Shown: positions 1 to 64,000 of the stretch, in pieces
How the letters are laid out: every line of letters begins with the position of its first letter
Numbering within the stretch: position 1 is the first letter of the stretch
Source of the DNA: Acidimicrobiia bacterium
GTDB taxonomy: Bacteria; Actinomycetota; Acidimicrobiia; Spongiisociales; Spongiisociaceae
Direction: 5' to 3'
DNA length: 64,000 nt
Assembly (NCBI GenBank): GCA_009841105.1
Contig: VXMM01000002.1
Location: 1-64,000 of the forward strand
Notes under the pieces: model-generated
What the model was told of the DNA's origin: nothing
What the model saw: only the letters and a program-made list of their open reading frames with translations
The model's database searches: none
Position numbers and translations under genes: made by a program

Positions 1-217
1 GCCCTCCCCCACCGCCGCCACCTTGGTGTCGAGCGCGTTCCGTCCTCCCCGACGGGGCCACTCGACGATATGTTCCCGGCGCAGTCCGGTCGACGTCTGA
101 ATCCAGACCACTGGTGCTTACGATATTCCAACACCGTATAGCGGGGGTGTGACAGATACAACCCCATTGTTCGCGGAGGGCGCTTAGGGGCGAGACGAGT
201 GCGCGCTACCCCTTTGC

Positions 218-1603
218 TTACAGCAATCCTTCGGAACGCAGCTCGGACTCCACCCGGTCCAGGCTGCGTTCGATCACACCCACCAACCAGTCGCTCTCCT
301 CGGCGGTCATGATCAGGGGCGGCGAGAGGATGACGTGCTGGCGGAGCGGTCTCACGATCAGGCCCTCCTCCCGGCAAGAGGCCTCCACCCGCCCGGAAAT
401 ACCCACCTCCGTGGGAAACAGCGCCTTGGTCTCCTTGTTCGCCACCAACTCGACCGCGGCCATGAACCCCAGACCCCTCACCTCACCGACCAGCGGGGAC
501 CCGGACAGGTCCCGGAGCCGGGCCTGGAACCGGGCGCCCACCTGGGTGACGTGGCCGCAGAGATCCTCCCGCTGGATGATGTCGATGTTGGCGAGACCGG
601 CGGCGCAACACACCGGGTGGCCGGAGTGGGTGAACCCATGGGCATAGATGCGGTCCGGATCATCCGAGGAGGCGATGACATCGTTGATGCGGTCCGACAC
701 AAGGGTGGCCGACAGCGGTTGGTAGCCCGAGCTGATCCCCTTGCCCAGGGTGATGAGATCGGCCTGCATCCCGAAGACCGGCTCGGCCGCCATGAAGTGA
801 CCCAACCGGCCGAACCCGGTCACGACCTCGTCGGCGATCACGAGTATGTCGTTGGCGTGGCACACCTCCACCACCCGGGCGTGGTAGCCGTCGGGTGGGA
901 CGATCACTCCGCCAGCTCCGAGTACGGGCTCCAAGATGAAGCAGGCGACATTCTCGGCCCCAAGCCTGGTGATCGTCCTCTCCAGGTCGTCCACCAGGAA
1001 GTCCACGAACCGATCCCCCTCCAGCCCCCCCGGGGCGCGGTAGGGGTAGGGCGCGGCGATGGAACGGACCGTGTCCGCCACATGGAACGTCTCGTGATAA
1101 TTACCGGAGAACGTCAAGGAAGCGGCCAGATAGGTGGAACCGTGATACGACTGGTCGACGCTGAGCACGATCCGCTTGCTTTCCCGGCCTTGAAGCCGGA
1201 AGTAGTGGTGGGCCGTCCGGATGGCCGTCTCGTTGGCGATCGATCCGCCGGTGCCGAAGAAGACCCGGTTCATGCCGGACGGCGCCAGACCCGCGATCCG
1301 GGCGGCCAGTTCGGCGGACGGCAGGTTGGCGTTCCGGGCAAAGATCTGCCCGTAGCTCATCCGGGCCGCCTGCTCTCGGATCGCCTCCACCAACTCGTCC
1401 CGCCCGTAACCGACGTTGACGCACCAGAGCCCGGCGTTGGCGTCGAACAGGCGATTGCCGCGGGCGTCCTCGAGAAAGCACCCGGCGCCACCCACGTACA
1501 TGTCGTCGGGGGCGATCTCGGTGGTGGCCAGCTGGCTGAAGGGGTGGATGACGTGAGAATGGTCATGCCCGATCGCCCTGCTGTAGGTCCCCTCGACGCT
1601 CAT
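218..1603 (-). CDS. Class III (omega) aminotransferase
   Basis: PLP-dependent fold-type I aminotransferase of about 461 residues, normal for the family. The DEVVTGFGRLG segment carries the Asp that contacts the PLP ring nitrogen. The ITLGKGISSGYQPLSA segment carries the Schiff-base lysine. GTGGSIANETAIR is the cofactor-phosphate region. Family members move amino groups from omega-amines or beta-amino acids (beta-alanine, putrescine, GABA) to pyruvate or 2-oxoglutarate in the cytosol; the exact substrate cannot be read here. The start is taken as the ATG before SVEGTYSRAIG; an in-frame GTG seven codons upstream is possible, and neither has a clear ribosome site. It is divergent from the MetE-like gene, so the 1604-1858 gap should hold both promoters. 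A role in beta-alanine use, linked to the pyrimidine genes at 60-64 kb, is only a guess. Confidence 0.9.
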   Translation of the reverse strand: MSVEGTYSRAIGHDHSHVIHPFSQLATTEIAPDDMYVGGAGCFLEDARGNRLFDANAGLWCVNVGYGRDELVEAIREQAARMSYGQIFARNANLPSAELAARIAGLAPSGMNRVFFGTGGSIANETAIRTAHHYFRLQGRESKRIVLSVDQSYHGSTYLAASLTFSGNYHETFHVADTVRSIAAPYPYRAPGGLEGDRFVDFLVDDLERTITRLGAENVACFILEPVLGAGGVIVPPDGYHARVVEVCHANDILVIADEVVTGFGRLGHFMAAEPVFGMQADLITLGKGISSGYQPLSATLVSDRINDVIASSDDPDRIYAHGFTHSGHPVCCAAGLANIDIIQREDLCGHVTQVGARFQARLRDLSGSPLVGEVRGLGFMAAVELVANKETKALFPTEVGISGRVEASCREEGLIVRPLRQHVILSPPLIMTAEESDWLVGVIERSLDRVESELRSEGLL

Positions 1604-1858
1604 GGGGACACCCGGATCGGCCACTCGCGCCGGTTACGCGGAGAGCGAGGCCTACAGGCGGCGTATGCCTCCGGCGTCGTATGTGAGCGTTCCTGGAGCG
1701 GATCGGTCATGGACCGCACAATACACCGACCGATCCACGAAACCCGCCGGAGCGGGCCGGTCCATTCCCGCTCTGTCGAGCCGACCGGAGACCGCTCAGC
1801 GCCCTCGTTGCGAGGACAATTAGCCTTGGATGGGCCGGGAGTCGAAGGAGGCCGCGTG

Positions 1859-3025
1859 GTGCTGGGAGCAACCGAGAACCGCCCCCTCGCCACGACGACC
1901 ACCGGTGGAATGCCCCGCCCGAGTTGGTACACCGAGTCGCTCTCCGGTAGATCGTTCTCCGTGGCGATGGCAGGGCGTGGTTTCCGCGAGCAATACCGCG
2001 ATCTGGTCGCCGCCCTGGTGGCCGACCAGAACCGGGCCGGCATCGACATCCTGGTCGACGGAGACGCCCGGTTCGACGACGATGTGGCAGGGCGGCAGTG
2101 GATCGCCTACCCGGAGGAGCGCCTGGCCGGCCTCGGACCTCCGGAACTGCGCAGCTACCCCATCCATGAGGGCAAACAGCCCGGCGAGTTCATGCACGAG
2201 GTCATGGAGACGAGGATGCCGCGCGCCGTCATCCGCAAGGTAGGCGCGGGCCCGCTCGAGTACGACCGGATCTGGCTGACCGCGCAGGCCTCCACGGACA
2301 AGCCCGTCAAATTCGGCGCTATCTCGGCCCAGCTCCTCGAAGCCTCGATCAACAACGATTTCTACCGGGACCGGCGTCGCCTGGTAATGGATCTGTCGGA
2401 GATCATGAACGAGGAGTATCACCGTCTTGCCGACGCCGGCTGCCCGGTGATCCAGGTCGAGGAGCCCGCCATCCACGGGATCGCCGGGACCGAACCGGGC
2501 GCCATGCTCGATGCCGGTTTCTACGTGGAGGCCTTCAACCGGGAGGTGGCCGGCCTGCGTGACAAGACCGAGGTGTGGTGCCACACCTGCTGGGGAAGTC
2601 CCGGCGCCCAGCGGACCCGCTCCCAGCAATTCTCCTACGAAGCCGCTCTGCCTTTCCTCAACGAGCTGGACGTGGACGTGCTGACCTTCGAGGCGAAGGA
2701 GACCTCGGGCGACGAGATACCGATGATCGCCTCCGGTATCGGGTCGGACAAGAAGATCGCTCTGGGGGTGGTGAGCCACCGCACCCTCCAGATCGAGCCA
2801 CCGGAAGAGGTGGCGGAACTAGTACGGAGGGCGCTTGACCACGTCAGCCCGGAGCGGTTGATCCTGTCGACGGATTGCGGGTTCGGACGCCAGGGGATGA
2901 GCCGCATGCATGCGTTCTACAAGATGGTCTCGCTGGTGCGTGGTGTGAACCTGGTACGGGCCGAGCTCGGCTTGGAGGAGGCCGAGGTCCCCGCTGCGTC
3001 GCCTCGCCTGAGCATGCTCGGCTGA
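1859..3025 (+). CDS. Cobalamin-independent methionine synthase (MetE C-terminal domain) family protein
   Basis: About 388 residues matching only the catalytic C-terminal barrel of MetE, so a short stand-alone version rather than the 750-residue enzyme. The zinc set is visible: His and Cys in CHTCWG, Glu in the LTFEAKETSGDE region and Cys in LSTDCGFG. The N-terminus ATTTTGGMPRPSWY matches the usual opening of these barrels. Related stand-alone proteins transfer methyl groups from small or corrinoid donors to thiols; here donor and acceptor are unknown. The start is set by AAGGAGG at 1845-1851: the GTG at 1859 has a 7-nt spacer, the GTG at 1856 only 4. A much longer open frame continues upstream but is antisense to the aminotransferase and is not real. 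An SDR follows after 73 nt. Confidence 0.85.
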   Translation: MLGATENRPLATTTTGGMPRPSWYTESLSGRSFSVAMAGRGFREQYRDLVAALVADQNRAGIDILVDGDARFDDDVAGRQWIAYPEERLAGLGPPELRSYPIHEGKQPGEFMHEVMETRMPRAVIRKVGAGPLEYDRIWLTAQASTDKPVKFGAISAQLLEASINNDFYRDRRRLVMDLSEIMNEEYHRLADAGCPVIQVEEPAIHGIAGTEPGAMLDAGFYVEAFNREVAGLRDKTEVWCHTCWGSPGAQRTRSQQFSYEAALPFLNELDVDVLTFEAKETSGDEIPMIASGIGSDKKIALGVVSHRTLQIEPPEEVAELVRRALDHVSPERLILSTDCGFGRQGMSRMHAFYKMVSLVRGVNLVRAELGLEEAEVPAASPRLSMLG

Positions 3026-3098
3026 CCGTCCGGAACGCGGGCACGTTGCCGGTGTCCGCGGTACGCTCTGCTCGTTCTCAGTCTTGACAGGAGCACCC

Positions 3099-3953
3099 AT
3101 GGCCGAACGCAACGCTGACGTACTCGATCTCGGCGGCCGGGTGGCGGTAGTCACCGGCGCCGCTTCAGGACAGGGAAGGGCAGCAGCTCGGCGTCTGCAC
3201 CGGGCGGGAGCGACGGTGGCGGCACTGGACTTGAACGCGGAGGGCCTCGCCACGTTGGGGGACGGCATCCTGACGCTGGCCGTGGACACTGCGGATCCCG
3301 ACCGGGTCGCAGAAGCCTTCGAGGAAATCGAGAGCTCGCTGGGACCTGCCTACATCCTGGCTTCGGCGGCGGCCGTCTGGGCGGGCTGGAACAGCATCGT
3401 CGACATGGACTACGGCGACGTGGAGCGGATCTTCCGGATCAACACCTTCGGAACGCTCTACTGCGTCAAGAATGCCGCCCGCCAGATGATCCGCGCAGCC
3501 GAGGGCGGCCGGATCATCATGTGGTCGTCCATCGCAGCCGCCCGCGGCCAGGCCGGCGACATCCCGTACAGCGGCAGCAAGGCCGCCTTGGAGGGCATGG
3601 CCCGCCCGCTGGCTGCCGAACTGGCCCAGCACGAGATCACCGTCAACGTGATCGCACCCGGCGCCATCGACACCCCGATGCTGGGCGGCACCGACCTGAG
3701 CTTCTACGACACGGTGCTGCCCGGCCGCCGGATCGGAACCCCGGAGGAGATCGCCGAGCTGGTCGCCTGGCTCTGCTCGCCCCTCTCGCGCTTCGTCACC
3801 GGAGCGGTGATCCCCATAAACGGAGGCGTAGCCTCGATCAACGGTCCGTGGGCGCTCGCCCACACTTTCCACCAGCTGGAGCCGGATCTGGTCGACCGGA
3901 TGAAGGCGGCCCTGTACGGCGAGGACCAGCCAGCCAGCACCAGTTACAGCTAA
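3099..3953 (+). CDS. SDR-family NAD(P)-dependent oxidoreductase
   Basis: Classical short-chain dehydrogenase of about 284 residues. The Rossmann motif TGAASGQGRAA lies near the N-terminus. The catalytic Ser, Tyr and Lys are in WSSIAAARGQAGDIPYSGSK. The C-terminal PINGG is typical. The usual NNAG after the fourth strand is replaced by ASAAAVW, so this is an unusual member, though the catalytic triad is complete. The ATG is chosen because AGGAG at 3089-3093 sits 5 nt upstream; an in-frame TTG at 3084 lies before the ribosome site. It follows the MetE-like gene and converges on the class IV aminotransferase. The substrate is unknown. Confidence 0.88.
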   Translation: MAERNADVLDLGGRVAVVTGAASGQGRAAARRLHRAGATVAALDLNAEGLATLGDGILTLAVDTADPDRVAEAFEEIESSLGPAYILASAAAVWAGWNSIVDMDYGDVERIFRINTFGTLYCVKNAARQMIRAAEGGRIIMWSSIAAARGQAGDIPYSGSKAALEGMARPLAAELAQHEITVNVIAPGAIDTPMLGGTDLSFYDTVLPGRRIGTPEEIAELVAWLCSPLSRFVTGAVIPINGGVASINGPWALAHTFHQLEPDLVDRMKAALYGEDQPASTSYS

Positions 3954-3963
3954 CAGCTGAGTC

Positions 3964-4923
3964 TCAGTAGGGCCGGGATCCCTTCGGCCGGTCAGCCAGG
4001 TAGGGCTGGGTGATCTTGCGAGCCTGCTCGATCGGATGCACCCCGACCTGCTGGGCGAAGGCGTCGATCAGACGATCCACCACCGGACCGGGAGTCCCGG
4101 TCCCGATCTCCCTGCCGTCGATGCTGGTGACCGGCATCACGAAGAACGGAGTGGAGGCGAAGAAGGCCTCATCGGCGGTCATCACGTCGTAGGGCTCGAT
4201 GTTGCTCTCCACGAACTCCACACCCAACTGTGGCGCCAGGTCGCGCACGTCCTCGCGGGTGACTCCCCGCAGTATGTTCCGCCCCTCCGGTGAGATGAGA
4301 GCGCCGTCCTTCACGATCAGGAAGTTTGCCCCGCCCCCTTCGGTTATGAAGCCGTCATCGTCCACGAACAGCGCCTCGGCCCTGGGGTCGACCCTGCGGG
4401 CCTCCCTCATGCCCTGCCCGTGATGGATGCGGTTGCGGGTCTTCATCTTCGGATCGAGGTAGCGGGCCGGGATGTTCTTGGTCGGCGGTATGACCACCGG
4501 AACCCCGTTCTCCAGCCCGTCGAGCGACCCGACCAGCGACGGTCCGAGCGGGATCACGACCATGAACAGGGTCCGCTCGTACGAGTCGTACGGTCCGAGA
4601 TCGTACGGTCTGGCTATGCCTCGCGAGCAGTCGACGTGCCACATCAGGTCGTCGTACGGCTCAAGGGTGGCCGTGTTGCGCTCGATGAACTCGTGGGTGA
4701 TCTCCTCCATCTCCTCGATCGACATACCGCAGTCGATGTCCAGGGCCTTCATCGAGGCGTAGAGCCGGTCCAAGTGGTCATGGAGACGGTGGGGACGGAG
4801 GTCATAGGTCCGGATGGTCTCGAACACGAACTCCCCGATCCGCACCCCCACGTCGGATGGCGCCAACCTCAACTCCGGCTCGGGGATGAAATGGCCGTTG
4901 AAAAAGGCGGTACGTTCGTTCAT
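3964..4923 (-). CDS. Class IV (branched-chain / D-amino-acid type) aminotransferase
   Basis: PLP fold-type IV aminotransferase of 319 residues. The Schiff-base lysine is in the YLDPKMKTRN segment. The cofactor-binding glutamate is in ITEGGGANFLIV. FETIRTYD and RPHRLHDHLDRLYAS match the N-terminal domain of branched-chain and D-amino acid aminotransferases. Substrate type (branched-chain amino acids, D-alanine or 4-amino-4-deoxychorismate) cannot be decided by eye. It is encoded convergent to the SDR with a 10-nt gap and divergent from the phosphotriesterase homologue. Confidence 0.87.
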   Translation of the reverse strand: MNERTAFFNGHFIPEPELRLAPSDVGVRIGEFVFETIRTYDLRPHRLHDHLDRLYASMKALDIDCGMSIEEMEEITHEFIERNTATLEPYDDLMWHVDCSRGIARPYDLGPYDSYERTLFMVVIPLGPSLVGSLDGLENGVPVVIPPTKNIPARYLDPKMKTRNRIHHGQGMREARRVDPRAEALFVDDDGFITEGGGANFLIVKDGALISPEGRNILRGVTREDVRDLAPQLGVEFVESNIEPYDVMTADEAFFASTPFFVMPVTSIDGREIGTGTPGPVVDRLIDAFAQQVGVHPIEQARKITQPYLADRPKGSRPY

Positions 4924-5015
4924 GTCCCCTCCTCCCGGCTACCACGGACCCTACCCCGTACGACCGTTGTCGTTCATAATTGCAGGGGCAGACTCTGACG
5001 GTCGGAGGAGGGCTG

Positions 5016-5990
5016 ATGGCGAATCAGGTAATGACGGTTACCGGTCCGGTCGATGCGGAGGACCTGGGCCTCACACTCCTGCACGAGCACATCTTCCTAG
5101 ACCTGATGCGGGACGCCTGGATATTCACCAACATCCTCAACGACCCCGAGCTGGCGGATGTCGAACTCGACCTGCTCTGCCAGGCCGGTGGCGCCACCAT
5201 CGTCGATGTCACCTCAGGGGGCCTCCGGGAGTACGACAACCCAATCATGTTCCACCAGGACGATCTCTCACCGCTGCCACCGCCCCTGGCCGTTCGCCGG
5301 GCCGCCGAGCGGAGCGGGCTCAAGATCGTCATGGGCGCCGGCTGGTACCACGAGAACTACTACAAGCCCAGGCTGTGGGACCTCTCCACAGACGAGCTGG
5401 CCGCGGAGATCGTCGGGGAACTCCGCCTTGGCATGGAGGGGACCGACGTGAAGGCGGGGATCATCGGGGAGATCGGCGCCCAGTACAACCGCCTGTCGGC
5501 CATCGAGGAACGGGTGTTGCGCGCCGCCGCCCGCGCCCAGATCGAGACCGGCGTCGGCCTGACCACCCACACCACGAGGGGGGTCGGCGGGTTGGAGCAA
5601 CTGGATGTCCTGGAGCAGGAGGGCGTCGATCTCTCACGGGTAGTGCTCGCCCACTCCGGAGGCCAGCCCTACCCCGAGTACCACGCCCGGATCGCCCGGC
5701 GCGGGGCCTGCGTCTCGTTCGACCGCATGGGGAACCTGCCGGACATGACGGATTTCCACCGCAACCGTATCCTGCGCAATCTAAAGCGCCTGATCGATGA
5801 CGGCCACACGGACAAGATCGTCCTGTCACATGATGTGTGCTATGCCGATGACCTGGCCACGAACGGCGGCTTTGGCTACGCCTGGCTCCCCGTGGCAGGC
5901 CGGGAGATGCTCGCTCGAGAGATCGGCCTCACCGACGACCAGTGGCACACCATCATGGTAGATACCCCCAGACGCATCCTCGCCGGGTGA
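5016..5990 (+). CDS. Phosphotriesterase-family (PHP-like) metal hydrolase, copy 1
   Basis: About 324-residue TIM-barrel amidohydrolase. Metal ligands: HEH near residue 20, the bridging residue as Glu in IIGEIG, His in LTTHT, His in LAHSG and Asp in LSHDV. Bacterial phosphotriesterases use a carboxylated lysine at the bridge; Glu there marks the PHP-like subgroup, whose known activities include lactone and ester hydrolysis. The C-terminal TPRRIL is shared with the three other copies in this window. The start is set by GGAGGAGG at 5004-5011, 4 nt before the ATG. A natural lactone or acyl substrate is likelier than an organophosphate; this is inference. Confidence 0.9.
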   Translation: MANQVMTVTGPVDAEDLGLTLLHEHIFLDLMRDAWIFTNILNDPELADVELDLLCQAGGATIVDVTSGGLREYDNPIMFHQDDLSPLPPPLAVRRAAERSGLKIVMGAGWYHENYYKPRLWDLSTDELAAEIVGELRLGMEGTDVKAGIIGEIGAQYNRLSAIEERVLRAAARAQIETGVGLTTHTTRGVGGLEQLDVLEQEGVDLSRVVLAHSGGQPYPEYHARIARRGACVSFDRMGNLPDMTDFHRNRILRNLKRLIDDGHTDKIVLSHDVCYADDLATNGGFGYAWLPVAGREMLAREIGLTDDQWHTIMVDTPRRILAG

Positions 5991-6018
5991 TCGCCGCCCC
6001 CGAACGCCCCTCAGGCTG

Positions 6019-6035
6019 CCTCCGGTGCTCGGAGG
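6019..6035. terminator. Short hairpin between convergent genes
   Basis: CCTCCG and CGGAGG form a 6-bp stem with a 5-nt loop in the 55-nt gap between the phosphotriesterase homologue and the convergent aminotransferase. No strong T-run follows on either strand, so termination is only plausible. Confidence 0.3.
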
Positions 6036-6045
6036 ACGCGCTTTG

Positions 6046-7176
6046 TCAGGGGGTTCCTAGCTCGTCGATAACGGCGAGGAACCGGTCGATGTCCTCCCGA
6101 TTGTTGAACACATGTGGATCCACGCGCAGCATGTCCGCGTAGTGCCAGCCGTCGACACCCCTCCTCCGCATCAGGTCGCACACCTCTCCCGGGTGTTCGA
6201 TACGGACGGCCACGATCCCGGCCCGCCGGTTCCGGTCGGGGAGTGTGTAGAGGTCGAGACCGCGGGATAGCAACTCGTCTATGCAGTAGCCGGCTAGGTC
6301 CAGCACGTACTGCTCGACCTCGGCCATACCGATACCAGTCAGGATTTCCAACCCTGGAAGGGTGCCGGCCAGTCCGAGAAGCGGCGGAGCGCCCAGACGG
6401 AATCGATCGGCTCCGGGCTTGGGATCCAACCCGCCCGCGGGCCACGACGGATAGTCGTACGCGAACCCGGAGATCCCGGCTCGGGGAGGGAGGCGGTCGA
6501 GGTAGCGCCGGTCGACATACAGGAACCCGACCCCGGGCGCTCCCAGCAACCATTTCATGGCGCCGCAGGCGAGGAAGTGGACCCCCGACCGATGTACGTC
6601 GATCTCCATGGCGCCGGCTGACTGCATTGCGTCCACGATGAGCGCCGCGCCGTGCTCGGCGGCCAGCGTGCCCAGCGCGTGCAGGTCGTGGCGAAACCCT
6701 GTCATGTGACACACATGGGAGACGCTCACGGCGATGGTGTCGTGATCGATGGCCTCGGCCAGGTCGTCCATGTGGACCGCTCCGTCCCGGGGTGCCACGA
6801 AACGGCATTCGACCGACTCGCGTGCGGGGAGCATCCACGGATACACCGAGGAGGGGTAGGTGAGGGTATCGAAGACCACGTTGGACCCAGGGAAACCGTC
6901 GAGTATCTCGACCGCCAGGCTGGAGCCGGCACCGGTGCAATCGGTGATGACCACCTCATCGGGCTCAGCCCCGATGAGCGGGGAGAACAGATCCTGTGCC
7001 CGGCGGTACTCCCGTTCGATCCGGTCATAGAAGTGGCCGGGATCAAACGTGACCTCGTCGGCAAACCGGCCGAGAGCGTCGCGGGCGGGAATCGAGGCGG
7101 GCGCCAAGCCGCCACTGAACAGGTAGGCACGCTCGGCCAGCACCGGGAACAACGCGCGGATCTCCGGCTGGTTCAT
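6046..7176 (-). CDS. Class V aminotransferase (cysteine-desulfurase fold)
   Basis: 376-residue PLP fold-type I enzyme of the class V group. The Schiff-base lysine is in CGAMKWLLGAPG, the Asp contacting the PLP nitrogen is in ALIVDAMQSAG, and SHVCHMTGFRHDL supplies the stacking His region. Relatives include kynureninases, serine-glyoxylate aminotransferases and desulfurases. No desulfurase cysteine loop is obvious, so a transaminase, lyase or epimerase role is more likely. It is the last gene of the long minus-strand run, 85 nt after the RraA-like gene, and converges on the phosphotriesterase homologue. Confidence 0.85.
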   Translation of the reverse strand: MNQPEIRALFPVLAERAYLFSGGLAPASIPARDALGRFADEVTFDPGHFYDRIEREYRRAQDLFSPLIGAEPDEVVITDCTGAGSSLAVEILDGFPGSNVVFDTLTYPSSVYPWMLPARESVECRFVAPRDGAVHMDDLAEAIDHDTIAVSVSHVCHMTGFRHDLHALGTLAAEHGAALIVDAMQSAGAMEIDVHRSGVHFLACGAMKWLLGAPGVGFLYVDRRYLDRLPPRAGISGFAYDYPSWPAGGLDPKPGADRFRLGAPPLLGLAGTLPGLEILTGIGMAEVEQYVLDLAGYCIDELLSRGLDLYTLPDRNRRAGIVAVRIEHPGEVCDLMRRRGVDGWHYADMLRVDPHVFNNREDIDRFLAVIDELGTP

Positions 7177-7261
7177 GGGCCAGCCATCATGCGTTCGCTA
7201 AATGCCGGACGCTGTGGCGGTACACCTATCGGAGGCCGCCCATTCCGCGCCTGCCACACCC

Positions 7262-8020
7262 CTACCCCCTGTTCCGGGTGCCGCTCCGCCGGCCTATCGC
7301 CGACCGCAACCGGGCGACGACCGAGCGAAACTCGGACGATGCCTCCGAGAGCCCCTTCCTGGTCTTGACACCGGGTCCGTTCAGGTAGTCCAAAACGATC
7401 GCCTCGGCGGCAACGAATTCGGCCGCGGCCTCCGCCACCTCGGTTGCGATGTCGAGGGGGATGCCGGTCACGCCGTTCAGGTCGCCGTGCAGCAGATCCC
7501 CCTGGTTGACGACCAGGCCACCCACGCGGACCTGCTGCCCGACATGGAGGGTGCGGCAGTAACCATGCGCGCTGATAGTCGACCCGGTGAAGACCGGGAA
7601 GTCCAAGGCCCTCACCTGGTCCAAGTCCCGCCCGGCGCCGTTGGTCACCAGCCCTACGGCCCCAAAGGTCCGGTAGGTGGTGCACATGATCTCCCCGAAC
7701 ACCGCCGCGGCCGGCGGATCGTCGAGGTCCTGGTAGACGACCACCGGCGGGCCCCCGAGTCCTTCGAACAGCTCGATCTGGTCCTCGAGAGATCCGTAGA
7801 CGTCGGTTGCCGACGGCTCGCCCGCCGCGCGGAAGGCGGCAGTGGCGGCCAGACCGACCATCGGTGGCATCTCGGGGAAGGCGCAACGGATCCGATGATC
7901 CATGTAGCCCTGGTCGCGGGATCTGGCATCGAACAACTCGATCACGTTGCAGATGGTGGGCGTGTCGAACTGCCGGAGCAGTTCGAGGGTTGAAGCGGCG
8001 ACCGGTGTCGAGCCCAGCAT
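7262..8020 (-). CDS. RraA-like / HMG-aldolase-type protein
   Basis: 252 residues. The RraA-fold signature is clear: GEIMCTTYRTFGAVGLVTNG followed directly by AGRD, where Arg and Asp hold substrate and divalent metal in 4-hydroxy-4-methyl-2-oxoglutarate aldolases. NQGDLLHGDLNGVTGIP matches the conserved C-terminal turn. Family members cleave hydroxy-oxo acids or decarboxylate oxaloacetate; others, such as E. coli RraA, bind RNase E. In this catabolic operon an aldolase or decarboxylase acting on a keto acid is the better reading. 35 nt separate it from the upstream phosphotriesterase homologue. Confidence 0.85.
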   Translation of the reverse strand: MLGSTPVAASTLELLRQFDTPTICNVIELFDARSRDQGYMDHRIRCAFPEMPPMVGLAATAAFRAAGEPSATDVYGSLEDQIELFEGLGGPPVVVYQDLDDPPAAAVFGEIMCTTYRTFGAVGLVTNGAGRDLDQVRALDFPVFTGSTISAHGYCRTLHVGQQVRVGGLVVNQGDLLHGDLNGVTGIPLDIATEVAEAAAEFVAAEAIVLDYLNGPGVKTRKGLSEASSEFRSVVARLRSAIGRRSGTRNRG

Positions 8021-8055
8021 CTCTACTACCTATCTGTGGCGAATCGGCTCGGCTG

Positions 8056-9105
8056 TCAGGCGGGTGACTCTGCGGCGAGAGTCAGCGCCCGGCGTGGGTT
8101 GTCGATCAGTATCTTGTTGATGATGTCGCGGGGAACGCCATCCCTGCTCATCATGGGGATGATCACGTTCATGATGTGGTCGTAGCCGGGTCCTCCGAAG
8201 CTGGACAGCCTCGCCTTGAGCCCGATGTCATGGGAGAACAGCAACTGGTCCTCGTGACCCTCGGAGATCATCCACTCGACAGCTCCGACGCGGTCGCCAT
8301 CTGTGACGTATACCCCTTCGGTCGGGCATGGGTGGCCGAACCCGTCGAGTTCGAAGAAGGTGCCGTACTCGGCAACCCGCTTCATATAGCTGCGGTCGCC
8401 GGTGGTCAGATCCATGTGACCAGCGATCACTCTGCTGGGATGCACGCCCATCTCCTTTATGAGCAGGTCCAGGATGTCGGGCATCAGCCTCTGCTCGTGC
8501 AACGCGTGGATCTGGATCGCGGCGCCTGTGGCGTGCTGGGTGATGGCGGCAGCTCTCAAGGCCTTCCACTCGGAGGGAGCGATCGGATCCGATGTCCCGA
8601 TCTCCCCGATGAGCCCGCACCGGATCTCGGTGCCATCCGCACCCTCGACAATGTCCCGGATCATGCCCTCCGCCATTTCGTGCTCGGTCATCGACTCCAC
8701 GTACCAGGGCTGGGCATGGTGGACGTAGTACCCGGTACCCGAGATGATGTTGACCCCAACATCATCGGCGATCTTGCGCAACCCCCACACATCCCTACCG
8801 AGGCCGAGGTCCGAGGAGTCCACGACAGTCCGGCCCAGCGCCATCTTGAAACGCCTCACCTCCATGGCGGTGAGGTACCAGTCGGTGTTGATCAGGTTGT
8901 CCCTGTTGTGGTACGGGAACTCCCGGAGCAGGGCGGCGTTCTGGGCGGTCACCGGCATGTATGCGTCCGATCCCAGGCCGCGACGGCTCTCCTCCAGGAA
9001 CCACATCAGGCACGTGAACAGCAGATGCTCGTGCATGAGGGTGATGCCGAGTTGGTCAGGCTCGACGGGACCATTGACGGTGATGACCTTGCCTTCGTCT
9101 CTCAC
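8056..9105 (-). CDS. Phosphotriesterase-family (PHP-like) metal hydrolase, copy 2
   Basis: 349 residues. Ligands: HEH in LMHEHLLF, bridging Glu in LIGEIGTSDP, His in IQIHALHE, His in IAGHMDL and Asp in FSHDIG. The C-terminus has the same NPRRAL ending as its paralogues. The bridge Glu again marks the PHP-like subgroup. It lies 28 nt downstream of the unknown gene at 9134-9943 and 35 nt upstream of the RraA-like gene, so all three are probably co-transcribed and may act on successive intermediates. Confidence 0.9.
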   Translation of the reverse strand: MRDEGKVITVNGPVEPDQLGITLMHEHLLFTCLMWFLEESRRGLGSDAYMPVTAQNAALLREFPYHNRDNLINTDWYLTAMEVRRFKMALGRTVVDSSDLGLGRDVWGLRKIADDVGVNIISGTGYYVHHAQPWYVESMTEHEMAEGMIRDIVEGADGTEIRCGLIGEIGTSDPIAPSEWKALRAAAITQHATGAAIQIHALHEQRLMPDILDLLIKEMGVHPSRVIAGHMDLTTGDRSYMKRVAEYGTFFELDGFGHPCPTEGVYVTDGDRVGAVEWMISEGHEDQLLFSHDIGLKARLSSFGGPGYDHIMNVIIPMMSRDGVPRDIINKILIDNPRRALTLAAESPA

Positions 9106-9133
9106 GGCAACCTCCCTGCCACTTACCGTACCT

Positions 9134-9943
9134 CTAAGAAACCTCCGCGAGCACTGCTCTCGCTTCGCTGAGGGTCACCGGGCGGTACGGGTCCTTGGTG
9201 ATGAACGCCCTCATCTGGGTGATGGTGAACCCGTCGCCGCCGTAAGCCCGGTCTTCGTCGGTGAGTTCCTGGGGCTCTATGACGGCGCCCGGTGTGTGGG
9301 TAGCAACGAATTCCATGGACTTGGTCCCCGGCGGGGCGTAGCCGATCCACATCGAGCCGATGTCCGGCCTCGGCAGGTAGTAGGGCTCGACCTCCCCGTA
9401 GCCCGCTTCCCTGATGGCGTCCGTGCAGCGTTCTGCCAGGTCATGAGGGTGGATCTCGGTCAGCAGGAAGTCATGGAAGTGCTCGATGTCCGGATCTCGC
9501 ATCTTCCCGAGCATCTCCTGCCAGTGTTCGGAGGCGAAGTAGCGGTCGATGGCATCGTGGTCGGAGTCGTTGATCCGCCTCGGGGCCGTGTCGGCGAGGT
9601 AGGACTGCTCGCCGGCGTCGCCGAGTAGGACGGTACTGCCGTCTGGATCGGGCCCGATGAGTGTGTCCTCCCCGTACGTCCACATCAGGAAAAAAGAGGG
9701 GCGGTCCGCGGTGTAGTACTTGATGAGTCCCCGGTTGCCCACGACGGCGTGACCCACGTTGACCACATCCTTGCCCATGGCGGCCAGGTACCGGTCGAAC
9801 AGGAACTCCAGGGTCACCGGGTGGACACTCGTGGAGAGCATCACCTCGTGGAGGGTCAGGTCGGACCGGTGCATCAAGTCGATGTTCTCCGCCCAGTAGT
9901 CGGAACGGAAGAAGGTGATCAGCCCTTCGACTGTTGATGTCAT
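9134..9943 (-). CDS. Protein of unknown function in the ABC/hydantoinase operon
   Basis: 269 residues that I do not recognise. No signal peptide or membrane segment is visible, so it should be cytosolic. It is rich in acidic, His and Tyr residues; HFHDFLLTEIHPHDL near the middle has several His that could bind metal. The N-terminal 100 residues read as alpha/beta (VVNVGHAVVGNRGLIKYY), followed by a PDPDGSTVLLGD turn. It is tightly packed between the threonine-synthase-like gene (22 nt) and a phosphotriesterase homologue (28 nt), which argues for a role in the same pathway. The protein ends AVLAEVS and codon use looks like its neighbours. Confidence 0.75.
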   Translation of the reverse strand: MTSTVEGLITFFRSDYWAENIDLMHRSDLTLHEVMLSTSVHPVTLEFLFDRYLAAMGKDVVNVGHAVVGNRGLIKYYTADRPSFFLMWTYGEDTLIGPDPDGSTVLLGDAGEQSYLADTAPRRINDSDHDAIDRYFASEHWQEMLGKMRDPDIEHFHDFLLTEIHPHDLAERCTDAIREAGYGEVEPYYLPRPDIGSMWIGYAPPGTKSMEFVATHTPGAVIEPQELTDEDRAYGGDGFTITQMRAFITKDPYRPVTLSEARAVLAEVS

Positions 9944-9965
9944 CCCAACATCTCCCCGCGCGCCG

Positions 9966-11183
9966 TCACTGCCCGGACATCAGCCCGTCGAGGACGGCCT
10001 GGCCCGGGTTGACGAGTTCCTCCCCGGGAACCCGGCCCGACAATACATCGGGCCAGTTCGGCCCGGCGCCCGTTATGCAGCAAACCACGAAGTCGCCGGG
10101 GTCGATCACCCCGCGGCGTGCCAACTCCCAGGCACCGGCGAGAGCGGCTGCCGAGGCGGGCTCGGGACTCACCCCTACCCCGGCCGCCCGATGGAGGGCT
10201 TCGAAGATCGCATCGTCGGTGACTTCGACCGCCGTCCCGCCCGAGTCGCGGATGGCCTGGAGCGCGATCCGCCCTCCCGTGTCGTCAGCAATGGAGAGCG
10301 CCGCTGTGTCGGGGCCGGGATGTACCGGAACGTCGTCCAACCCCTTCTCGATGGCCTCCACGATCGGGTTGGCGCCCGCCGCCTGCACCCCGTGCACGCG
10401 GGGAAGCGAATCGATCAGACCGAGGCGGTATAGCTCCTGGAAGCCCTTCCAAGGGCCGTACAGCCCATCGCCGGCGGCCACCGGGAACAGGTAGTGGTCC
10501 GGCGCCCGTCCCAGAGACAGCACCGCCTCGTATGCCATTGTCTTGTATCCCTCCACTCCGTACGGTGTCGATACGGGCATGGGGGTCATGTAGGTGGATG
10601 GGTACCAACCGTGTTCCTCTACGAAGGCTTGGAGCGGGGGCTTCCGGTTCATCTCCACTATCACGGTCGCCCCGAACATCCGCATCCACTCCCTTTGCAT
10701 CCTGGGGGCCCGAGGATCGGCCAGTACCACGCAGCGCATTCCGCCCCGGGCCGCGTAGGCGGCGGCGCTCATGCCGTGGTTGCCCGTGGTGGAACACACG
10801 ACCCCGTCGAAGCCGAGGTGCCGGGCCATCGATATTGAAACCGAGTGGAACCGATCCTTGAATGCGTAGGTCGGGTTAACGGTCTCGTTCTGGAGGTAGA
10901 GGAATGGCAGCGGGTTCCTCCCGGTACGGGGAACCCGGATCATGGGCGTGCCGCCCTCCCCGAGGGTGATCCTCTCGGCATCGGCCGGAAGCGGGAGGAG
11001 TTCGGCGTAGCGCCACACCGACGCCGACCGCCGGGACCACCTTTCCAGGGACACGACCGACCGGACCGCCGCCTCGTTATACACGACCTCGAGGGCCTCG
11101 CCACATGCCGGGCAGCCCCGGAAGTAAGCGCCCAGGTCGTAGTCGGCCGCGCATGTGGTGCATCGCAGGCCTTTTGCGAACAT
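9966..11183 (-). CDS. Threonine-synthase-like PLP enzyme with N-terminal zinc ribbon
   Basis: 405 residues, PLP fold-type II. The first 30 residues carry two CxxC pairs (CTTC and CPAC), a zinc ribbon seen in many threonine synthase and cysteate synthase relatives. The Schiff-base lysine is in NPTYAFKDRFHSV and the phosphate-binding loop is STTGNHGMSAA. No homoserine-pathway genes are nearby. In this catabolic setting it may act as a beta- or gamma-eliminating lyase on an amino acid or phospho-amino acid instead of making threonine, so I leave the symbol blank. It is 22 nt upstream of the unknown gene. Confidence 0.85.
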   Translation of the reverse strand: MFAKGLRCTTCAADYDLGAYFRGCPACGEALEVVYNEAAVRSVVSLERWSRRSASVWRYAELLPLPADAERITLGEGGTPMIRVPRTGRNPLPFLYLQNETVNPTYAFKDRFHSVSISMARHLGFDGVVCSTTGNHGMSAAAYAARGGMRCVVLADPRAPRMQREWMRMFGATVIVEMNRKPPLQAFVEEHGWYPSTYMTPMPVSTPYGVEGYKTMAYEAVLSLGRAPDHYLFPVAAGDGLYGPWKGFQELYRLGLIDSLPRVHGVQAAGANPIVEAIEKGLDDVPVHPGPDTAALSIADDTGGRIALQAIRDSGGTAVEVTDDAIFEALHRAAGVGVSPEPASAAALAGAWELARRGVIDPGDFVVCCITGAGPNWPDVLSGRVPGEELVNPGQAVLDGLMSGQ

Positions 11184-11356
11184 CCTCAGCCTCCTCTAGC
11201 CCTTATCGGTCATGTTCCAGGCACGCACATGCGGCTTCGACCCCGGTTCAGGCGACCCGAAGCGCCGCGCCTTCCCCTTTCGAACCCCATCCATGACTGA
11301 TCGGGGCTACGAACGGTTACAGCGAGGGCTTGGGGCCTGGGCGGCGGTCGGAAGCC

Positions 11357-12313
11357 TCAGCCCGCGGCCGCGGCCCACGGCTCGACATTGATCTGCTCGT
11401 CCCCCAGGGTAAGCACCGCGTCGGAGGAAAAGGCGTCGATCGGGGTGTCCTGGGCGGAGTACCCGTCCAGCCAGGGTGTCCGGTAGCCGTCGTCCGACCA
11501 GAGGACCGGGAAGAAGTTGTCGTCGAACTTCTGCTGTCCGGGCGCGAAGTAGCGGCTGTAGGCGCGGTGCCGGATCCGGGGATGGTGCGTGGAGGTGGCC
11601 GGGATCATGTGGACACTGTAGGACCGCCGGATGTTCCCCGGCCGGGTGTTGGGCCCGCTCCCGTGCCAGATCCAACCGGTGTGAAAGGCTGCGGACCCGG
11701 CCCCGAAGACCAACGGGACCAGTTCGACTTTCTCACCCTCGGGGGCGAATTGCTGGACGTAGTCGGTCCACCCCTCCATCGTGTCCCGGGAGATCTGGGT
11801 GGTGCCGGGCGCCGGTTGCGGTCCCCACTTGTGGCTTCCCCGCACGTAGACGAGGGTCCCTCCGTCGGCGTAGGTGTCGTCGAGCGCGATCCAGCAGGTC
11901 CAGTTCCACACCGGATCGACCCAGCACATGAAGGCGGCGTCCTGGTGGATGTCGAAGGGCTTGCCGCCCTCCGGCTTGTACATGGCGACATCGGCCCAGA
12001 GCCGGGCGCTCGACGCCCCCTCCAACTGGCAGGCCAGCTTGCCGAAGGGACCACTGAACGTGTGCTTGGCCACCACCGGATCGGCCCGCCATAGACCGGC
12101 CAGCACCCGATGGGCGTCGACGGGATCCCTTCCCTTCTGCCAGTAGTACTCGTCCGGCCAAGTGACCAGGTCGTGCTGTCCGTCGAAGATACGGTCGTAT
12201 CTTTCCCGCAGCTCCATGACTGCGTCCATGTCGATCAGGTTCTCCACGATCAAGAACCCGTCTTCGCGATATTGCTGTATCTGTGCCTCGGTGAACTGCT
12301 CGATCACTGCCAT
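11357..12313 (-). CDS. Phytanoyl-CoA dioxygenase (PhyH) family protein, copy 1
   Basis: 318-residue non-haem Fe(II)/2-oxoglutarate dioxygenase. The facial triad is HxD in FDIHQDAAF and a distal His in IWHGSGPNTRPGNIRRS; the Arg in the last segment is placed to bind the 2-oxoglutarate carboxylate. Members hydroxylate small molecules and, in marine and host-associated bacteria, quaternary amines or phosphonates. Gaps of 173 nt downstream and 132 nt upstream make its place in the long operon less certain than for the tightly packed genes. Confidence 0.87.
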   Translation of the reverse strand: MAVIEQFTEAQIQQYREDGFLIVENLIDMDAVMELRERYDRIFDGQHDLVTWPDEYYWQKGRDPVDAHRVLAGLWRADPVVAKHTFSGPFGKLACQLEGASSARLWADVAMYKPEGGKPFDIHQDAAFMCWVDPVWNWTCWIALDDTYADGGTLVYVRGSHKWGPQPAPGTTQISRDTMEGWTDYVQQFAPEGEKVELVPLVFGAGSAAFHTGWIWHGSGPNTRPGNIRRSYSVHMIPATSTHHPRIRHRAYSRYFAPGQQKFDDNFFPVLWSDDGYRTPWLDGYSAQDTPIDAFSSDAVLTLGDEQINVEPWAAAAG

Positions 12314-12445
12314 CCTCCCGGAACCGCCGCCGCTCGCGACTATACCCAGCCAGGCTGCTCGCAGTACCTGGAAGACGCCCGTTCTACAGCGGAAGGCAAC
12401 TGTACGACGCTCTCCGGCGCGGCCACCGGCCGTCGGCCACCAAGT

Positions 12446-12823
12446 TCAGGCGGCCACCTGGAAGATGACCAGGGGGTTGTTCTCGGGGTCGGTCAGTTCC
12501 ACGTAGCTGCCCCACTGGCGAATCACGATTCCGCCCACCTCGACGCCGCAAGCGATGAGGTCGTCCCGGGTGGATTCCAGGTCGTCCACCGAGAAGCCGG
12601 CCCGCACCGATCCGCCGACCGTCATGGGCAACTCGGTGGGATGGACCGAGCGGTCGAAGATCTCGACTCCGGGCCCGCCCGCGTCGAGGTAGACGAAGTC
12701 CACCCCCTCGTCATACTCGGGGCCGGGGTTGATCTCAAGCACCTTCAACCCGAGAACGTCCCGGTAGAAGGCCAGCATGGACTCGAAATCATCCGCGTAC
12801 AGCAGCACCGCTCCCAGATTCAC
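12446..12823 (-). CDS. VOC (glyoxalase/bleomycin-resistance) family protein
   Basis: Small single-domain VOC protein of about 125 residues: YADDFESMLAFYRDVLGLK opens the first beta-alpha-beta-beta-beta unit, and ELTDPENNPLVIFQ closes the second. Members are metal-dependent isomerases, dioxygenases, epimerases or binding proteins. The start is placed at the GTG giving VNLGAVLLY because AGGGAGG lies 5 nt before it; a TTG seven codons upstream has no site. It lies 32 nt after a phosphotriesterase homologue. The reaction is unknown. Confidence 0.82.
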   Translation of the reverse strand: MNLGAVLLYADDFESMLAFYRDVLGLKVLEINPGPEYDEGVDFVYLDAGGPGVEIFDRSVHPTELPMTVGGSVRAGFSVDDLESTRDDLIACGVEVGGIVIRQWGSYVELTDPENNPLVIFQVAA

Positions 12824-12855
12824 GTCGCCCTCCCTTCTCGGCAAGCCATCATGGT

Positions 12856-13908
12856 TCAGACCGCGAAGATCCGCCGGGGGTTCTTGACCAGCATGTCGTC
12901 GATCTGGTCCTCGGTCACCCCCAGTTCGCGCAGCTGCGGCACGATCTCATTGAGGATGTAGGCGTAACCCTTGCCGCCGTACTCGACGAAGTGGATCTTG
13001 AGGCAGTTGTCGTGGGCCAGCATGATCTGGTTGCTGTAGCCATCGGCGCACATCCGGGCCAGGGTCTCCACCCGCTCCCGGTCGGAGATCCAGTGGTCGC
13101 CGCCGAACAACAGGTGGGAGTCATTCCACGGAGTCCCCCGGAACAGGTCGTAGTCGATCGCCACGCCCCGGTCCATGACGGACTCGTGGTACTCGTAGTC
13201 GGGGCAGCTGCCGTCCATGTGGCTCATGTACACCTTGTCAAGGTTGGCACCCTCCTCCTCCAAGATGTCGATATAGCGGTGGGCCTCCTTCATGAAGACC
13301 ATCGGGTGAACGGTGAGCGGGACCCCGGTGGCCGCCTGGGCTCTACCCCCGGCGCGGAGGACCTTCTCCTCTTGGGGGTGCAGGGGCTCGCACATGCCCA
13401 ACTCACCGATCACGCCCGCTCTCACATCCGTGCCCTGGATGCCCACTTCGATGTCATTGATCAGAATCTCGGCCAACTCTCCCACCGACGCTGTGGCGTG
13501 GCCGGGAGGATGGGACGGAGCTATGTACCAGCCGGTCGAGGCGACGACATGGAGCCCGGTGGCCCGGCTGGCCTCGGCCAAGGCGTCCGGCCCCCCACCC
13601 GGTATTTTTCCACTCACCTCGATGACACTCTGCCCGCCGGCGTCCGCGTACAGCTGCAGCTCGCGTATGGCCACGTCGAGTTCGGTCATGTTGAGGTTGT
13701 CCCGGGAGATGTAGGGGCGCTCGGACAAGATCTCGTACGCCTCGCGGGTAACCGGTGCCTCCGCCAGGGCTTGGACCTCGGGCGGATCGTCGGCACCAGG
13801 TGGTTCCCAGAACAGGTCCCCACTATCGATGATGATGTGCTCGTGGCTCAGCGTGACTCCCAGATCCTCCGGCTCTATCTCGCCGAGAACGGTACGGACC
13901 TTCGGCAT
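12856..13908 (-). CDS. Phosphotriesterase-family (PHP-like) metal hydrolase, copy 3
   Basis: 350 residues. Ligands: HEH in LSHEHIII, bridging Glu in VIGELGMCEP, His in LTVHPM, His in YMSHMDG and Asp in LAHDNC. It ends KNPRRIFAV. It sits 27 nt after the ABC ATPase gene and 32 nt before the VOC gene, so it is probably co-expressed with the transporter and acts on the imported compound or a product of it. The four copies differ strongly in the loops around HEH, which suggests different substrates. Confidence 0.9.
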   Translation of the reverse strand: MPKVRTVLGEIEPEDLGVTLSHEHIIIDSGDLFWEPPGADDPPEVQALAEAPVTREAYEILSERPYISRDNLNMTELDVAIRELQLYADAGGQSVIEVSGKIPGGGPDALAEASRATGLHVVASTGWYIAPSHPPGHATASVGELAEILINDIEVGIQGTDVRAGVIGELGMCEPLHPQEEKVLRAGGRAQAATGVPLTVHPMVFMKEAHRYIDILEEEGANLDKVYMSHMDGSCPDYEYHESVMDRGVAIDYDLFRGTPWNDSHLLFGGDHWISDRERVETLARMCADGYSNQIMLAHDNCLKIHFVEYGGKGYAYILNEIVPQLRELGVTEDQIDDMLVKNPRRIFAV

Positions 13909-13935
13909 ATTGCCTCCTCTGCGCCTACGGCCGGA

Positions 13936-14718
13936 TCAGAACTGTGCCCCCGCCCGATGGAGCGCGTCGATCAACTCGGCGCGGTGATCCTGGAAAGCGG
14001 TGCTGGTGCGGAGCGACTCCTCCCTAGGGTGGGGGAATGGGACATCCGTCTGGTGGAACAACCGACCCGGGCCGGTGGACATCACGAAGACCCGCTCGCT
14101 CATGTACAGCGCTTCCTCCACGTCGTGGGTGACAAACAGAACGGTTGCCCGCGAGTTCTCCCAGATACGCAGGAACTCGACTTGGAGGCGGGTCTTAGTC
14201 ATGGCATCCAGCGAGGCGAAGGGCTCGTCCATCAGCAGGACGTCGGGCTCGGCCGCCAGCGCCCGGGCCACGTCGACCCGCTTGCGCATGCCGCCGGACA
14301 GCTGGTAGGGGTAGGCGTCCTCCCGCCCCGACAGACCTACCAGGTCGATGAAACCCTGTGCCTTCTTGCGCCGCTCCGTCTTCTCGACTCCCTTGACCCG
14401 TAGGCCGTACTCCACGTTCTGTACCACCGTGTACCAGGGGAACACCGCGTCGTCCTGGAACACCATGCTCCGGTCGGGACCGGGACCGATGACCGGGACC
14501 CCGTCCCTGCTGATGGTCCCGCTCGTCGCGGTGAGCAGCCCGGCCACCAGGTTGAGGAGGGTCGATTTCCCGCACCCGCTCGGGCCGAGCAACGACACGA
14601 AGTCGCCTTCCGCGAGCTGGAAGGAGACATCGTCCAGGACATGCAACTCGTCGAAGTAGATGGAGAGGTTCCGTACGTCCAGCTTGGCTACGCCGTTGAT
14701 GCTCGCGTCCATCGTCAT
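13936..14718 (-). CDS. ABC transporter ATP-binding protein (NitT/TauT type)
   Basis: 260-residue ATPase. Walker A GPSGCGKST, Q-loop FQDDAVFPWYTV, signature LSGGMRKRVDVARAL, Walker B VLLMDEPFASLD and H-loop VTHDVEEA are all present and in order. The sequence resembles SsuB/TauB ATPases of nitrate, sulfonate and taurine importers. The start is the ATG preceded by GGGAGG with a 6-nt spacer (MTMDASINGV); the frame is open further upstream but reads into the end of the hydantoinase gene. It serves the two permeases at 18.7-20.4 kb, from which it is separated by the hydantoinase gene. Confidence 0.93.
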   Translation of the reverse strand: MTMDASINGVAKLDVRNLSIYFDELHVLDDVSFQLAEGDFVSLLGPSGCGKSTLLNLVAGLLTATSGTISRDGVPVIGPGPDRSMVFQDDAVFPWYTVVQNVEYGLRVKGVEKTERRKKAQGFIDLVGLSGREDAYPYQLSGGMRKRVDVARALAAEPDVLLMDEPFASLDAMTKTRLQVEFLRIWENSRATVLFVTHDVEEALYMSERVFVMSTGPGRLFHQTDVPFPHPREESLRTSTAFQDHRAELIDALHRAGAQF

Positions 14719-14788
14719 CCTTTTCCTCCCGTAGGCAGGCAACCTACTGCCATCAGGCCGGTTGGCGCAACAGGTAGCTTCTCCATTC

Positions 14789-17700
14789 TCATCTCCCTCT
14801 CCCCTTCTCTCGACGCATCGATGCGCTAGCTTCGACATCCACCACCAGGTCTTCGTCGAGGACAACCCCGTAGTGCTCGCGCGCCGCCTCACGCCCGACC
14901 TTGCCGTTCCTGACGTCGTCCGCCACCTGGGCCGGGTCCCGTTCCAACGGGTCACCCCAGCCGCCGCCCGCCGCCTGGACGTGGTGGTAGAGCTCTCCGG
15001 CGTCCAGGCCGTCGCTGAACATGGGCGGGAATGCTTCCACCTCGCCGGAGAGCCGCAAGACGGTGTTGCTGGAGAGCCCCCCGGACGCGCCGCCCATCAG
15101 GCCGAAAGGCGGGTGCCGCTGGCGGTCGGATCGGATCAGCAGGGAGGTGGGCACCAGCGGCCGCCATGACTTCTCCAGGCTCAGCCCACCGCGGTGGCGC
15201 CCCGCCCCTCCGCTGTCGGGCACCAGGCCATAGCGTTCGATGATGATCGGGAACTCGGCTTCAGCCACCTCGATGGGGACGTTGGCGGCAGTGGCTATAG
15301 GGTTGCTGAGCCCGTCGTTTCCGTCGCTCTCGGGAGAGGCGCCCCACGTCCCGACCAGCAACTCGAAGTAGACGAAGGGCTCGCCGTCCTCATGATGACC
15401 ACCGAGAATCACGACGGTATTGCCGCCTTCGCCGGCCGCGGGCACGCGGTCCGGGACCAGTTGGGCAAGAGCGCCGTTGATGGCGTCGAAGGCGCGGAAC
15501 CCGGTGACGCCCCTCATCGAGCTGGCGCCCGGATAGACGGCGTGGGTGACCGTGCCCGGCTTGGTCACGATCTTGACCGGGCGAAAGGCCCCGGCGGTGT
15601 TGGGGAACTCGGAGGCGGACGCCGACATCACGCAGTGGTATGCGGTAGCAATGATGAAGGAACGGGTGGCGTTGAGAGATCCGGCCACCATGGGGTCCGA
15701 GCCAGAGAGGTCCACCTCCACTTCGTCTCCGTCGATGGTGACCTTCGCGCTGATGGCCACATCGCGGCTCTCAATTCCATCGGAGTCCATGTAGTCGGTG
15801 AAGCTGGCCGTGCCGTCGGGCCACGACGAGATCTCCCCGCGCATCAGGACCTCCGTGTAGTCGATCAGGCCGTCCATCAACTCTGTCAATCGCCCGATCC
15901 CGTACCGCTCGGCCATCGCCTGCAAGGCCCTCTCCCCGACCGAGCAAGCCGCCACCTGGGCACCGAGGTCGCCGAAGAGCATGTGGGGAACCCGCACGTT
16001 GGCCCTGATCAGCGCGTGGACCTCCTCCACCGGACGGCCTTCCTTGTACAGGTGCATCCACGGTATCCGGAGACCGTCCTGGAACACCTCGGTGTTGTCG
16101 GTCGCCGAGCTCCCGAGCAGCCGACCGCCGATGTCGCCGTGGTGGGCGGTGGCGACGCCGTAGCCGATCAGGGTTCCCTCGTAGTAGGCCGGCTTGATGA
16201 TGAACACGTCAGGCAGGTGCATGCCGCCGTCGAACGGGTCGTTCATGATGAATACGTCCCCGGGCCGCATCCTGTCTCGGAAGCGGGCCAGGAGGGCATC
16301 GACCGCGGTGGGTACCGCTCCCAGGTGGAAGGGGATGGTCACCGCCTGGGCCACCGTCTGGGCGTCGGGGCCGAGCAGGGCCGCCGAGAAGTCCATGGCA
16401 TCCCGCACCACGGTCGAGTGGGCGGTCCGGAAGATGGTGGTCGCCATCTCGTCAGCGGCTGAGGCCAGGGCGTTGGCCACTATCTGGCGGGTCACCACAT
16501 CGGCATGCTCCACCCCGGTCTTGCCGACATCCTCGTGCCTCAGGAAAAGGGCGCCCGAGGCATGCCGGCGGGCGACCCAGCCCGGCGGCACCACGATCGT
16601 GGTGTCGTACTCGTCGATGAGCAGCGGACCGGTCATCCCCTCCGGGCCGACACCGGTCCGCCGTGTGATCACCGGAGCGTCCAAGTAGCCGTCGGCCAGG
16701 CTGAAAACGGCGGGACGCGAGCGGTCGAGCGACTTGGATTCGTCGGCGCGGTCGGTAAGCGCCGCCTCTGGCGACACCTGCCTGGTCCGGGGCAGGGGTC
16801 CGAGCGCGGCGAGCCGGACCGCTCGCACCTCGATCGGGTCGTCCAGATCCTTGCGAACGCCGTACAGTTGCTCGTGGCGGTCCTCGAAGTCCGTTACCAA
16901 CTTCGCCAGCCCGGCAGCTGTCATCTCGATCTCCGGGATGGTCACCTCGATGTCGAAGCTCTGGCCCTTGTAGCGCACATCGGCGGATCGGACCCACTCG
17001 GTGACGTCGCCCGAGACGCTCGACTCCAGACGGGACTCCAGCTTGGCCAACAGTCGGGACATGGTGGGGATCACCGAAGCGTCTCGGGCGTCCAGTTCGC
17101 AGAACCGCACGTCGTGGTACTCCGGCCGGGCGTAGAGGAGACCCGCCGCGGAGAAGACCCCGGCATTGGGGGGCACGACCACCGTGTCGATCCCCAACTC
17201 GGTCGCCAGGCTGGCCGCGTGGATAGGACCTGCCCCGCCGAAGGCGATCAGGGCGAACTCCCGCGGATCGCGCCCGCGCTCCGACGAAACCGCCCGCAGA
17301 GCGCGCATCATCCGCGCGTTGGCCAGATCATGGACGCCGCGGGCGGCCTCCGCCACCGGAATCCCCAGTGGGGTGGCCACCGACTCCAGGGCTGCCCTCG
17401 CCAGGCCCGGTTTGATCGAAACGGCATCCCCGGCGAGCGGCCCGGACCGGACGTAGCCCAGCACCACGTTGGCGTCGGTCACGGTGGGATCGTCCCCGCC
17501 GAGGCCGTAGCAGGCGGGACCAGGAACCGCTCCGGCGCTGCGAGGACCCACCTGAAGGCCTCCGGCGGAGTCCACCCAGGCGGTACTCCCGCCACCGGCC
17601 CCCACCTCGGCGATGTCGATGCTCGGTACCCGCAGCAACTCCCCGGAACCGCGCAGCAGCCGGGTCCCGACCGATAGGTCGGCGCCCACCTCGTACTCCC

Positions 17701-18607
17701 TGCTCAGGGTCACCCGCCCTTCCTCGATCAGCGACGCCTTGGCCGTGGTGCCGCCCATGTCGAACGAGATGGCGTTCGCTATGCCCAGTTCCCTGGCCAA
17801 TCCTTGAGCGGCCACCACTCCGGCCGCCGGACCGGATTCGAGGGCGTAGACCGGCCGGTGGGCCGCGTCGGCGGCGGTCATGGCGCCGCCGGACGACTGC
17901 ATGATCAGGACCGGAGCATCTACGCCGACCCCTTCCAGACCGTCCACGAGATCGCGCACATAGGCCCCCATTACCGGGATCACGTAGGCATTGAGGGCGG
18001 TGGTGGCAGACCGCTCGTACTCGTTCTGCTCCCTGAGAACCTCGTTCGACAGCACGACATGGACGCCGGGGAGTTCACGCCTCAGGATCCGCGCCACCTG
18101 CTTCTCATGGGCCGGGTGTTTGTGAGCGTGCAGCAGGCAGACCGCGACCGCCTCCACTTGAGCGTCCCGCAGGCGGGCAGCCAGCTGCTTTACCTCAACC
18201 TCGTCAACCGGACGGTGGGAGGTCCCGTCGGCCAGCATGCGCTCGCCGATCTCGAAACGAAGGCGCCGCTGGACTATGGGCGGGGGCTTGCGCCAGAACG
18301 GGTTGTAGAGGTGGGGCATCCTGACCCTGCGGAGTTCGAGCACGTCGCGGAATCCCTCAGTGGTCACCAAGGCCAGGTGGGCGCCCCGCCGCTCGAGGAT
18401 GGCGTTGGTCGCCACCGTCGTGCCGTGGACTACCTCCTGGACCGGGTGGAGACCAGACCCGGGGGAATCCTCCAGCAGAGCGTCGATGGCGACCGTGACC
18501 GCCTTGTCGTAGGAGGGAGGGGTGGAAAGCACCTTGCGTGTGGTGGTGCGGCCGTCAGATCCCTGGACTATGACGTCCGTAAACGTGCCCCCCACGTCGG
18601 CGCCCAC
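14789..18607 (-). CDS. Fused hydantoinase/oxoprolinase (HyuA-HyuB) protein, copy 1
   Basis: 1272-residue fusion. The first ~690 residues are HyuA-like: the phosphate-binding ADVGGTFTDVIV at the N-terminus, HGTTVATNAILERRG, and a second ATPase loop at FDMGGTTAKASL. From about residue 690 (VTRQIVANALASAADEM) it is HyuB-like. Such ATP-dependent enzymes open hydantoin, 5-oxoproline or related lactam rings, or carboxylate ketones. The GTG start used here begins inside the first strand, while an AGGAGG at 18629-18634 stands 21 nt away; the codon at the right distance from that site is ATC at 18620-18622, which would add RV before the motif as relatives have. It lies between permease and ATPase genes, so a ring-opening step on the imported substrate is likely. 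Confidence 0.9.
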   Translation of the reverse strand: MGADVGGTFTDVIVQGSDGRTTTRKVLSTPPSYDKAVTVAIDALLEDSPGSGLHPVQEVVHGTTVATNAILERRGAHLALVTTEGFRDVLELRRVRMPHLYNPFWRKPPPIVQRRLRFEIGERMLADGTSHRPVDEVEVKQLAARLRDAQVEAVAVCLLHAHKHPAHEKQVARILRRELPGVHVVLSNEVLREQNEYERSATTALNAYVIPVMGAYVRDLVDGLEGVGVDAPVLIMQSSGGAMTAADAAHRPVYALESGPAAGVVAAQGLARELGIANAISFDMGGTTAKASLIEEGRVTLSREYEVGADLSVGTRLLRGSGELLRVPSIDIAEVGAGGGSTAWVDSAGGLQVGPRSAGAVPGPACYGLGGDDPTVTDANVVLGYVRSGPLAGDAVSIKPGLARAALESVATPLGIPVAEAARGVHDLANARMMRALRAVSSERGRDPREFALIAFGGAGPIHAASLATELGIDTVVVPPNAGVFSAAGLLYARPEYHDVRFCELDARDASVIPTMSRLLAKLESRLESSVSGDVTEWVRSADVRYKGQSFDIEVTIPEIEMTAAGLAKLVTDFEDRHEQLYGVRKDLDDPIEVRAVRLAALGPLPRTRQVSPEAALTDRADESKSLDRSRPAVFSLADGYLDAPVITRRTGVGPEGMTGPLLIDEYDTTIVVPPGWVARRHASGALFLRHEDVGKTGVEHADVVTRQIVANALASAADEMATTIFRTAHSTVVRDAMDFSAALLGPDAQTVAQAVTIPFHLGAVPTAVDALLARFRDRMRPGDVFIMNDPFDGGMHLPDVFIIKPAYYEGTLIGYGVATAHHGDIGGRLLGSSATDNTEVFQDGLRIPWMHLYKEGRPVEEVHALIRANVRVPHMLFGDLGAQVAACSVGERALQAMAERYGIGRLTELMDGLIDYTEVLMRGEISSWPDGTASFTDYMDSDGIESRDVAISAKVTIDGDEVEVDLSGSDPMVAGSLNATRSFIIATAYHCVMSASASEFPNTAGAFRPVKIVTKPGTVTHAVYPGASSMRGVTGFRAFDAINGALAQLVPDRVPAAGEGGNTVVILGGHHEDGEPFVYFELLVGTWGASPESDGNDGLSNPIATAANVPIEVAEAEFPIIIERYGLVPDSGGAGRHRGGLSLEKSWRPLVPTSLLIRSDRQRHPPFGLMGGASGGLSSNTVLRLSGEVEAFPPMFSDGLDAGELYHHVQAAGGGWGDPLERDPAQVADDVRNGKVGREAAREHYGVVLDEDLVVDVEASASMRREKGRGR

Positions 18608-18661
18608 CCTGGCCGGGGAGATGCTATCCCTCCTGGCGAGACGCGGCGGGCAGCGCGGCCC

Positions 18662-19558
18662 TCATCGCGAGCCGAGCATCTCGCCGACCATGCTGACGGA
18701 AGCCGTGGCCCTGGGGCTCCACCTCGTGAACCGCTTGGCGGCGGCGCGGAGCAGGAAGTCGCTCAGTATCGCCAGCGCGGCGAAGATGAAGACGATCACC
18801 AGTATTCCGGCGTTGTCCAGGTACCGGCTTCTCCCGATCATCAGCCAACCAAGACCGACGCCGGCGCCCATGAACTCGGCCGCCACCACCAGACCCCAGG
18901 ACACCACTACCGCCAAGCGGAAGCCGGCCATCATGTGGGGGAGGATGGCGGGGACCACCACCGTCCGGTAGATGTGGAACCGCGATGCCCCGGCGGTCAG
19001 GGAGGCTCTGACGTATATGTGGGGCACGTTGCGAACCGCCTCGGTGACCTGGATGGTCAGGATCAGGAACACCCCGAAGGCGATCAGGGCGACCCCGGTG
19101 GAGGGGTCGGAACCGAACCACAGCAAGAACAACGGAAGAAGAGCTAGCAGCGGGGTGGGACGGATGGCGTCCAGGGTGAATTCCAGGAGGTCGCGCATCA
19201 AGCGGCTGTACCCGAAAGCGAGCCCCACCAACAGGCCCGGGGGGGTGCCGATCGCCAACCCGAGCAGCACCATCCGGGTGCTTATCCAGGTCGCCTCGTA
19301 GACGCCGTCGGCGAAGGGAACCCTCTTGCCGGCCAGGTAGTGGAACCCCGTACTGAAGACTTCGATCAACCGCTGCGGTGGGGGCAGGTATTCCGGACCT
19401 ATCCATCCGGCGTTGGTGACCGCGTACCAGACGACCAGCACCCCTAGTGGAACGAGCAGGGCCCGGACGATCGAACGGAAACGAGTGCCGCCGAGTACCT
19501 TCTGGTCCCCTAGCACCAGCCCGGGCCGGGCCGTCGTCCGCCGACGTCTCAGTCTCAT
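18662..19558 (-). CDS. ABC transporter permease (NitT/TauT type), subunit B
   Basis: About 298 residues with some six hydrophobic segments (for example ALLVPLGVLVVWYAVTNAG and LLALLPLFLLWFG). The cytoplasmic EAA-type loop around LTAGASRFHIYRTVVVPA couples to the ATPase. It closely resembles the adjacent upstream permease: both share the ASRFHIYRTVVVP block and an AEFMG segment, evidence of tandem duplication. The start is the ATG 7 nt after the stop of the upstream permease; an in-frame GTG further up would overlap it. Confidence 0.9.
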   Translation of the reverse strand: MRLRRRRTTARPGLVLGDQKVLGGTRFRSIVRALLVPLGVLVVWYAVTNAGWIGPEYLPPPQRLIEVFSTGFHYLAGKRVPFADGVYEATWISTRMVLLGLAIGTPPGLLVGLAFGYSRLMRDLLEFTLDAIRPTPLLALLPLFLLWFGSDPSTGVALIAFGVFLILTIQVTEAVRNVPHIYVRASLTAGASRFHIYRTVVVPAILPHMMAGFRLAVVVSWGLVVAAEFMGAGVGLGWLMIGRSRYLDNAGILVIVFIFAALAILSDFLLRAAAKRFTRWSPRATASVSMVGEMLGSR

Positions 19559-19565
19559 CGGCCGC

Positions 19566-20438
19566 TCACCTCGTACCCAAGACCTCGGCGACCAGACCAC
19601 CGCCGCTGGATCGCTGCGCCCACCTGATACTTCGCTTGATCAAGGCTCTCAGGAGGAAGTCCGAGCCTATCGCCAGCAGCGCGAAGATGATCACCATGGC
19701 GATGATGCGGGCGGAGTCGAGGTTGACCAGTCCTGCCAGCATCAGGAAGCCGAGACCCTGAACCGACCCCATGAACTCGGCCGCCACGTCCAGCCCCCAT
19801 GCTGCCATCACCGCCAACCTCAGGCCGGCCAGTATGTGGGGGATGATCGACGGGACAACCACCGTACGGTAGATGTGGAACCGGGACGCCCCCGTGGTCA
19901 GAGCGGCCTGCACGTGAATATGGAGGACGTTGCGAACCGCCTCGGTGGTCTGGATGGTCAGGATCAGCATCACACCCAGGGTGACCAGGGCGATCTGGGG
20001 CCGCATCCCTATGCCGAACCAAAGCAGGAACAGCGGTATCAGCGCGAAGATCGGAACCACGCGCAACGCGTCAAACGAGAACTCCAACAGGTCCCGCGCC
20101 CACCGGCTGTACCCGAATACCAGACCGAAGCCGAGGCCTGCCAACCCACCCACGATTATGCCGGTCAGCACCATCTGCAGGGTGATCCAGAAGGCGCCCG
20201 GAATCAGATCCCCGATCGCCCACCACACGGAGAACAGCTTCTGGGGTGTCGGAAGGAGGATCGGCTTGATCAGACCGAGGTTGGTGATAGCGGCCCAGAT
20301 CAAGAGGGCCAGCACCGGGAGGAACAGTGCCCGTACGATCCGGCTGACACGCCCCGGCCTGCGCATCCAGGTGAGGGCTCGATCCGCCAAGTTGCCAACG
20401 AAACGTCGACCGATTCGGCTTCTGTCTGGTCCGACCAT
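19566..20438 (-). CDS. ABC transporter permease (NitT/TauT type), subunit A
   Basis: 290-residue membrane protein, first gene of the minus-strand transporter operon. It has about six transmembrane segments, starting at ALFLPVLALLIWAAITNLG, and the EAA-type loop LTTGASRFHIYRTVVVPS. Paralogue of the downstream permease. NitT/TauT importers usually have one permease forming a homodimer; the tandem pair suggests a heterodimer here. The 167-nt gap to the divergent lipoprotein gene should hold the operon promoter. The likely binding-protein partner is at 23914-25203. Confidence 0.9.
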   Translation of the reverse strand: MVGPDRSRIGRRFVGNLADRALTWMRRPGRVSRIVRALFLPVLALLIWAAITNLGLIKPILLPTPQKLFSVWWAIGDLIPGAFWITLQMVLTGIIVGGLAGLGFGLVFGYSRWARDLLEFSFDALRVVPIFALIPLFLLWFGIGMRPQIALVTLGVMLILTIQTTEAVRNVLHIHVQAALTTGASRFHIYRTVVVPSIIPHILAGLRLAVMAAWGLDVAAEFMGSVQGLGFLMLAGLVNLDSARIIAMVIIFALLAIGSDFLLRALIKRSIRWAQRSSGGGLVAEVLGTR

Positions 20439-20605
20439 TCGTCGTATCCTCGTCTCGACAGCCCGATCTGAGGTGCCTGCCTACCGGATGGCCGCAGGAT
20501 ACACACGAGGGTATCGAGACGACGGAGCGCTCGTAGAACTCCCCCGGCCCGTCCTTCCACACACCCCGGGGCCTACAATGGCTCAGGCCACCAAGGAGCG
20601 TGAGC

Positions 20606-21112
20606 GTGCGGTTTCGAGACTTGCCGGTGTGCTTGGTTGCCGCGGCCCTTCTCTTCGCAGCTTGTGGCGGGGGCGAAGAGGGTGGTGGCGCCGGCGAATC
20701 GGAAACGACCGTATCCACGTTCGGACAGTTCGCGGATCGGGCCGACTTGCCCACCGTGGTGTACGACGGAGAGGCCTGCACCTACATCGGTCCGGAGACC
20801 GTCGCTCCCGGCCCGGTCCGGATGACGCTGGACAACCGGAGCGACACGCGGGCCCGCATTGACATCCTCCGCTTCCCCGAGGGCAGGACCTTCGAGGATC
20901 TGGTCGCCTACGTCGACAGCGGCGAAGCGGCGGCCAACCAGGACTCGCCGGACTGGGTGGATCAGACCCGCAAGATTCGCGCACCCGCCAACCAGTTGAT
21001 GGGGGCCAACCGCACCCTGTTCGACAACACCTACGGCATTCTCTGCTACATAGGAGAAGCGGAACCCTTCGAGATCCAGGCGGTCGCCACCTTCGAAGTG
21101 TTGGAGGAATAG
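20606..21112 (+). CDS. Small exported lipoprotein of unknown function
   Basis: 168 residues. The N-terminus RFRDLPVCLVAAALLFAAC is a lipoprotein signal with an FAAC lipobox, followed by a Gly/Glu-rich linker. The mature part (DLPTVVYDGEACTYIGPETV onward) looks all-beta, with two Cys (ACTYIG and LCYIG) that could form a disulfide. I do not recognise the family. It should be anchored to the outer face of the membrane. GTG at 20606 is chosen because AAGGAG at 20593-20598 then has a 7-nt spacer; the GTG at 20600 would leave only 1 nt. Confidence 0.7.
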   Translation: MRFRDLPVCLVAAALLFAACGGGEEGGGAGESETTVSTFGQFADRADLPTVVYDGEACTYIGPETVAPGPVRMTLDNRSDTRARIDILRFPEGRTFEDLVAYVDSGEAAANQDSPDWVDQTRKIRAPANQLMGANRTLFDNTYGILCYIGEAEPFEIQAVATFEVLEE

Positions 21113-21152
21113 CCGGCCGGCCGCCGAGTGGTCAACGGATCACGCCACAAGC

Positions 21153-21572
21153 CTACGGGCGTACTGTGAATGCTTTCCTTCGCTGGGGACCGTAGCGGTA
21201 TACGCGGAAGTCGGTGTCCAGAGCAAGCGCGTCGGCGATGCCGAGGCGTTCCATGAGCGCCCAACCGGTGCGGTCGGTCAAGGAGAAGGCCTGATCGGGG
21301 AAGACCTCCAGAACGTCGGAGGCCGCTTTCAGATCGTCATCGGTCGTGCACTCGACACGGGCGATACCCCCCGTTATCGAAGAAACGATGCGATCGGCAG
21401 CGTGATGGTTGACTCGTGCGTTGACCAGGTTCCACAGCTCTGTGAGCACCACATCGCTGGTTACCAGTGTCCCGGCATTCTCCCTGAGCAACGAACGGGC
21501 AGCCTGGGTGTGCGCGTCACCGTCGGCGGCGGCGGCGTACCAGATGCTGGTGTCGACGAACACCGGAGGCAA
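21153..21572 (-). CDS. PIN-domain toxin (VapC-like)
   Basis: 139-residue PIN nuclease. The acidic metal-binding residues are Asp in VFVDTSIWY, Glu in LTELWNL, and the Asp cluster in SLTDRTGWALMERLGIADALALD. Members cleave tRNA, rRNA or mRNA and are neutralised by a co-encoded antitoxin. It begins 3 nt after the antitoxin stop, the usual VapB-VapC order. The start may be TTG (as given) or the GTG three codons in (VFVDTS); neither has a strong ribosome site, so coupling to the antitoxin is likely. Confidence 0.88.
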   Translation of the reverse strand: MPPVFVDTSIWYAAAADGDAHTQAARSLLRENAGTLVTSDVVLTELWNLVNARVNHHAADRIVSSITGGIARVECTTDDDLKAASDVLEVFPDQAFSLTDRTGWALMERLGIADALALDTDFRVYRYGPQRRKAFTVRP

Positions 21573-21575
21573 CGG

Positions 21576-21824
21576 TCAGATACCCTTGGCTTGAAACTGC
21601 TTGTCGATTGCCTCGCTGATCATTGCTTGCTTACCGTCGGCGATTCTTGATCCGCCACAGTCGAACAGTCCGAAGATGGCGGACGGGTCGCTCACGGACG
21701 CCCCCTGCCCCAGGTCGCGAGCCACGAGACGCCGTATGTATTCGGACAGCGAGACCCCCTGGCGAGCCGCCTTCCGCTTAGCTTCGGCATGGTGGTGGTC
21801 CGGGAGCACGATCATCGTTCTCAT
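21576..21824 (-). CDS. Ribbon-helix-helix antitoxin (VapB-like)
   Basis: 82 residues. The N-terminal MRTMIVLPDHHHAEAKRKAA gives the DNA-binding beta-strand and first helix of a ribbon-helix-helix fold, and GVSLSEYIRRLVARDL the second helix. The C-terminal part (FGLFDCGGSRIADG onward) is the likely toxin-binding tail. The first ATG directly abuts GGAAGG, so the ATG three codons later may be the real start. The pair probably autoregulates through the AT-richer stretch at 21825-21870. Confidence 0.82.
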   Translation of the reverse strand: MRTMIVLPDHHHAEAKRKAARQGVSLSEYIRRLVARDLGQGASVSDPSAIFGLFDCGGSRIADGKQAMISEAIDKQFQAKGI

Positions 21825-21996
21825 CCTTCCATCCTAGCATATTCAGCATGGCATAACTTATGCCGGTTCAGATGCCAGGGACATCGTGAGTGGTGGACGG
21901 TGGTGGGCACTCATCACACGTAGCCCATCCTCGGCAAGGTCGATCTCGTTTTCAAGACCCCCGAGCGTTATCACGAATACGAACCAGAACCACCAA

Positions 21997-23739
21997 TCAC
22001 CGGGGGATCACGGGGAGGGTGAGATGGCTTCGGTACCGAGCATCGTGGTACACGGTCTGGCGGGCTGACCGGAAACCGGCCTCGCGACCGATGTCGCCTC
22101 CCAGGTTGGTGTTGCGGTCGAAGCGGGGGAAGTTGCTGCTCGACACTTCGACACGGATCCGGTGCCCCGCTTTGAACACCCACGAGACTTCCCACAGATC
22201 GATCCGGTACTCGTAAACCTGTCCGGGTTCGATCAGGGAGGGGGACTGGCGGCTCTCCCGGCACCTCGCCCTCACGATCCCTTCGGTGACGTTGATGGCC
22301 CGGCCGTCGGGGAACACATCTACCAGCGTGGCGGTGAAGTCGGTGTCGGGCGCCGACGAGGCGGCGAACAGGACCGCCGCGACCCGGCCGGTGCATTCGA
22401 GGTCGGACGGGAGCAGATCGCCGGTATACACCAGCACGTCGGACCGCTCCTCGACCGTCGACCGATCACGGGGTCCGCTCTGGTCCACGTAGGCAACCTG
22501 GCCGCCCATCGTGGGAACCGGGTCGGAAGGGTCATACACGTACGTGTCGGGCGGCTGATCGCCGACCGGTGGTTCCCAACCGAGGCTTCCGTCTCCGTGC
22601 CGCGTGTTCGCGGATCCTTGCCCATGCAGGAACAAATCCCGGTACTCGGTGCGCGCCAGCGGCCACTCGTACTCCCCCCGCCACACGTTGTCACCGCACA
22701 CGAAGAGTTGGAGGGGCGCCTCTTCGTCGACCCCGGTGGCGATCCCCTTGAGGCGCTGGTCGTACCAGTGGCGGTGCAAGGCGAAGATGTCTAGTTCGGC
22801 ATCCGGACCGAACTGGACATCCTGGCCCCAGTCGGCCACCCCGATACGGGTGTGGGTCCAGGGACCGCACATGATCTTGGTCCTGGCCCGAGCCTCAGGC
22901 CGGGCGTCTCTTGTCCAGTTCTCGAACGCCTCGAACATATGACGCACCGTGCAATCCCACCATCCGGTCAGGAAGTAGGCGGGCGCCTCGATCGTTCCGT
23001 ACCGGCCGTTCACGATCCGCCTCTCCCAGTAGGCGTCGTAGGTCTGGTGGTCGAGGAGCTCCTTCCATATCGTCACGTCGTCGTACTCGTCGAACGCCGA
23101 ATAGAGAGGCATCCGCTCGTAGAGGTAAGAGAGGTCGCCCGGGGGGTCGCCGGCCTTGCCGCCACCCACGCCCATCGTCCCACCAGGTAGGCCGGCCAGC
23201 ATGGCCATACCTTGCGCGTGGCTGGTGCGCCGACCGATCTGGAGGAAGTGGCTGGCCTGCTGCATCAGGAAGGCTCCCTGCTGCCAGAACATGTCGTAAC
23301 CGTCCGGCGTGGCCGCGATCGGCAGGATGGCCTTGAGTCCCTCCGAGGCCAGGGGGGCGGGATGCATCTGGGTGAAGCCCAGGTAGGAGATACCGAACAT
23401 GCCGACGTTCCCGTCGCACCACGGTTGGCGGATCAGCCACTCCACGGTGTCGTGGCCGTCCTCGTCCTGGACGTATACCTCCCAGACCCCGTCGGAGTCG
23501 TAGCGCCCCCGGCAGTCCTGGATGACGACCGCATAGCCGTCCTCCATGAAGCGTTCTCCCCAGCCTACGTAGCCGTTCGGGCGCGCCCCGTCGGTCTCGG
23601 GATAGCTCTCCTTGCTGTAGATGGTCCTGGTCAGAAGGACGGGAAACTGATCCCCCTCCGGCGGCAGGTACACATCGGCCGACAGCAGGGTCCCATCCCG
23701 CATCGGTACCCGCACATCGAGCATGATCCTCTGTCTCAT
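21997..23739 (-). CDS. CocE/NonD-family hydrolase, copy 1
   Basis: 580-residue alpha/beta hydrolase of the X-Pro dipeptidyl-peptidase (S15)/cocaine esterase family. The nucleophile Ser is in MFGISYLGFTQ (GxSYxG). The N-terminal MLDVRVPMRDGTLLSADVYLP and the C-terminal jelly-roll (FKAGHRIRVEVSSSNFPRFD) are both present, so it is full length. These enzymes hydrolyse esters, amides or acyl peptides. No clear signal peptide is seen, so it is probably cytosolic. It is divergent from the ABC binding-protein gene and paralogous to the hydrolase at 28.0 kb. Confidence 0.9.
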   Translation of the reverse strand: MRQRIMLDVRVPMRDGTLLSADVYLPPEGDQFPVLLTRTIYSKESYPETDGARPNGYVGWGERFMEDGYAVVIQDCRGRYDSDGVWEVYVQDEDGHDTVEWLIRQPWCDGNVGMFGISYLGFTQMHPAPLASEGLKAILPIAATPDGYDMFWQQGAFLMQQASHFLQIGRRTSHAQGMAMLAGLPGGTMGVGGGKAGDPPGDLSYLYERMPLYSAFDEYDDVTIWKELLDHQTYDAYWERRIVNGRYGTIEAPAYFLTGWWDCTVRHMFEAFENWTRDARPEARARTKIMCGPWTHTRIGVADWGQDVQFGPDAELDIFALHRHWYDQRLKGIATGVDEEAPLQLFVCGDNVWRGEYEWPLARTEYRDLFLHGQGSANTRHGDGSLGWEPPVGDQPPDTYVYDPSDPVPTMGGQVAYVDQSGPRDRSTVEERSDVLVYTGDLLPSDLECTGRVAAVLFAASSAPDTDFTATLVDVFPDGRAINVTEGIVRARCRESRQSPSLIEPGQVYEYRIDLWEVSWVFKAGHRIRVEVSSSNFPRFDRNTNLGGDIGREAGFRSARQTVYHDARYRSHLTLPVIPR

Positions 23740-23819
23740 GTCACCTCCCGCGAGTTCTCGTGGTCGAGGCTGATCTTCCCGAACGGAGTCAATTCACCGT
23801 GCCAGGCGCCGACTAGCTG

Positions 23820-23850
23820 TTGACACGCCGCGCCTCTCTAAGCATCATAA
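23820..23850 (+). promoter_or_regulatory. Putative promoter of the ABC binding-protein gene
   Basis: A perfect -35 hexamer TTGACA stands at 23820-23825. Possible -10 boxes are CATCAT at 23843 (17-nt spacer) or TCATAA at 23845 (19 nt); both are weak. It lies about 65-90 nt before the ATG in a divergent gap and points the right way. Confidence 0.4.
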
Positions 23851-23913
23851 GCCCAAGCGGGCGGTGATCGACGGGCGAGAGACGCGCGGGCCGTCCAAAC
23901 CAAGGGAGGGAAT

Positions 23914-25203
23914 ATGAGCAATCGCTGGTGGAAAGGAACACTCCTTCTAGCCATCCTGGCGATGTTGGCAATCGCCTGCGGTGACGCCGAGGAGGAGGCC
24001 CCCACGACCACTCAGGCCCCCACGACCACTCAGGCCCCGACCACGACGGCTGCCATGGTCGAAGAGGAACCCATGGTAGATCTGAGCGTTCCACCCGACG
24101 AGCCCAAGGGCGGCTTGATCCGGATCGGTGCTACCCCGTCCTACGACGACCGTCTCTGGTCGTATGCGGCATCGATCGGGATGGACACTCGGATCGGTCT
24201 TGACCTGGAGATCATCCCGTTCGTGAGCATCCCGTACACGCAGTTGCAGACCGACGAGATCGACATGCTGTTCTCGTGCCAGATCTGCTACGGGACGATC
24301 ATCGGTGAGTTCCCCGAATACCGGAACTACCTGATAACCAACCAGTACCAGGGCTTCGTGCTTATCGGCAGGGCCGGCGAGACTGTGGTCTACGAGGAGG
24401 CGCTCGAGCGATTGGGCGACGAGGCGGCCGCCAAGGCGGAACTGGCCGAGTCCATGCGGGGCAGGGAGTTCGTCAAGACCGAGGGGTTCCCCACCACCTT
24501 CGAGCGGGGGCTGCTGGAGAACATCGGGCTGAACTTCGACCCCGACAATGTGGACGACCAGGACGTGGTCTTCAAGTATTACCCGACCATGGAGGCGATG
24601 AACTTCGGCTACCTGAGCGGCGAGGCGGACTACTACACCGGCAACCTCTCCGCCCAGGCCAGGATGCTCTACTCCGAGGAACTGGCAGGCGAGTACGTCG
24701 TTGCGGCGCCGCTCGAGCTGTTCGGCGCCTCGGCGATCCTGTACTCGACCGAGGGCGTGCGGGCCGACTGGCTCGAGGAGAACCCCGAGACGGTGCTCCG
24801 TTCCCTGGCCATCTGGTACCGGGCCTCGCGTTATCTCGACGCGTACCCCGAGATCGTGGGCGAGTTCGTCGGCGAGGAGGCCAAGGACCAGACCGGCGGC
24901 ACCAGCCTGGGCGGGTTCGTGACCTCCAGGATCATGACCGAGCTCAACTACTTCCCGCTGCTCGACGACGCCAAGGACTACATGTTCACGCCGGGTGAGA
25001 CCACCTACTTCGGCAACGTAGTGGCCGACAGCTTCGCGTCCGGACGTGAGGAAGGCTATATCGCCGAAGGCGTTGACTGGCAGGACCACGAGGTCCAGGA
25101 AGTCTGGTTCAACCGCCTCCTCGAGCGTGAGGACCTGGTCGCCTGGATCAACGCGCCGCTAGGAACCGGCGTGGGCCCCAACGGCGACGAGCCCCAGGGC
25201 TAA
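23914..25203 (+). CDS. ABC transporter substrate-binding lipoprotein (NitT/TauT type)
   Basis: 429 residues. The signal peptide (LLLAILAMLAIAC) ends in an IAC lipobox Cys, followed by a TTTQAP-repeat linker encoded by an 18-bp tandem repeat at 23998-24033. The mature part (IRIGATPSYDDRLW; FEIIP-type strand LDLEIIPF; helix-turn WYRASRYLDAYPEIVGEF) fits the periplasmic-binding fold of nitrate/taurine/aliphatic-sulfonate importers. A clear AGGGAGGG site precedes the ATG. No permease is adjacent; the two permeases and the ATPase at 13.9-20.4 kb are the natural partners. Ligand unknown. Confidence 0.9.
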   Translation: MSNRWWKGTLLLAILAMLAIACGDAEEEAPTTTQAPTTTQAPTTTAAMVEEEPMVDLSVPPDEPKGGLIRIGATPSYDDRLWSYAASIGMDTRIGLDLEIIPFVSIPYTQLQTDEIDMLFSCQICYGTIIGEFPEYRNYLITNQYQGFVLIGRAGETVVYEEALERLGDEAAAKAELAESMRGREFVKTEGFPTTFERGLLENIGLNFDPDNVDDQDVVFKYYPTMEAMNFGYLSGEADYYTGNLSAQARMLYSEELAGEYVVAAPLELFGASAILYSTEGVRADWLEENPETVLRSLAIWYRASRYLDAYPEIVGEFVGEEAKDQTGGTSLGGFVTSRIMTELNYFPLLDDAKDYMFTPGETTYFGNVVADSFASGREEGYIAEGVDWQDHEVQEVWFNRLLEREDLVAWINAPLGTGVGPNGDEPQG

Positions 25204-25228
25204 CCCCTACAGCAATCGAGTTAACAGT

Positions 25229-25259
25229 GTGTGGCTCCCGGCCCGTCCGGGAGCCACAC
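25229..25259 (+). terminator. Strong hairpin terminator after the ABC binding-protein gene
   Basis: A perfect 13-bp GC-rich stem, GTGTGGCTCCCGG with CCGGGAGCCACAC, with a 5-nt loop CCCGT, 26 nt after the stop. No T-run follows, which is common for terminators in high-GC actinobacteria. Confidence 0.75.
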
Positions 25260-25331
25260 TCATCAAGAGGAAGGCTCCTGGCCCAATTTCATCCGGCCAT
25301 GTGTGGCTAAGCTGTTGTACTAGGTGATTAG

Positions 25332-25535
25332 ATGAAGCTAGCTGTTGTCGTCCATGAAGCGGAAGAAGGTGGCTACTGAGCACAGGTGCCGGCCATCCCC
25401 GGCTGTGCCACGCAGGCGGAGTCCTTCGAAGAGCTACTGATCAACTTGTACGAAGCGGTTGAGGGTTGCCTGTCGGTAGATGTGGATGTCGCTTCGGCTT
25501 CCCAAGAGGGCAGGATTATCGAAATCGCCGTATGA
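25332..25535 (+). pseudogene. Decayed HicB antitoxin gene
   Basis: The frame from the ATG reads KLAVVVHEAEEGGY, then TGA at 25377-25379, then AQVPAIPGCATQAESFEEL and on to a natural stop at 25533-25535. Family members have GYWAEVPxLPGC, so the stop sits exactly where Trp is expected (TGG to TGA). The rest of the frame is intact, so the inactivation looks recent. Its stop overlaps the hicA-like ATG (ATGA), keeping the original operon layout. Confidence 0.85.
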
Positions 25536-25737
25536 AGGCGGTGAGCGGGAAGCGGTTCTGCCGGCTACTGGAGCTCTAGGGCTGGCGCCTGGTACGAGTA
25601 CGAGGCAGCCACCACATCTATGGCAAAGCAGGTACGGGCATCCGGATCTCCGTGCCGGTACATGGAACACTGCTCTCAAAGTCGGCCTCCAGAGACATCT
25701 CATGAAGCTGGCGAACATCAGCGAGGCAGACCTCTAG
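25532..25737 (+). pseudogene. Decayed HicA toxin gene
   Basis: The frame reads MKAVSGKRFCRLLEL, TAG at 25577-25579, then GWRLVRVRGSHHIYG, with the HicA catalytic His in GSHH, and RISVPVHG. After VHG the family continuation (ALKVGLQRHLMKLANISEAD) is in another frame, so there is one frameshift near 25660-25670. Nonsense plus frameshift means no active toxin. Only the coding path is broken; the family signature remains readable end to end. Confidence 0.82.
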
Positions 25738-25852
25738 GAAGGGTGCTGAAGGTCCCGGGCAACGTCCCGCCAGACAAAGCTCCGTGTGTTCTCGAGTCAA
25801 CAATGGATTGTGTTCTGGGCCGGAGGGCGAGTTGCTGCGCGGGCGAACTCTC

Positions 25853-26962
25853 TCAGTACCCGCGGGCGTCGACGGGCCAGACCGCGTCCACCTCGCCGTT
25901 GCGGACACCGACCAGGTGGTCGTAGAGGTTGACGGTCGGGTCGCAGTTGACCGGTATCAGGCGGACCTGCTTGCCGAGGCCCGGTAGCGGTGGGCCGGAT
26001 GGGCCCAGCACGCCGTGTTCGTCGGCAAACCTCTTGTAGACGACCCCGCCGCCCATCACCTGAGGGAGGCCGTTGCCCAGGGAAATGGCCTTGAGGCCGG
26101 CGTCGACGATCGCGATGCCGGGACGCCGGCTCATCACGGTCGCCAGGACGTAGAGGCTCACTTCGAAGTCCCGGAAGGGCCCTCCCAACCGGTTCCGGTT
26201 GGCCAGGTAGTCAGCATCCATGAACACGTAGGTGCCCGGCTGGATCTCGTTGTAGACCTCGGAGGCCGCCTCGAGGTTGTAGGTTCCCGTCCCTCCGCCG
26301 CTGACCACCTTGCAGCTGATGCCATGGCGGCCCAGCAGGTCCACCGACTCCTGGACAAGTGAGGTGTTGCGCTCGGTGGCGGCCAGCCGGGATGGATGGT
26401 CCCTGATGTGCTGGGCAACCCCGTTATAGGCCTGTATCCCCGTGAACCGGAGCGACGGAGTGGCGTCCACCTGCTTGGCCAGGCGGAGCAACGGCTCGCC
26501 CGGCGGGACACCGGCGCGGTGCTCGGCGGTGTTCATCTCCACCATGACGCCGACCGACGATCCGGCCCGGTGGACCGCGTCGCCCAGGTCGTCGAGGTTG
26601 CCGGGATCATCCACGCACACGGTGATCGTGGCCTCACGGGCCAGGCGAGCCAGGCGGCGGAGCTTCCCGGCCCCGACCACCTCGTTGGCCACGAAGACAT
26701 CCCGGATACCGCCCCCCACCATGGCCTCCGCCTCCGAGACCGTCTGGACGCAGACCCCGACCGCGCCTCGCTCCAGCTGCATGCTTGCGATCGTGACGCT
26801 CTTGTGGGTCTTGACATGGGGCCGCAGGGCAACTCCCGCCGCTCGCGCCACCGCGGCCATACGATCGAGGTTCCGCTCCAGCGCTTCGAGATCCACCACC
26901 AGAGCCGGTGTGTCTAGGTCGGCTTCAGGCAGCCCCGGGGCTGGTCGCCAGGCTCCGGCCAT
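25853..26962 (-). CDS. DSD1-like PLP enzyme (D-threonine / 3-hydroxyaspartate aldolase or D-serine dehydratase family)
   Basis: 369 residues, PLP fold-type III. The Schiff-base lysine is in RPHVKTHKS near residue 50, and GGGTGTYNLEAASEV contributes to phosphate binding. These enzymes cleave or dehydrate D-3-hydroxy amino acids with a divalent metal bound near the C-terminus. In relatives I know the metal site is HCD or HxC in a motif like GHCDPTVNL; here it reads PVNCDPTVNLYD, with Asn in place of His (AAC for CAC). The enzyme may therefore be altered or inactive. It lies 17 nt downstream of the amidohydrolase gene and is probably co-transcribed with it. Confidence 0.85.
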   Translation of the reverse strand: MAGAWRPAPGLPEADLDTPALVVDLEALERNLDRMAAVARAAGVALRPHVKTHKSVTIASMQLERGAVGVCVQTVSEAEAMVGGGIRDVFVANEVVGAGKLRRLARLAREATITVCVDDPGNLDDLGDAVHRAGSSVGVMVEMNTAEHRAGVPPGEPLLRLAKQVDATPSLRFTGIQAYNGVAQHIRDHPSRLAATERNTSLVQESVDLLGRHGISCKVVSGGGTGTYNLEAASEVYNEIQPGTYVFMDADYLANRNRLGGPFRDFEVSLYVLATVMSRRPGIAIVDAGLKAISLGNGLPQVMGGGVVYKRFADEHGVLGPSGPPLPGLGKQVRLIPVNCDPTVNLYDHLVGVRNGEVDAVWPVDARGY

Positions 26963-26979
26963 CGGTCCCAGAGCCTCGA

Positions 26980-27870
26980 TCAGTCCTGGCCGACCCCGTA
27001 CAACCGGGCGGCGTTGTCGCCCAGGTATGCGTCAATGTCCGCGTCGGTCAACTCCGGCAACCCCGGGGCGATGTTCAGTTCCCTGGCCAGCCGCGGGAAG
27101 GACTTGATGTAGGGCACATCCTCACGGCAGTCGAAGTTGTCGGTGCCCCACAGGCACTTGTCCAGCACCATGAAGTGCTTGGCGTACTTGAGGAACCGCA
27201 CGTTGGTCTCGAGCGGTTGCAGGAAACCCCACCAGCCGGTACCGGCGTACATGTTGGGGTTCTTCAGCATCATCATCACTACTTCCTCGTAATAGTTCTC
27301 CCCGGCGTGCACCACGATCAGCTTCAACTCAGGGATGCGTACCGCCACGTCGTCCAGCAGGAGAGGATGCTGGAGAGCCAGCCGGCCGAAGCCCGACCAG
27401 CCGGTGTGGATCTGGATGATCATGCCCAACTCGGCAGCCTTGTCGTATATCGGCATGAGGCGCTCGTCGTTGAGAGCGATCCCGTAGCTGGGCGCCGGCG
27501 TCATCTTCATGCCGACTCCCCCCATGGCGGTGATCTCCTCCATCTCCCGGAGGGATTTCACGCCACCGAGCAGGTCGACGCTGCCCATCGGGATCAGGCG
27601 ATCGGGGAACTTGGCACACTCCGAGACCACCCACTCGGTCGGCACGTGAGTGTTGAGGCGTGGCACCTTCACGGAGTGGCAGACGGCCATGTCGACCCCC
27701 GCCTCGTCCATGATCTCCACCATCTGCTCGGCGTTGGTCCCCTTCGTGAGCCCGGTCTTCGTACCGAGGCCCCGGGCGGCCCAGCCGGCCTTGTACATGG
27801 CATCATCCATGATGTCCTGGTCCCCCCAATGCTCCGGCTTCGACAGCCAGACATGCGTATCGATGATCAT
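26980..27870 (-). CDS. Amidohydrolase-2 (ACMSD-like) family protein
   Basis: 296-residue TIM-barrel metal hydrolase/decarboxylase. The N-terminal motif is DTHVWLS, where most relatives have HxH, so the second His is Trp. Other ligands are visible: His in IIQIHTG, His in IVVHAGEN and Asp in CLWGTDNFD. The family decarboxylates or hydrolyses aromatic and carboxylated compounds. The missing His may mean a mononuclear site held by fewer ligands. It is upstream of the DSD1-like gene in a two-gene unit and divergent from the second CocE/NonD hydrolase. Confidence 0.83.
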   Translation of the reverse strand: MIIDTHVWLSKPEHWGDQDIMDDAMYKAGWAARGLGTKTGLTKGTNAEQMVEIMDEAGVDMAVCHSVKVPRLNTHVPTEWVVSECAKFPDRLIPMGSVDLLGGVKSLREMEEITAMGGVGMKMTPAPSYGIALNDERLMPIYDKAAELGMIIQIHTGWSGFGRLALQHPLLLDDVAVRIPELKLIVVHAGENYYEEVVMMMLKNPNMYAGTGWWGFLQPLETNVRFLKYAKHFMVLDKCLWGTDNFDCREDVPYIKSFPRLARELNIAPGLPELTDADIDAYLGDNAARLYGVGQD

Positions 27871-28012
27871 CCCGACCTCTCCATCCTCGGCCCGTGCGGT
27901 CTCCCATCACCGTACACCCGTAGCGGCATCCTCGCCACTGCCTTGAGAGGCCCGGCTACCGTTGAGCGCGGCGTGGAAGGGGTCGCCCGGCCGCTGTCCG
28001 GAGGGAGGCGAG

Positions 28013-29713
28013 ATGAGTGCCATACAGGAGGTTCGGGCCGGGGTGTCGGTGATGCTCGACCTGGCGGTGCCGATGCAGGACGGGGTCAACCTGTCGGCCG
28101 ACGTCTACCTCCCGGCTGGCGACGGGCCCTTCCCAACCCTCCTGTGCCGCACGAAATACGGCAAGCAGAGCGGCGAGGTGTGTACCGACCTCGCCTACTT
28201 GCAGGAATGGGTGCCTCGCTTCCTCGGAGGCGGATACGCGGCGGTGATGCAGGACTGCCGGGGACGTTACGACTCGGGTGGCGAATTCGTTCCCTACATC
28301 CACGAAGCTTCCGACGGGGCCGACACGCTGGCATGGCTGGCCTCCCAGCCCTGGTGCGACGGCAACATCGGCATGTTCGGGCAGTCCTACGTCGCCTTCA
28401 CCCAACTGCAGGCGGCCCTGTCCGGCCACCCCTCGCTCAGGGGCATCCTGCCGGTAGGCAACCAGGAGGACAACTTCGGGTACTTCCTGATGGACGGCGG
28501 AGTCCTCCAGTTGCAGAATTTCGTGTGGGGTATCAACGCCGGTCGGCGGACCATGAACTGCACCAGCTTCGAATTCCTCGACGTGGAGGCGCTGTACCGT
28601 CACATGCCACTGAAAGGAGCCGTGTCAGGCATCTTCCGGCCCGCGTACTGGGGATTTCTGGACCATCCCACCTTCGACGAGTCGTGGCAGACCTACGGAT
28701 TGAAGGACAAGTACGGGATGATCGAGACGCCCGCCCACTTCGTCACCGGCTGGTACGACAACCTATCACGCGAGGTCTTCAAGGCCTACACCGGCCTCAA
28801 GCGAGGGGGAGGATCCGCGGAGGCGCGTGACCTGACCCGGATCATCATCGGCCCGTGGTCGCACGACCTCGACCGGGCCGACCGCAACGGCGACATCGAC
28901 CTCGGGCCCGGCGTGCAGTTCGACCTACCCGGCCTCCACCTCAACTGGTACGACCGCCGACTCAAGGGCATCGACAACGGCGCGGACAGGGAGCCGCCGG
29001 TGAGGATCTACGTGATGGGCGACGCCGAGTGGCGCAGCGAGAACGAGTGGCCCCTGGCGCGCACCGACTACCGACGCCTCTACCTGCACGGCGGAGGCGA
29101 CGCCCGCTCGCTCTCCGGAACCGGAAGCGCGTCCTTCGACCCTCCGGCCGACGAACCGGCCGATCGCTTCGTGTACGACCCTGAGAACCCGGTTCCCACC
29201 CTCGGAGGATGCGACGTGATGCTCGATAACGCCGGGCCCAAGGACCGCTCCAAGCTGCACGAGCGAACCGATGTCCTCGTGTACACCAGCAAGCCGCTCG
29301 ACGGCGACCTGGAGGTCACCGGCCCCGTCACGATGACCCTCTACGCCGCCAGTTCGGCGCCCGACACGGACTTCACCGCCACCCTCTGCGACGTCCATCC
29401 GGACGGCCGCGCCATCATCGTGTGCGAGGGCATCCGCCGGGCTCGCTACCGCGACTCGGTTACCGACCCGGCACTCATGGAGCCGGGCACCCCGTACGAG
29501 TTCACCATCGACATGTGGCAGACCAGCCAGGTGTTCAAGGCCGGCCACCGGCTCCGGGTGGAGGTGTCGAGCAGCAACTTCCCGCGCTTCGACCGCAACC
29601 CCAACATGGGTGGTGAACTCTGGAACGAGACCTCGATGCAACCCGCCACCCAGACGGTGTTCCATGACCGGGGCCGGCCCAGCCACGTGCTCCTACCTGT
29701 CATCCCGCGTTGA
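28013..29713 (+). CDS. CocE/NonD-family hydrolase, copy 2
   Basis: About 566 residues, paralogous along its length to the hydrolase at 22.0-23.7 kb (shared QDCRGRYDSGG, QPWCDGNIGMFG, AGHRLRVEVSSSNFPRFD). The nucleophile region is MFGQSYVAFTQ: Ser is kept, but the second Gly of GxSYxG is Ala. The start is the ATG after GAGGGAGG (28001-28008, 4-nt spacer), giving SAIQEVRAGVSVMLDLAVP; the frame is open further upstream but lies before the ribosome site. Its stop overlaps a TTG that opens the next small frame. Confidence 0.9.
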   Translation: MSAIQEVRAGVSVMLDLAVPMQDGVNLSADVYLPAGDGPFPTLLCRTKYGKQSGEVCTDLAYLQEWVPRFLGGGYAAVMQDCRGRYDSGGEFVPYIHEASDGADTLAWLASQPWCDGNIGMFGQSYVAFTQLQAALSGHPSLRGILPVGNQEDNFGYFLMDGGVLQLQNFVWGINAGRRTMNCTSFEFLDVEALYRHMPLKGAVSGIFRPAYWGFLDHPTFDESWQTYGLKDKYGMIETPAHFVTGWYDNLSREVFKAYTGLKRGGGSAEARDLTRIIIGPWSHDLDRADRNGDIDLGPGVQFDLPGLHLNWYDRRLKGIDNGADREPPVRIYVMGDAEWRSENEWPLARTDYRRLYLHGGGDARSLSGTGSASFDPPADEPADRFVYDPENPVPTLGGCDVMLDNAGPKDRSKLHERTDVLVYTSKPLDGDLEVTGPVTMTLYAASSAPDTDFTATLCDVHPDGRAIIVCEGIRRARYRDSVTDPALMEPGTPYEFTIDMWQTSQVFKAGHRLRVEVSSSNFPRFDRNPNMGGELWNETSMQPATQTVFHDRGRPSHVLLPVIPR

Positions 29714-30167
29714 GGACCGCCCGTCTCACCCTCTTGACACTGGCCGCCGTCGTCCTGTCCTCGGGATGTGACGGCACGGTGACCGAGGCCGAGCATCCGA
29801 CATCCACCACCCTCATCGAGGTCGAGGATTCGACTTCTACCACCAGCAAGGTCGAGGAATGCTCCTGGTGTCCGGCGACGGACACTTCAGCAACCACGGT
29901 GGGGCGACCGGCATCCCAGTCGCCCGACCTGATGGATCGCCTGGCGTCCGAGACCGCCGGTACTGCCTTCGCCGGCCTGACCGAGGACGAGGTTCGCTCC
30001 GACATCTCCGGTATCTGCGGCGCCGGCGAGGGCGGCGCCTCCCGCCAGGGGGCGGCTGCCGAGATGCCCGACACCGGGCCACGCGTATGGAGATGGACCA
30101 ATCGGCGCCCGGAGTGGCATCCTACGCCCAGCTACTGGAGACCGAGGCGGACCGCCGCTGCGCCTGA
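29710..30167 (+). CDS. Small putative lipoprotein, probably frameshifted
   Basis: A TTG overlapping the hydrolase stop opens a lipoprotein signal (LTLLTLAAVVLSSGC, lipobox SSGC) and a Thr-rich linker (STTLIEVEDSTSTTSK) as in other lipoproteins here. The reading stays protein-like to about 30050 (AFAGLTEDEVRSDISGICG). After that the frame becomes Arg/His/Pro-rich and runs 200 nt into the next gene. The neighbouring frame instead gives SAPGVASYAQLLETEADRRC and stops at 30167. A frameshift near 30060-30090 would join the two into a sensible small lipoprotein. I do not recognise the family. Confidence 0.4.
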
Positions 30168-30225
30168 CCGGGCCCATCAAGAACACCAACGTCATGGGTT
30201 GGATGTCGAGATCGGCCGGAGACAA

Positions 30226-30268
30226 CATGCATGCGGGCAGCATGTATGCACGGTAAAGTATGCATACT
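30226..30268. repeat. Cluster of CATGCATG-type palindromes over the MNT gene start
   Basis: Three related elements occur in 43 nt: CATGCATG at 30226-30233, GCATGTATGCA at 30240-30250 (near-palindrome) and the perfect 12-nt palindrome AGTATGCATACT at 30257-30268, which contains the first ATG of the nucleotidyltransferase gene. The arrangement looks like an operator for autoregulation of the pair downstream. Confidence 0.55.
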
Positions 30269-30865
30269 ATGGACTTGACTCATCCGATCAGGACGCTCGC
30301 GCCCGGCCTCACCGGCGCCGTGCTAGAGGTCTTGGCGCGGACCCCCCGCCCGCTCAGCGGCCGAGCGGTACAAAGGCGTGTCTCGAGGCCTGCCAGTCAG
30401 GCCGGTGTCCAAAGAGCCCTGGACAGGTTGGCGGACACAGGCCTGGTGAGACAGATTAGCGTGGGTCGTGCGGTACTTAACGAGCTCAACCGTGACCATG
30501 CCCTAGCGTCTTCGGTTCTCGAAGTCGTCGGGATGGACGAGACCGTACCGGTCAGGATTGCCGGATTGGTCAGAGCACACGCGCCCGGTGTATCGCGCGC
30601 CCTACTGTTCGGTTCCCTGGCTCGCCGGGAGGCTCGGGCGGACAGTGACGTCGACCTGCTGCTCGTTTGGCCAGACTCCATCGACCCGTCGGTCCGATGG
30701 TCCGCTGCCGCCGACATCGCGGTGGCGGTTACGCGATTGACCGGCAACCCCTGTATCCCCTTGGTCTACACCGACGACGAATACTCCGGCCTACCCGAAC
30801 GAGCCCCAGAGTTCGCCGCATCCCTGGACCGAGAAGCCATCAACCTGCTCTCGTCCGCCGCATGA
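30260..30865 (+). CDS. Winged-helix plus nucleotidyltransferase (MNT) protein
   Basis: 201 residues. The first ~75 look like a winged helix-turn-helix (GAVLEVLARTPRPLSGRAVQ, then ALDRLADTGLVRQISVG). The second part is a minimal nucleotidyltransferase: LFGSLARREARADSDVDLLL has the GSxAR and SDxDL motifs with both catalytic acidic residues. MNT proteins paired with HEPN partners act as antitoxins, often by adding AMP to the toxin. It overlaps the HEPN gene by ATGA. The start could also be the ATG three codons later. The fused winged helix may bind the palindromes at its own promoter. Confidence 0.85.
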   Translation: MHTMDLTHPIRTLAPGLTGAVLEVLARTPRPLSGRAVQRRVSRPASQAGVQRALDRLADTGLVRQISVGRAVLNELNRDHALASSVLEVVGMDETVPVRIAGLVRAHAPGVSRALLFGSLARREARADSDVDLLLVWPDSIDPSVRWSAAADIAVAVTRLTGNPCIPLVYTDDEYSGLPERAPEFAASLDREAINLLSSAA

Positions 30866-31266
30866 CACGGGGCGCCGGCCGGCGGGCGGCATGTGATGAC
30901 GCCTTCGGCGATGCTCGCCTGAAGCAGGCCGAGGCGTTCGCCCTATCCGCCGGCCTCGATCCTCTGTCGGATGATGGTCCTACCCGCTCGGTGGCGGTGA
31001 GCAATGCCGTCCTTGCCGGAATCGCCGCGGCCGATTCGATATGTTGCCGAACCCTCAGGAAGCGCTCGGCCAGCGGTAACCACGCCGACGCCGTCGACCT
31101 ATTGAAGCAAGCCCCCGGGAAGGCCCCAGACGCCGCTGTCCACTTGATGATCCTGATAGGCGTGAAGGGCATGGCCCAGTACGAGGCTCGGAACCCGTCG
31201 GTCTCGGACACGAAGCGGGCGTTGCGGGCTATGGGGGCACTGATACGAATCGCTCGCGCCATCTGA
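30862..31266 (+). CDS. HEPN-domain protein (partner of MNT)
   Basis: 134 residues, mostly helical. The block SNAVLAGIAAADSICC followed by RSASGNHADAVDLL matches HEPN partners of actinobacterial nucleotidyltransferases; R-x5-H is the likely RNase motif. The C-terminal half (SVSDTKRALRAMGALIRIA) is helical and typical. HEPN toxins cleave RNA. The start ATG overlaps the MNT stop (ATGA), so translation is coupled. Confidence 0.78.
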   Translation: MTRGAGRRAACDDAFGDARLKQAEAFALSAGLDPLSDDGPTRSVAVSNAVLAGIAAADSICCRTLRKRSASGNHADAVDLLKQAPGKAPDAAVHLMILIGVKGMAQYEARNPSVSDTKRALRAMGALIRIARAI

Positions 31267-31309
31267 ACCTGCGGACTGGTCCGGGCTCGGTAACCACAAG
31301 GCGGGTCGA

Positions 31310-34954
<3,645 letters not shown>

Positions 34955-35000
34955 CCGAGCGACCGCGCTCCGGGGCTGGCTACGTTCGGTTGGATACCAC

Positions 35001-36077
35001 TCATCGACCGTTGGCAGGAGTCAGAATGCGCCTGGGGTTCTCGACCAGCATGTTGTGTATCTGCGTTTCGGTCACCCCCAGGGTGCGTAGCAAAGGTACC
35101 GCCCATTCGAGCACCAGCGAGTAGCCGGACCCGCCGTAGCGCTTCCAGAGCATCCGCACACCGATGTCCTGCGCCATCACGATCTGGCGGTCATAGCCCT
35201 CATGGCACAGGGCAGCGATGGCGTTCACTCGTTCGATATCGCTGGGCATGCGGCACCCTCCCAGGAACCCGGGCAAGTTGGTGCCTTCGTACCCGAAGGT
35301 GTCGTAGGAGATCGTGATTCCCCGGTCCAGCAGTCTGCGGTGGTAGTCGAGGTGGTCAAGGCTGAGATCGCAGTGGCTCAGGTAGAAGCTGCCCAGATCG
35401 GCGCCCTCCTGCTCGATCAGATCGACGTAGGCCTCCCCCACCGTGGCAATGCCGCCCCGGACGGCGTCGAATATCGAGGGATGGATGGTGAAGCCCACCC
35501 CGGTCCTGATCTGCGCCCGGCAGGCCGCCCGCAGTATCCTCTCCTCCTCCGGATGGTAGGGCAGGGGATCCTCCGAGCAGGCGCACTCTCCTATGGACCC
35601 GGCCTTGATCCCGGTCCCGTCTATTCCCTCTTCTATCTCGGTCACCATCAGGTCGGCGATCTGGTCGGTGGTCATCTTCGCCACCCAGGGAGGGTGCATG
35701 GCGTGCTTGTAGAAACCGGTGGTGGTGATGATGTTCAGGCCGGTCGCCTCGGCGATCCGCCGGAGGGCCTCCGGATCCCGGTTGAGGCCCACCCCCGTGT
35801 TGTCGACCACCGTCCTGCCGCCATGTGCGACGAAGTGGCCGAGTTCCTCCGCAGCGATCCCTTCGTCGTCGAGCGAGAAGTTCTGCCGGTTGGGCGCCCC
35901 TCTACGGAGGGCGCCCAGAATGTCGATGGTGATCGGCAGATCCCAGTACGGGAAGTCGGCGTCCTCCTGATCCGCGTCCAGGGCGGGCTCGCCACCGGAG
36001 TACACATGCTCGTGAAGCAACACGATGCCCAGGTCGTCCGGGTGTATCGGTCCGGTAACCGTTTGAATCAAGTTCAT
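35001..36077 (-). CDS. Phosphotriesterase-family (PHP-like) metal hydrolase, copy 4
   Basis: 358 residues. Ligands: HEH in LLHEHVYSGG, bridging Glu in SIGECACSED, His in FTIHPSIF, His in YLSHCDLS and Asp in VMAQDIGVR. The residue before the Asp is Gln where the other copies have His (SHD/AHD). The C-terminal ENPRRIL is conserved. It is followed by the second fused hydantoinase, the same pairing of hydrolase families as in the operon at 13-18 kb. Confidence 0.9.
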   Translation of the reverse strand: MNLIQTVTGPIHPDDLGIVLLHEHVYSGGEPALDADQEDADFPYWDLPITIDILGALRRGAPNRQNFSLDDEGIAAEELGHFVAHGGRTVVDNTGVGLNRDPEALRRIAEATGLNIITTTGFYKHAMHPPWVAKMTTDQIADLMVTEIEEGIDGTGIKAGSIGECACSEDPLPYHPEEERILRAACRAQIRTGVGFTIHPSIFDAVRGGIATVGEAYVDLIEQEGADLGSFYLSHCDLSLDHLDYHRRLLDRGITISYDTFGYEGTNLPGFLGGCRMPSDIERVNAIAALCHEGYDRQIVMAQDIGVRMLWKRYGGSGYSLVLEWAVPLLRTLGVTETQIHNMLVENPRRILTPANGR

Positions 36078-36284
36078 AAGCCCGAGCCTTTGTGGTCCAG
36101 CCCTGATCTTATCGGTCGAACACGGCGCGCGACATGCGGTCCGGTCCTCGGCGACTGGCTCGGGTCACACGGCCGAAAACCAGTTGAAGGACCATCTGAC
36201 CTGGGTTAACCTCGAACAAGTGTCCGATTCCCGTCATCGAGGTCAATCGACCAGGAGTCGTGACCGGAGAGGGAGGAGAAGGCC

Positions 36285-37646
36285 GTGGTTGCTAGAAGTA
36301 GGAGAGAGTTCCTAAAGGCCTCCCTCCAGATCGGCGGAGGATTGGCCGTGTTTGGATTGGCGGCCTGTGGCGACGACGAACCGGCGGCCACTACATCCCC
36401 GCCCACGACGGCGGCGGCTACGACAGCCGCTCCGACCACTATGGGCAAGGAACCGGTCACTATCACGATCCTCACCGCCGACCAGTCGGCCGTACAGTTC
36501 TTCACCGACATCGGCCCGGACTTCGCCGCAATGCACCCGGAGTACGACATCACGTTCGATATCCCGGCCGAGCAACCGGCCGAGGTACGGCAGCGGGTTC
36601 TGGACCAGTTGGCAGCCGGTGAGAAGATCGCTGACAGCACCGATCTCGACAGCGAGGACACGTGGAATTCGGCTCTGGCGGCCGGTCTCCACGAGTCGGG
36701 TCTGTACGACTTCACCGACGCCGCCCAGCCCTGGGTGGACCAGATCGCGGGGGGCATGCGCGAGGGCAAGTTCAAGGGCCGCTATTACGGCATTCCCGGA
36801 CTCCTCTCGGCGGTCACCTACTACTACCGAGCCGATCTCTTCGAGCAGGCCGGGATAAGTGCGGACTTCGCGTCCTGGGACGACTTCATCGAGGGCGGCA
36901 AGAAGCTCAAGGCTGCCACCGGCGCCAACATCATGATCATCGAGGACAGCACCTCGAGGCACTTCAACTACATGATGCCGCACGCTGGCGGGAACGTCTT
37001 CGACGAGGAAGGGGCCGTCAATCTCGACGCTCCCGAGAATCTGGAGGCGCTCGAGACCCTTGTCCGGATGGTTCGCGAGGACATCGCCTTCACGACCAGC
37101 GAGTTCTACGGAGCCGGGACATTCGAGGCCTACCGCGATGACACCATCGGCGGTGCCTACATGCCCAACTGGTACGGCGACCTGCTGCTGCCCCCGAACC
37201 TGCCGGAGCACCAGGGCAAGTTCAAGATGGCGCCGCCCCCGAAGTTCGAGGCCGGCTACACGAGCGCGCGGGGTGGAGCTCCCATCTACCCGGTCCTGGC
37301 CGGACCGCACCAGGAGTTGGTGTTCGACTTCCTCGCCTTCGGGTTCCTGTCGGTGGAGAACAACGTCAAGCGGTTCGAGGACTTCGCGACGCCGCCCATG
37401 AACCTGGCGGCCTACGATGATCCGGCCCTGGCAGACGCGGTACATCCGTACCTGGAACAGCCCGTGGCTCCGGTCTACACGGCGATGATCGAGAACTTCG
37501 CCACCGTCAACACCCATCCGCTTCTCATCCGGGCCTTGGACCATCTCACCACCAACACGGTGCCGCCCGTACTGGCGGGGGACAAGGAACCGGCAGCCGC
37601 CCTCAAGGAGGCCGCTGACGCCATCCGGGCCATGGCCGGTGAGTAA
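36285..37646 (+). CDS. ABC transporter sugar-binding protein (family 1), Tat lipoprotein
   Basis: 453 residues. The N-terminus has a twin-arginine motif (SRREFLKAS) followed by a hydrophobic stretch and an LAAC lipobox, so it is probably exported folded by Tat and lipid-anchored. A TTAAPTT linker follows. The mature part (YYGIPGLLSAVTYYYRADLFEQAGI and WDDFIEGGKKLKAATG) is typical of carbohydrate-binding family 1 proteins. GTG start with GGGAGGAG upstream. Two sugar-type permeases follow; no ATPase is near. Confidence 0.9.
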   Translation: MVARSRREFLKASLQIGGGLAVFGLAACGDDEPAATTSPPTTAAATTAAPTTMGKEPVTITILTADQSAVQFFTDIGPDFAAMHPEYDITFDIPAEQPAEVRQRVLDQLAAGEKIADSTDLDSEDTWNSALAAGLHESGLYDFTDAAQPWVDQIAGGMREGKFKGRYYGIPGLLSAVTYYYRADLFEQAGISADFASWDDFIEGGKKLKAATGANIMIIEDSTSRHFNYMMPHAGGNVFDEEGAVNLDAPENLEALETLVRMVREDIAFTTSEFYGAGTFEAYRDDTIGGAYMPNWYGDLLLPPNLPEHQGKFKMAPPPKFEAGYTSARGGAPIYPVLAGPHQELVFDFLAFGFLSVENNVKRFEDFATPPMNLAAYDDPALADAVHPYLEQPVAPVYTAMIENFATVNTHPLLIRALDHLTTNTVPPVLAGDKEPAAALKEAADAIRAMAGE

Positions 37647-37791
37647 TTGACACGACACCGCAATCCATATCACAGATAGCGGCGCATACGACAACTTGCT
37701 CCGGTGATGAAGTAGTGGGCTGAGCTGCCGCCGGTTCACAGCTAACAACCGTTGCCCTGTGGCGGCCGCCCTACATCGCCGAGCGCTGAGA

Positions 37792-38781
37792 ATGGAGCCG
37801 GCCCTGAGCGTGGAATCCCGATCTGATCCATCACGTGCACGCTCGGGGCACTTCGTGCGGGGATCGCGTGAGTCGCGATTCGCTCCCTACCTGTTCCTTG
37901 CGCCCTTCCTAATCCTCTTCAGCATCTTCACGATCTACCCGGCCGCGCTGGGCATCTACCTGAGCCTCACCAAGTGGACCGGCGCGGTCGGCCAGGAGCC
38001 CGAGATGATCGGCCTGGCCAACTACCGGCGCATGCTGAAAGATCCTTCCTTCATCACCTCCCTCACCAACACGGCCTGGCTGGCGATCGCCGCGGTCATC
38101 GTCATCGTCCCGACCGCACTGTTCCTGGCGATGATTCTGAACACCCACTGGATCCGACTCCGTACCTTCCTACGGACTGCGTTCTTCCTGCCGATCGGCA
38201 CCCCCACCGTGGTGATCGCCATGGTGTTCATCGTCATCTACAGCGAACACTACGGGGCGCTCAACTGGCTGCTGGGCCTGTTCGGCGTCGGCCCGTTCGA
38301 CTTCACGGGAACCCCGGCCTTCGTCAAGCCCGCCATCATCGGGCTGCTGCTGTGGCAGTGGACCTCGGTTCCGATGATCTACTTCCTGGCCGGTCTGCAG
38401 GGCATCCCGCCTTCCCTCTACGACGCCGCCCTGGTCGACGGTGCGGGACCCTGGGCATCCTTCCGTAGGGTGACGATCCCCCTGCTGCGGCCCGTGTCCC
38501 TCCTGGTATTCGTCCTACTCGTCAACGACGCCATCCGCATCTTCGACCAGATATTCATCCTGCTGTTCTTCACCGGCGCTCCCTACCAGACCAGCGGGGG
38601 GCCGGGAGAGCAGGGTCTGACCCTCGTCCTCTACATGTACCGCTCGGCGTTCCGGTTCAGGGAGTTGGGCTTCGGCGCGGCGGTGGGCGTCTCGATCTTC
38701 GTGCTCGGTCTGGGGATCGCCCTCGTGCAGTTGTGGAGGTTCGGGGCGCTGAGAAAGGAGGGCGGCGGTGCCGGCAACTGA
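37792..38781 (+). CDS. ABC sugar transporter permease (MalF/UgpA type)
   Basis: About 329 residues with six transmembrane segments, the first at FAPYLFLAPFLILFSIF. The EAA loop is PPSLYDAALVDGAGPWASFRRVTIP. The start is uncertain: the ATG used here gives EPALSVESRS; a GTG 11 codons upstream is also open, and neither has a strong ribosome site. The gap of 145 nt after the binding-protein gene could hold an mRNA-processing or weak promoter element. The end overlaps the next permease by 14 nt. Confidence 0.88.
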   Translation: MEPALSVESRSDPSRARSGHFVRGSRESRFAPYLFLAPFLILFSIFTIYPAALGIYLSLTKWTGAVGQEPEMIGLANYRRMLKDPSFITSLTNTAWLAIAAVIVIVPTALFLAMILNTHWIRLRTFLRTAFFLPIGTPTVVIAMVFIVIYSEHYGALNWLLGLFGVGPFDFTGTPAFVKPAIIGLLLWQWTSVPMIYFLAGLQGIPPSLYDAALVDGAGPWASFRRVTIPLLRPVSLLVFVLLVNDAIRIFDQIFILLFFTGAPYQTSGGPGEQGLTLVLYMYRSAFRFRELGFGAAVGVSIFVLGLGIALVQLWRFGALRKEGGGAGN

Positions 38782-39658
38782 GACCGAGCGCCGCCCGGTG
38801 GCTCCTCCTGCAGGTTCGCGCGACCTGTCCCTGTACCGGAGAAGGGTCGTCCGCATACTCATCCAGGTGCTGCTGGTAGTCGCGGCGCTCGTAGCCCTTT
38901 ACCCGCTGATCTTCATGGTGTCCGGCTCCTTCAAGCGGGTGTCCGAACTCACGTCCTTGCCCCCCACGCTCATCCCGAGAGCCTTCGACCCGGGCGGTTA
39001 CGAGCAACTGGCAACGACCGGATTCCCCCGATGGTTTGTCAACAGCATCTTCGTGACCGTCCTCCGGGTGAGCCTCACGATCCTGGTGTCGTCGATGGCG
39101 GCCTTCGCGTTCGCGATCTACCGCTTTCCATTCCGGCGAACGCTGTTCATCATCGTGGTCGGGTCGCTCCTGCTGCCGTTCGAGGTGCTCTACCTGCCTC
39201 TGCTGTCGCTGATGATCGACCTGGACTGGATGAACACCTACCAGGCCTTGATCGTCCCGTTCGTCGCCAGCGGTTTCTCCGTGTTCGTGATCCACCAGTA
39301 CATGGTCAGCCTCCCGTCCGAACTCATCCAGGCGGCCCGGGTCGACGGCGCTTCGGAGTGGCGCATCTACTGGAACGTGGCCATGCCGCTGGCGCGGCCC
39401 ATCCTCGGCGCGATCAGCGTGATCCTCTTCATCCAGACCTGGAACAGCTTCTTCTGGCCGCTGATAGTCCTCCAGGACACGGACCTGTTCGTCCTACCGG
39501 TCGGCCTGACCGCCTTGCTCGCCCGGGTATTCCACGAGCAGGACATGTGGACCGCCGTCCTAGCAGGAAGCACCCTGATGACGATTCCCATGGTGATCGT
39601 CTTCCTGGTGATGCAGCGCCAGCTGGTTGCGGGCCTAACGGAAGGCTTCAAGGCCTGA
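38768..39658 (+). CDS. ABC sugar transporter permease (MalG/UgpE type)
   Basis: 296 residues. The first membrane segment is ILIQVLLVVAALVALYPLIFM, and the EAA loop is PSELIQAARVDGASEWRIYWNVAMP. GTG start, 6 nt after AAGGAGG (38755-38761), inside the end of the previous gene. With the binding protein and the other permease it forms a carbohydrate importer; the ATPase must come from elsewhere, as happens with shared MsmX-type ATPases. Confidence 0.9.
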   Translation: MPATETERRPVAPPAGSRDLSLYRRRVVRILIQVLLVVAALVALYPLIFMVSGSFKRVSELTSLPPTLIPRAFDPGGYEQLATTGFPRWFVNSIFVTVLRVSLTILVSSMAAFAFAIYRFPFRRTLFIIVVGSLLLPFEVLYLPLLSLMIDLDWMNTYQALIVPFVASGFSVFVIHQYMVSLPSELIQAARVDGASEWRIYWNVAMPLARPILGAISVILFIQTWNSFFWPLIVLQDTDLFVLPVGLTALLARVFHEQDMWTAVLAGSTLMTIPMVIVFLVMQRQLVAGLTEGFKA

Positions 39659-39727
39659 GCAGCAATCCCTAGTCCGGCTTCGATCCACCCCACAGACTTC
39701 GCCCATGAGGGTTTGGGGCCAATGCAG

Positions 39728-40699
39728 TCAGGCGCACCGGAGGTCGTCGGGGTCCCAGCGGAAGGAGACCGGCGGCTCGCGGGAAATGCGGTCCCTGGTG
39801 TCGAGCCACATGTCCCGCCATTCGTCCGCGCCGATCACGACCGACTCGGGGGCGGACCGGCTCCGGGCGACGAAGCTGGGCGCCCAGTCCCTACCGGTCG
39901 GCGCGCCGACCGGGGAGTAACGGAGGTCGAAACTCCAGCGTAGATCGTCACTCAGGTTCGGGAGGGACGAGTGCACGGTCCGCCGGTGCATGAACAGGAC
40001 ATCGCCCGGATCCATCTCCACCGGGATCGCTCCCGGAGGCACCCGCTCCTCGGGGATGTGCAGCCCCTTGGTCTTCGGCGTGTCAAGGCAGTGCAGGATC
40101 AGGTCGTCCCGGTGGCTGCCGGGGACCACTACGACGCACCCTGTCTCGACATTGGCCACGGTCAGCGGGATCCAGACCGTGAGGATTTCTGTGGCGTCCC
40201 CGGCCTCGTGGACCACGCTCTGATCCTGATGCCAGACGGTCCGGGAGATCATCGTGTTGTAGAACAGCTCCTCGGGAACCAGGCGCTGGGGCGGCTTCAT
40301 CCGCGCATGCTGCACCGGATGGACGAGAATCTCGGGACCTATGAAGTGCTCCACCGCGTCCAGCAGTTTCGGGTTGGTGAGCAGGCTGAACACCGCCGGA
40401 CCGAGGTGGATCGGAGTGTCGACCGTTGTGCGCGCGCCGGGAAGACAGATGTCCGTGTAGCGGAAGATATCTCCGCCCGTCTCGACGCCGAGGCGCACCA
40501 CCCTGCGACCGAGGGGCAGGTCGGTGTAACGATCCTCGATCGCGCCATCGATCTCCAGCCGGGCGGATACGTCGTCGATGAGAGCGTCGTACTCGTCGAA
40601 CAGAGGCAGGAGATCCACCGGGGGATCGAACAGATCCTTCCAGACAACGTAGCCGAGTTTGTCCAGGGTCTGCTGACGGGTAGTACCGGTGACGATCAT
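39728..40699 (-). CDS. Phytanoyl-CoA dioxygenase (PhyH) family protein, copy 2
   Basis: About 323 residues. The iron ligands are HxD in TVWHQDQSVVH and a distal His in VLFMHRRTVHSSLPN; an Arg in LRWSFDLRYS is placed to bind 2-oxoglutarate. VVVPGSHRDDL is the usual turn before the last strands. The start is the ATG with GAGG five nt before it. It is divergent from the FAD oxidoreductase operon and convergent to the sugar permeases. Confidence 0.87.
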   Translation of the reverse strand: MIVTGTTRQQTLDKLGYVVWKDLFDPPVDLLPLFDEYDALIDDVSARLEIDGAIEDRYTDLPLGRRVVRLGVETGGDIFRYTDICLPGARTTVDTPIHLGPAVFSLLTNPKLLDAVEHFIGPEILVHPVQHARMKPPQRLVPEELFYNTMISRTVWHQDQSVVHEAGDATEILTVWIPLTVANVETGCVVVVPGSHRDDLILHCLDTPKTKGLHIPEERVPPGAIPVEMDPGDVLFMHRRTVHSSLPNLSDDLRWSFDLRYSPVGAPTGRDWAPSFVARSRSAPESVVIGADEWRDMWLDTRDRISREPPVSFRWDPDDLRCA

Positions 40700-40778
40700 C
40701 GGCGCCTCGTTTCCTGCGGACCGGCGAAACGAATGCCGTACTCGGCGTCCACCTTGTCCACACTTCTGGACCGTTACG

Positions 40779-42353
40779 ATGGTACTCGTCACCGTCCGGA
40801 CGCGGGCGGTATCGAGACCGGGGATCTTCGCCCGAGCCGCCGGTCCATCACAGGAAGCCATCAACTTGATTCCAGCCTCCACAGCCCGACACCTGGACGG
40901 TCATCTCCACGGCCGGCAGAGGGCGGACGTACTGGTGGTCGGCGGCGGGACGGCGGGCTTCGTCGCGGCTACCGCTGCCGCGAGGAACGGCGCTCAGACA
41001 ATCCTCGCCGAGTACCTGCCTTTCCTGGGGGGTACCCACGGCGGCGGTGCGATGGTGATGGGGACGATCGGTTTCCGGCCGACCGGGGAGAGCAGCCATC
41101 GCGTGGAGGCGGCCGGCCAGTTGATGGTGGGCGGTATTCCCCTGGAGTACTACGACCGGATGCTGGCGGCGCGAGGCACGTCGGGAGACCCGGGCGATCC
41201 CAGCAATGCCTGGCCTAAGGACCTGGAGATCAGCAAGGTCGTCACGGAGGAGATGGTCGCCGAGGCCGGGGCGGACATCTGGTTCATGACGCAACTGGTC
41301 GATGTCATCGTCGACGACGGCGCCGTGGTCGGCGCGCTGGTGACCAGGGGCGGCGGGTTGGTCCGTGTCGACACCGGAATCATCATCGACGCCAGCGGCG
41401 ACGGGATCGCCGCGGTCCAAGCCGGCGCCGAATACGAGGTGGGCCGACCGAGCGACAACAAGGCCGAGGCCGCCACCCTCTACTTCGAGATGGCCGGGAT
41501 CGACCTCGGGCGCCTCCTCGACCATCTGGCGGACCACCCCGAGGACATCAGCCACCACCACCGCGACCGCGGGGTCTCGGCCGCCACCCTGCGCCGGGAC
41601 TGGGAGGCGGGAGGCCCCTTCGTGGTCCGACTCGGCGTCAACTACGCCGCAGGGAAGGAGGCCGGTCTCCTTCCTACACCGGTAGGAGCCGAGCGCTCCG
41701 CCCACACCGATCCCAGCCTGGGGACTTTCTGGATGCACTGGCGGGACGGGCAATGGGTGGCCTCGTCGTTCTCCGTCAACATGGACACCACCTACGGCCT
41801 GGATCCACGGGACCGGGACGCCTACGACGACGCCCTAATGGCGACCCGCCGGTTCGTGCTGGACATGGTGCGCTACTACCAGGCCAACGCCCCCGGCTTC
41901 GAGGACGCCTACCTGCTGAGGTTCGCCACGTTGCTCGGTGTCCGGGAGGGTCCGCGCATCCTCGGCCGGTACCTGCTCACCGCCGACGATGTGGCTGCTG
42001 CTTCCGACTTCCCCGACGCGGTGGGACGGTGCGGGGTGCGGGTGGACATACATCCCGAGGACCCGGGGGGACGGGAGTTCCTGCTCACCGATGTGGGCGG
42101 GGACCGGGGCTGGTACCAGGTCCCCTACCGGTCGCTGGTAGCCACTGATGTCGACGGCGTGATGATGGCCGGGCGCAACATCTCGGCGGACCACGTCGCT
42201 CACGGATCGGTCCGCCACCAGGTCACCTGTATGATGATCGGCCAGGCAGCGGGGACCGCCGCGGCCATCGCCGCCCGGCAGGGGGTCCCGCCCCACGACA
42301 TCGACATCTCGCTACTCCAGTCCACCTTGCGGCGTCAGGGAGCGATCATATGA
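40779..42353 (+). CDS. FAD-dependent oxidoreductase (FAD_oxidored type)
   Basis: The FAD-binding Rossmann motif is VLVVGGGTAGFVAA. GIIIDASGDGIAAVQAGAEY and the C-terminal MMAGRNISADHVAHGSVRHQ are the family's other FAD contacts. Members oxidise or dehydrate unknown small molecules and are common in sugar-catabolic clusters. The start is unsure: ATG at 40779 has no ribosome site; TTG at 40866 follows AGGAAG by 8 nt and gives IPASTARHLDG, a better length before the motif. First gene of a seven-gene plus-strand operon. Confidence 0.85.
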   Translation: MVLVTVRTRAVSRPGIFARAAGPSQEAINLIPASTARHLDGHLHGRQRADVLVVGGGTAGFVAATAAARNGAQTILAEYLPFLGGTHGGGAMVMGTIGFRPTGESSHRVEAAGQLMVGGIPLEYYDRMLAARGTSGDPGDPSNAWPKDLEISKVVTEEMVAEAGADIWFMTQLVDVIVDDGAVVGALVTRGGGLVRVDTGIIIDASGDGIAAVQAGAEYEVGRPSDNKAEAATLYFEMAGIDLGRLLDHLADHPEDISHHHRDRGVSAATLRRDWEAGGPFVVRLGVNYAAGKEAGLLPTPVGAERSAHTDPSLGTFWMHWRDGQWVASSFSVNMDTTYGLDPRDRDAYDDALMATRRFVLDMVRYYQANAPGFEDAYLLRFATLLGVREGPRILGRYLLTADDVAAASDFPDAVGRCGVRVDIHPEDPGGREFLLTDVGGDRGWYQVPYRSLVATDVDGVMMAGRNISADHVAHGSVRHQVTCMMIGQAAGTAAAIAARQGVPPHDIDISLLQSTLRRQGAII

Positions 42354-42383
42354 AGCCTTACGGCGACGGGAACGGGAGTTGCG

Positions 42384-43184
42384 GTGCTCGGTGACCTGAG
42401 CGGCAGAACCGCGGTCGTCACCGGGGCAGGGGGCGGCCTCGGCCGGGCGATGGCCGTAGCCCTGGCGGAGTACGGGGCCCGAGTGGCGGTCAGCGACCTG
42501 CACGAGCGCCGTGCCGGCGAGACGGCCGATCTCTTACCGGGCGATCCCCTAGCACTGGAGTTGGACGTCACCTCGCTGGAGTCCGTTGCGGCAGGCGCCG
42601 AGACCGTACTCGGTGCCCTGGGACCGCCCCACATCCTCGTCAACAATGCCGGCATCGCATCGGCCACCATCGGGCGGGAGGGCGCTCCCGACCGCGACGA
42701 GGACTGGGCTGCGATCCTCTTGGTCAACGTCCAGGGGACCGTGCGTTCCTGTGAGGCTTTCCTCCCGGTGATGAAGGAACGACGGCGGGGCAAGATCATC
42801 AACATCGGTTCGATGGCAGGCCATGCCGCCCGCCAGATAGGCGGCGCCTACGCCACCAGCAAGGCCGCCATCCTCCGGTACACCAAGGGCCTGGCCGTCG
42901 AGGTCGCCCCCTTCGGGATCAACGTGAACGCGGTGTGCCCCGGTGCGGTCTGGACCCCGCTGCAGGAACGGGGCATCGCGTACCGCCAGAGCCAGGACCC
43001 GGAACTCGCCGCCAGGGATCCCTACGAGATATTCACCGCCAACTACGCCCGGACGATCCCTCTCGGGAGACCGCAGACCGCCGAGGAGGTCGCCGCTGCG
43101 GTCGTGTTCCTGGCGTCGAGCGCCGCCGACAACATCACAGGACAGTGCCTGCACGTGGACGGCGGCGCCATCCTCCGCGACTGA
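42384..43184 (+). CDS. SDR-family NAD(P)-dependent oxidoreductase
   Basis: 266 residues. Cofactor motif TGAGGGLGRA, NNAGIA, catalytic Ser in INIGSMAG, and YATSKAA with Tyr and Lys. C-terminal LHVDGGAI is typical. GTG start with GGGAG five nt upstream. Placed between the FAD oxidoreductase and the first enolase-superfamily gene; it probably oxidises a sugar, sugar acid or alcohol in that pathway. Confidence 0.9.
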   Translation: MLGDLSGRTAVVTGAGGGLGRAMAVALAEYGARVAVSDLHERRAGETADLLPGDPLALELDVTSLESVAAGAETVLGALGPPHILVNNAGIASATIGREGAPDRDEDWAAILLVNVQGTVRSCEAFLPVMKERRRGKIINIGSMAGHAARQIGGAYATSKAAILRYTKGLAVEVAPFGINVNAVCPGAVWTPLQERGIAYRQSQDPELAARDPYEIFTANYARTIPLGRPQTAEEVAAAVVFLASSAADNITGQCLHVDGGAILRD

Positions 43185-43221
43185 CCATGGGCGGTGTTGT
43201 GGAAACAGCGCGGGACACCCG

Positions 43222-44343
43222 ATGAGAACGGTCGGTCTCAGGTTCTCGTCCTACCGGTGGCAGCGGCCCCGGCCGATCCACAACGGGCTGTTCACCTACT
43301 CGGAGGCATGTGTCGGCCTCGTCGAGATCGAGACCGACGAGGGCGTCACCGGATACGGCCTGACCACAGATCCGCTCATCGGCAACGGGAACCTGATCAT
43401 CTCGGAGACGATCCGCACCCTGGCCCCGGTGATCCTCGGAAAGGATCCGCTCCGCCACGAACTCATATGGGCCGATCTGTGGAGGCCCAAACTGATCGGG
43501 CGCCGCGGCCTCACCACCCGGGCGATCAGCGCGGTGGACATCGCCCTCTGGGACATCAAGGCCAAGGTGGCCGGACTCCCGCTCCACGTGCTGCTGGGGG
43601 GTTACCGGGAGCGCATTCCCGGCTATGTCGCCGGCGGCTACTACGAGGAGGGAAAGGGTATCGACGAACTGCGGGAGGAGATCTCCGGTTACGTGAAGCT
43701 CGGCGCCGGAGCGATCAAGATGAAGATCGGTGGCATGCGTATCCGCGAGGACGTGGAGCGGGTGGCCGCGGTGCGGGACGCGGTGGGTCCCGATGTCGAC
43801 ATCCTGCTCGACGCCAACGGCGCGTACACCGTGTTCGACGCCGTCAAGGTCGCCCGGGCGCTCGAGCCGCTCGACATCTTCTGGTTCGAGGAGCCCATCC
43901 ACCCGGAGGACTACGAGGGCCTAGCTCGCGTCGCCGGCAGCACCACCATCCCGATCGCAGCCGGCGAGAACGAATACACGAAGCACGGCTTCAGGGACCT
44001 CATAGAGCGGACCGGCGTTAGCATCCTCAACGCCGACGCCCAGATACTGGGCGGGATCACCGAGTTCTTGAAGGTTGCCGCCTATGCCCAGGCGCACAAC
44101 ATCCCGATCGCCCCGCACGGCCACCCCCACATCCACACACCGCTGGTGGCGGCGATACCCAACGGCCTGATCATCGAGTACTACCCGTCTTCGGTGGTGC
44201 CGGGAGCGAGCGCCATGCTGCGGAGGACGGTTGGCTTCGACAGTGACGGCTACGTTAGGCCACTGGACGAGGCTGGGCTCGGGATCGACATCGACCCCGA
44301 AGTTCCGAGGGATTTGCATTTCGACATGAGGCTCCCGGTCTGA
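43222..44343 (+). CDS. Mandelate racemase/muconate lactonizing (enolase superfamily) protein, copy 1
   Basis: 373 residues. The barrel motif AIKMKIGG supplies the KxK acid/base. Metal ligands: Asp in LLDANGAY, Glu in FEEPIHPE and Glu in AGENEY. The His base is in IAPHGHPHIH, and Asp in NADAQILGG pairs with it. The Lys and His pairs on both faces fit a sugar-acid dehydratase or a racemase. With an SDR and a zinc dehydrogenase in the same operon, acid-sugar dehydration is the best guess. Confidence 0.9.
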   Translation: MRTVGLRFSSYRWQRPRPIHNGLFTYSEACVGLVEIETDEGVTGYGLTTDPLIGNGNLIISETIRTLAPVILGKDPLRHELIWADLWRPKLIGRRGLTTRAISAVDIALWDIKAKVAGLPLHVLLGGYRERIPGYVAGGYYEEGKGIDELREEISGYVKLGAGAIKMKIGGMRIREDVERVAAVRDAVGPDVDILLDANGAYTVFDAVKVARALEPLDIFWFEEPIHPEDYEGLARVAGSTTIPIAAGENEYTKHGFRDLIERTGVSILNADAQILGGITEFLKVAAYAQAHNIPIAPHGHPHIHTPLVAAIPNGLIIEYYPSSVVPGASAMLRRTVGFDSDGYVRPLDEAGLGIDIDPEVPRDLHFDMRLPV

Positions 44344-44374
44344 GTAAGGGGCCCGGGACCGGCCGGAGATGGGT

Positions 44375-45511
44375 GTGAGCATGGCTGATCGGATCGAACA
44401 CATCGAGGTAAGGATTGTCTCCGTCCCCCTGCCGGCGCCCGTGGCCTGGTCCAACGTGAAGGTCACCGAGCGCGAGTACGTGCTGGTGTGGATCCGGACC
44501 GCCGATGGGGGCACCGGCCTGGGTTTCACCGTCGGGTCGCGTTTCCGTGGAGGCGCCGCCGTGATCCGCTCGGCGATAGAGAATGCCCTGAGTCCGGTGA
44601 TCGTGGGGAGGGACCCGACAGAGATCGAACGGCTGTGGGAGGAGATGTCGTTCGAGACGTTGCTGCTGGGCGCCCGGGGAGCAGTCACCCGTGGCCTGTC
44701 GGCGGTCGACATCGCCCTGTGGGACCTGCTCGCCAGACGGGCTGGACTACCCCTCTCCGACGTCCTGGGAAGGTACCGGCTCCGGGTACCGGCTTACGCC
44801 AGCGGCGGCTACTACTACCACGACGACCCGGCGCGGGACCTCGAGAACCTTGAGGAGGAGGTGCGGCGGCATGTCGATCTGGGCTTCCGGGCCGTCAAGA
44901 TCAAGATCGGTCGGCTCCCGATCCGGGACGACCTGCGGCGGGTCGAACGGGTACTAGAGACGGTGGGTCCGGGGGTAAAGGTGGCGGTGGACTGCAACCA
45001 CGCCTGGGCGGACGCGTCCAGCGCCATCCGCGATCTCCGGCTCCTGGACGGTCTGGGACTGTGGTGGATCGAGGAGCCGGTCCTGCCCGACCGGATGAAG
45101 GCCTCAGCCCGGATTGCCGCCGAGTTGACCACCCCCGTGGCGACCGGGGAAGTCGAGGCCGGCCTAGCCTCTTTCCAGCGCCTGATCGATACCGGCGCCG
45201 CCGACATCCTCCAGCCAGACACCACGGTCGTGGGCGGGATCACGGAATGGGTGAAGATCGCGCACGCCGCCGAGGCGCAGGACATCGTCCTGGCCCCGCA
45301 TTGGGTTCCTGACATCCACGTCCACCTCGGCGCGGCCACACCCAACGTGGAGGTGCTCGAGTACTTCCACGCCGGAGTGGGGGTCCTCAACTTCGAGAGC
45401 CTCCTCCAGGAGACGCTCGGGTTCGAGAACGGCGACTTGCTGGTCCCTCCGCATCCGGGGCACGGGATACGGCTCGATCAGGACGCTGTGGACAGATTCG
45501 AGGTCAAGTGA
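44375..45511 (+). CDS. Mandelate racemase/muconate lactonizing (enolase superfamily) protein, copy 2
   Basis: About 378 residues. KxK in AVKIKIGR; ligands Asp in AVDCNHAW, Glu in WIEEPVLP and Glu in ATGEVEAG; Asp in QPDTTVVGG; base His in LAPHWVPDIHVH. The full set marks an active enzyme distinct from copy 1 (different capping domain, VTEREYVLVWI). GTG at 44375 is preferred because GGAG then has a 6-nt spacer; ATG at 44369 abuts it. Its stop overlaps the next ATG by one base (TGATG). Confidence 0.9.
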   Translation: MSMADRIEHIEVRIVSVPLPAPVAWSNVKVTEREYVLVWIRTADGGTGLGFTVGSRFRGGAAVIRSAIENALSPVIVGRDPTEIERLWEEMSFETLLLGARGAVTRGLSAVDIALWDLLARRAGLPLSDVLGRYRLRVPAYASGGYYYHDDPARDLENLEEEVRRHVDLGFRAVKIKIGRLPIRDDLRRVERVLETVGPGVKVAVDCNHAWADASSAIRDLRLLDGLGLWWIEEPVLPDRMKASARIAAELTTPVATGEVEAGLASFQRLIDTGAADILQPDTTVVGGITEWVKIAHAAEAQDIVLAPHWVPDIHVHLGAATPNVEVLEYFHAGVGVLNFESLLQETLGFENGDLLVPPHPGHGIRLDQDAVDRFEVK

Positions 45512-46293
45512 TGACAGATTGGGGATTGACCGGCAGCGTGGCACTCGTGACGGGCGCCGCCGGCGGCATCGGGCAGGCCATCGCCGACCGCCTCGCCGAG
45601 GCAGGCGCTCGGGTCTACGCGAGCGACATGGCACCCGAAGGGATCGATGTAGGCGACAGCGGCCTGATCCTTCCGATGGAGTTGGACGTGACGGACCGCC
45701 AGGCTGTCGTCCGGACGACGGACCGGATCGCCGAGAAGTCCGGGAGGCTGGACGTGCTGGTCAACAACGCCGGCCTGATCAGGGCCGCCGGCCTGTTCGA
45801 GCTGACCGAAGCAGACTGGGACGTGACGCTGGATGTCAACGCCAAGGGACTGCTGTTCTGCACGCAGGCCGCCGCCGCGGTCATGAGGTCCTCGGGGGAG
45901 CCGGGGCGTGCCGGTCGGTCGATCGTGAACATCGCCTCCACCGCCGGGCAGGACGGGCGAACCATGTCACCTCCCTACGCCGCCAGCAAGGCAGCGGTCA
46001 TAAACATCACCCGCTCGACCGCACGCATCCTGGCGCCGGACAGCATCCGTGTGAACGCAGTCTGCCCCGGTGTCGTCGACACCCCTTTCAACGCACGTCT
46101 CGGTGAGAAGTTCGCTCCCGCCGAGGGGATGGACCCACGGGCATGGGTCTTGAGGCGGGCCGAACCCATTCCGATGGGTCGGCTGGCTGATCCCGACGAG
46201 GTGGCAACCGTCGTGCGATTCCTGGCATCCTCGTACGCCTCTTACGTGACAGGACAGTCGCTCAACGTCGACGGCGGCCTCCTGATGAGCTAG
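45511..46293 (+). CDS. SDR-family NAD(P)-dependent oxidoreductase
   Basis: 260 residues. TGAAGGIGQA, NNAGLIRAAG, Ser in NIASTAG and YAASKAA with the catalytic Tyr and Lys. C-terminal LNVDGGLLMS. Start ATG shares a base with the stop of the enolase-family gene, so translation is coupled. Probably a sugar-acid or hydroxy-acid dehydrogenase of the same pathway. Confidence 0.9.
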   Translation: MTDWGLTGSVALVTGAAGGIGQAIADRLAEAGARVYASDMAPEGIDVGDSGLILPMELDVTDRQAVVRTTDRIAEKSGRLDVLVNNAGLIRAAGLFELTEADWDVTLDVNAKGLLFCTQAAAAVMRSSGEPGRAGRSIVNIASTAGQDGRTMSPPYAASKAAVINITRSTARILAPDSIRVNAVCPGVVDTPFNARLGEKFAPAEGMDPRAWVLRRAEPIPMGRLADPDEVATVVRFLASSYASYVTGQSLNVDGGLLMS

Positions 46294-46306
46294 GTACCGT
46301 CGGCCC

Positions 46307-47062
46307 ATGGATGAATTAGCTGGAAAGGTAGCCATCGTCACGGGCGCAGCCATGGGGATCGGCGCCCGGATCACCGAATTGCTGGTGCAGGCCGGTGCGA
46401 GCGTGGTAGCCGCCGACATCGCCCACGACGAACTCACTAAGCGGTTCGGCCGCGCCGGGAGCGTGCGGACATGCCGGACCGACGTTCGGCAGCGATCCGA
46501 TTGCGAAGCTCTTGCCGCTGCTGCTATCGACCTGCACGACCGCGTGGACATCCTCATCAACAACGCCGGCATCACCAGACGGGCGCCGCTGGCGGACACG
46601 ACCGACGAGTTGTGGGACAACGTGCTGCAGACGAACCTGGCCAGCGCCTTCTACATGGCGAGGGCGGTGGTTCCGACCATGCGGGCCCAGCGGGGTGGGG
46701 TTATCGTCAACGTCGCGTCGATCAACGCCATCCGCGGCAACCTGGAACTCACCGCCTACGGCGCCTCCAAGGGCGGGATGGCCGGGATGACCAGGGTAAT
46801 GGCCATGGAACTGGCGCCGGACAACATCCGGGTGAACGCCCTCTGCCCCGGCACTGTCGACACGCCGATGAACGACGAGTACCTGGCCGATGTTGAGGAC
46901 CCGAAGGCAGCCATGGAGATGCTCGTCACGAAGCACCCCATGGGTCGCATCGCCACGGCCGATGACGTGGCATGGGCAGCCCTGTTCCTCGCCTCGGACA
47001 GGTCATCCTTCATCACCGGCGTGTCGCTGCCCATCGACGGCGGGCGCCACCTGGGAAGATAA
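46307..47062 (+). CDS. SDR-family NAD(P)-dependent oxidoreductase
   Basis: 251 residues. TGAAMGIGAR, NNAGITRRAP, Ser in NVASINAI and YGASKGG with the catalytic Tyr and Lys. C-terminal PIDGGRHLGR. It follows the previous SDR by 13 nt; the two share the same fold but differ in the substrate loop, so they are likely to act on different intermediates. Confidence 0.9.
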   Translation: MDELAGKVAIVTGAAMGIGARITELLVQAGASVVAADIAHDELTKRFGRAGSVRTCRTDVRQRSDCEALAAAAIDLHDRVDILINNAGITRRAPLADTTDELWDNVLQTNLASAFYMARAVVPTMRAQRGGVIVNVASINAIRGNLELTAYGASKGGMAGMTRVMAMELAPDNIRVNALCPGTVDTPMNDEYLADVEDPKAAMEMLVTKHPMGRIATADDVAWAALFLASDRSSFITGVSLPIDGGRHLGR

Positions 47063-47107
47063 GGGATCGGTCTACGGGCGGCGGGAGCGGGCGAGAGGAG
47101 GAAGGTC

Positions 47108-48142
47108 ATGACACGAATGAGAGCCGTCGTTTTCGGGGACGATCGCAAGATCCGGCTGGAGGAGGTCCCGGTACCCGAGGTGGGACCCGGCGACGTGCTG
47201 TTGCGTCCCCACTTCTGCGGGATATGCGGCACCGACCTGCATGCTCCTTCCATGAGCGCCCCCTTCCGCGCCGGGGTCGTCATGGGACACGAGTTCTCGG
47301 CCGAGGTGGTGGCCACCGGCGAGCACGTGCAGGGATGGGAACCCGGCACGCGGGTGGCAGTGAACCCCAACGGCAATCTCTGCGGGACGTGCGGGGCCTG
47401 CCGGGACGCCAGGTTCAACCTGTGCCGCTCGGCCGTCTTCGTAAACGGGATCGGGATCCGGCACGACGGCGGTATGGCGGAGTTGGTAACGGTCGACCCG
47501 AATGTACTCCATCGCCTGCCCGATCCGGTCAGTTCGGAACAGGGCGCCTTCGTCGAACCGCTAGCCACCGCGATACGGGCAGTGCGACGCTCCCGCTTCC
47601 GCCTCGGAAGCTCTGCCGCGGTGATCGGGTCCGGTCCCGTCGGCCTGTTGATGGTCCAAGCCCTCCGGCACGCCGGCGCGTCCAAGATCACCGCCATCGA
47701 GCTCTCGGCATTCCGGCGCCGGGCGGCCTTAGACCTCGGCGCCGACATCGCTCTCGATCCCCGGACAGATCCACCCACCGACTTGTTCGGAACCGAACTG
47801 GAACCTCCCGAGTTCGTCTTCGAGTGTTCCGGAGCCCAGGGCACCCTCGAGCTCGCAGTCGACATCGTCCGCTACGGCGGGCGGGTCACCCTTACGGGTC
47901 TCCCCTCGCGCCCCGTCGAGTTGACCGCCACCACGGTGATCGGCAAGGAGGTCGACATCGTCGGAAGCATCATCTACGTCGAGGAGTTCCCCCTCGCCAT
48001 CGACCTGCTGGCCAAGGGAGCCTTCGACATCGAGAGCCTCATCTCCATGGTCCTCCCGATAGCCCGCTTCGACGAAGGCTTCGCCGCCCTCGCCAACCCC
48101 GTCTCGACGCTGAAGGTGCTACTCCATCCCACCCGGAGCTGA
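47108..48142 (+). CDS. Zinc-dependent medium-chain dehydrogenase (threonine/butanediol/sorbitol dehydrogenase-like)
   Basis: 344 residues. Catalytic zinc: Cys in CGICGTDLHA, His-Glu in GHEFSAEV. Structural zinc: four Cys in LCGTCGACRDARFNLC. Rossmann motif IGSGPVGLL. The sequence resembles polyol and threonine dehydrogenases. The last gene of the operon, 45 nt after the SDR; GAGGAAGG precedes the ATG. It probably oxidises a sugar alcohol or sugar feeding the dehydratases upstream. Confidence 0.92.
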   Translation: MTRMRAVVFGDDRKIRLEEVPVPEVGPGDVLLRPHFCGICGTDLHAPSMSAPFRAGVVMGHEFSAEVVATGEHVQGWEPGTRVAVNPNGNLCGTCGACRDARFNLCRSAVFVNGIGIRHDGGMAELVTVDPNVLHRLPDPVSSEQGAFVEPLATAIRAVRRSRFRLGSSAAVIGSGPVGLLMVQALRHAGASKITAIELSAFRRRAALDLGADIALDPRTDPPTDLFGTELEPPEFVFECSGAQGTLELAVDIVRYGGRVTLTGLPSRPVELTATTVIGKEVDIVGSIIYVEEFPLAIDLLAKGAFDIESLISMVLPIARFDEGFAALANPVSTLKVLLHPTRS

Positions 48143-48480
48143 AGTGAACCGACCTCAGCAGATTGGAGTGCACCGCGCACAGGTAGTTGCTCTTGGAGTG
48201 TCAGGTTGCGTGCTGTTCACCAGAGTTACGGGCACTGCTGACCCCGACACCTAGGGACCGAATCATCTGGGGCGTTTCACGCTATGAGCGTTCGTCAGTA
48301 TCTCGGGTCCCCGTGGTCGGTCTGCGGCGCGGCGGTGGGATAAGGCGCCGCCAGCGGCGTCTATGGCAAGGACTGCTGACGAAGGCGTACCCGCAGGGTA
48401 CGTTGAGGAGGCAGGACGCAGCCAGAGGCGTCGGTGGCGGTCCATAGCACGCCGCCGCAACGCAGACCGACCACGATCAG
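48143..48480. other. 338-nt intergenic region between convergent genes
   Basis: No convincing gene. The first half (48143-48312) shows nothing I can name. The second half is filled by the inverted-repeat element listed separately. Both flanking genes end here, so the region must also hold transcription terminators. Confidence 0.6.
48313..48474. mobile_element. MITE-like element with 23-nt terminal inverted repeats
   Basis: The left end GTGGTCGGTCTGCGGCGCGG (48313-48332, repeat to 48335) matches the reverse complement of 48452-48474 at 21 of 23 positions; the first 14 are exact. Between them lie a perfect 7-bp hairpin (CGTACCC-GCA-GGGTACG, 48386-48402) and partly complementary inner arms (CTATGG near 48361, CCATAG near 48442). 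No reading frame for a transposase and no clear target duplication is seen. It could instead be a large bidirectional terminator or structured RNA. Confidence 0.5.
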
Positions 48481-49470
48481 CTAGACCATGGCGATGGGCC
48501 GCATGGCGAACCCGCCGGTGATGCCCCGCAGCTTCGGCAGTAGGGCAACGTAGCAAAACTCGTATCTCCGGTCCGCAGCCAACTGCTCGAGGTAGTGGAG
48601 TTCGGCGATGTGGACTCCGTGCTCCACCAGCAAGTATTCGTGGACAGGGTGCCAACTGTCCCCGTCCACCGCCGGGAACACCTCCAGCATCGAGGTGTCG
48701 CTGCCCACGAGGATGGACCCATGGTCCTCGATCAGCCAGCGGGCACCCGCCAGGTTCAACCCGGAGGTGTCCGAACCCCTCAGCTTCTCGTGATCTGAGC
48801 CGGCCTCGCCCCACGATCCCAGCGAGCCGGTTCTGATCATCACGACATCTCCGACCCGGAGTTCCACCTTCTGCCTGGTAGCTGCGGCCTGCAGATCCTC
48901 CGGGCCGATGGCGGTTCCCGGTGGCAGAACCTCCACCCCGTGAAGGGAGGCGATGTCGAGTAGCACGCCGCGGGCGACTATCGGAGGTGTCGTGTCGGCG
49001 CTCGCCTTCCGGGGGCCGAAGTCCCCACCGTCCTCCGACCAGGTGTAGCCGTTGTACCACTGGTCGTCGGTGCCGGTGGTGATGTGGCCGAGCCCGTCTA
49101 TATGGGTCCCGATGTGATCCGAGCAGATGACGAGGCCCGAGATGAACGCCATCTCCTTGGTGTTCGTGGACGAATCCAGCATCGGGATGTCCTGCTGCCG
49201 TTTGGCCAGTGCCGGCGTGCGAAAGGACGCGACCTCGGTCGATGGATGGACTGGAGAACGGAACGACGACCGGTCGACCGCAAGGCCCAGGTCGTATATC
49301 CGACCCTCAGTAACAAGGGAAAGGGCCGCCAGCACAGAAGGCGGGGAGATGCCGTTGAGCGCCCCGACCTCGTCGCCTTCGCCCCACGACCAGCCCCACC
49401 CGACGCCTTTGCGCCAGCCCCGCTCCGTCATACGGGGATCGTGCCCGGAAGGTTTTCCATCTGATCCCAC
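48481..49470 (-). CDS. Cyclase / kynurenine-formamidase-like metal hydrolase
   Basis: 329 residues. The family motif HxGTHxDxxxH is present as DHIGTHIDGLGH and binds the metal pair. Members hydrolyse N-formylkynurenine or related formamides and esters, or act in polyketide-like cyclisations. The GTG start given has a weak site; an ATG 13 codons in (TERGWRKGVG) is possible. The end abuts the MITE-like element. A gap of 160 nt separates it from the TRAP binding protein upstream on the same strand. Confidence 0.85.
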   Translation of the reverse strand: MGSDGKPSGHDPRMTERGWRKGVGWGWSWGEGDEVGALNGISPPSVLAALSLVTEGRIYDLGLAVDRSSFRSPVHPSTEVASFRTPALAKRQQDIPMLDSSTNTKEMAFISGLVICSDHIGTHIDGLGHITTGTDDQWYNGYTWSEDGGDFGPRKASADTTPPIVARGVLLDIASLHGVEVLPPGTAIGPEDLQAAATRQKVELRVGDVVMIRTGSLGSWGEAGSDHEKLRGSDTSGLNLAGARWLIEDHGSILVGSDTSMLEVFPAVDGDSWHPVHEYLLVEHGVHIAELHYLEQLAADRRYEFCYVALLPKLRGITGGFAMRPIAMV

Positions 49471-49630
49471 TTCCCAAACTCGCGGGGACCTTACGCCTCT
49501 CCGTGTCCGGACCGACGATAGTTCGCGTGCTTTGGCAAGGAGGCGTTCCCGCCGGACACGTCATCGACTCCGTTGTGCCGGCCCCCGCGCCGTGCGGAAC
49601 GCGGGAGCCGGTGACCTCGGTTGTTGTTGG

Positions 49631-50875
49631 CTAGTTCCGTCCGGTCCAGCTGACCATGGCGGTCTCGGCGAGACCATGCCACTGGGTGATGCCGTCGCGG
49701 AAGGCGCTCCAATGCCCGAAGATGGTGTTGAAGTCATCATTCTCGGCCGCGGTCTCGTCGAAGAGCTCGAACGCGGCGTCCTCCGAAGCTTGCATCACGT
49801 CGTCCGGGAAGGGCCGCAGCTCGATACCCGACTGGAGAACCGTCTGGAGAGCAGCCGGGTTCTTGGCGTCGTAGCGCGCCATCATGGTCGCATTGGCAGC
49901 GTACGCGGCCGCCTGGACGATCGCCTGGTACTCCTCCGGCAGCTGGTTCCACTCATCCAGCGGGATGAAGACGTCGAGCTCGGGGCCCGGCTCCCACCAA
50001 CCTGGGTAGTAGTAGTACGTGGACACGTCGTGGAAGCCCATGGTCGTGTCGTCGTATGGGCCGACCCACTCGGTCGCGTCGATGGCGCCGGTCTGGAGGG
50101 CCTGGAAGATCTCACCTCCGGGCAACACCTGTACGGTGACGCCGAGCCGCTCCATCACCTTGCCTCCTAGGCCGGGGATCCGCATGCGCAGTCCCTGCAG
50201 GTCTGCCACGGAGTTGATCTCCTTGTTGAACCAACCGCCCATCTGGACGCCGGTATTGCCGGCCGGGAAGTTGATCACGCCGAAGCGATCCGCGTAGAAG
50301 TCCTGCATCAGCTGCAAGCCGCCGCCCTCGTACATCCACGCATTCTGCTGCCGGTAGGTGAACCCGAACGGCAGGGCTGTGTTGAACGCCGTGGCAGGAC
50401 TCAGTCCCACGTAGTAGTACGACGCGGTATGGCCGGCCGGGATGGCATTCTGCTGGACGTTCTGCAGGACCTCGAGTCCCGGTACCAGCTCGCCTGCCGC
50501 CCTGGGCGTGATAGTGAACCGGCCGCCGGTCATGTCCGAAACCCGCTGGGCGAATTCCACAGCTCCGCCGTAGATGGTGTCCAGCGACAAGGGCCAGCTG
50601 GTGCCCATCTCCCATTCGATCTCGGGACCACCCTGCGTCATGACCACCTCGACCGCTTCCTGAGCGGTGTCCGAAGTGGCAGCGGCCGTGGTGGCCGCAC
50701 CCGACGTCCCCTGGGTGGTCGTTGCCTCAGATTCTCCGGATCCACACGCACCGATAGTGGTAAGCAACCCGCCGGCTGCGACGGTCATGCCCGCCTTCTT
50801 CAAGAAGTCACGCCGGTCGACCTTTGTCTCCAAAGTCTCTTCCAAGGAGGGTCCTCCCTGCTTATTTCTCGCCAA
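49631..50875 (-). CDS. TRAP transporter substrate-binding protein (DctP/TakP type), Tat lipoprotein
   Basis: 414 residues. A twin-arginine motif ([10 protein letters not shown]) precedes the hydrophobic core and a GAC lipobox. The mature region [20 protein letters not shown] matches the conserved TRAP binding-protein segment, and the WVGPYDD continuation resembles TakP-type keto-acid binders. No DctQ or DctM membrane subunit is in the window, so the transporter is incomplete here. AAGGAGGG-like signals are not obvious before the ATG. Probable ligands are keto or hydroxy acids. Confidence 0.88.
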
Positions 50876-51134
50876 TAGCTCCTCCTCTCCTACTGGTCGA
50901 GCGCCGTCCCAGTGGGTCGCAGAGGACCCGTGATACCGGCATGACGATCGACGGCAAGTGCAGGTCGGCGCGTACGCGTCTTCCCGCTAGTGCCGACAAT
51001 CTTACCGATCACTGTCGGACATATGCCTGGAGGGCCATGAGAAACCCAAGAGACAAGTGCGCTTGCCGACCAGGAACTTCCCGACCCGGTGATGTCCAGA
51101 TGGCGAGCCCTGCAAGCTTGGGCCGCCTGCCGGC

Positions 51135-52715
51135 TCAGCGGCGTAGAACCCGACCGCTGCGGTGGCCCGTCTCAGCGCCGTCGATGACCGTAGGCCCTCC
51201 GTTCACCAGCACATGCCGGACCCCGACCGCCGGGCAGTTGGGATCGTCGAGTGTTCCCCGATCCGAGAACTCGTCGGGATCGAAAACGACGATGTCCGCC
51301 TTCTTACCCTCGATCAGGCGACCCCGATCGCCTAGCCTCATCCGGTCGGCGGGCTGGGCGCTGAGCTTGTACACAGCCTCCTCCAGGGTCAACTCTCTCC
51401 TCTCCCTGACCATCGTCCGGAAAAAGACTCCCACCCACGTGTAGGCGCCGAGGAACGTAGTGTCGCCGAGGGGGCCATCCGTACACAGGGCGGTGGCGTC
51501 CGACTCGGTGGTGCAGAGTGGGTGCCGGAAGGTATGGGCCAGCATGTCGTCGTCGTACGATTCGACGATGAGGAGCGCGCCGTGGGGGTCATCGCCCTCG
51601 GCGAGCAGCAGGTCGTACAAGGTGTCGTAGGGATCACCACCGGCGGGGGTCAACTCGGCAATGCTATGACCCACCTTGGTGGGGGATCCCTCGCTGCAGA
51701 ACAGGGCAACCCGGTCCCAGCCTCCAAGCCCGAACGAGGAGATGATGCTGTCGTAACGCTTGAGGCGATCCCGCATCGCCGGATCTTTCAGGTAACGCCT
51801 GAGCCGGGCCGGTCCGTCATCCATCGCCCAGGAGGGAAGGACCGCGCTCAGGTTGGTGATGCCGTGAAGCCGGGTGTGGGCGTCAAACTCGACATCGAGC
51901 CCGCTCTCGTGAGCGGCCTCTACGAGCTCGATGCAGCGCTCTAGCGAACCGATCGGTCCGCCCCGGCGCGGGATGATATGCGACACCTGGAGCCGAACCC
52001 CCGTCGCAGCCGCGGCGCGCAGACCTTCGTCGACCGCTTCGATTGCAAAGACCTCGCGATTCCGCTCGTGAGTCGCGTACAGCCCGCCGTGACGAGCCGT
52101 CACCCTGCATAGCTCGATGAGCTCTTCCTCGGACGCCTCCCTCTCCGCCGGATACTCGAGCCCGGTGGAGAAGCCGAACGCTCCCGAGTCGAGGCCCTCC
52201 TCCAAGAGTTGTGCCATCAGGGCGGTTTCGTCGGCAGTGGCCGGCCGGGTCATGTCGCCCACGGCGGCAAGTCGCAGGTTCCCGTTGGGGACCAGTGTGG
52301 CCACGTTGACCGCCGGTCCGGCCTCCTCCAATCGGGCGAGATAGCCCTCCATCGTCGTCCAGTCGATCGGGTGGGTGTCCTGGTAGCCGTAGATGTTCCC
52401 CGTGAAGGCATCTACCCTCGGACCCACCGGTGCGCAGCCGTGGCCACAGTTGCCAACCAACTCGGTGGTGACGCCTTGGAAGATCTGGCTGTGGGCACGG
52501 GGATCGATCAGCAGCGTGAAATCCGAATGGCTGTGGATGTCCATGAACCCCGGTGCCACAACCATCCCGGTCGCGTCGAGAGATCGCCGGCTCTCGGCCC
52601 TGCTCAAGTCGCCTATCGCTGCGATACGATCTTCCGCTATACCGAGATCGCCGGAGCGGCTCGGCGCGCCGGTACCGTCCACTAACCGACCGCCGCGGAT
52701 CACCAGGTCAAACAT
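51135..52715 (-). CDS. N-acyl-D-amino-acid deacylase (D-aminoacylase) family amidohydrolase
   Basis: About 526 residues. HxH in DIHSHSDFTLL, Cys in LVGNCGHGCAPV (the zinc-binding Cys of D-aminoacylases), His in LQVSHIIP, and Asp in LCTDGPLGD form the binuclear-type site. ADIVVFDPDEF is the C-terminal beta-domain strand. Cytosolic by sequence. Probably hydrolyses N-acyl-D-amino acids or related amides. Start ATG gives FDLVIRGGRLVDGTG; an in-frame GTG four codons upstream is possible. It lies 63 nt downstream of the DAHP-synthase-like gene. Confidence 0.88.
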   Translation of the reverse strand: MFDLVIRGGRLVDGTGAPSRSGDLGIAEDRIAAIGDLSRAESRRSLDATGMVVAPGFMDIHSHSDFTLLIDPRAHSQIFQGVTTELVGNCGHGCAPVGPRVDAFTGNIYGYQDTHPIDWTTMEGYLARLEEAGPAVNVATLVPNGNLRLAAVGDMTRPATADETALMAQLLEEGLDSGAFGFSTGLEYPAEREASEEELIELCRVTARHGGLYATHERNREVFAIEAVDEGLRAAAATGVRLQVSHIIPRRGGPIGSLERCIELVEAAHESGLDVEFDAHTRLHGITNLSAVLPSWAMDDGPARLRRYLKDPAMRDRLKRYDSIISSFGLGGWDRVALFCSEGSPTKVGHSIAELTPAGGDPYDTLYDLLLAEGDDPHGALLIVESYDDDMLAHTFRHPLCTTESDATALCTDGPLGDTTFLGAYTWVGVFFRTMVRERRELTLEEAVYKLSAQPADRMRLGDRGRLIEGKKADIVVFDPDEFSDRGTLDDPNCPAVGVRHVLVNGGPTVIDGAETGHRSGRVLRR

Positions 52716-52778
52716 CACCACCACCATATCCTGACCTGATACCGGCGGCCACGCCTCCGGCCCGGTTAACGGCGAGGT

Positions 52779-53840
52779 TCAGACGCGGGACCAGGATCCA
52801 GCCCGTTCCCGGCGCTGGGCGTCTCGCGCTTGCTTGAGGATGAGCTCGAAGATTTTCTCGACCTCGACCGGATCGAGACCGTGCCTTTCCGCCTCCTGCC
52901 GGACGATGGCCAGCAGTTCCTCCTCGCGCTCGGGCACGTGGACCGGCATCCCTCGCTCAGCCTTGATCCGGCCCACGCGCATGACCATGAGATACCGGCG
53001 TGCCAGCAAGCGGACCAGGTCACGGTCGATCATGTCAATGTTGATCCGAACCCGATTGACGCCGAGAGCGTCCATGAGATCGGTGAACATCTCGAAGGTG
53101 ATCTGATGGGACACCACGGTGCGGGCCGCCATCGGATCCGGGTGGACTTCGACCATCAGCCCGTCGGAGCCGACGCCCTGGGCAGCCAGCGACAAGGGTT
53201 GGATCCTGGTCCGGGAACCGGCGGCGGCGGAAGGCGCCACGATGACGGGCAGGTGGCTGATCTCCTTCAGGACCGGAATCGAGCTCAGGTCGAGGGTGGC
53301 CCGGGTCGACTGCTCGAAGGTGCGGATACCTCCCTCGCACAGCACCACCTGGTCATTGCCCTCGGCGAGTACGTATTCGGCCGCCCACAGCCATTCGTCC
53401 ACCGTGGCGGATCCTCCGCGCTCGAGTAGCACCGGCTTCCCCGTCTGACCGATGACCCGTAGCAGTTCGAAGTTCTGCATGGAGCCGGGATCGACGTGGA
53501 TCATGTCCACGTGCGCAGCGACCGTCTCTACGTCCTTCGGTTCCAGTGCCTTGGTAACCGTCGGTAGACCCACCTCGGCGCCGGCGTCGCGCAACAACTC
53601 CAGTCCCGGCCCCCCCAGTCCCGGGAATTCGTACGGTGAGGTGCTCGACTCGAAAACCCCGCCCCGGAGTACGGCGGCGCCGGCGTCGGCCACCACGGTG
53701 GCGACCGCCATGATCTGTTCCTCCGACTCGACCGCCCGCGGTCCTGCGATGGTCGGGAACGGGTCGTGCCCGAACCTGGTCTCGCCCACCGCGACGATGG
53801 TGTCGGTGGGTGATCCGTTGCGTAGTGCTCTGCGTTCCAT
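52779..53840 (-). CDS. DAHP-synthase-like pseudoenzyme domain fused to AroQ chorismate mutase
   Basis: 353 residues: a DAHP-synthase (AroF/KdsA-type) barrel at about 25-255, then a chorismate mutase at about 260-345. The barrel aligns without gaps to active type I DAHP synthases but its catalytic residues are gone: GPC is GPR (35), KPR is ESS (64-66), GARN is DPGS (117-120), LLKRG is LLERG (140), CERG is CEGG (170), DPSH is APSA (202-205), SDG is lost before Gln246; Glu231 of the metal site is kept. The mutase keeps Arg265, Arg282, Lys293, Arg305-Glu306 and a Gln near 337. So chorismate to prephenate is the likely reaction. GAGGAG precedes the ATG. Attenuator and leader peptide lie upstream. 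Confidence 0.85.
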   Translation of the reverse strand: MERRALRNGSPTDTIVAVGETRFGHDPFPTIAGPRAVESEEQIMAVATVVADAGAAVLRGGVFESSTSPYEFPGLGGPGLELLRDAGAEVGLPTVTKALEPKDVETVAAHVDMIHVDPGSMQNFELLRVIGQTGKPVLLERGGSATVDEWLWAAEYVLAEGNDQVVLCEGGIRTFEQSTRATLDLSSIPVLKEISHLPVIVAPSAAAGSRTRIQPLSLAAQGVGSDGLMVEVHPDPMAARTVVSHQITFEMFTDLMDALGVNRVRINIDMIDRDLVRLLARRYLMVMRVGRIKAERGMPVHVPEREEELLAIVRQEAERHGLDPVEVEKIFELILKQARDAQRRERAGSWSRV

Positions 53841-53873
53841 GATGCTCCTCTGGTGTGGATCGCTCTGAACGTC

Positions 53874-53900
53874 AAAACGCCCGGAGCGGTCGCTCCGGGC
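53874..53900 (-). terminator. Attenuator terminator upstream of the DAHPS-like/chorismate mutase gene
   Basis: On the minus strand GCCCGGAGCG and CGCTCCGGGC form a perfect 10-bp stem (or 9 bp with a 4-nt loop) followed at once by GTTTTG. It ends 33 nt before the gene's start. The 5' arm, with the G before it, can alternatively pair with CGCCCGGGCC inside the leader-peptide frame (codons 16-19), giving the mutually exclusive antiterminator expected for attenuation. Confidence 0.75.
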
Positions 53901-53926
53901 CTTGGCTTTTCTACGACAGGTTCGGT

Positions 53927-53998
53927 CTAGACGTCACACCAGGCCCGGGCGCCGGGCCCGGTAAAGGCGAAATACGAATACACCGTGGTCGAACTCAC
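53927..53998 (-). CDS. Aromatic-rich leader peptide (23 aa)
   Basis: GTG-start frame of 24 codons: MSSTTVYSYFAFTGPGARA then WCDV and TAG. Codons 7-12 read Tyr-Ser-Tyr-Phe-Ala-Phe, four aromatics in six. It ends 27 nt before the terminator stem. The start codon is 7 nt downstream of a TANNNT -10 box, as expected for a leaderless transcript, which removes the need for a ribosome site. Stalling at Tyr/Phe codons would free the antiterminator arm. A comparable leader peptide is known, from memory, upstream of a DAHP synthase gene in Corynebacterium glutamicum. Confidence 0.72.
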   Translation of the reverse strand: MSSTTVYSYFAFTGPGARAWCDV

Positions 53999-54005
53999 AA
54001 TGGGC

Positions 54006-54035
54006 AGGTTACCCCATCGGTGACCGAGCCGACAA
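54006..54035 (-). promoter_or_regulatory. Putative promoter giving a leaderless leader-peptide transcript
   Basis: Minus strand: -35 TTGTCG at 54030-54035 (4 of 6), 18-nt spacer, -10 TAACCT at 54006-54011, which fits the actinobacterial TANNNT pattern. The GTG of the leader peptide begins 7 nt after it, where transcription should start. Confidence 0.5.
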
Positions 54036-54101
54036 CCCGAACACGACAGGAGCGGCCGGGGCCGATGACAGCGGACCATTTCCCATCGTAAGCGCCGGTT
54101 C

Positions 54102-54983
54102 TCAGGTCGCGTTGGCGCCTTGGGCTCGGTCGTTCTCTGGAGTGACGACCGGGTTCCGCCTACCCAGCCATAGGAAGAGGGCGACGCCTCCGACGGCGGC
54201 GGCGAGGGCGCTCCACTGGCTCCACGTCAGCGCACCCAGGGTCCGGTCCCCGCCCACATCCAGGGCCAACCGCGTGAAATCGATCAGGAACCGCTGGATG
54301 CCGTACCAGGTCATCCAGATGGCGAACAACTGGCCGTAGCGGAGCGGGACGCCGGACCGGAAGACCAGCCAGTAGAGGAAGCCGAAGCAGACCGCCGCGG
54401 CCAGCATGTCATACAGCGCGGCATGGTGGTAGATGCCGCAGAACTCACCCACGGTCGCCGTCGTGCACTCCAGGCGGTCGTGCTGGGGAGCCACGTCGTA
54501 GCCCGGCCGGATCCCGTACCCCAGCGCGAAGCGGGTCGGCCCGCCGAGGTGCTCCACGATGGCCAAGTCGCCGATGCGACCCACCACCGTTCCTATGGCC
54601 AGACCGAAGGCGGCCACGTCCACGGCGGGTCCCAACCGGAGTCCCAGCCGGTGGGCCCGCCAGATACCGGCCCCGATACCGCCGGCGAAACCGCCCAGGA
54701 TGGAGTAGTTGCCACCGATGTTGATCAGTTCGCCGGCGTCGAATCCGTTCTCCGCCCAGTACGCGGGCAGGGTCAGCCAGCGGGCGCCCAGCAGCGCCCC
54801 GACCAGCGCCCAAGTCAGGACCGACTGGAACAGGTTGGCGTCGAACCCCCGGGCCCGGTAACGGAGGGTGCCGTAATAGGCCCCGGCCAGGAACCCCACC
54901 CCGGCGAAGACGCCGTGGAGCGACATCCGCAGCGGTCCAACCTCGAAGATCGGAATGGGGGGATAGGAAATAACCGCAAACAC
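54102..54983 (-). CDS. lgt: Prolipoprotein diacylglyceryl transferase (Lgt)
   Basis: About 293 residues, polytopic membrane enzyme that moves diacylglycerol from phosphatidylglycerol to the lipobox Cys. ISYPPIPIFEVGPLRMSLHG is the normal N-terminus. The Lgt signature is present but divergent: GRIGDLAIVEHLG keeps the Arg, Glu and last Gly, but Asp replaces the first Asn; the His-Gly-Gly of proteobacterial enzymes is SILGG. The many lipoproteins in this window would be its substrates. GTG at 54983 is chosen over a GTG two codons earlier and a TTG further up because GTAGG is 9 nt before it. Divergent sequence suggests a lineage-specific form. Confidence 0.85.
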   Translation of the reverse strand: MFAVISYPPIPIFEVGPLRMSLHGVFAGVGFLAGAYYGTLRYRARGFDANLFQSVLTWALVGALLGARWLTLPAYWAENGFDAGELINIGGNYSILGGFAGGIGAGIWRAHRLGLRLGPAVDVAAFGLAIGTVVGRIGDLAIVEHLGGPTRFALGYGIRPGYDVAPQHDRLECTTATVGEFCGIYHHAALYDMLAAAVCFGFLYWLVFRSGVPLRYGQLFAIWMTWYGIQRFLIDFTRLALDVGGDRTLGALTWSQWSALAAAVGGVALFLWLGRRNPVVTPENDRAQGANAT

Positions 54984-55051
54984 GTCCACGAGCCTACCGG
55001 GCTGCAAAAGCCCGCTCGCCGGCGGTGCGCCTGGTCACGCCGGAAGCCCGA

Positions 55052-55657
55052 TCAGGCGAGGGATGGGAGGTAGGCGGGCCGGGACTGCTCGAAGACCTCG
55101 ATGGCGCCCAGATTCCGCATGGTGAGGCCGATGTCGTCGAGGCCCTCGAGGAGCCGGTACTTGGTGAAGGCGTCGATCTCGAAGCCGGTCCGCCAATCGC
55201 CGGTGGTGACCGTCTGGGCCTCCAGGTCGATGGTGACGACCGCGCCTGGCGTGGCGGTGGCCAACTCGATCAGCCGGTTCACCTCGGCCTCGGTGAGCGT
55301 GACCGGCAGCAACCCGATCTTGGTGCAGTTGTTGTAGAAGATGTCGGCGAACGTGGGGGCGATCACCGCTTCGAAGCCCCAGTCCTGGATGCCCCACGGT
55401 GCGTGCTCCCGGGATGATCCCGAACCGAAGTTGGGACCGCTGACCAGGACCCGGGCCTCCTGGTACTCGGGACGGTTCAGGACGAACTCCGGATCGAGAT
55501 CCCCGCCGGCGGTCCTGGCCCAGTCGTGGAACAGGAACTGCCCGTAGCCGCTCCGCTCCACCCGCTTGAGGAACTGCTTGGGCATGATCTGGTCGGTGTC
55601 GCAGTTGTTCCTCGGCAGGGGCGCCATGGATCCGGTGATGATGCCGACAGGGTCCAC
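55052..55657 (-). CDS. leuD: 3-isopropylmalate dehydratase small subunit
   Basis: 201 residues, usual length for LeuD. NNCDTDQIMPKQFLKRV and the GPNFGSGSSREHAPW loop, which lines the active site of the isomerase, are intact. With LeuC it isomerises 2-isopropylmalate to 3-isopropylmalate in leucine synthesis. GTG start lies 2 nt after the LeuC stop, so the pair is translationally coupled. A longer open frame continues upstream antisense-like within leuC and was not used. Confidence 0.95.
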   Translation of the reverse strand: MDPVGIITGSMAPLPRNNCDTDQIMPKQFLKRVERSGYGQFLFHDWARTAGGDLDPEFVLNRPEYQEARVLVSGPNFGSGSSREHAPWGIQDWGFEAVIAPTFADIFYNNCTKIGLLPVTLTEAEVNRLIELATATPGAVVTIDLEAQTVTTGDWRTGFEIDAFTKYRLLEGLDDIGLTMRNLGAIEVFEQSRPAYLPSLA

Positions 55658-55659
55658 GG

Positions 55660-57063
55660 TCAGGCCCAGGTCCGCACGTCGACGAAATGGCCGGCCACCG
55701 CCGCGGCGGCGGCCATCTCGGGGCTGACGAGGTGGGTCCGCCCGCCCCGGCCCTGGCGGCCCTCGAAGTTGCGGTTGGAGGTCGAGGCGCAGCGCTCCCC
55801 CGGCGCCAGGATGTCGTCGTTCATCCCCAGGCACATGGAGCACCCGGCGTCCCGCCACTCGAACCCGGCTTCCTTGAAGATGCGGTCGAGGCCCTCCTCC
55901 TCGGCCTGAAGCTTCACCAGGCCGGAACCGGGCACCACCATGGCGCTGACAGACCGGGCCACGGAACGCCCCTCCACGATCCCCGCCGCGGCCCGCAGGT
56001 CCTCGATCCGGGCGTTGGTGCAAGAACCGAGGAAGACGCGGTCGAGGCGGATCTCGGTGATCGGGGTGCCGGCCGCGAGCTCCATGTACTCCAGGGCCCG
56101 CCCACACCCTGACCGGTCCAGCGGGTCGTCGTAGTCGTCCGGGTGGGGTACGCGGGCGCTCACCGGCACCGTCTGGGCGGGGTTGGTACCCCAGGAGACG
56201 TGCGGCTCGAGCTCGGCTGCGTCCAGCTCCACCTCGGTGTCGAAGGAGGCGCCGTCATCGGTGGGAAGGGTGTGCCAGTGATCCAGCGCCGCTTCCCAAT
56301 CTCTTGGGGCATGCGGGCGTCCCTCCAGGTAAGAGTAGGTGGTGTCGTCGGGGGCCACCATGCCGGCCCGGGCCCCTCCCTCGATCGACATGTTGCAGAT
56401 GGTCATGCGGGCCGCCATCGAAAGGGAGCGGATGGTGGAGCCCCGGTACTCGATCACATGACCCACCCCGCCGGCCACCCCGATCCGGGCGATGATGGCC
56501 AGAATGATGTCCTTGGCGGTGACTCCCGCAGGGAGATCGCCGTCGACCGTCACCGCCATGGCCTTCGGCTTGGCCTGGGGAAGCGTCTGGGTGGCCAGTA
56601 CATGCTCCACCTCGGAAGTGCCGATCCCGAAGGCCAGAGCTCCGAAGGCGCCGTGGGTGGCGGTGTGGGAGTCGCCGCAGACAATTGTCATACCGGGTTG
56701 GGTGATCCCCTGCTCGGGGCCGATGATGTGGACGATGCCCTGGCGGGGATCGTCCAGCCCGTACAGAGTGATGCCGTACTGATCGCAGTTGTCGATCAGG
56801 GCGTCGATCTGCCTCTTCGACAGGGGATCCCGTATCCCGAGGCTGCGGTTGGCGGTCGGGACCCCGTGGTCGATGGTCGCCAGCGTCAGGTCGGATCGCC
56901 GCACGCCCCGTCCGGCCAGCCGCAGACCGTCGAACGCCTGCGGGCTGGTCACCTCGTGGACCAGATGCAGATCGATGTAGAGCAGGGACGGCTCGCCGGG
57001 AGCCTCGTGGGCCACATGGGCGTCCCAGACCTTCTGAAATAGAGTTCGCGGCGGGTTCGTCAT
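55660..57063 (-). CDS. leuC: 3-isopropylmalate dehydratase large subunit
   Basis: 467 residues. Fe-S cluster Cys in [13 protein letters not shown] and in the [10 protein letters not shown] pair; substrate region [20 protein letters not shown]. Full length. First gene of leuC-leuD; lgt and the chorismate-mutase fusion follow on the same strand, a core amino-acid and envelope block. No leuA or leuB is in the window. The upstream neighbour, hicAB, reads the same way with a 62-nt gap. Confidence 0.96.
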
Positions 57064-57124
57064 CGGATCGCCGAGAATGGTAGACGGGCGGCCTGATCAA
57101 CCTGGCCGCGTGAAAGGGTCAGCG

Positions 57125-57337
57125 TCACACCATTGTCAGGGGCTGATTCGTGGGCTCTGGAACCGGATTCCCCAGTTCTCTGGCGGTGTCTATCCACAGG
57201 TCCATCGCGTGCTGGACATGTTCGAGAGCAGACTGCAGCGAGTCACCATGGGCCATGCACCCTGGGAGTTCCGGCACTTCGGCGACGAACGCATCGTCTC
57301 GAGTGCTCCAGTAGATGAATACGCCGAACTTATGCAT
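57125..57337 (-). CDS. hicB: HicB-like antitoxin
   Basis: 70 residues. FVAEVPELPGCMAHGDSLQSA is the signature strand-turn of the HicB partial RNase H fold, followed by an amphipathic helix (ALEHVQHAMDLWIDTA). There is no room for a C-terminal DNA-binding domain, so it is a short form. The ATG follows the HicA stop directly (TAGTGATG). The order toxin-antitoxin is the usual one for hicAB. Confidence 0.85.
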   Translation of the reverse strand: MHKFGVFIYWSTRDDAFVAEVPELPGCMAHGDSLQSALEHVQHAMDLWIDTARELGNPVPEPTNQPLTMV

Positions 57338-57339
57338 CA

Positions 57340-57591
57340 CTAGTCGAGTTCCAGTCTATACGTCAGGATGATGTGGCGAACCTGGCGCACCTGATATGGC
57401 TTCGCCTTGCCGCTGTCGCGTTGCAGGACGATCTGTCCGGCTACTCCCTCCTTGACGAAGATGTGGTGGCTGCCACGAGTCCGCTCTGCGAAGCCGAGAC
57501 GCCTGAGCAAGCCGCAAAGGTCTGCGAACCGGATGCTGGCATCCGAGTTGGCTCTGAGCATCCTATGTAGGGTCTTCCGGGCCCGCCCCAT
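57340..57591 (-). CDS. hicA: HicA-like mRNA interferase toxin
   Basis: 83 residues. RFADLCGLLRRLGF and RGSHHIFVKEG carry the dsRBD-like fold and the catalytic His of HicA (GSHH). The end (VRQVRHIILTYRLELD) is intact. The N-terminal 20 residues before RFADLC are longer than usual; an internal ATG (LRANSDASI) could be the start. GGAGA precedes the first ATG. Unlike the decayed pair at 25.3 kb this module has no stop or shift. Confidence 0.83.
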   Translation of the reverse strand: MGRARKTLHRMLRANSDASIRFADLCGLLRRLGFAERTRGSHHIFVKEGVAGQIVLQRDSGKAKPYQVRQVRHIILTYRLELD

Positions 57592-57605
57592 TCTCCATCC
57601 GCATA

Positions 57606-57637
57606 TTGATAAGTAGTACGTTCCGAAATGCTAATAA
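57606..57637. promoter_or_regulatory. AT-rich overlapping divergent promoters
   Basis: Minus strand: TTAGCA (-35, 57629-57634), 17 nt, TATCAA (-10, 57606-57611), ending 14 nt before hicA. Plus strand: TTGATA at 57606-57611 as -35 and an extended -10 TGcTAATAA at 57629-57637, spacer 20 nt. The block 57600-57655 is far richer in A/T than anything nearby. Shared hexamers mean the two promoters exclude each other. Confidence 0.4.
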
Positions 57638-57699
57638 TAGATATCATGCTTTAAAAGGGGCTAGTTCGTCCGCATAGCGCAGCCCTGAAGCGCGGCGCC

Positions 57700-59178
57700 G
57701 TGTCCGGGGATCCGGGCCGTGTTGACGAACACCTCGCCGGTCTCTTGGATTGGGGGTATGCCGATGATGTCCTTGCAATGACTCCTGAGGAGTTCCGCCG
57801 TCACGGTTACGCCTTGATCGACTGGGTGGCCAGCTACATGGAGCGGGTGGGTGACCTGCCGGTGCAGTCACAACTGGCGCCAGGCGAGATCCGGGACATG
57901 CTCCCCGACCACGCTCCGGAGGAACCGGAGGACTTCGAGGAGGTCACGGCCGACCTGGACCGCATCGTGGTACCCGGGCTGACCAACTGGGTCTCCCCCG
58001 GATGGTTCGCATACTTCCCGGCCGCAACCTCCGGCCCGGGCATTCTCGGCGAGTTGGTCTCAGCCGGCCTCGGCCAGCAGGGCATGCTGTGGGCCACTAG
58101 CCCGGTATGCACCGAACTGGAGAACGTGATGGCCGACTGGATGGTGGACCTGCTCGGGCTTCCCGACCGATGGAAGACGACCGACCAGGGGGGCGGGGTG
58201 ATGCAGCAGACCGCCTCGGATGCCGTCCATACCGCCCTCGTGGTCGCCCGCGAAGAGGTGGCTAGGCGTGGCGGGGCCGCCGACCGTTGCGTGGCCTACA
58301 CGTCCTCGCAGGCCCACTCCTCCGTGGAAAAGGGCGCTCGGGTGGCCGGCTACCGCCATGTGCGCCTGATCGACGTGGACGATGCGTACGCCATGCGGAT
58401 AGATGCCTTGCGGGAGGCGGTAGGTGAGGATCGGGCAGCCGGGCTGGAGCCCGCCTTCGCCTGCTCGGCCGTGGGCACAACCGGCACGACCGCGGTGGAC
58501 CCGGTCCGCGCCGTGGGCGAGCTGGCCCGCCAAGCCGGGATGTGGCATCACGTCGACGCCGCGTATGCGGGCAACGCCATGATCTGTCCGGAGTTCCGGC
58601 GCCATCAGGATGGCCTGGAGCTAGTGGACAGCTACACGGTCAACCCCTACAAGTGGACGCCGATGACCTTCGATGGATCGCTGTTCTACGTGGCCGACCG
58701 GCGACCCCTGATCCGCACCCTCTCGATCCTGCCCGAGTACCTGCGCAACGCCTCCTCCGAGAGCGGGCGGGTGATCGACTACCGGGACTGGCACGTGGCG
58801 CTGGGGCGCCGCTTCCGCTCGCTGAAACTCTGGTTTGTCCTGCGCTACTACGGCGCCGCCGCTCTGCGCGCCCGGATACGGGACAACGTGGCGTGGGCCC
58901 GCTCTTTTGCTGACCGGGTGCGGGAGGACCCTCGTTTCGAGCTGGTGGCTCCCGTACCTTTCGCGCTGGTGTGCTTCCGGCACCGGGCCGGCAACGGGGC
59001 CACCGAGTCCCTGGGGGAGATGGTCAACCGATCCGACCATTCATTCCTGACCCCTTCCCGGATAGGGGAAACCTCGTTCCTACGGGTGTCGATAGGCCAG
59101 ATGAACACTGAAGAGGAGCATGTCGAGCGGCTCTGGCAGACCATCGACGAGGCTGCCCCCGCGACCGTCGGTCCGTAG
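57700..59178 (+). CDS. Aromatic-L-amino-acid-type PLP decarboxylase
   Basis: 492 residues, group II decarboxylase. SQAHSSVEKG holds the His that stacks on PLP, WHHVDAAYAG the Asp contacting its nitrogen, and YTVNPYKWTPMTFD the Schiff-base Lys. YLRNASSESGRVIDYRDW is the flexible catalytic loop and keeps the Tyr that favours decarboxylation over oxidative deamination. The segment before Lys is NPY where the family has NPH, so a conserved His is Tyr. Products would be tyramine, tryptamine or similar. The GTG start is uncertain; the ATG 26 codons in (TPEEFRRHGYALIDW) looks like the usual family start. Neither has a ribosome site. Confidence 0.88.
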   Translation: MSGDPGRVDEHLAGLLDWGYADDVLAMTPEEFRRHGYALIDWVASYMERVGDLPVQSQLAPGEIRDMLPDHAPEEPEDFEEVTADLDRIVVPGLTNWVSPGWFAYFPAATSGPGILGELVSAGLGQQGMLWATSPVCTELENVMADWMVDLLGLPDRWKTTDQGGGVMQQTASDAVHTALVVAREEVARRGGAADRCVAYTSSQAHSSVEKGARVAGYRHVRLIDVDDAYAMRIDALREAVGEDRAAGLEPAFACSAVGTTGTTAVDPVRAVGELARQAGMWHHVDAAYAGNAMICPEFRRHQDGLELVDSYTVNPYKWTPMTFDGSLFYVADRRPLIRTLSILPEYLRNASSESGRVIDYRDWHVALGRRFRSLKLWFVLRYYGAAALRARIRDNVAWARSFADRVREDPRFELVAPVPFALVCFRHRAGNGATESLGEMVNRSDHSFLTPSRIGETSFLRVSIGQMNTEEEHVERLWQTIDEAAPATVGP

Positions 59179-59194
59179 GGCTCGCCCCGTTCCA

Positions 59195-59200
59195 TATACT
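59195..59200 (+). promoter_or_regulatory. Putative -10 box of the cupin-fusion gene
   Basis: TATACT, a 5-of-6 match to the -10 consensus, lies 34 nt before the preferred GTG. No good -35 is seen. Transcription would begin near 59207, just before the ATG at 59214. Confidence 0.4.
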
Positions 59201-59228
59201 TCGCAGCCGTCCTATGAACGGAGGGTTC

Positions 59229-60038
59229 GTGGAGCATTGGAGGCCGGGCGACATCGAATGGGAGCCGGCGCCCGCGGAGAACTTCACAGGTCACGTGCTG
59301 TTCGGGCCGGTCAGGACCGACGGACTGCTCAATGTCCTGGCAGTCAGCTTCGCTCCCGGCGCCCGGACTGATTGGCACCACCATCCCGACGGCCAGGTGC
59401 TCTACGTCACTAACGGCGCGGGACTGGTGCAGAATGAGGAGGGTTCCGCGTTCGAGATCTCAACCGGGGATCTCATTCACGCTCCGCCGGGAGAGGTCCA
59501 CTGGCATGGCGCCCTTCCCGAGTCACCGATGACACACGTGTCGCACACCACGGGCGGTCCGACCGTCTGGGAACCTCGGAAGGTGACCGACGAGGAGTAC
59601 GCCTCGGCTCGAGAGCGGGGATCGAGGGCAGAGCCATCCGGCGCGCCGCAGGCGACCGTCGCATTCACGATTCCGACGGTGGTGAAGGAGAACCTCCAGG
59701 CTCAGGCCTGGACCGAGTACATGAAGTTCTCTACGTTGGTCGCAAACGCTCTGGAGCGAGCTACCCAGCCCAAGGACGAGCTCGGATTCCTGTCTCTATC
59801 CGTCACTCCCGGCGGTGAGACCGTCTACAGGCTGGTCAGCGGCTGGAAACTCCGGTCCGGATGGAGCGTCCGAGGCGCATGGTCGCAGAGATTCAAGATT
59901 TCGCAGGCTGCGGCCGATGAGATCGACAACATCATGGGCCTCACGGGCGCCGGCCGCCAGGATGTGTGCCGCGCGCTCCTGTACGACTACCTGGTTGCTG
60001 TCCGGACAGACTGGGATCTGGCCTTACTGTCCGAGTAG
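59229..60038 (+). CDS. Cupin protein with an unrecognised C-terminal domain
   Basis: About 269 residues. Residues ~30-110 are a cupin: PGARTDWHHHPDGQVLYV holds the metal His residues (Gln where Glu is usual) and PPGEVHWHG the last His. The C-terminal ~130 residues (from VAFTIPTVVKENLQAQAWTE) I do not recognise; two helical stretches (FSTLVANALERA and SQAAADEIDNIMG...DVCRALLYDYL) look like ribbon-helix-helix or helical-bundle elements. GTG at 59229 follows GGAGGG (59220-59225); an ATG five codons earlier lies just after the -10 box and is an alternative. It follows the decarboxylase by 50 nt. Confidence 0.72.
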   Translation: MEHWRPGDIEWEPAPAENFTGHVLFGPVRTDGLLNVLAVSFAPGARTDWHHHPDGQVLYVTNGAGLVQNEEGSAFEISTGDLIHAPPGEVHWHGALPESPMTHVSHTTGGPTVWEPRKVTDEEYASARERGSRAEPSGAPQATVAFTIPTVVKENLQAQAWTEYMKFSTLVANALERATQPKDELGFLSLSVTPGGETVYRLVSGWKLRSGWSVRGAWSQRFKISQAAADEIDNIMGLTGAGRQDVCRALLYDYLVAVRTDWDLALLSE

Positions 60039-60087
60039 ACGGTACGAGAAGGCCTCAGCTTCCCCCTCCCTCACCTTCGATCGCCAC

Positions 60088-61581
60088 CTAGCCGTGCTGG
60101 GGGAACCCCAGGTCCACTCCCCGGTGGATCGGATCCGGCCAGCGTGAGATCACAACCTTGGGCCGGGTGTAGAAGCTGACCCCGTCCGGCCCGTATATGG
60201 AATGGGCTCCGAAGATAGAGTCCTTCCAGCCGCCGAACGAGTAGAAGGCCAGCGGTACAGGGATCGGCACGTTGATCCCCACCATCCCCACCTCGATCTC
60301 GGCCTGGAACTTGCGGGCCGCTCCCCCGTCGTTGGTGAAGACCGCCGTCCCGTTGCCGTAGGGGTTCGCGTTGACCAGATCGATGGCTTCCTGGTAGGCG
60401 CCGGTCCGCACCACGGATAGCACCGGCCCGAAGATCTCGTCGCGGTAGATGGACATGTCAGGGGTGACGTCGTCGAACAGGGTGGGTCCCAGGAAGTACC
60501 CGTCCTCGTGCCCCTCGACCTCCAGTCCCCGGCCGTCCTCGACCAGCGTGGCGCCTTCCGACTCGCCGGCATCGATGTAGCTCACCACCCGGTCGCGGTG
60601 CTGCCCGGTCACCAGCGGACCCATCTGCGCGCCGTCCGCGTCACCGGGCGCCACCACCACCTCGGACACCCTCTCCCGCATCTTCGGGAGCAGGCGGTCG
60701 GCCGCGTCGCCCACCGTCACCACCACCGATATGGCCATGCAGCGCTCTCCCGCCGATCCGTATCCCGCCGACACGGCAGCGTCGGCGGCCAGGTCCATGT
60801 CGGCATCCGGGAGCACGATCATGTGGTTCTTGGCTCCGCCAAGAGCCTGCACCCGCTTGCCGTTCCGGGTGCCCTGCTCGTAGATGTAGCGGGCGATGGG
60901 CGTGGAGCCCACGAACGAGACGGCCGCCACATCAGGATGGCCGATCAAGGCGTCCACCGCCTCCTTGTCCCCGTGCACCACGTTGAACACCCCATCCGGG
61001 AGCCCCGCCTCGGCCAGCAACTCGGCGTTCATGAGCGAGGGGGACGGATCCTTCTCGGAGGGCTTCAGCACGAAGGTGTTGCCACACGCCAGGGCGATCG
61101 GGAACATCCACATGGGGACCATGGCCGGGAAGTTGAAGGGCGTGATACCCACTACCACGCCGAGGGGCTGGCGCACGGTGTAGGTGTCGACCGACCGGCT
61201 CACCTGCTCGGAAAAGGAGCCCTTGACCAGGTGGGCGATGTTGCAGGCGAACTCCACCACCTCGAGGCCGCGCTGAACCTCGCCCAAGGCGTCATCGATG
61301 GTCTTGCCGTGCTCGGCGGTCAGAAGGCGGGCCAGGTCGAGGCGGTGGCGGGTGATTAGCTCGCGGTAGGCGAACATGATGTTCTGGCGGCGGGTGAGCG
61401 GCACGTTGCGCCAATCCCGGAAGGCCTTGCGAGCTGTCGAGACGGCCGCATCTACCTCGCGGGTACCCGCCAAAGCGACCTGGGCAGCCTGCTCCCCGGT
61501 AGCCGGGTTGAAGACCGGCCCGACCCGGTCGGGCTCGCCGTCCCAGGTCCTGCCGTCTATCCAGTGGTTGATGTTCCTCAT
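60088..61581 (-). CDS. CoA-acylating (methyl)malonate-semialdehyde dehydrogenase
   Basis: 497 residues, MmsA type. The catalytic Cys is in GSAGERCMAISV, the NAD(P) region is GGAKNHMIVLPDADMD, and PFNFPAMVPMWMFPIALACG is the family's conserved block. The enzyme turns malonate or methylmalonate semialdehyde into acetyl- or propionyl-CoA. With the dihydropyrimidinase next to it the likely role is the last step of beta-alanine use from uracil. Start ATG (RNINHWIDGRTW). Confidence 0.93.
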   Translation of the reverse strand: MRNINHWIDGRTWDGEPDRVGPVFNPATGEQAAQVALAGTREVDAAVSTARKAFRDWRNVPLTRRQNIMFAYRELITRHRLDLARLLTAEHGKTIDDALGEVQRGLEVVEFACNIAHLVKGSFSEQVSRSVDTYTVRQPLGVVVGITPFNFPAMVPMWMFPIALACGNTFVLKPSEKDPSPSLMNAELLAEAGLPDGVFNVVHGDKEAVDALIGHPDVAAVSFVGSTPIARYIYEQGTRNGKRVQALGGAKNHMIVLPDADMDLAADAAVSAGYGSAGERCMAISVVVTVGDAADRLLPKMRERVSEVVVAPGDADGAQMGPLVTGQHRDRVVSYIDAGESEGATLVEDGRGLEVEGHEDGYFLGPTLFDDVTPDMSIYRDEIFGPVLSVVRTGAYQEAIDLVNANPYGNGTAVFTNDGGAARKFQAEIEVGMVGINVPIPVPLAFYSFGGWKDSIFGAHSIYGPDGVSFYTRPKVVISRWPDPIHRGVDLGFPQHG

Positions 61582-61679
61582 AGCGGTCCGGTTCCCTCCT
61601 TAACCCTGCTCACTTCACGTTCCCCCCACATCCATGAGCATCGGCCCACTCCAAGCTCGTTCATCGCGGATCGGGGATA

Positions 61680-63095
61680 TCACAGCATCATGCTGTGGCC
61701 GCGGCGAAGGTACTCCCCGTCGCCCTTGGCGCCGAGGTACTGGCCGTCCTCGATGATGACCTTGCCCTTCGACATCACCACCTCGACCTTGCCGGTGACC
61801 TTCCGGCCCTCGTAGGCCGAGTAGTCGACGTCCATGTGATGCGTCTCGGCCGAGATGGTATGGGTCCGGTTCGGGCCGAGGATCACGATGTCGGCGTCGC
61901 TCCCCACCGCGATGGTTCCCTTCTGCGGGAACATGCCGAACATCTTCGCGGGAGCGGTGGCGGTGATCTCCACGAAGCGGTTGACGCTGATACGACCCTG
62001 GCCGACGCCGCCGTCGAAGATCAGCTCCATCCGGTTCTCCACCCCCGGCATTCCGTTGGGGATGGCTGCGAAGTTGTCCCGACCGAGCTGTTTCTGAGTG
62101 CCGAACGTGTGGTGATTGCCCATGCAGAACGGACAGTGGTCGGTCGACACCACTTGGAGATCATTGGTCTGCAGACCCCGCCACAGCCGTCTCTGGTGAC
62201 CGGCCGCACGGTCTCGTAGTGGCGGCGAACACACGTACTTGGCGCCCTCGAAGCCGTTACCGAGATCCTCGAGATCGAGGAACAGGTATTGCGGGCAGGT
62301 CTCGGCAAACACCTTCCGCCCTTCGTCCCGAGCCCGGATCACCTCGTCCAGGGCCTCGACAGCGGAGAGATGGACGATGTACAGGGTTGCGCCCGTGACC
62401 TCCGCCAGCCGTATGGACCGATGGGTGGCCTCGCCCTCCAGCACCGACTTGCGGGCCAGCCCGTGGTAGATGGGATCGGTCTCCCCCCGCGCCAGAGCCT
62501 GGTTCACGAACACGTCGATGGCGATGCCGTTCTCGGCGTGCATGGCGATGACCGAACCGTTCTCGGCGGCCTTCTGCATAGCCAACACGATCTCGCCGTC
62601 GTCGGAGTAGAACAGGCCCGGGTACGCCATGAACATCTTGAACGAGGTGACGCCCTCGTCCACCAGCATGTCCATCTCCTTGAGGGTCTGCTCGTTGATG
62701 TCGCCCGTGATCATGTGGAAGCCATAGTCGATGGCGCACTCGCCCTCCGCCTTGGCCATCCACCTCTCGTAGCCGTCCATCGCCGACTCCCCCTTGGTCT
62801 GGACGGCGAAGTCGACGATTGTGGTGGTACCTCCCCAGGCGGCGGCCCGTGTACCGGTCTCGAAAGTGTCGGCGGCGAAGGTACCCCCGAAAGGAAGCTC
62901 CATGTGGGTGTGCACGTCGACGCCGCCCGGAATGACCAGCCTGCCCGCGGCGTCGACGGTGCGGTCCGCGGTAAGCCCCAGGTCGTCGGCGGACGCCACG
63001 ATGGCGACCACTCTCGATCCCCGGACCAGCACATCGGCCGCCGTGGTACCGGTGGCGGTGACCACGATGCCGTTCTTGATCAGTAGAGAACCCAT
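61680..63095 (-). CDS. Dihydropyrimidinase (hydantoinase)
   Basis: 471 residues. HxH in GVDVHTHMELP, the lysine that becomes carboxylated in SFKMFMAYPG, His in IAMHAENG, His in YIVHLSAVEA and Asp in VVSTDHCPF form the binuclear zinc site. It opens dihydrouracil or hydantoin rings. It lies between the semialdehyde dehydrogenase (98 nt) and the luciferase-like oxidoreductase (43 nt) on one strand, which supports reductive pyrimidine degradation. A beta-ureidopropionase is not in the window. Confidence 0.94.
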   Translation of the reverse strand: MGSLLIKNGIVVTATGTTAADVLVRGSRVVAIVASADDLGLTADRTVDAAGRLVIPGGVDVHTHMELPFGGTFAADTFETGTRAAAWGGTTTIVDFAVQTKGESAMDGYERWMAKAEGECAIDYGFHMITGDINEQTLKEMDMLVDEGVTSFKMFMAYPGLFYSDDGEIVLAMQKAAENGSVIAMHAENGIAIDVFVNQALARGETDPIYHGLARKSVLEGEATHRSIRLAEVTGATLYIVHLSAVEALDEVIRARDEGRKVFAETCPQYLFLDLEDLGNGFEGAKYVCSPPLRDRAAGHQRRLWRGLQTNDLQVVSTDHCPFCMGNHHTFGTQKQLGRDNFAAIPNGMPGVENRMELIFDGGVGQGRISVNRFVEITATAPAKMFGMFPQKGTIAVGSDADIVILGPNRTHTISAETHHMDVDYSAYEGRKVTGKVEVVMSKGKVIIEDGQYLGAKGDGEYLRRGHSMML

Positions 63096-63138
63096 CGGTC
63101 CCTCCCTTCGAGTCTCTAAACGTGTCCGTCCATCATGC

Positions 63139-64000
63139 TCACCCGCCTCGGAGCACGGCAGGGATGACCCGGTCGCCGTAGGCCTCGATAGTGGCTTCCC
63201 GATCGTCGTGCATCAGGTAAAGGCCGAAGTGGTCCATCCCGAGCCCCCGGAGCAGGCGGAGCTTGGCGATATGATCCTCCGCAGTGCCGAGGACGCAGAA
63301 CCGGTCCACGATCGAGTCCGGCACGAAGTCGGTGGAAGGGTTGCCGGCCCGACCGTGGTGGGAGTAGTCGTAGCCCTCCCGGGCAGCGATGTACTCGGCC
63401 AGGACATCGGGAACCATTTCCGGATTGTCCGAGCCGTAGCGCCTGACCAGGTCGTGGACGTGGTTGCCGACCATTCCGCCGAACCACCGCAGCTGCTCGC
63501 GCTGGTGGTCGATGTCGTCACCCACGTATGCGGGGGCGACCACGCATACCTTGATCTCCCCAGGGTCACGTCCCGCCTCGGAGGCCGCCGCCCGCACCGC
63601 CCCCAACGTCCATTCGAGGATCTGAGGATCGGCCAGCTGGAGTATGAATCCGTCGGCGTGGCGGCCGACCGTGGCCAAGGCCTTGGGACCGTACCCGGCC
63701 GCCCACATAGGCAGGTTCCAACCCTCGGAGATCCAGGGGATCCGGAGTGGAGTCCCTCCGTAGTCGACCTCCTCCCCGGCCACCAGTCCTTTGATGACCT
63801 CCATCGACTCGACCATCTTGGCCAGTGTGCGGGGCTTGCGGCCGATGTATCTCAGCGCCGAGTCGCCGCGGCCCATGCCGCAGATGGTCCGATCCCCGTA
63901 CATGTCGTTGAGGGTGGCGAACAGGGACGCCAGCACCGTCCAATCCCTGGTCCCGGGATTGGTCACCATCGGTCCCACCACGAGGCGCTCGGTCTCGGCG
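63139..64000 (-). CDS. Luciferase-like, probably F420-dependent oxidoreductase (partial)
   Basis: About 287 residues visible; the N-terminus lies beyond the window end. VTNPGTRDWTVLASLFATLN and CGMGRGDSALRYIGRKP match LLM-class oxidoreductases that act with F420 or flavin and are often found beside dihydropyrimidinases. AAGYGPKALATVGRHADGF is the conserved barrel segment. It is probably the first gene of the pyrimidine/hydantoin unit seen here. The residues before VTNPG (ETERLVVGPM) continue the frame to the last base. Confidence 0.85.
   Translation of the reverse strand, partial: AETERLVVGPMVTNPGTRDWTVLASLFATLNDMYGDRTICGMGRGDSALRYIGRKPRTLAKMVESMEVIKGLVAGEEVDYGGTPLRIPWISEGWNLPMWAAGYGPKALATVGRHADGFILQLADPQILEWTLGAVRAAASEAGRDPGEIKVCVVAPAYVGDDIDHQREQLRWFGGMVGNHVHDLVRRYGSDNPEMVPDVLAEYIAAREGYDYSHHGRAGNPSTDFVPDSIVDRFCVLGTAEDHIAKLRLLRGLGMDHFGLYLMHDDREATIEAYGDRVIPAVLRGG

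Follow-up and report, generated by a model that had tools for sequence, protein, structure and literature searches.

A synthase barrel joined to a chorismate mutase

The window analysed here, a stretch of 64,000 nucleotides of DNA from an Acidimicrobiia bacterium, contains a gene whose predicted product joins a DAHP synthase (DAHPS) barrel, lacking most of its catalytic residues, to a chorismate mutase which keeps its own, and this raises the question of what a synthase barrel may be kept for once its chemistry has probably gone. In the following, f denotes a family, g a genus and G a genome of the same Acidimicrobiia order, f1 being the family of the window (12 genomes). The gene and its two domains are:

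52779..53840, minus strand: pseudo-DAHP-synthase/chorismate mutase fusion gene, 353 amino acids (open reading frame and Pfam)
53073..53804, minus strand: type I-beta DAHP synthase barrel, residues 13-256, catalytic site lost (Pfam, match to 1rzm, AlphaFold2, Foldseek)
52806..53057, minus strand: C-terminal AroQ chorismate mutase, residues 262-345, Arg/Lys/Glu/Gln set kept (Pfam CM_2, residue table)

Pfam placed DAHP_synth_1 at residues 24-252 (6e-50) and CM_2 at residues 264-342 (3e-20), and the fusion matched the solved type I-beta synthases 4grs, 1vs1, 1zco and 1rzm with E values from 1e-75 to 1e-67. An AlphaFold2 model (mean pLDDT 90) was superimposed by Foldseek on structure 1vs1 (A. pernix DAHPS) with a TM score of 0.94, at 1.4 A and 52% identity, and the barrel fold of a functional type I-beta DAHPS is present by both the Pfam and the Foldseek result. 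Residues 7-258 matched residues 74-325 of the T. maritima DAHPS chain (1rzm), ranges of equal length which bear out the gapless alignment with active type I enzymes claimed in the initial annotation; T. maritima (Tm) numbering is the fusion residue number plus 67. A barrel followed by a C-terminal AroQ mutase in a single chain is also the layout of a bifunctional DAH7PS-CM enzyme (Pfam), but both sites were found intact in only three relatives, from genera g8 and g20 of family f5.

Loss of the synthase active site

A reference set of 12 catalytic positions, each at least 95% conserved among 51 intact homologues, was used to read the site. The window protein retains two of these, Glu298 (its Glu231) and Arg126 (its Arg59), the latter of which we take, from its motif, to be the equivalent of E. 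coli AroG Arg92. The other ten are replaced, namely (Tm numbering, then the window protein) Cys102 by Arg35, Lys131 by Glu64, Arg133 by Ser66, Glu164 by Lys97, Arg186 by Gly119, Lys207 by Glu140, Arg237 by Gly170, Asp269 by Ala202, His272 by Ala205 and Asp309 by Val242. The Glu is thus all that is left of the Cys-His-Glu-Asp metal site, and of the Lys and Arg residues which bind PEP and E4P, Lys131, Arg133, Arg186, Lys207 and Arg237 are replaced and Arg126 is retained. The earlier statement that every catalytic position but one Glu had changed was accurate for the ten replacements and for Glu231, but had overlooked Arg59. The codons of six of these replacements are:

53736..53738, minus strand: metal Cys102 to Arg, codon 35; Arg in 12/12 family members, by four synonymous codons
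53649..53651, minus strand: Lys131 to Glu, codon 64 (alignment, codon comparison)
53550..53552, minus strand: Glu164 to Lys, codon 97 (alignment, codon comparison)
53421..53423, minus strand: Lys207 to Glu, codon 140 (alignment, codon comparison)
53226..53228, minus strand: metal His272 to Ala, codon 205 (alignment, codon comparison)
53115..53117, minus strand: metal Asp309 to Val, codon 242; freely variable within family f1

Family f1 as a whole has replaced 9 of the 12 catalytic positions (8 of its 12 members having Arg at 119). Of 63 further sites conserved to the same degree it has replaced 7 (Fisher p = 1.5e-5 for the contrast), and all of these (Pro65, Gln115, Gly117, Asn120, Ser241, Gln245 and Leu247 in the intact consensus) belong to the same active-site loops. 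Sequencing error was ruled out, the replacements being common to 8 other genomes of the genus and 3 more of the family, as were catalytic residues elsewhere in the chain, by the equal-length match to 1rzm. The protein is not a KDO8P synthase (TIGR01362 68.8 bits against a cut-off of 314; Pfam), nor is it NeuB (profile searches).

The mutase half and the other pathway genes

In E. coli chorismate mutase numbering, assigned by motif alignment, the CM_2 domain carries all six residues Arg11, Arg28, Lys39, Arg51, Glu52 and Gln88 looked for in an AroQ enzyme, while Asp48 has become Val and Ser84 Ala; the Arg/Lys/Glu/Gln set which the initial annotation had read in this half is indeed there. These residues, and its being the sole mutase found, predict conversion of chorismate to prephenate.

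In the genome of the window (3.05 Mb, 97.5% complete) a single further DAHP_synth_1 gene was found, next to tyrA on contig C54. Its site is intact and it has an N-terminal FXD/FL domain, so that the second, intact DAHPS which had been proposed as a check is present. The fusion barrel and this FL-type DAHPS are about 46% identical and lie on different contigs. Neither a type II DAHPS nor an AroH mutase was found in this genome, where the fusion holds the sole CM_2 domain and which also has a prephenate dehydrogenase and two prephenate dehydratase matches. The two dehydratase-like genes (C54:25001-25540 and C54:43621-44148) share their contig with the intact DAHPS. With an intact DAHPS elsewhere and the sole mutase in the fusion, gene content suggests that the cell should depend on the fusion for its mutase but not for DAHP synthesis.

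The upstream neighbour of the fusion is:

54102..55007, minus strand: lgt (prolipoprotein diacylglyceryl transferase), matched in 21 of 29 related loci

In the family of the window an aconitase-family pair, read as leuC/leuD, then follows, and an amidohydrolase lies downstream of the fusion in just a few members of the genus. Several f2 and f3 genomes have the fusion and the FL-type DAHPS 14-26 kb apart on the same contig; in G092 the genes between them are unrelated, except for the tyrA adjoining the DAHPS.

Fused relatives and the history of the losses

Full-length fusions were present in families f1 to f7 of the order, and outside it a class-level search gave mostly short stand-alone mutase frames. 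The six mutase residues were kept in 69/69 fused homologues, compared to a full synthase site in only 3/69 (f5 g8 and g20). Fusions of f2 have lost the metal-site Cys, His, Glu and Asp, with Lys207 mostly His; those of f3, f4 and f6 have kept Cys, His and Glu and lost Arg133, Glu164, Arg186 and Asp309; those of f7 have lost Arg186 and Arg237, and that of f5 g24 Cys102, Lys131, Arg133, Arg186 and Lys207. From these residues the f1 and f2 sites can confidently be predicted to be dead, and the damaged sites of the other non-intact families are probably inactive or altered. Barrels of f2 (for example L122, L126 and L131) have in common new polar residues where the site used to be (Glu97, Asp119, His140, Arg170 and Asp202), and these could form a ligand or metal site. 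One of the 69 fusions is an f1-like copy in G211, a genome assigned to f3 which also holds an f3-like fusion (L170, L212), and this doubling is probably contamination of a metagenome-assembled genome.

A barrel tree made by a careful search with the active-site columns removed placed the fusions in one clade (100/98), which splits into f1, f3, f4, f6 and f5 g24 (99/91) and f2, f7 and the intact f5 fusions (97/92). As the intact fusions are nested among inactivated lineages, every outgroup has an intact site and it is implausible that a full site was regained, the synthase site appears to have been lost at least twice, by repeated secondary loss. This count rests on the careful tree; in a quicker barrel tree the intact fusions branch first, allowing one shared early loss. 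Of the losses that the initial annotation had proposed to look for in related genomes, those of the window protein are shared across f1, but sites are intact in f5 g8 and g20. Such relatives with an intact site had been named beforehand as counting against a retired barrel, yet in the tree they belong with f2 and f7 and not with f1, and so point to a loss that was secondary and repeated.

The barrel itself has also gone in places. In the mutase tree, which has few columns, bare mutases of f2 genera g15, g18 and g41 nest in the fused f2 mutases (95/89), beside fused g22, and bare mutases of f7 g26 group with the f7 fusions (92/92). A search for barrel remnants beside the bare mutases gave nothing better than E 0.1, and two deletions of the barrel would be the simplest reading.

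Other combinations of these domains occur in the order. Frames of about 590-740 amino acids in f3 and f8 (L163:1923-3989; also L146, L147, L149, L150, L151/L161 and L162) join a chorismate mutase, a prephenate dehydratase with an ACT-like tail and an intact DAHPS barrel, possibly making a trifunctional enzyme, with a barrel that branches in the tree as sister to the fused clade. Fusions of mutase and prephenate dehydrogenase have the mutase C-terminal in f8 (L202:149-1243, L203, L158) and N-terminal in f3 (L159:2980-4062, L160), so that the mutase has several different partners within one order. Stand-alone type I DAHPS (L001:1234-2247 and 18 of 20 others read in the order) have Asp for the metal-binding Glu298 and are otherwise intact, the two exceptions being f5 g8 copies.

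Selection on the barrel

Purifying selection was measured as dN/dS (Nei-Gojobori, pairs within genera). In f1 it was 0.071 for the barrel and 0.196 for the mutase, and the barrel gave 0.063 (f2), 0.046 (f3), 0.056 (f4), 0.034 (f6) and 0.064 (f7), several of these medians having dS above 1 (saturation) and those of f1 and f3 (dS 0.4-0.6) being reliable. The f5 barrel gave 0.114 from two pairs, one of an intact genus and one of g24. Purifying selection acts strongly on the non-catalytic barrels, and the barrel is not decaying in the family of the window, where 68% of barrel sites are invariant. Arg35, Ser65, Lys97, Glu140, Ala202 and Ala205 are fixed in f1 while their codons vary synonymously; Glu64 has a single codon throughout and position 242, the former metal Asp, varies freely. 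The low dN/dS and the fixed pocket residues with synonymous variation, together with the second intact DAHPS and the single mutase, uphold the proposal that a retired synthase barrel is selected as a fold on a chorismate mutase.

Barrel retention and type I DAHPS

Type I and type II DAHPS were looked for in 138 genomes of the order, with a closer set of 50, and a second type I match was found in 64 of the 69 fusion genomes; the five others were two incomplete assemblies, G033 (79%) and G040 (88%), and three g22 genomes. This second enzyme had an intact site in 17/17 genomes read which have a dead or altered fusion. Seven genomes with a bare mutase from a fused lineage (G029, G035, G064, G086 and G076 of f2; G047 and G052 of f7) had no type I DAHPS at all, and 6 of the 7 had a type II enzyme. 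The g22 genomes have a type II DAHPS and no FL-type enzyme, with the fusion still present, and their barrel is 51% identical to those of other f2 genera (62-69% for the others), compared to 59% for the mutase (others 56-66%). Genomes with both DAHPS types (for example G098, G214, G345, G084 and G096) have two type I matches each, and the fusion was kept in all four of these that were read directly (G098, G214, G084 and G096), which argues that barrel loss goes with the absence of type I and not with the gain of type II.

Altogether 15 of the 138 genomes were without any type I barrel, including those of f1 g4 and of f3 g180 (G348). In G348 and in G012 and G014 (both f1 g4) these may be additional joint losses; a type II enzyme was found in G348 and G014, and the G014 mutase, the one readable in g4, groups in the mutase tree with mutases of other orders. 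The link between the barrel and type I DAHPS, with only two well-placed joint losses, is a lead and not proof. The initial annotation had suggested that the barrel could be a partner of a true DAHPS, and the disappearance of the barrel together with type I DAHPS lends this indirect support.

Possible roles of the barrel

We tentatively favour the reading, at a little under an even chance, that the barrel is a retired subunit which couples the mutase to the active FL-type (type I) DAHPS. The fusion would then be the chorismate mutase of the cell, its N-terminal barrel descended from a live DAHP synthase which lost its chemistry, and the dead barrel would be kept as an interaction domain, a pseudo-subunit joining, or co-regulated with, the FL-type DAHPS; the first pathway step and the Phe/Tyr branch step would thereby sit in one assembly, where each could control the other. 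The physical contact, its form and any regulation are the parts of this scheme that we infer. It agrees with the finding that lineages without type I DAHPS have either lost the barrel or show it diverging fast, with the second type I enzyme of 64/69 fusion genomes, with purifying selection on the barrel and mutase residues kept in 69/69, and with the precedent of M. tuberculosis, where the mutase is activated by DAHPS binding (PMC4281200). Set against it are that just two co-loss events are well placed, for which a shared cause or chance is possible, that the barrel and the FL-type DAHPS of the window's genome are only about 46% identical and on different contigs, and that, according to PMC12202928, hetero-oligomeric activation is not on record for DAH7PS. 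In addition, f8 and part of f3 have a type I DAHPS without such a fusion, their mutase being joined to other pathway enzymes, so the FL-type DAHPS itself does not require the fusion.

A serious competitor, to which we would give something like a third of the probability, is that of an internal scaffold: by packing against the mutase dimer of its own protein, the dead barrel would keep that dimer in a form which binds chorismate well, with no other protein needed. Removal of the barrel from the Porphyromonas gingivalis DAH7PS-CM raised the Km for chorismate about ten-fold (19 to 207 uM) while leaving kcat as it was, and its mutase was weakened by interdomain mutations (PMC12202928). In that enzyme, by an AlphaFold3 model and mutagenesis, the barrel contacts the mutase through the beta6-alpha6 loop and helix 6, and the barrels pair through the beta5-alpha5 loop and helix 5 (PMC12202928). 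The segments for barrel pairing and mutase contact are retained here (GIRTFE; Ala145, Thr146, Asp148 and Glu149 at least 97% in the 66 non-intact fusions, a motif-matched and post hoc comparison), and the f1 barrel is more constrained than its mutase. Alone, however, such a scaffold gives no reason to expect that the barrel would go in just those lineages that lost type I DAHPS, unless a type II enzyme takes over as activator of the bare mutase, as in Mycobacterium, the DAHPS of M. tuberculosis being of type II. As only coupling to DAHPS predicts, with that proviso, that the barrel is lost along with the live type I enzyme, we place it slightly ahead.

A fuller version of the coupling reading is more doubtful: that a synthase domain, inactivated independently in several lineages, serves as a pseudo-subunit plugging the mutase into a live type I DAHPS, that the survival of the dead domain depends on its live relative, and that every stage is still extant, from live ancestors and dead intermediates to a decaying form and to descendants without the barrel.

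We think it improbable that the mutase is switched allosterically by a metabolite (an aromatic amino acid, as the initial annotation had suggested, or prephenate or some other compound) sensed in the rebuilt pocket. Conservation of the pocket replacements within f1, a separate set in f2 (His140, Glu97 and Gly242 each in 17/20) and the absence from the fusion of the FL regulatory domain carried by the true DAHPS speak for it, but with 68% of f1 barrel sites invariant the conservation of the pocket is unexceptional, and every family has rebuilt it differently. Gain of a different reaction seems very improbable: f1 does have conserved polar residues at the former site (Arg59, Glu64, Lys97, Glu140, Arg141, Glu231 and His233), but the same positions are replaced differently by family, f1 and f2 have lost most of the metal set, and KDO8P synthase is not a candidate (69 bits against 314 for TIGR01362). 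That the barrel is a leftover being lost everywhere, as its being dropped in two lineages and diverging in a third might suggest, is the least credible reading and is largely refuted for the family of the window, given the strong purifying selection in all families which keep type I DAHPS.

Known systems and significance

Fusions of both domains are already known, as is the reverse arrangement with the mutase as regulator. The DAH7PS-CM of P. gingivalis and Prevotella nigrescens (PMC12202928) has the same domain order, in 366 residues compared to 353 here, but possesses both activities, whereas the present fusion has lost its synthase site and coexists with a separate DAHPS. The Listeria and Geobacillus CM-DAHPS proteins (3nvt, 5j6f) fuse the same two families, their barrels being 41-43% identical by structure alignment, but have an N-terminal mutase which is mainly a regulator of the active synthase (PMC12202928), so that the roles are mirrored here. 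In the M. tuberculosis CM-DAHPS complex (PMC4281200) a mutase likewise works in contact with a DAHPS, but the two are separate proteins and the synthase is active, unlike the fused protein with its lost synthase site. The P. gingivalis case would predict an internal scaffold and the M. tuberculosis case coupling between proteins, and both would keep a barrel free of chemistry. A dead relative from an aromatic pathway retained with a function is likewise described for a eudicot indole-biosynthesis pseudoenzyme (PMC12727527), which involves other enzyme families and plants. No dead DAHP synthase domain, including any fusion with a dead synthase half, was found in the open-licence literature.

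The fusion passes two NCBIfam equivalog models (NF009239, 311 bits against a cut-off of 279; TIGR01361, 291 bits against 268), which exposes a misannotation, as current models would label it an active or bifunctional DAHP synthase. The arrangement mirrors the known one, where an active synthase has the mutase as its regulatory partner. A single order holds a graded natural series of live fusion, damaged site, dead barrel, fast-diverging barrel and deleted barrel. Read alongside which members have a live type I DAHPS and which have none, this series makes directly testable what a catalytic domain may contribute once its chemistry has gone.
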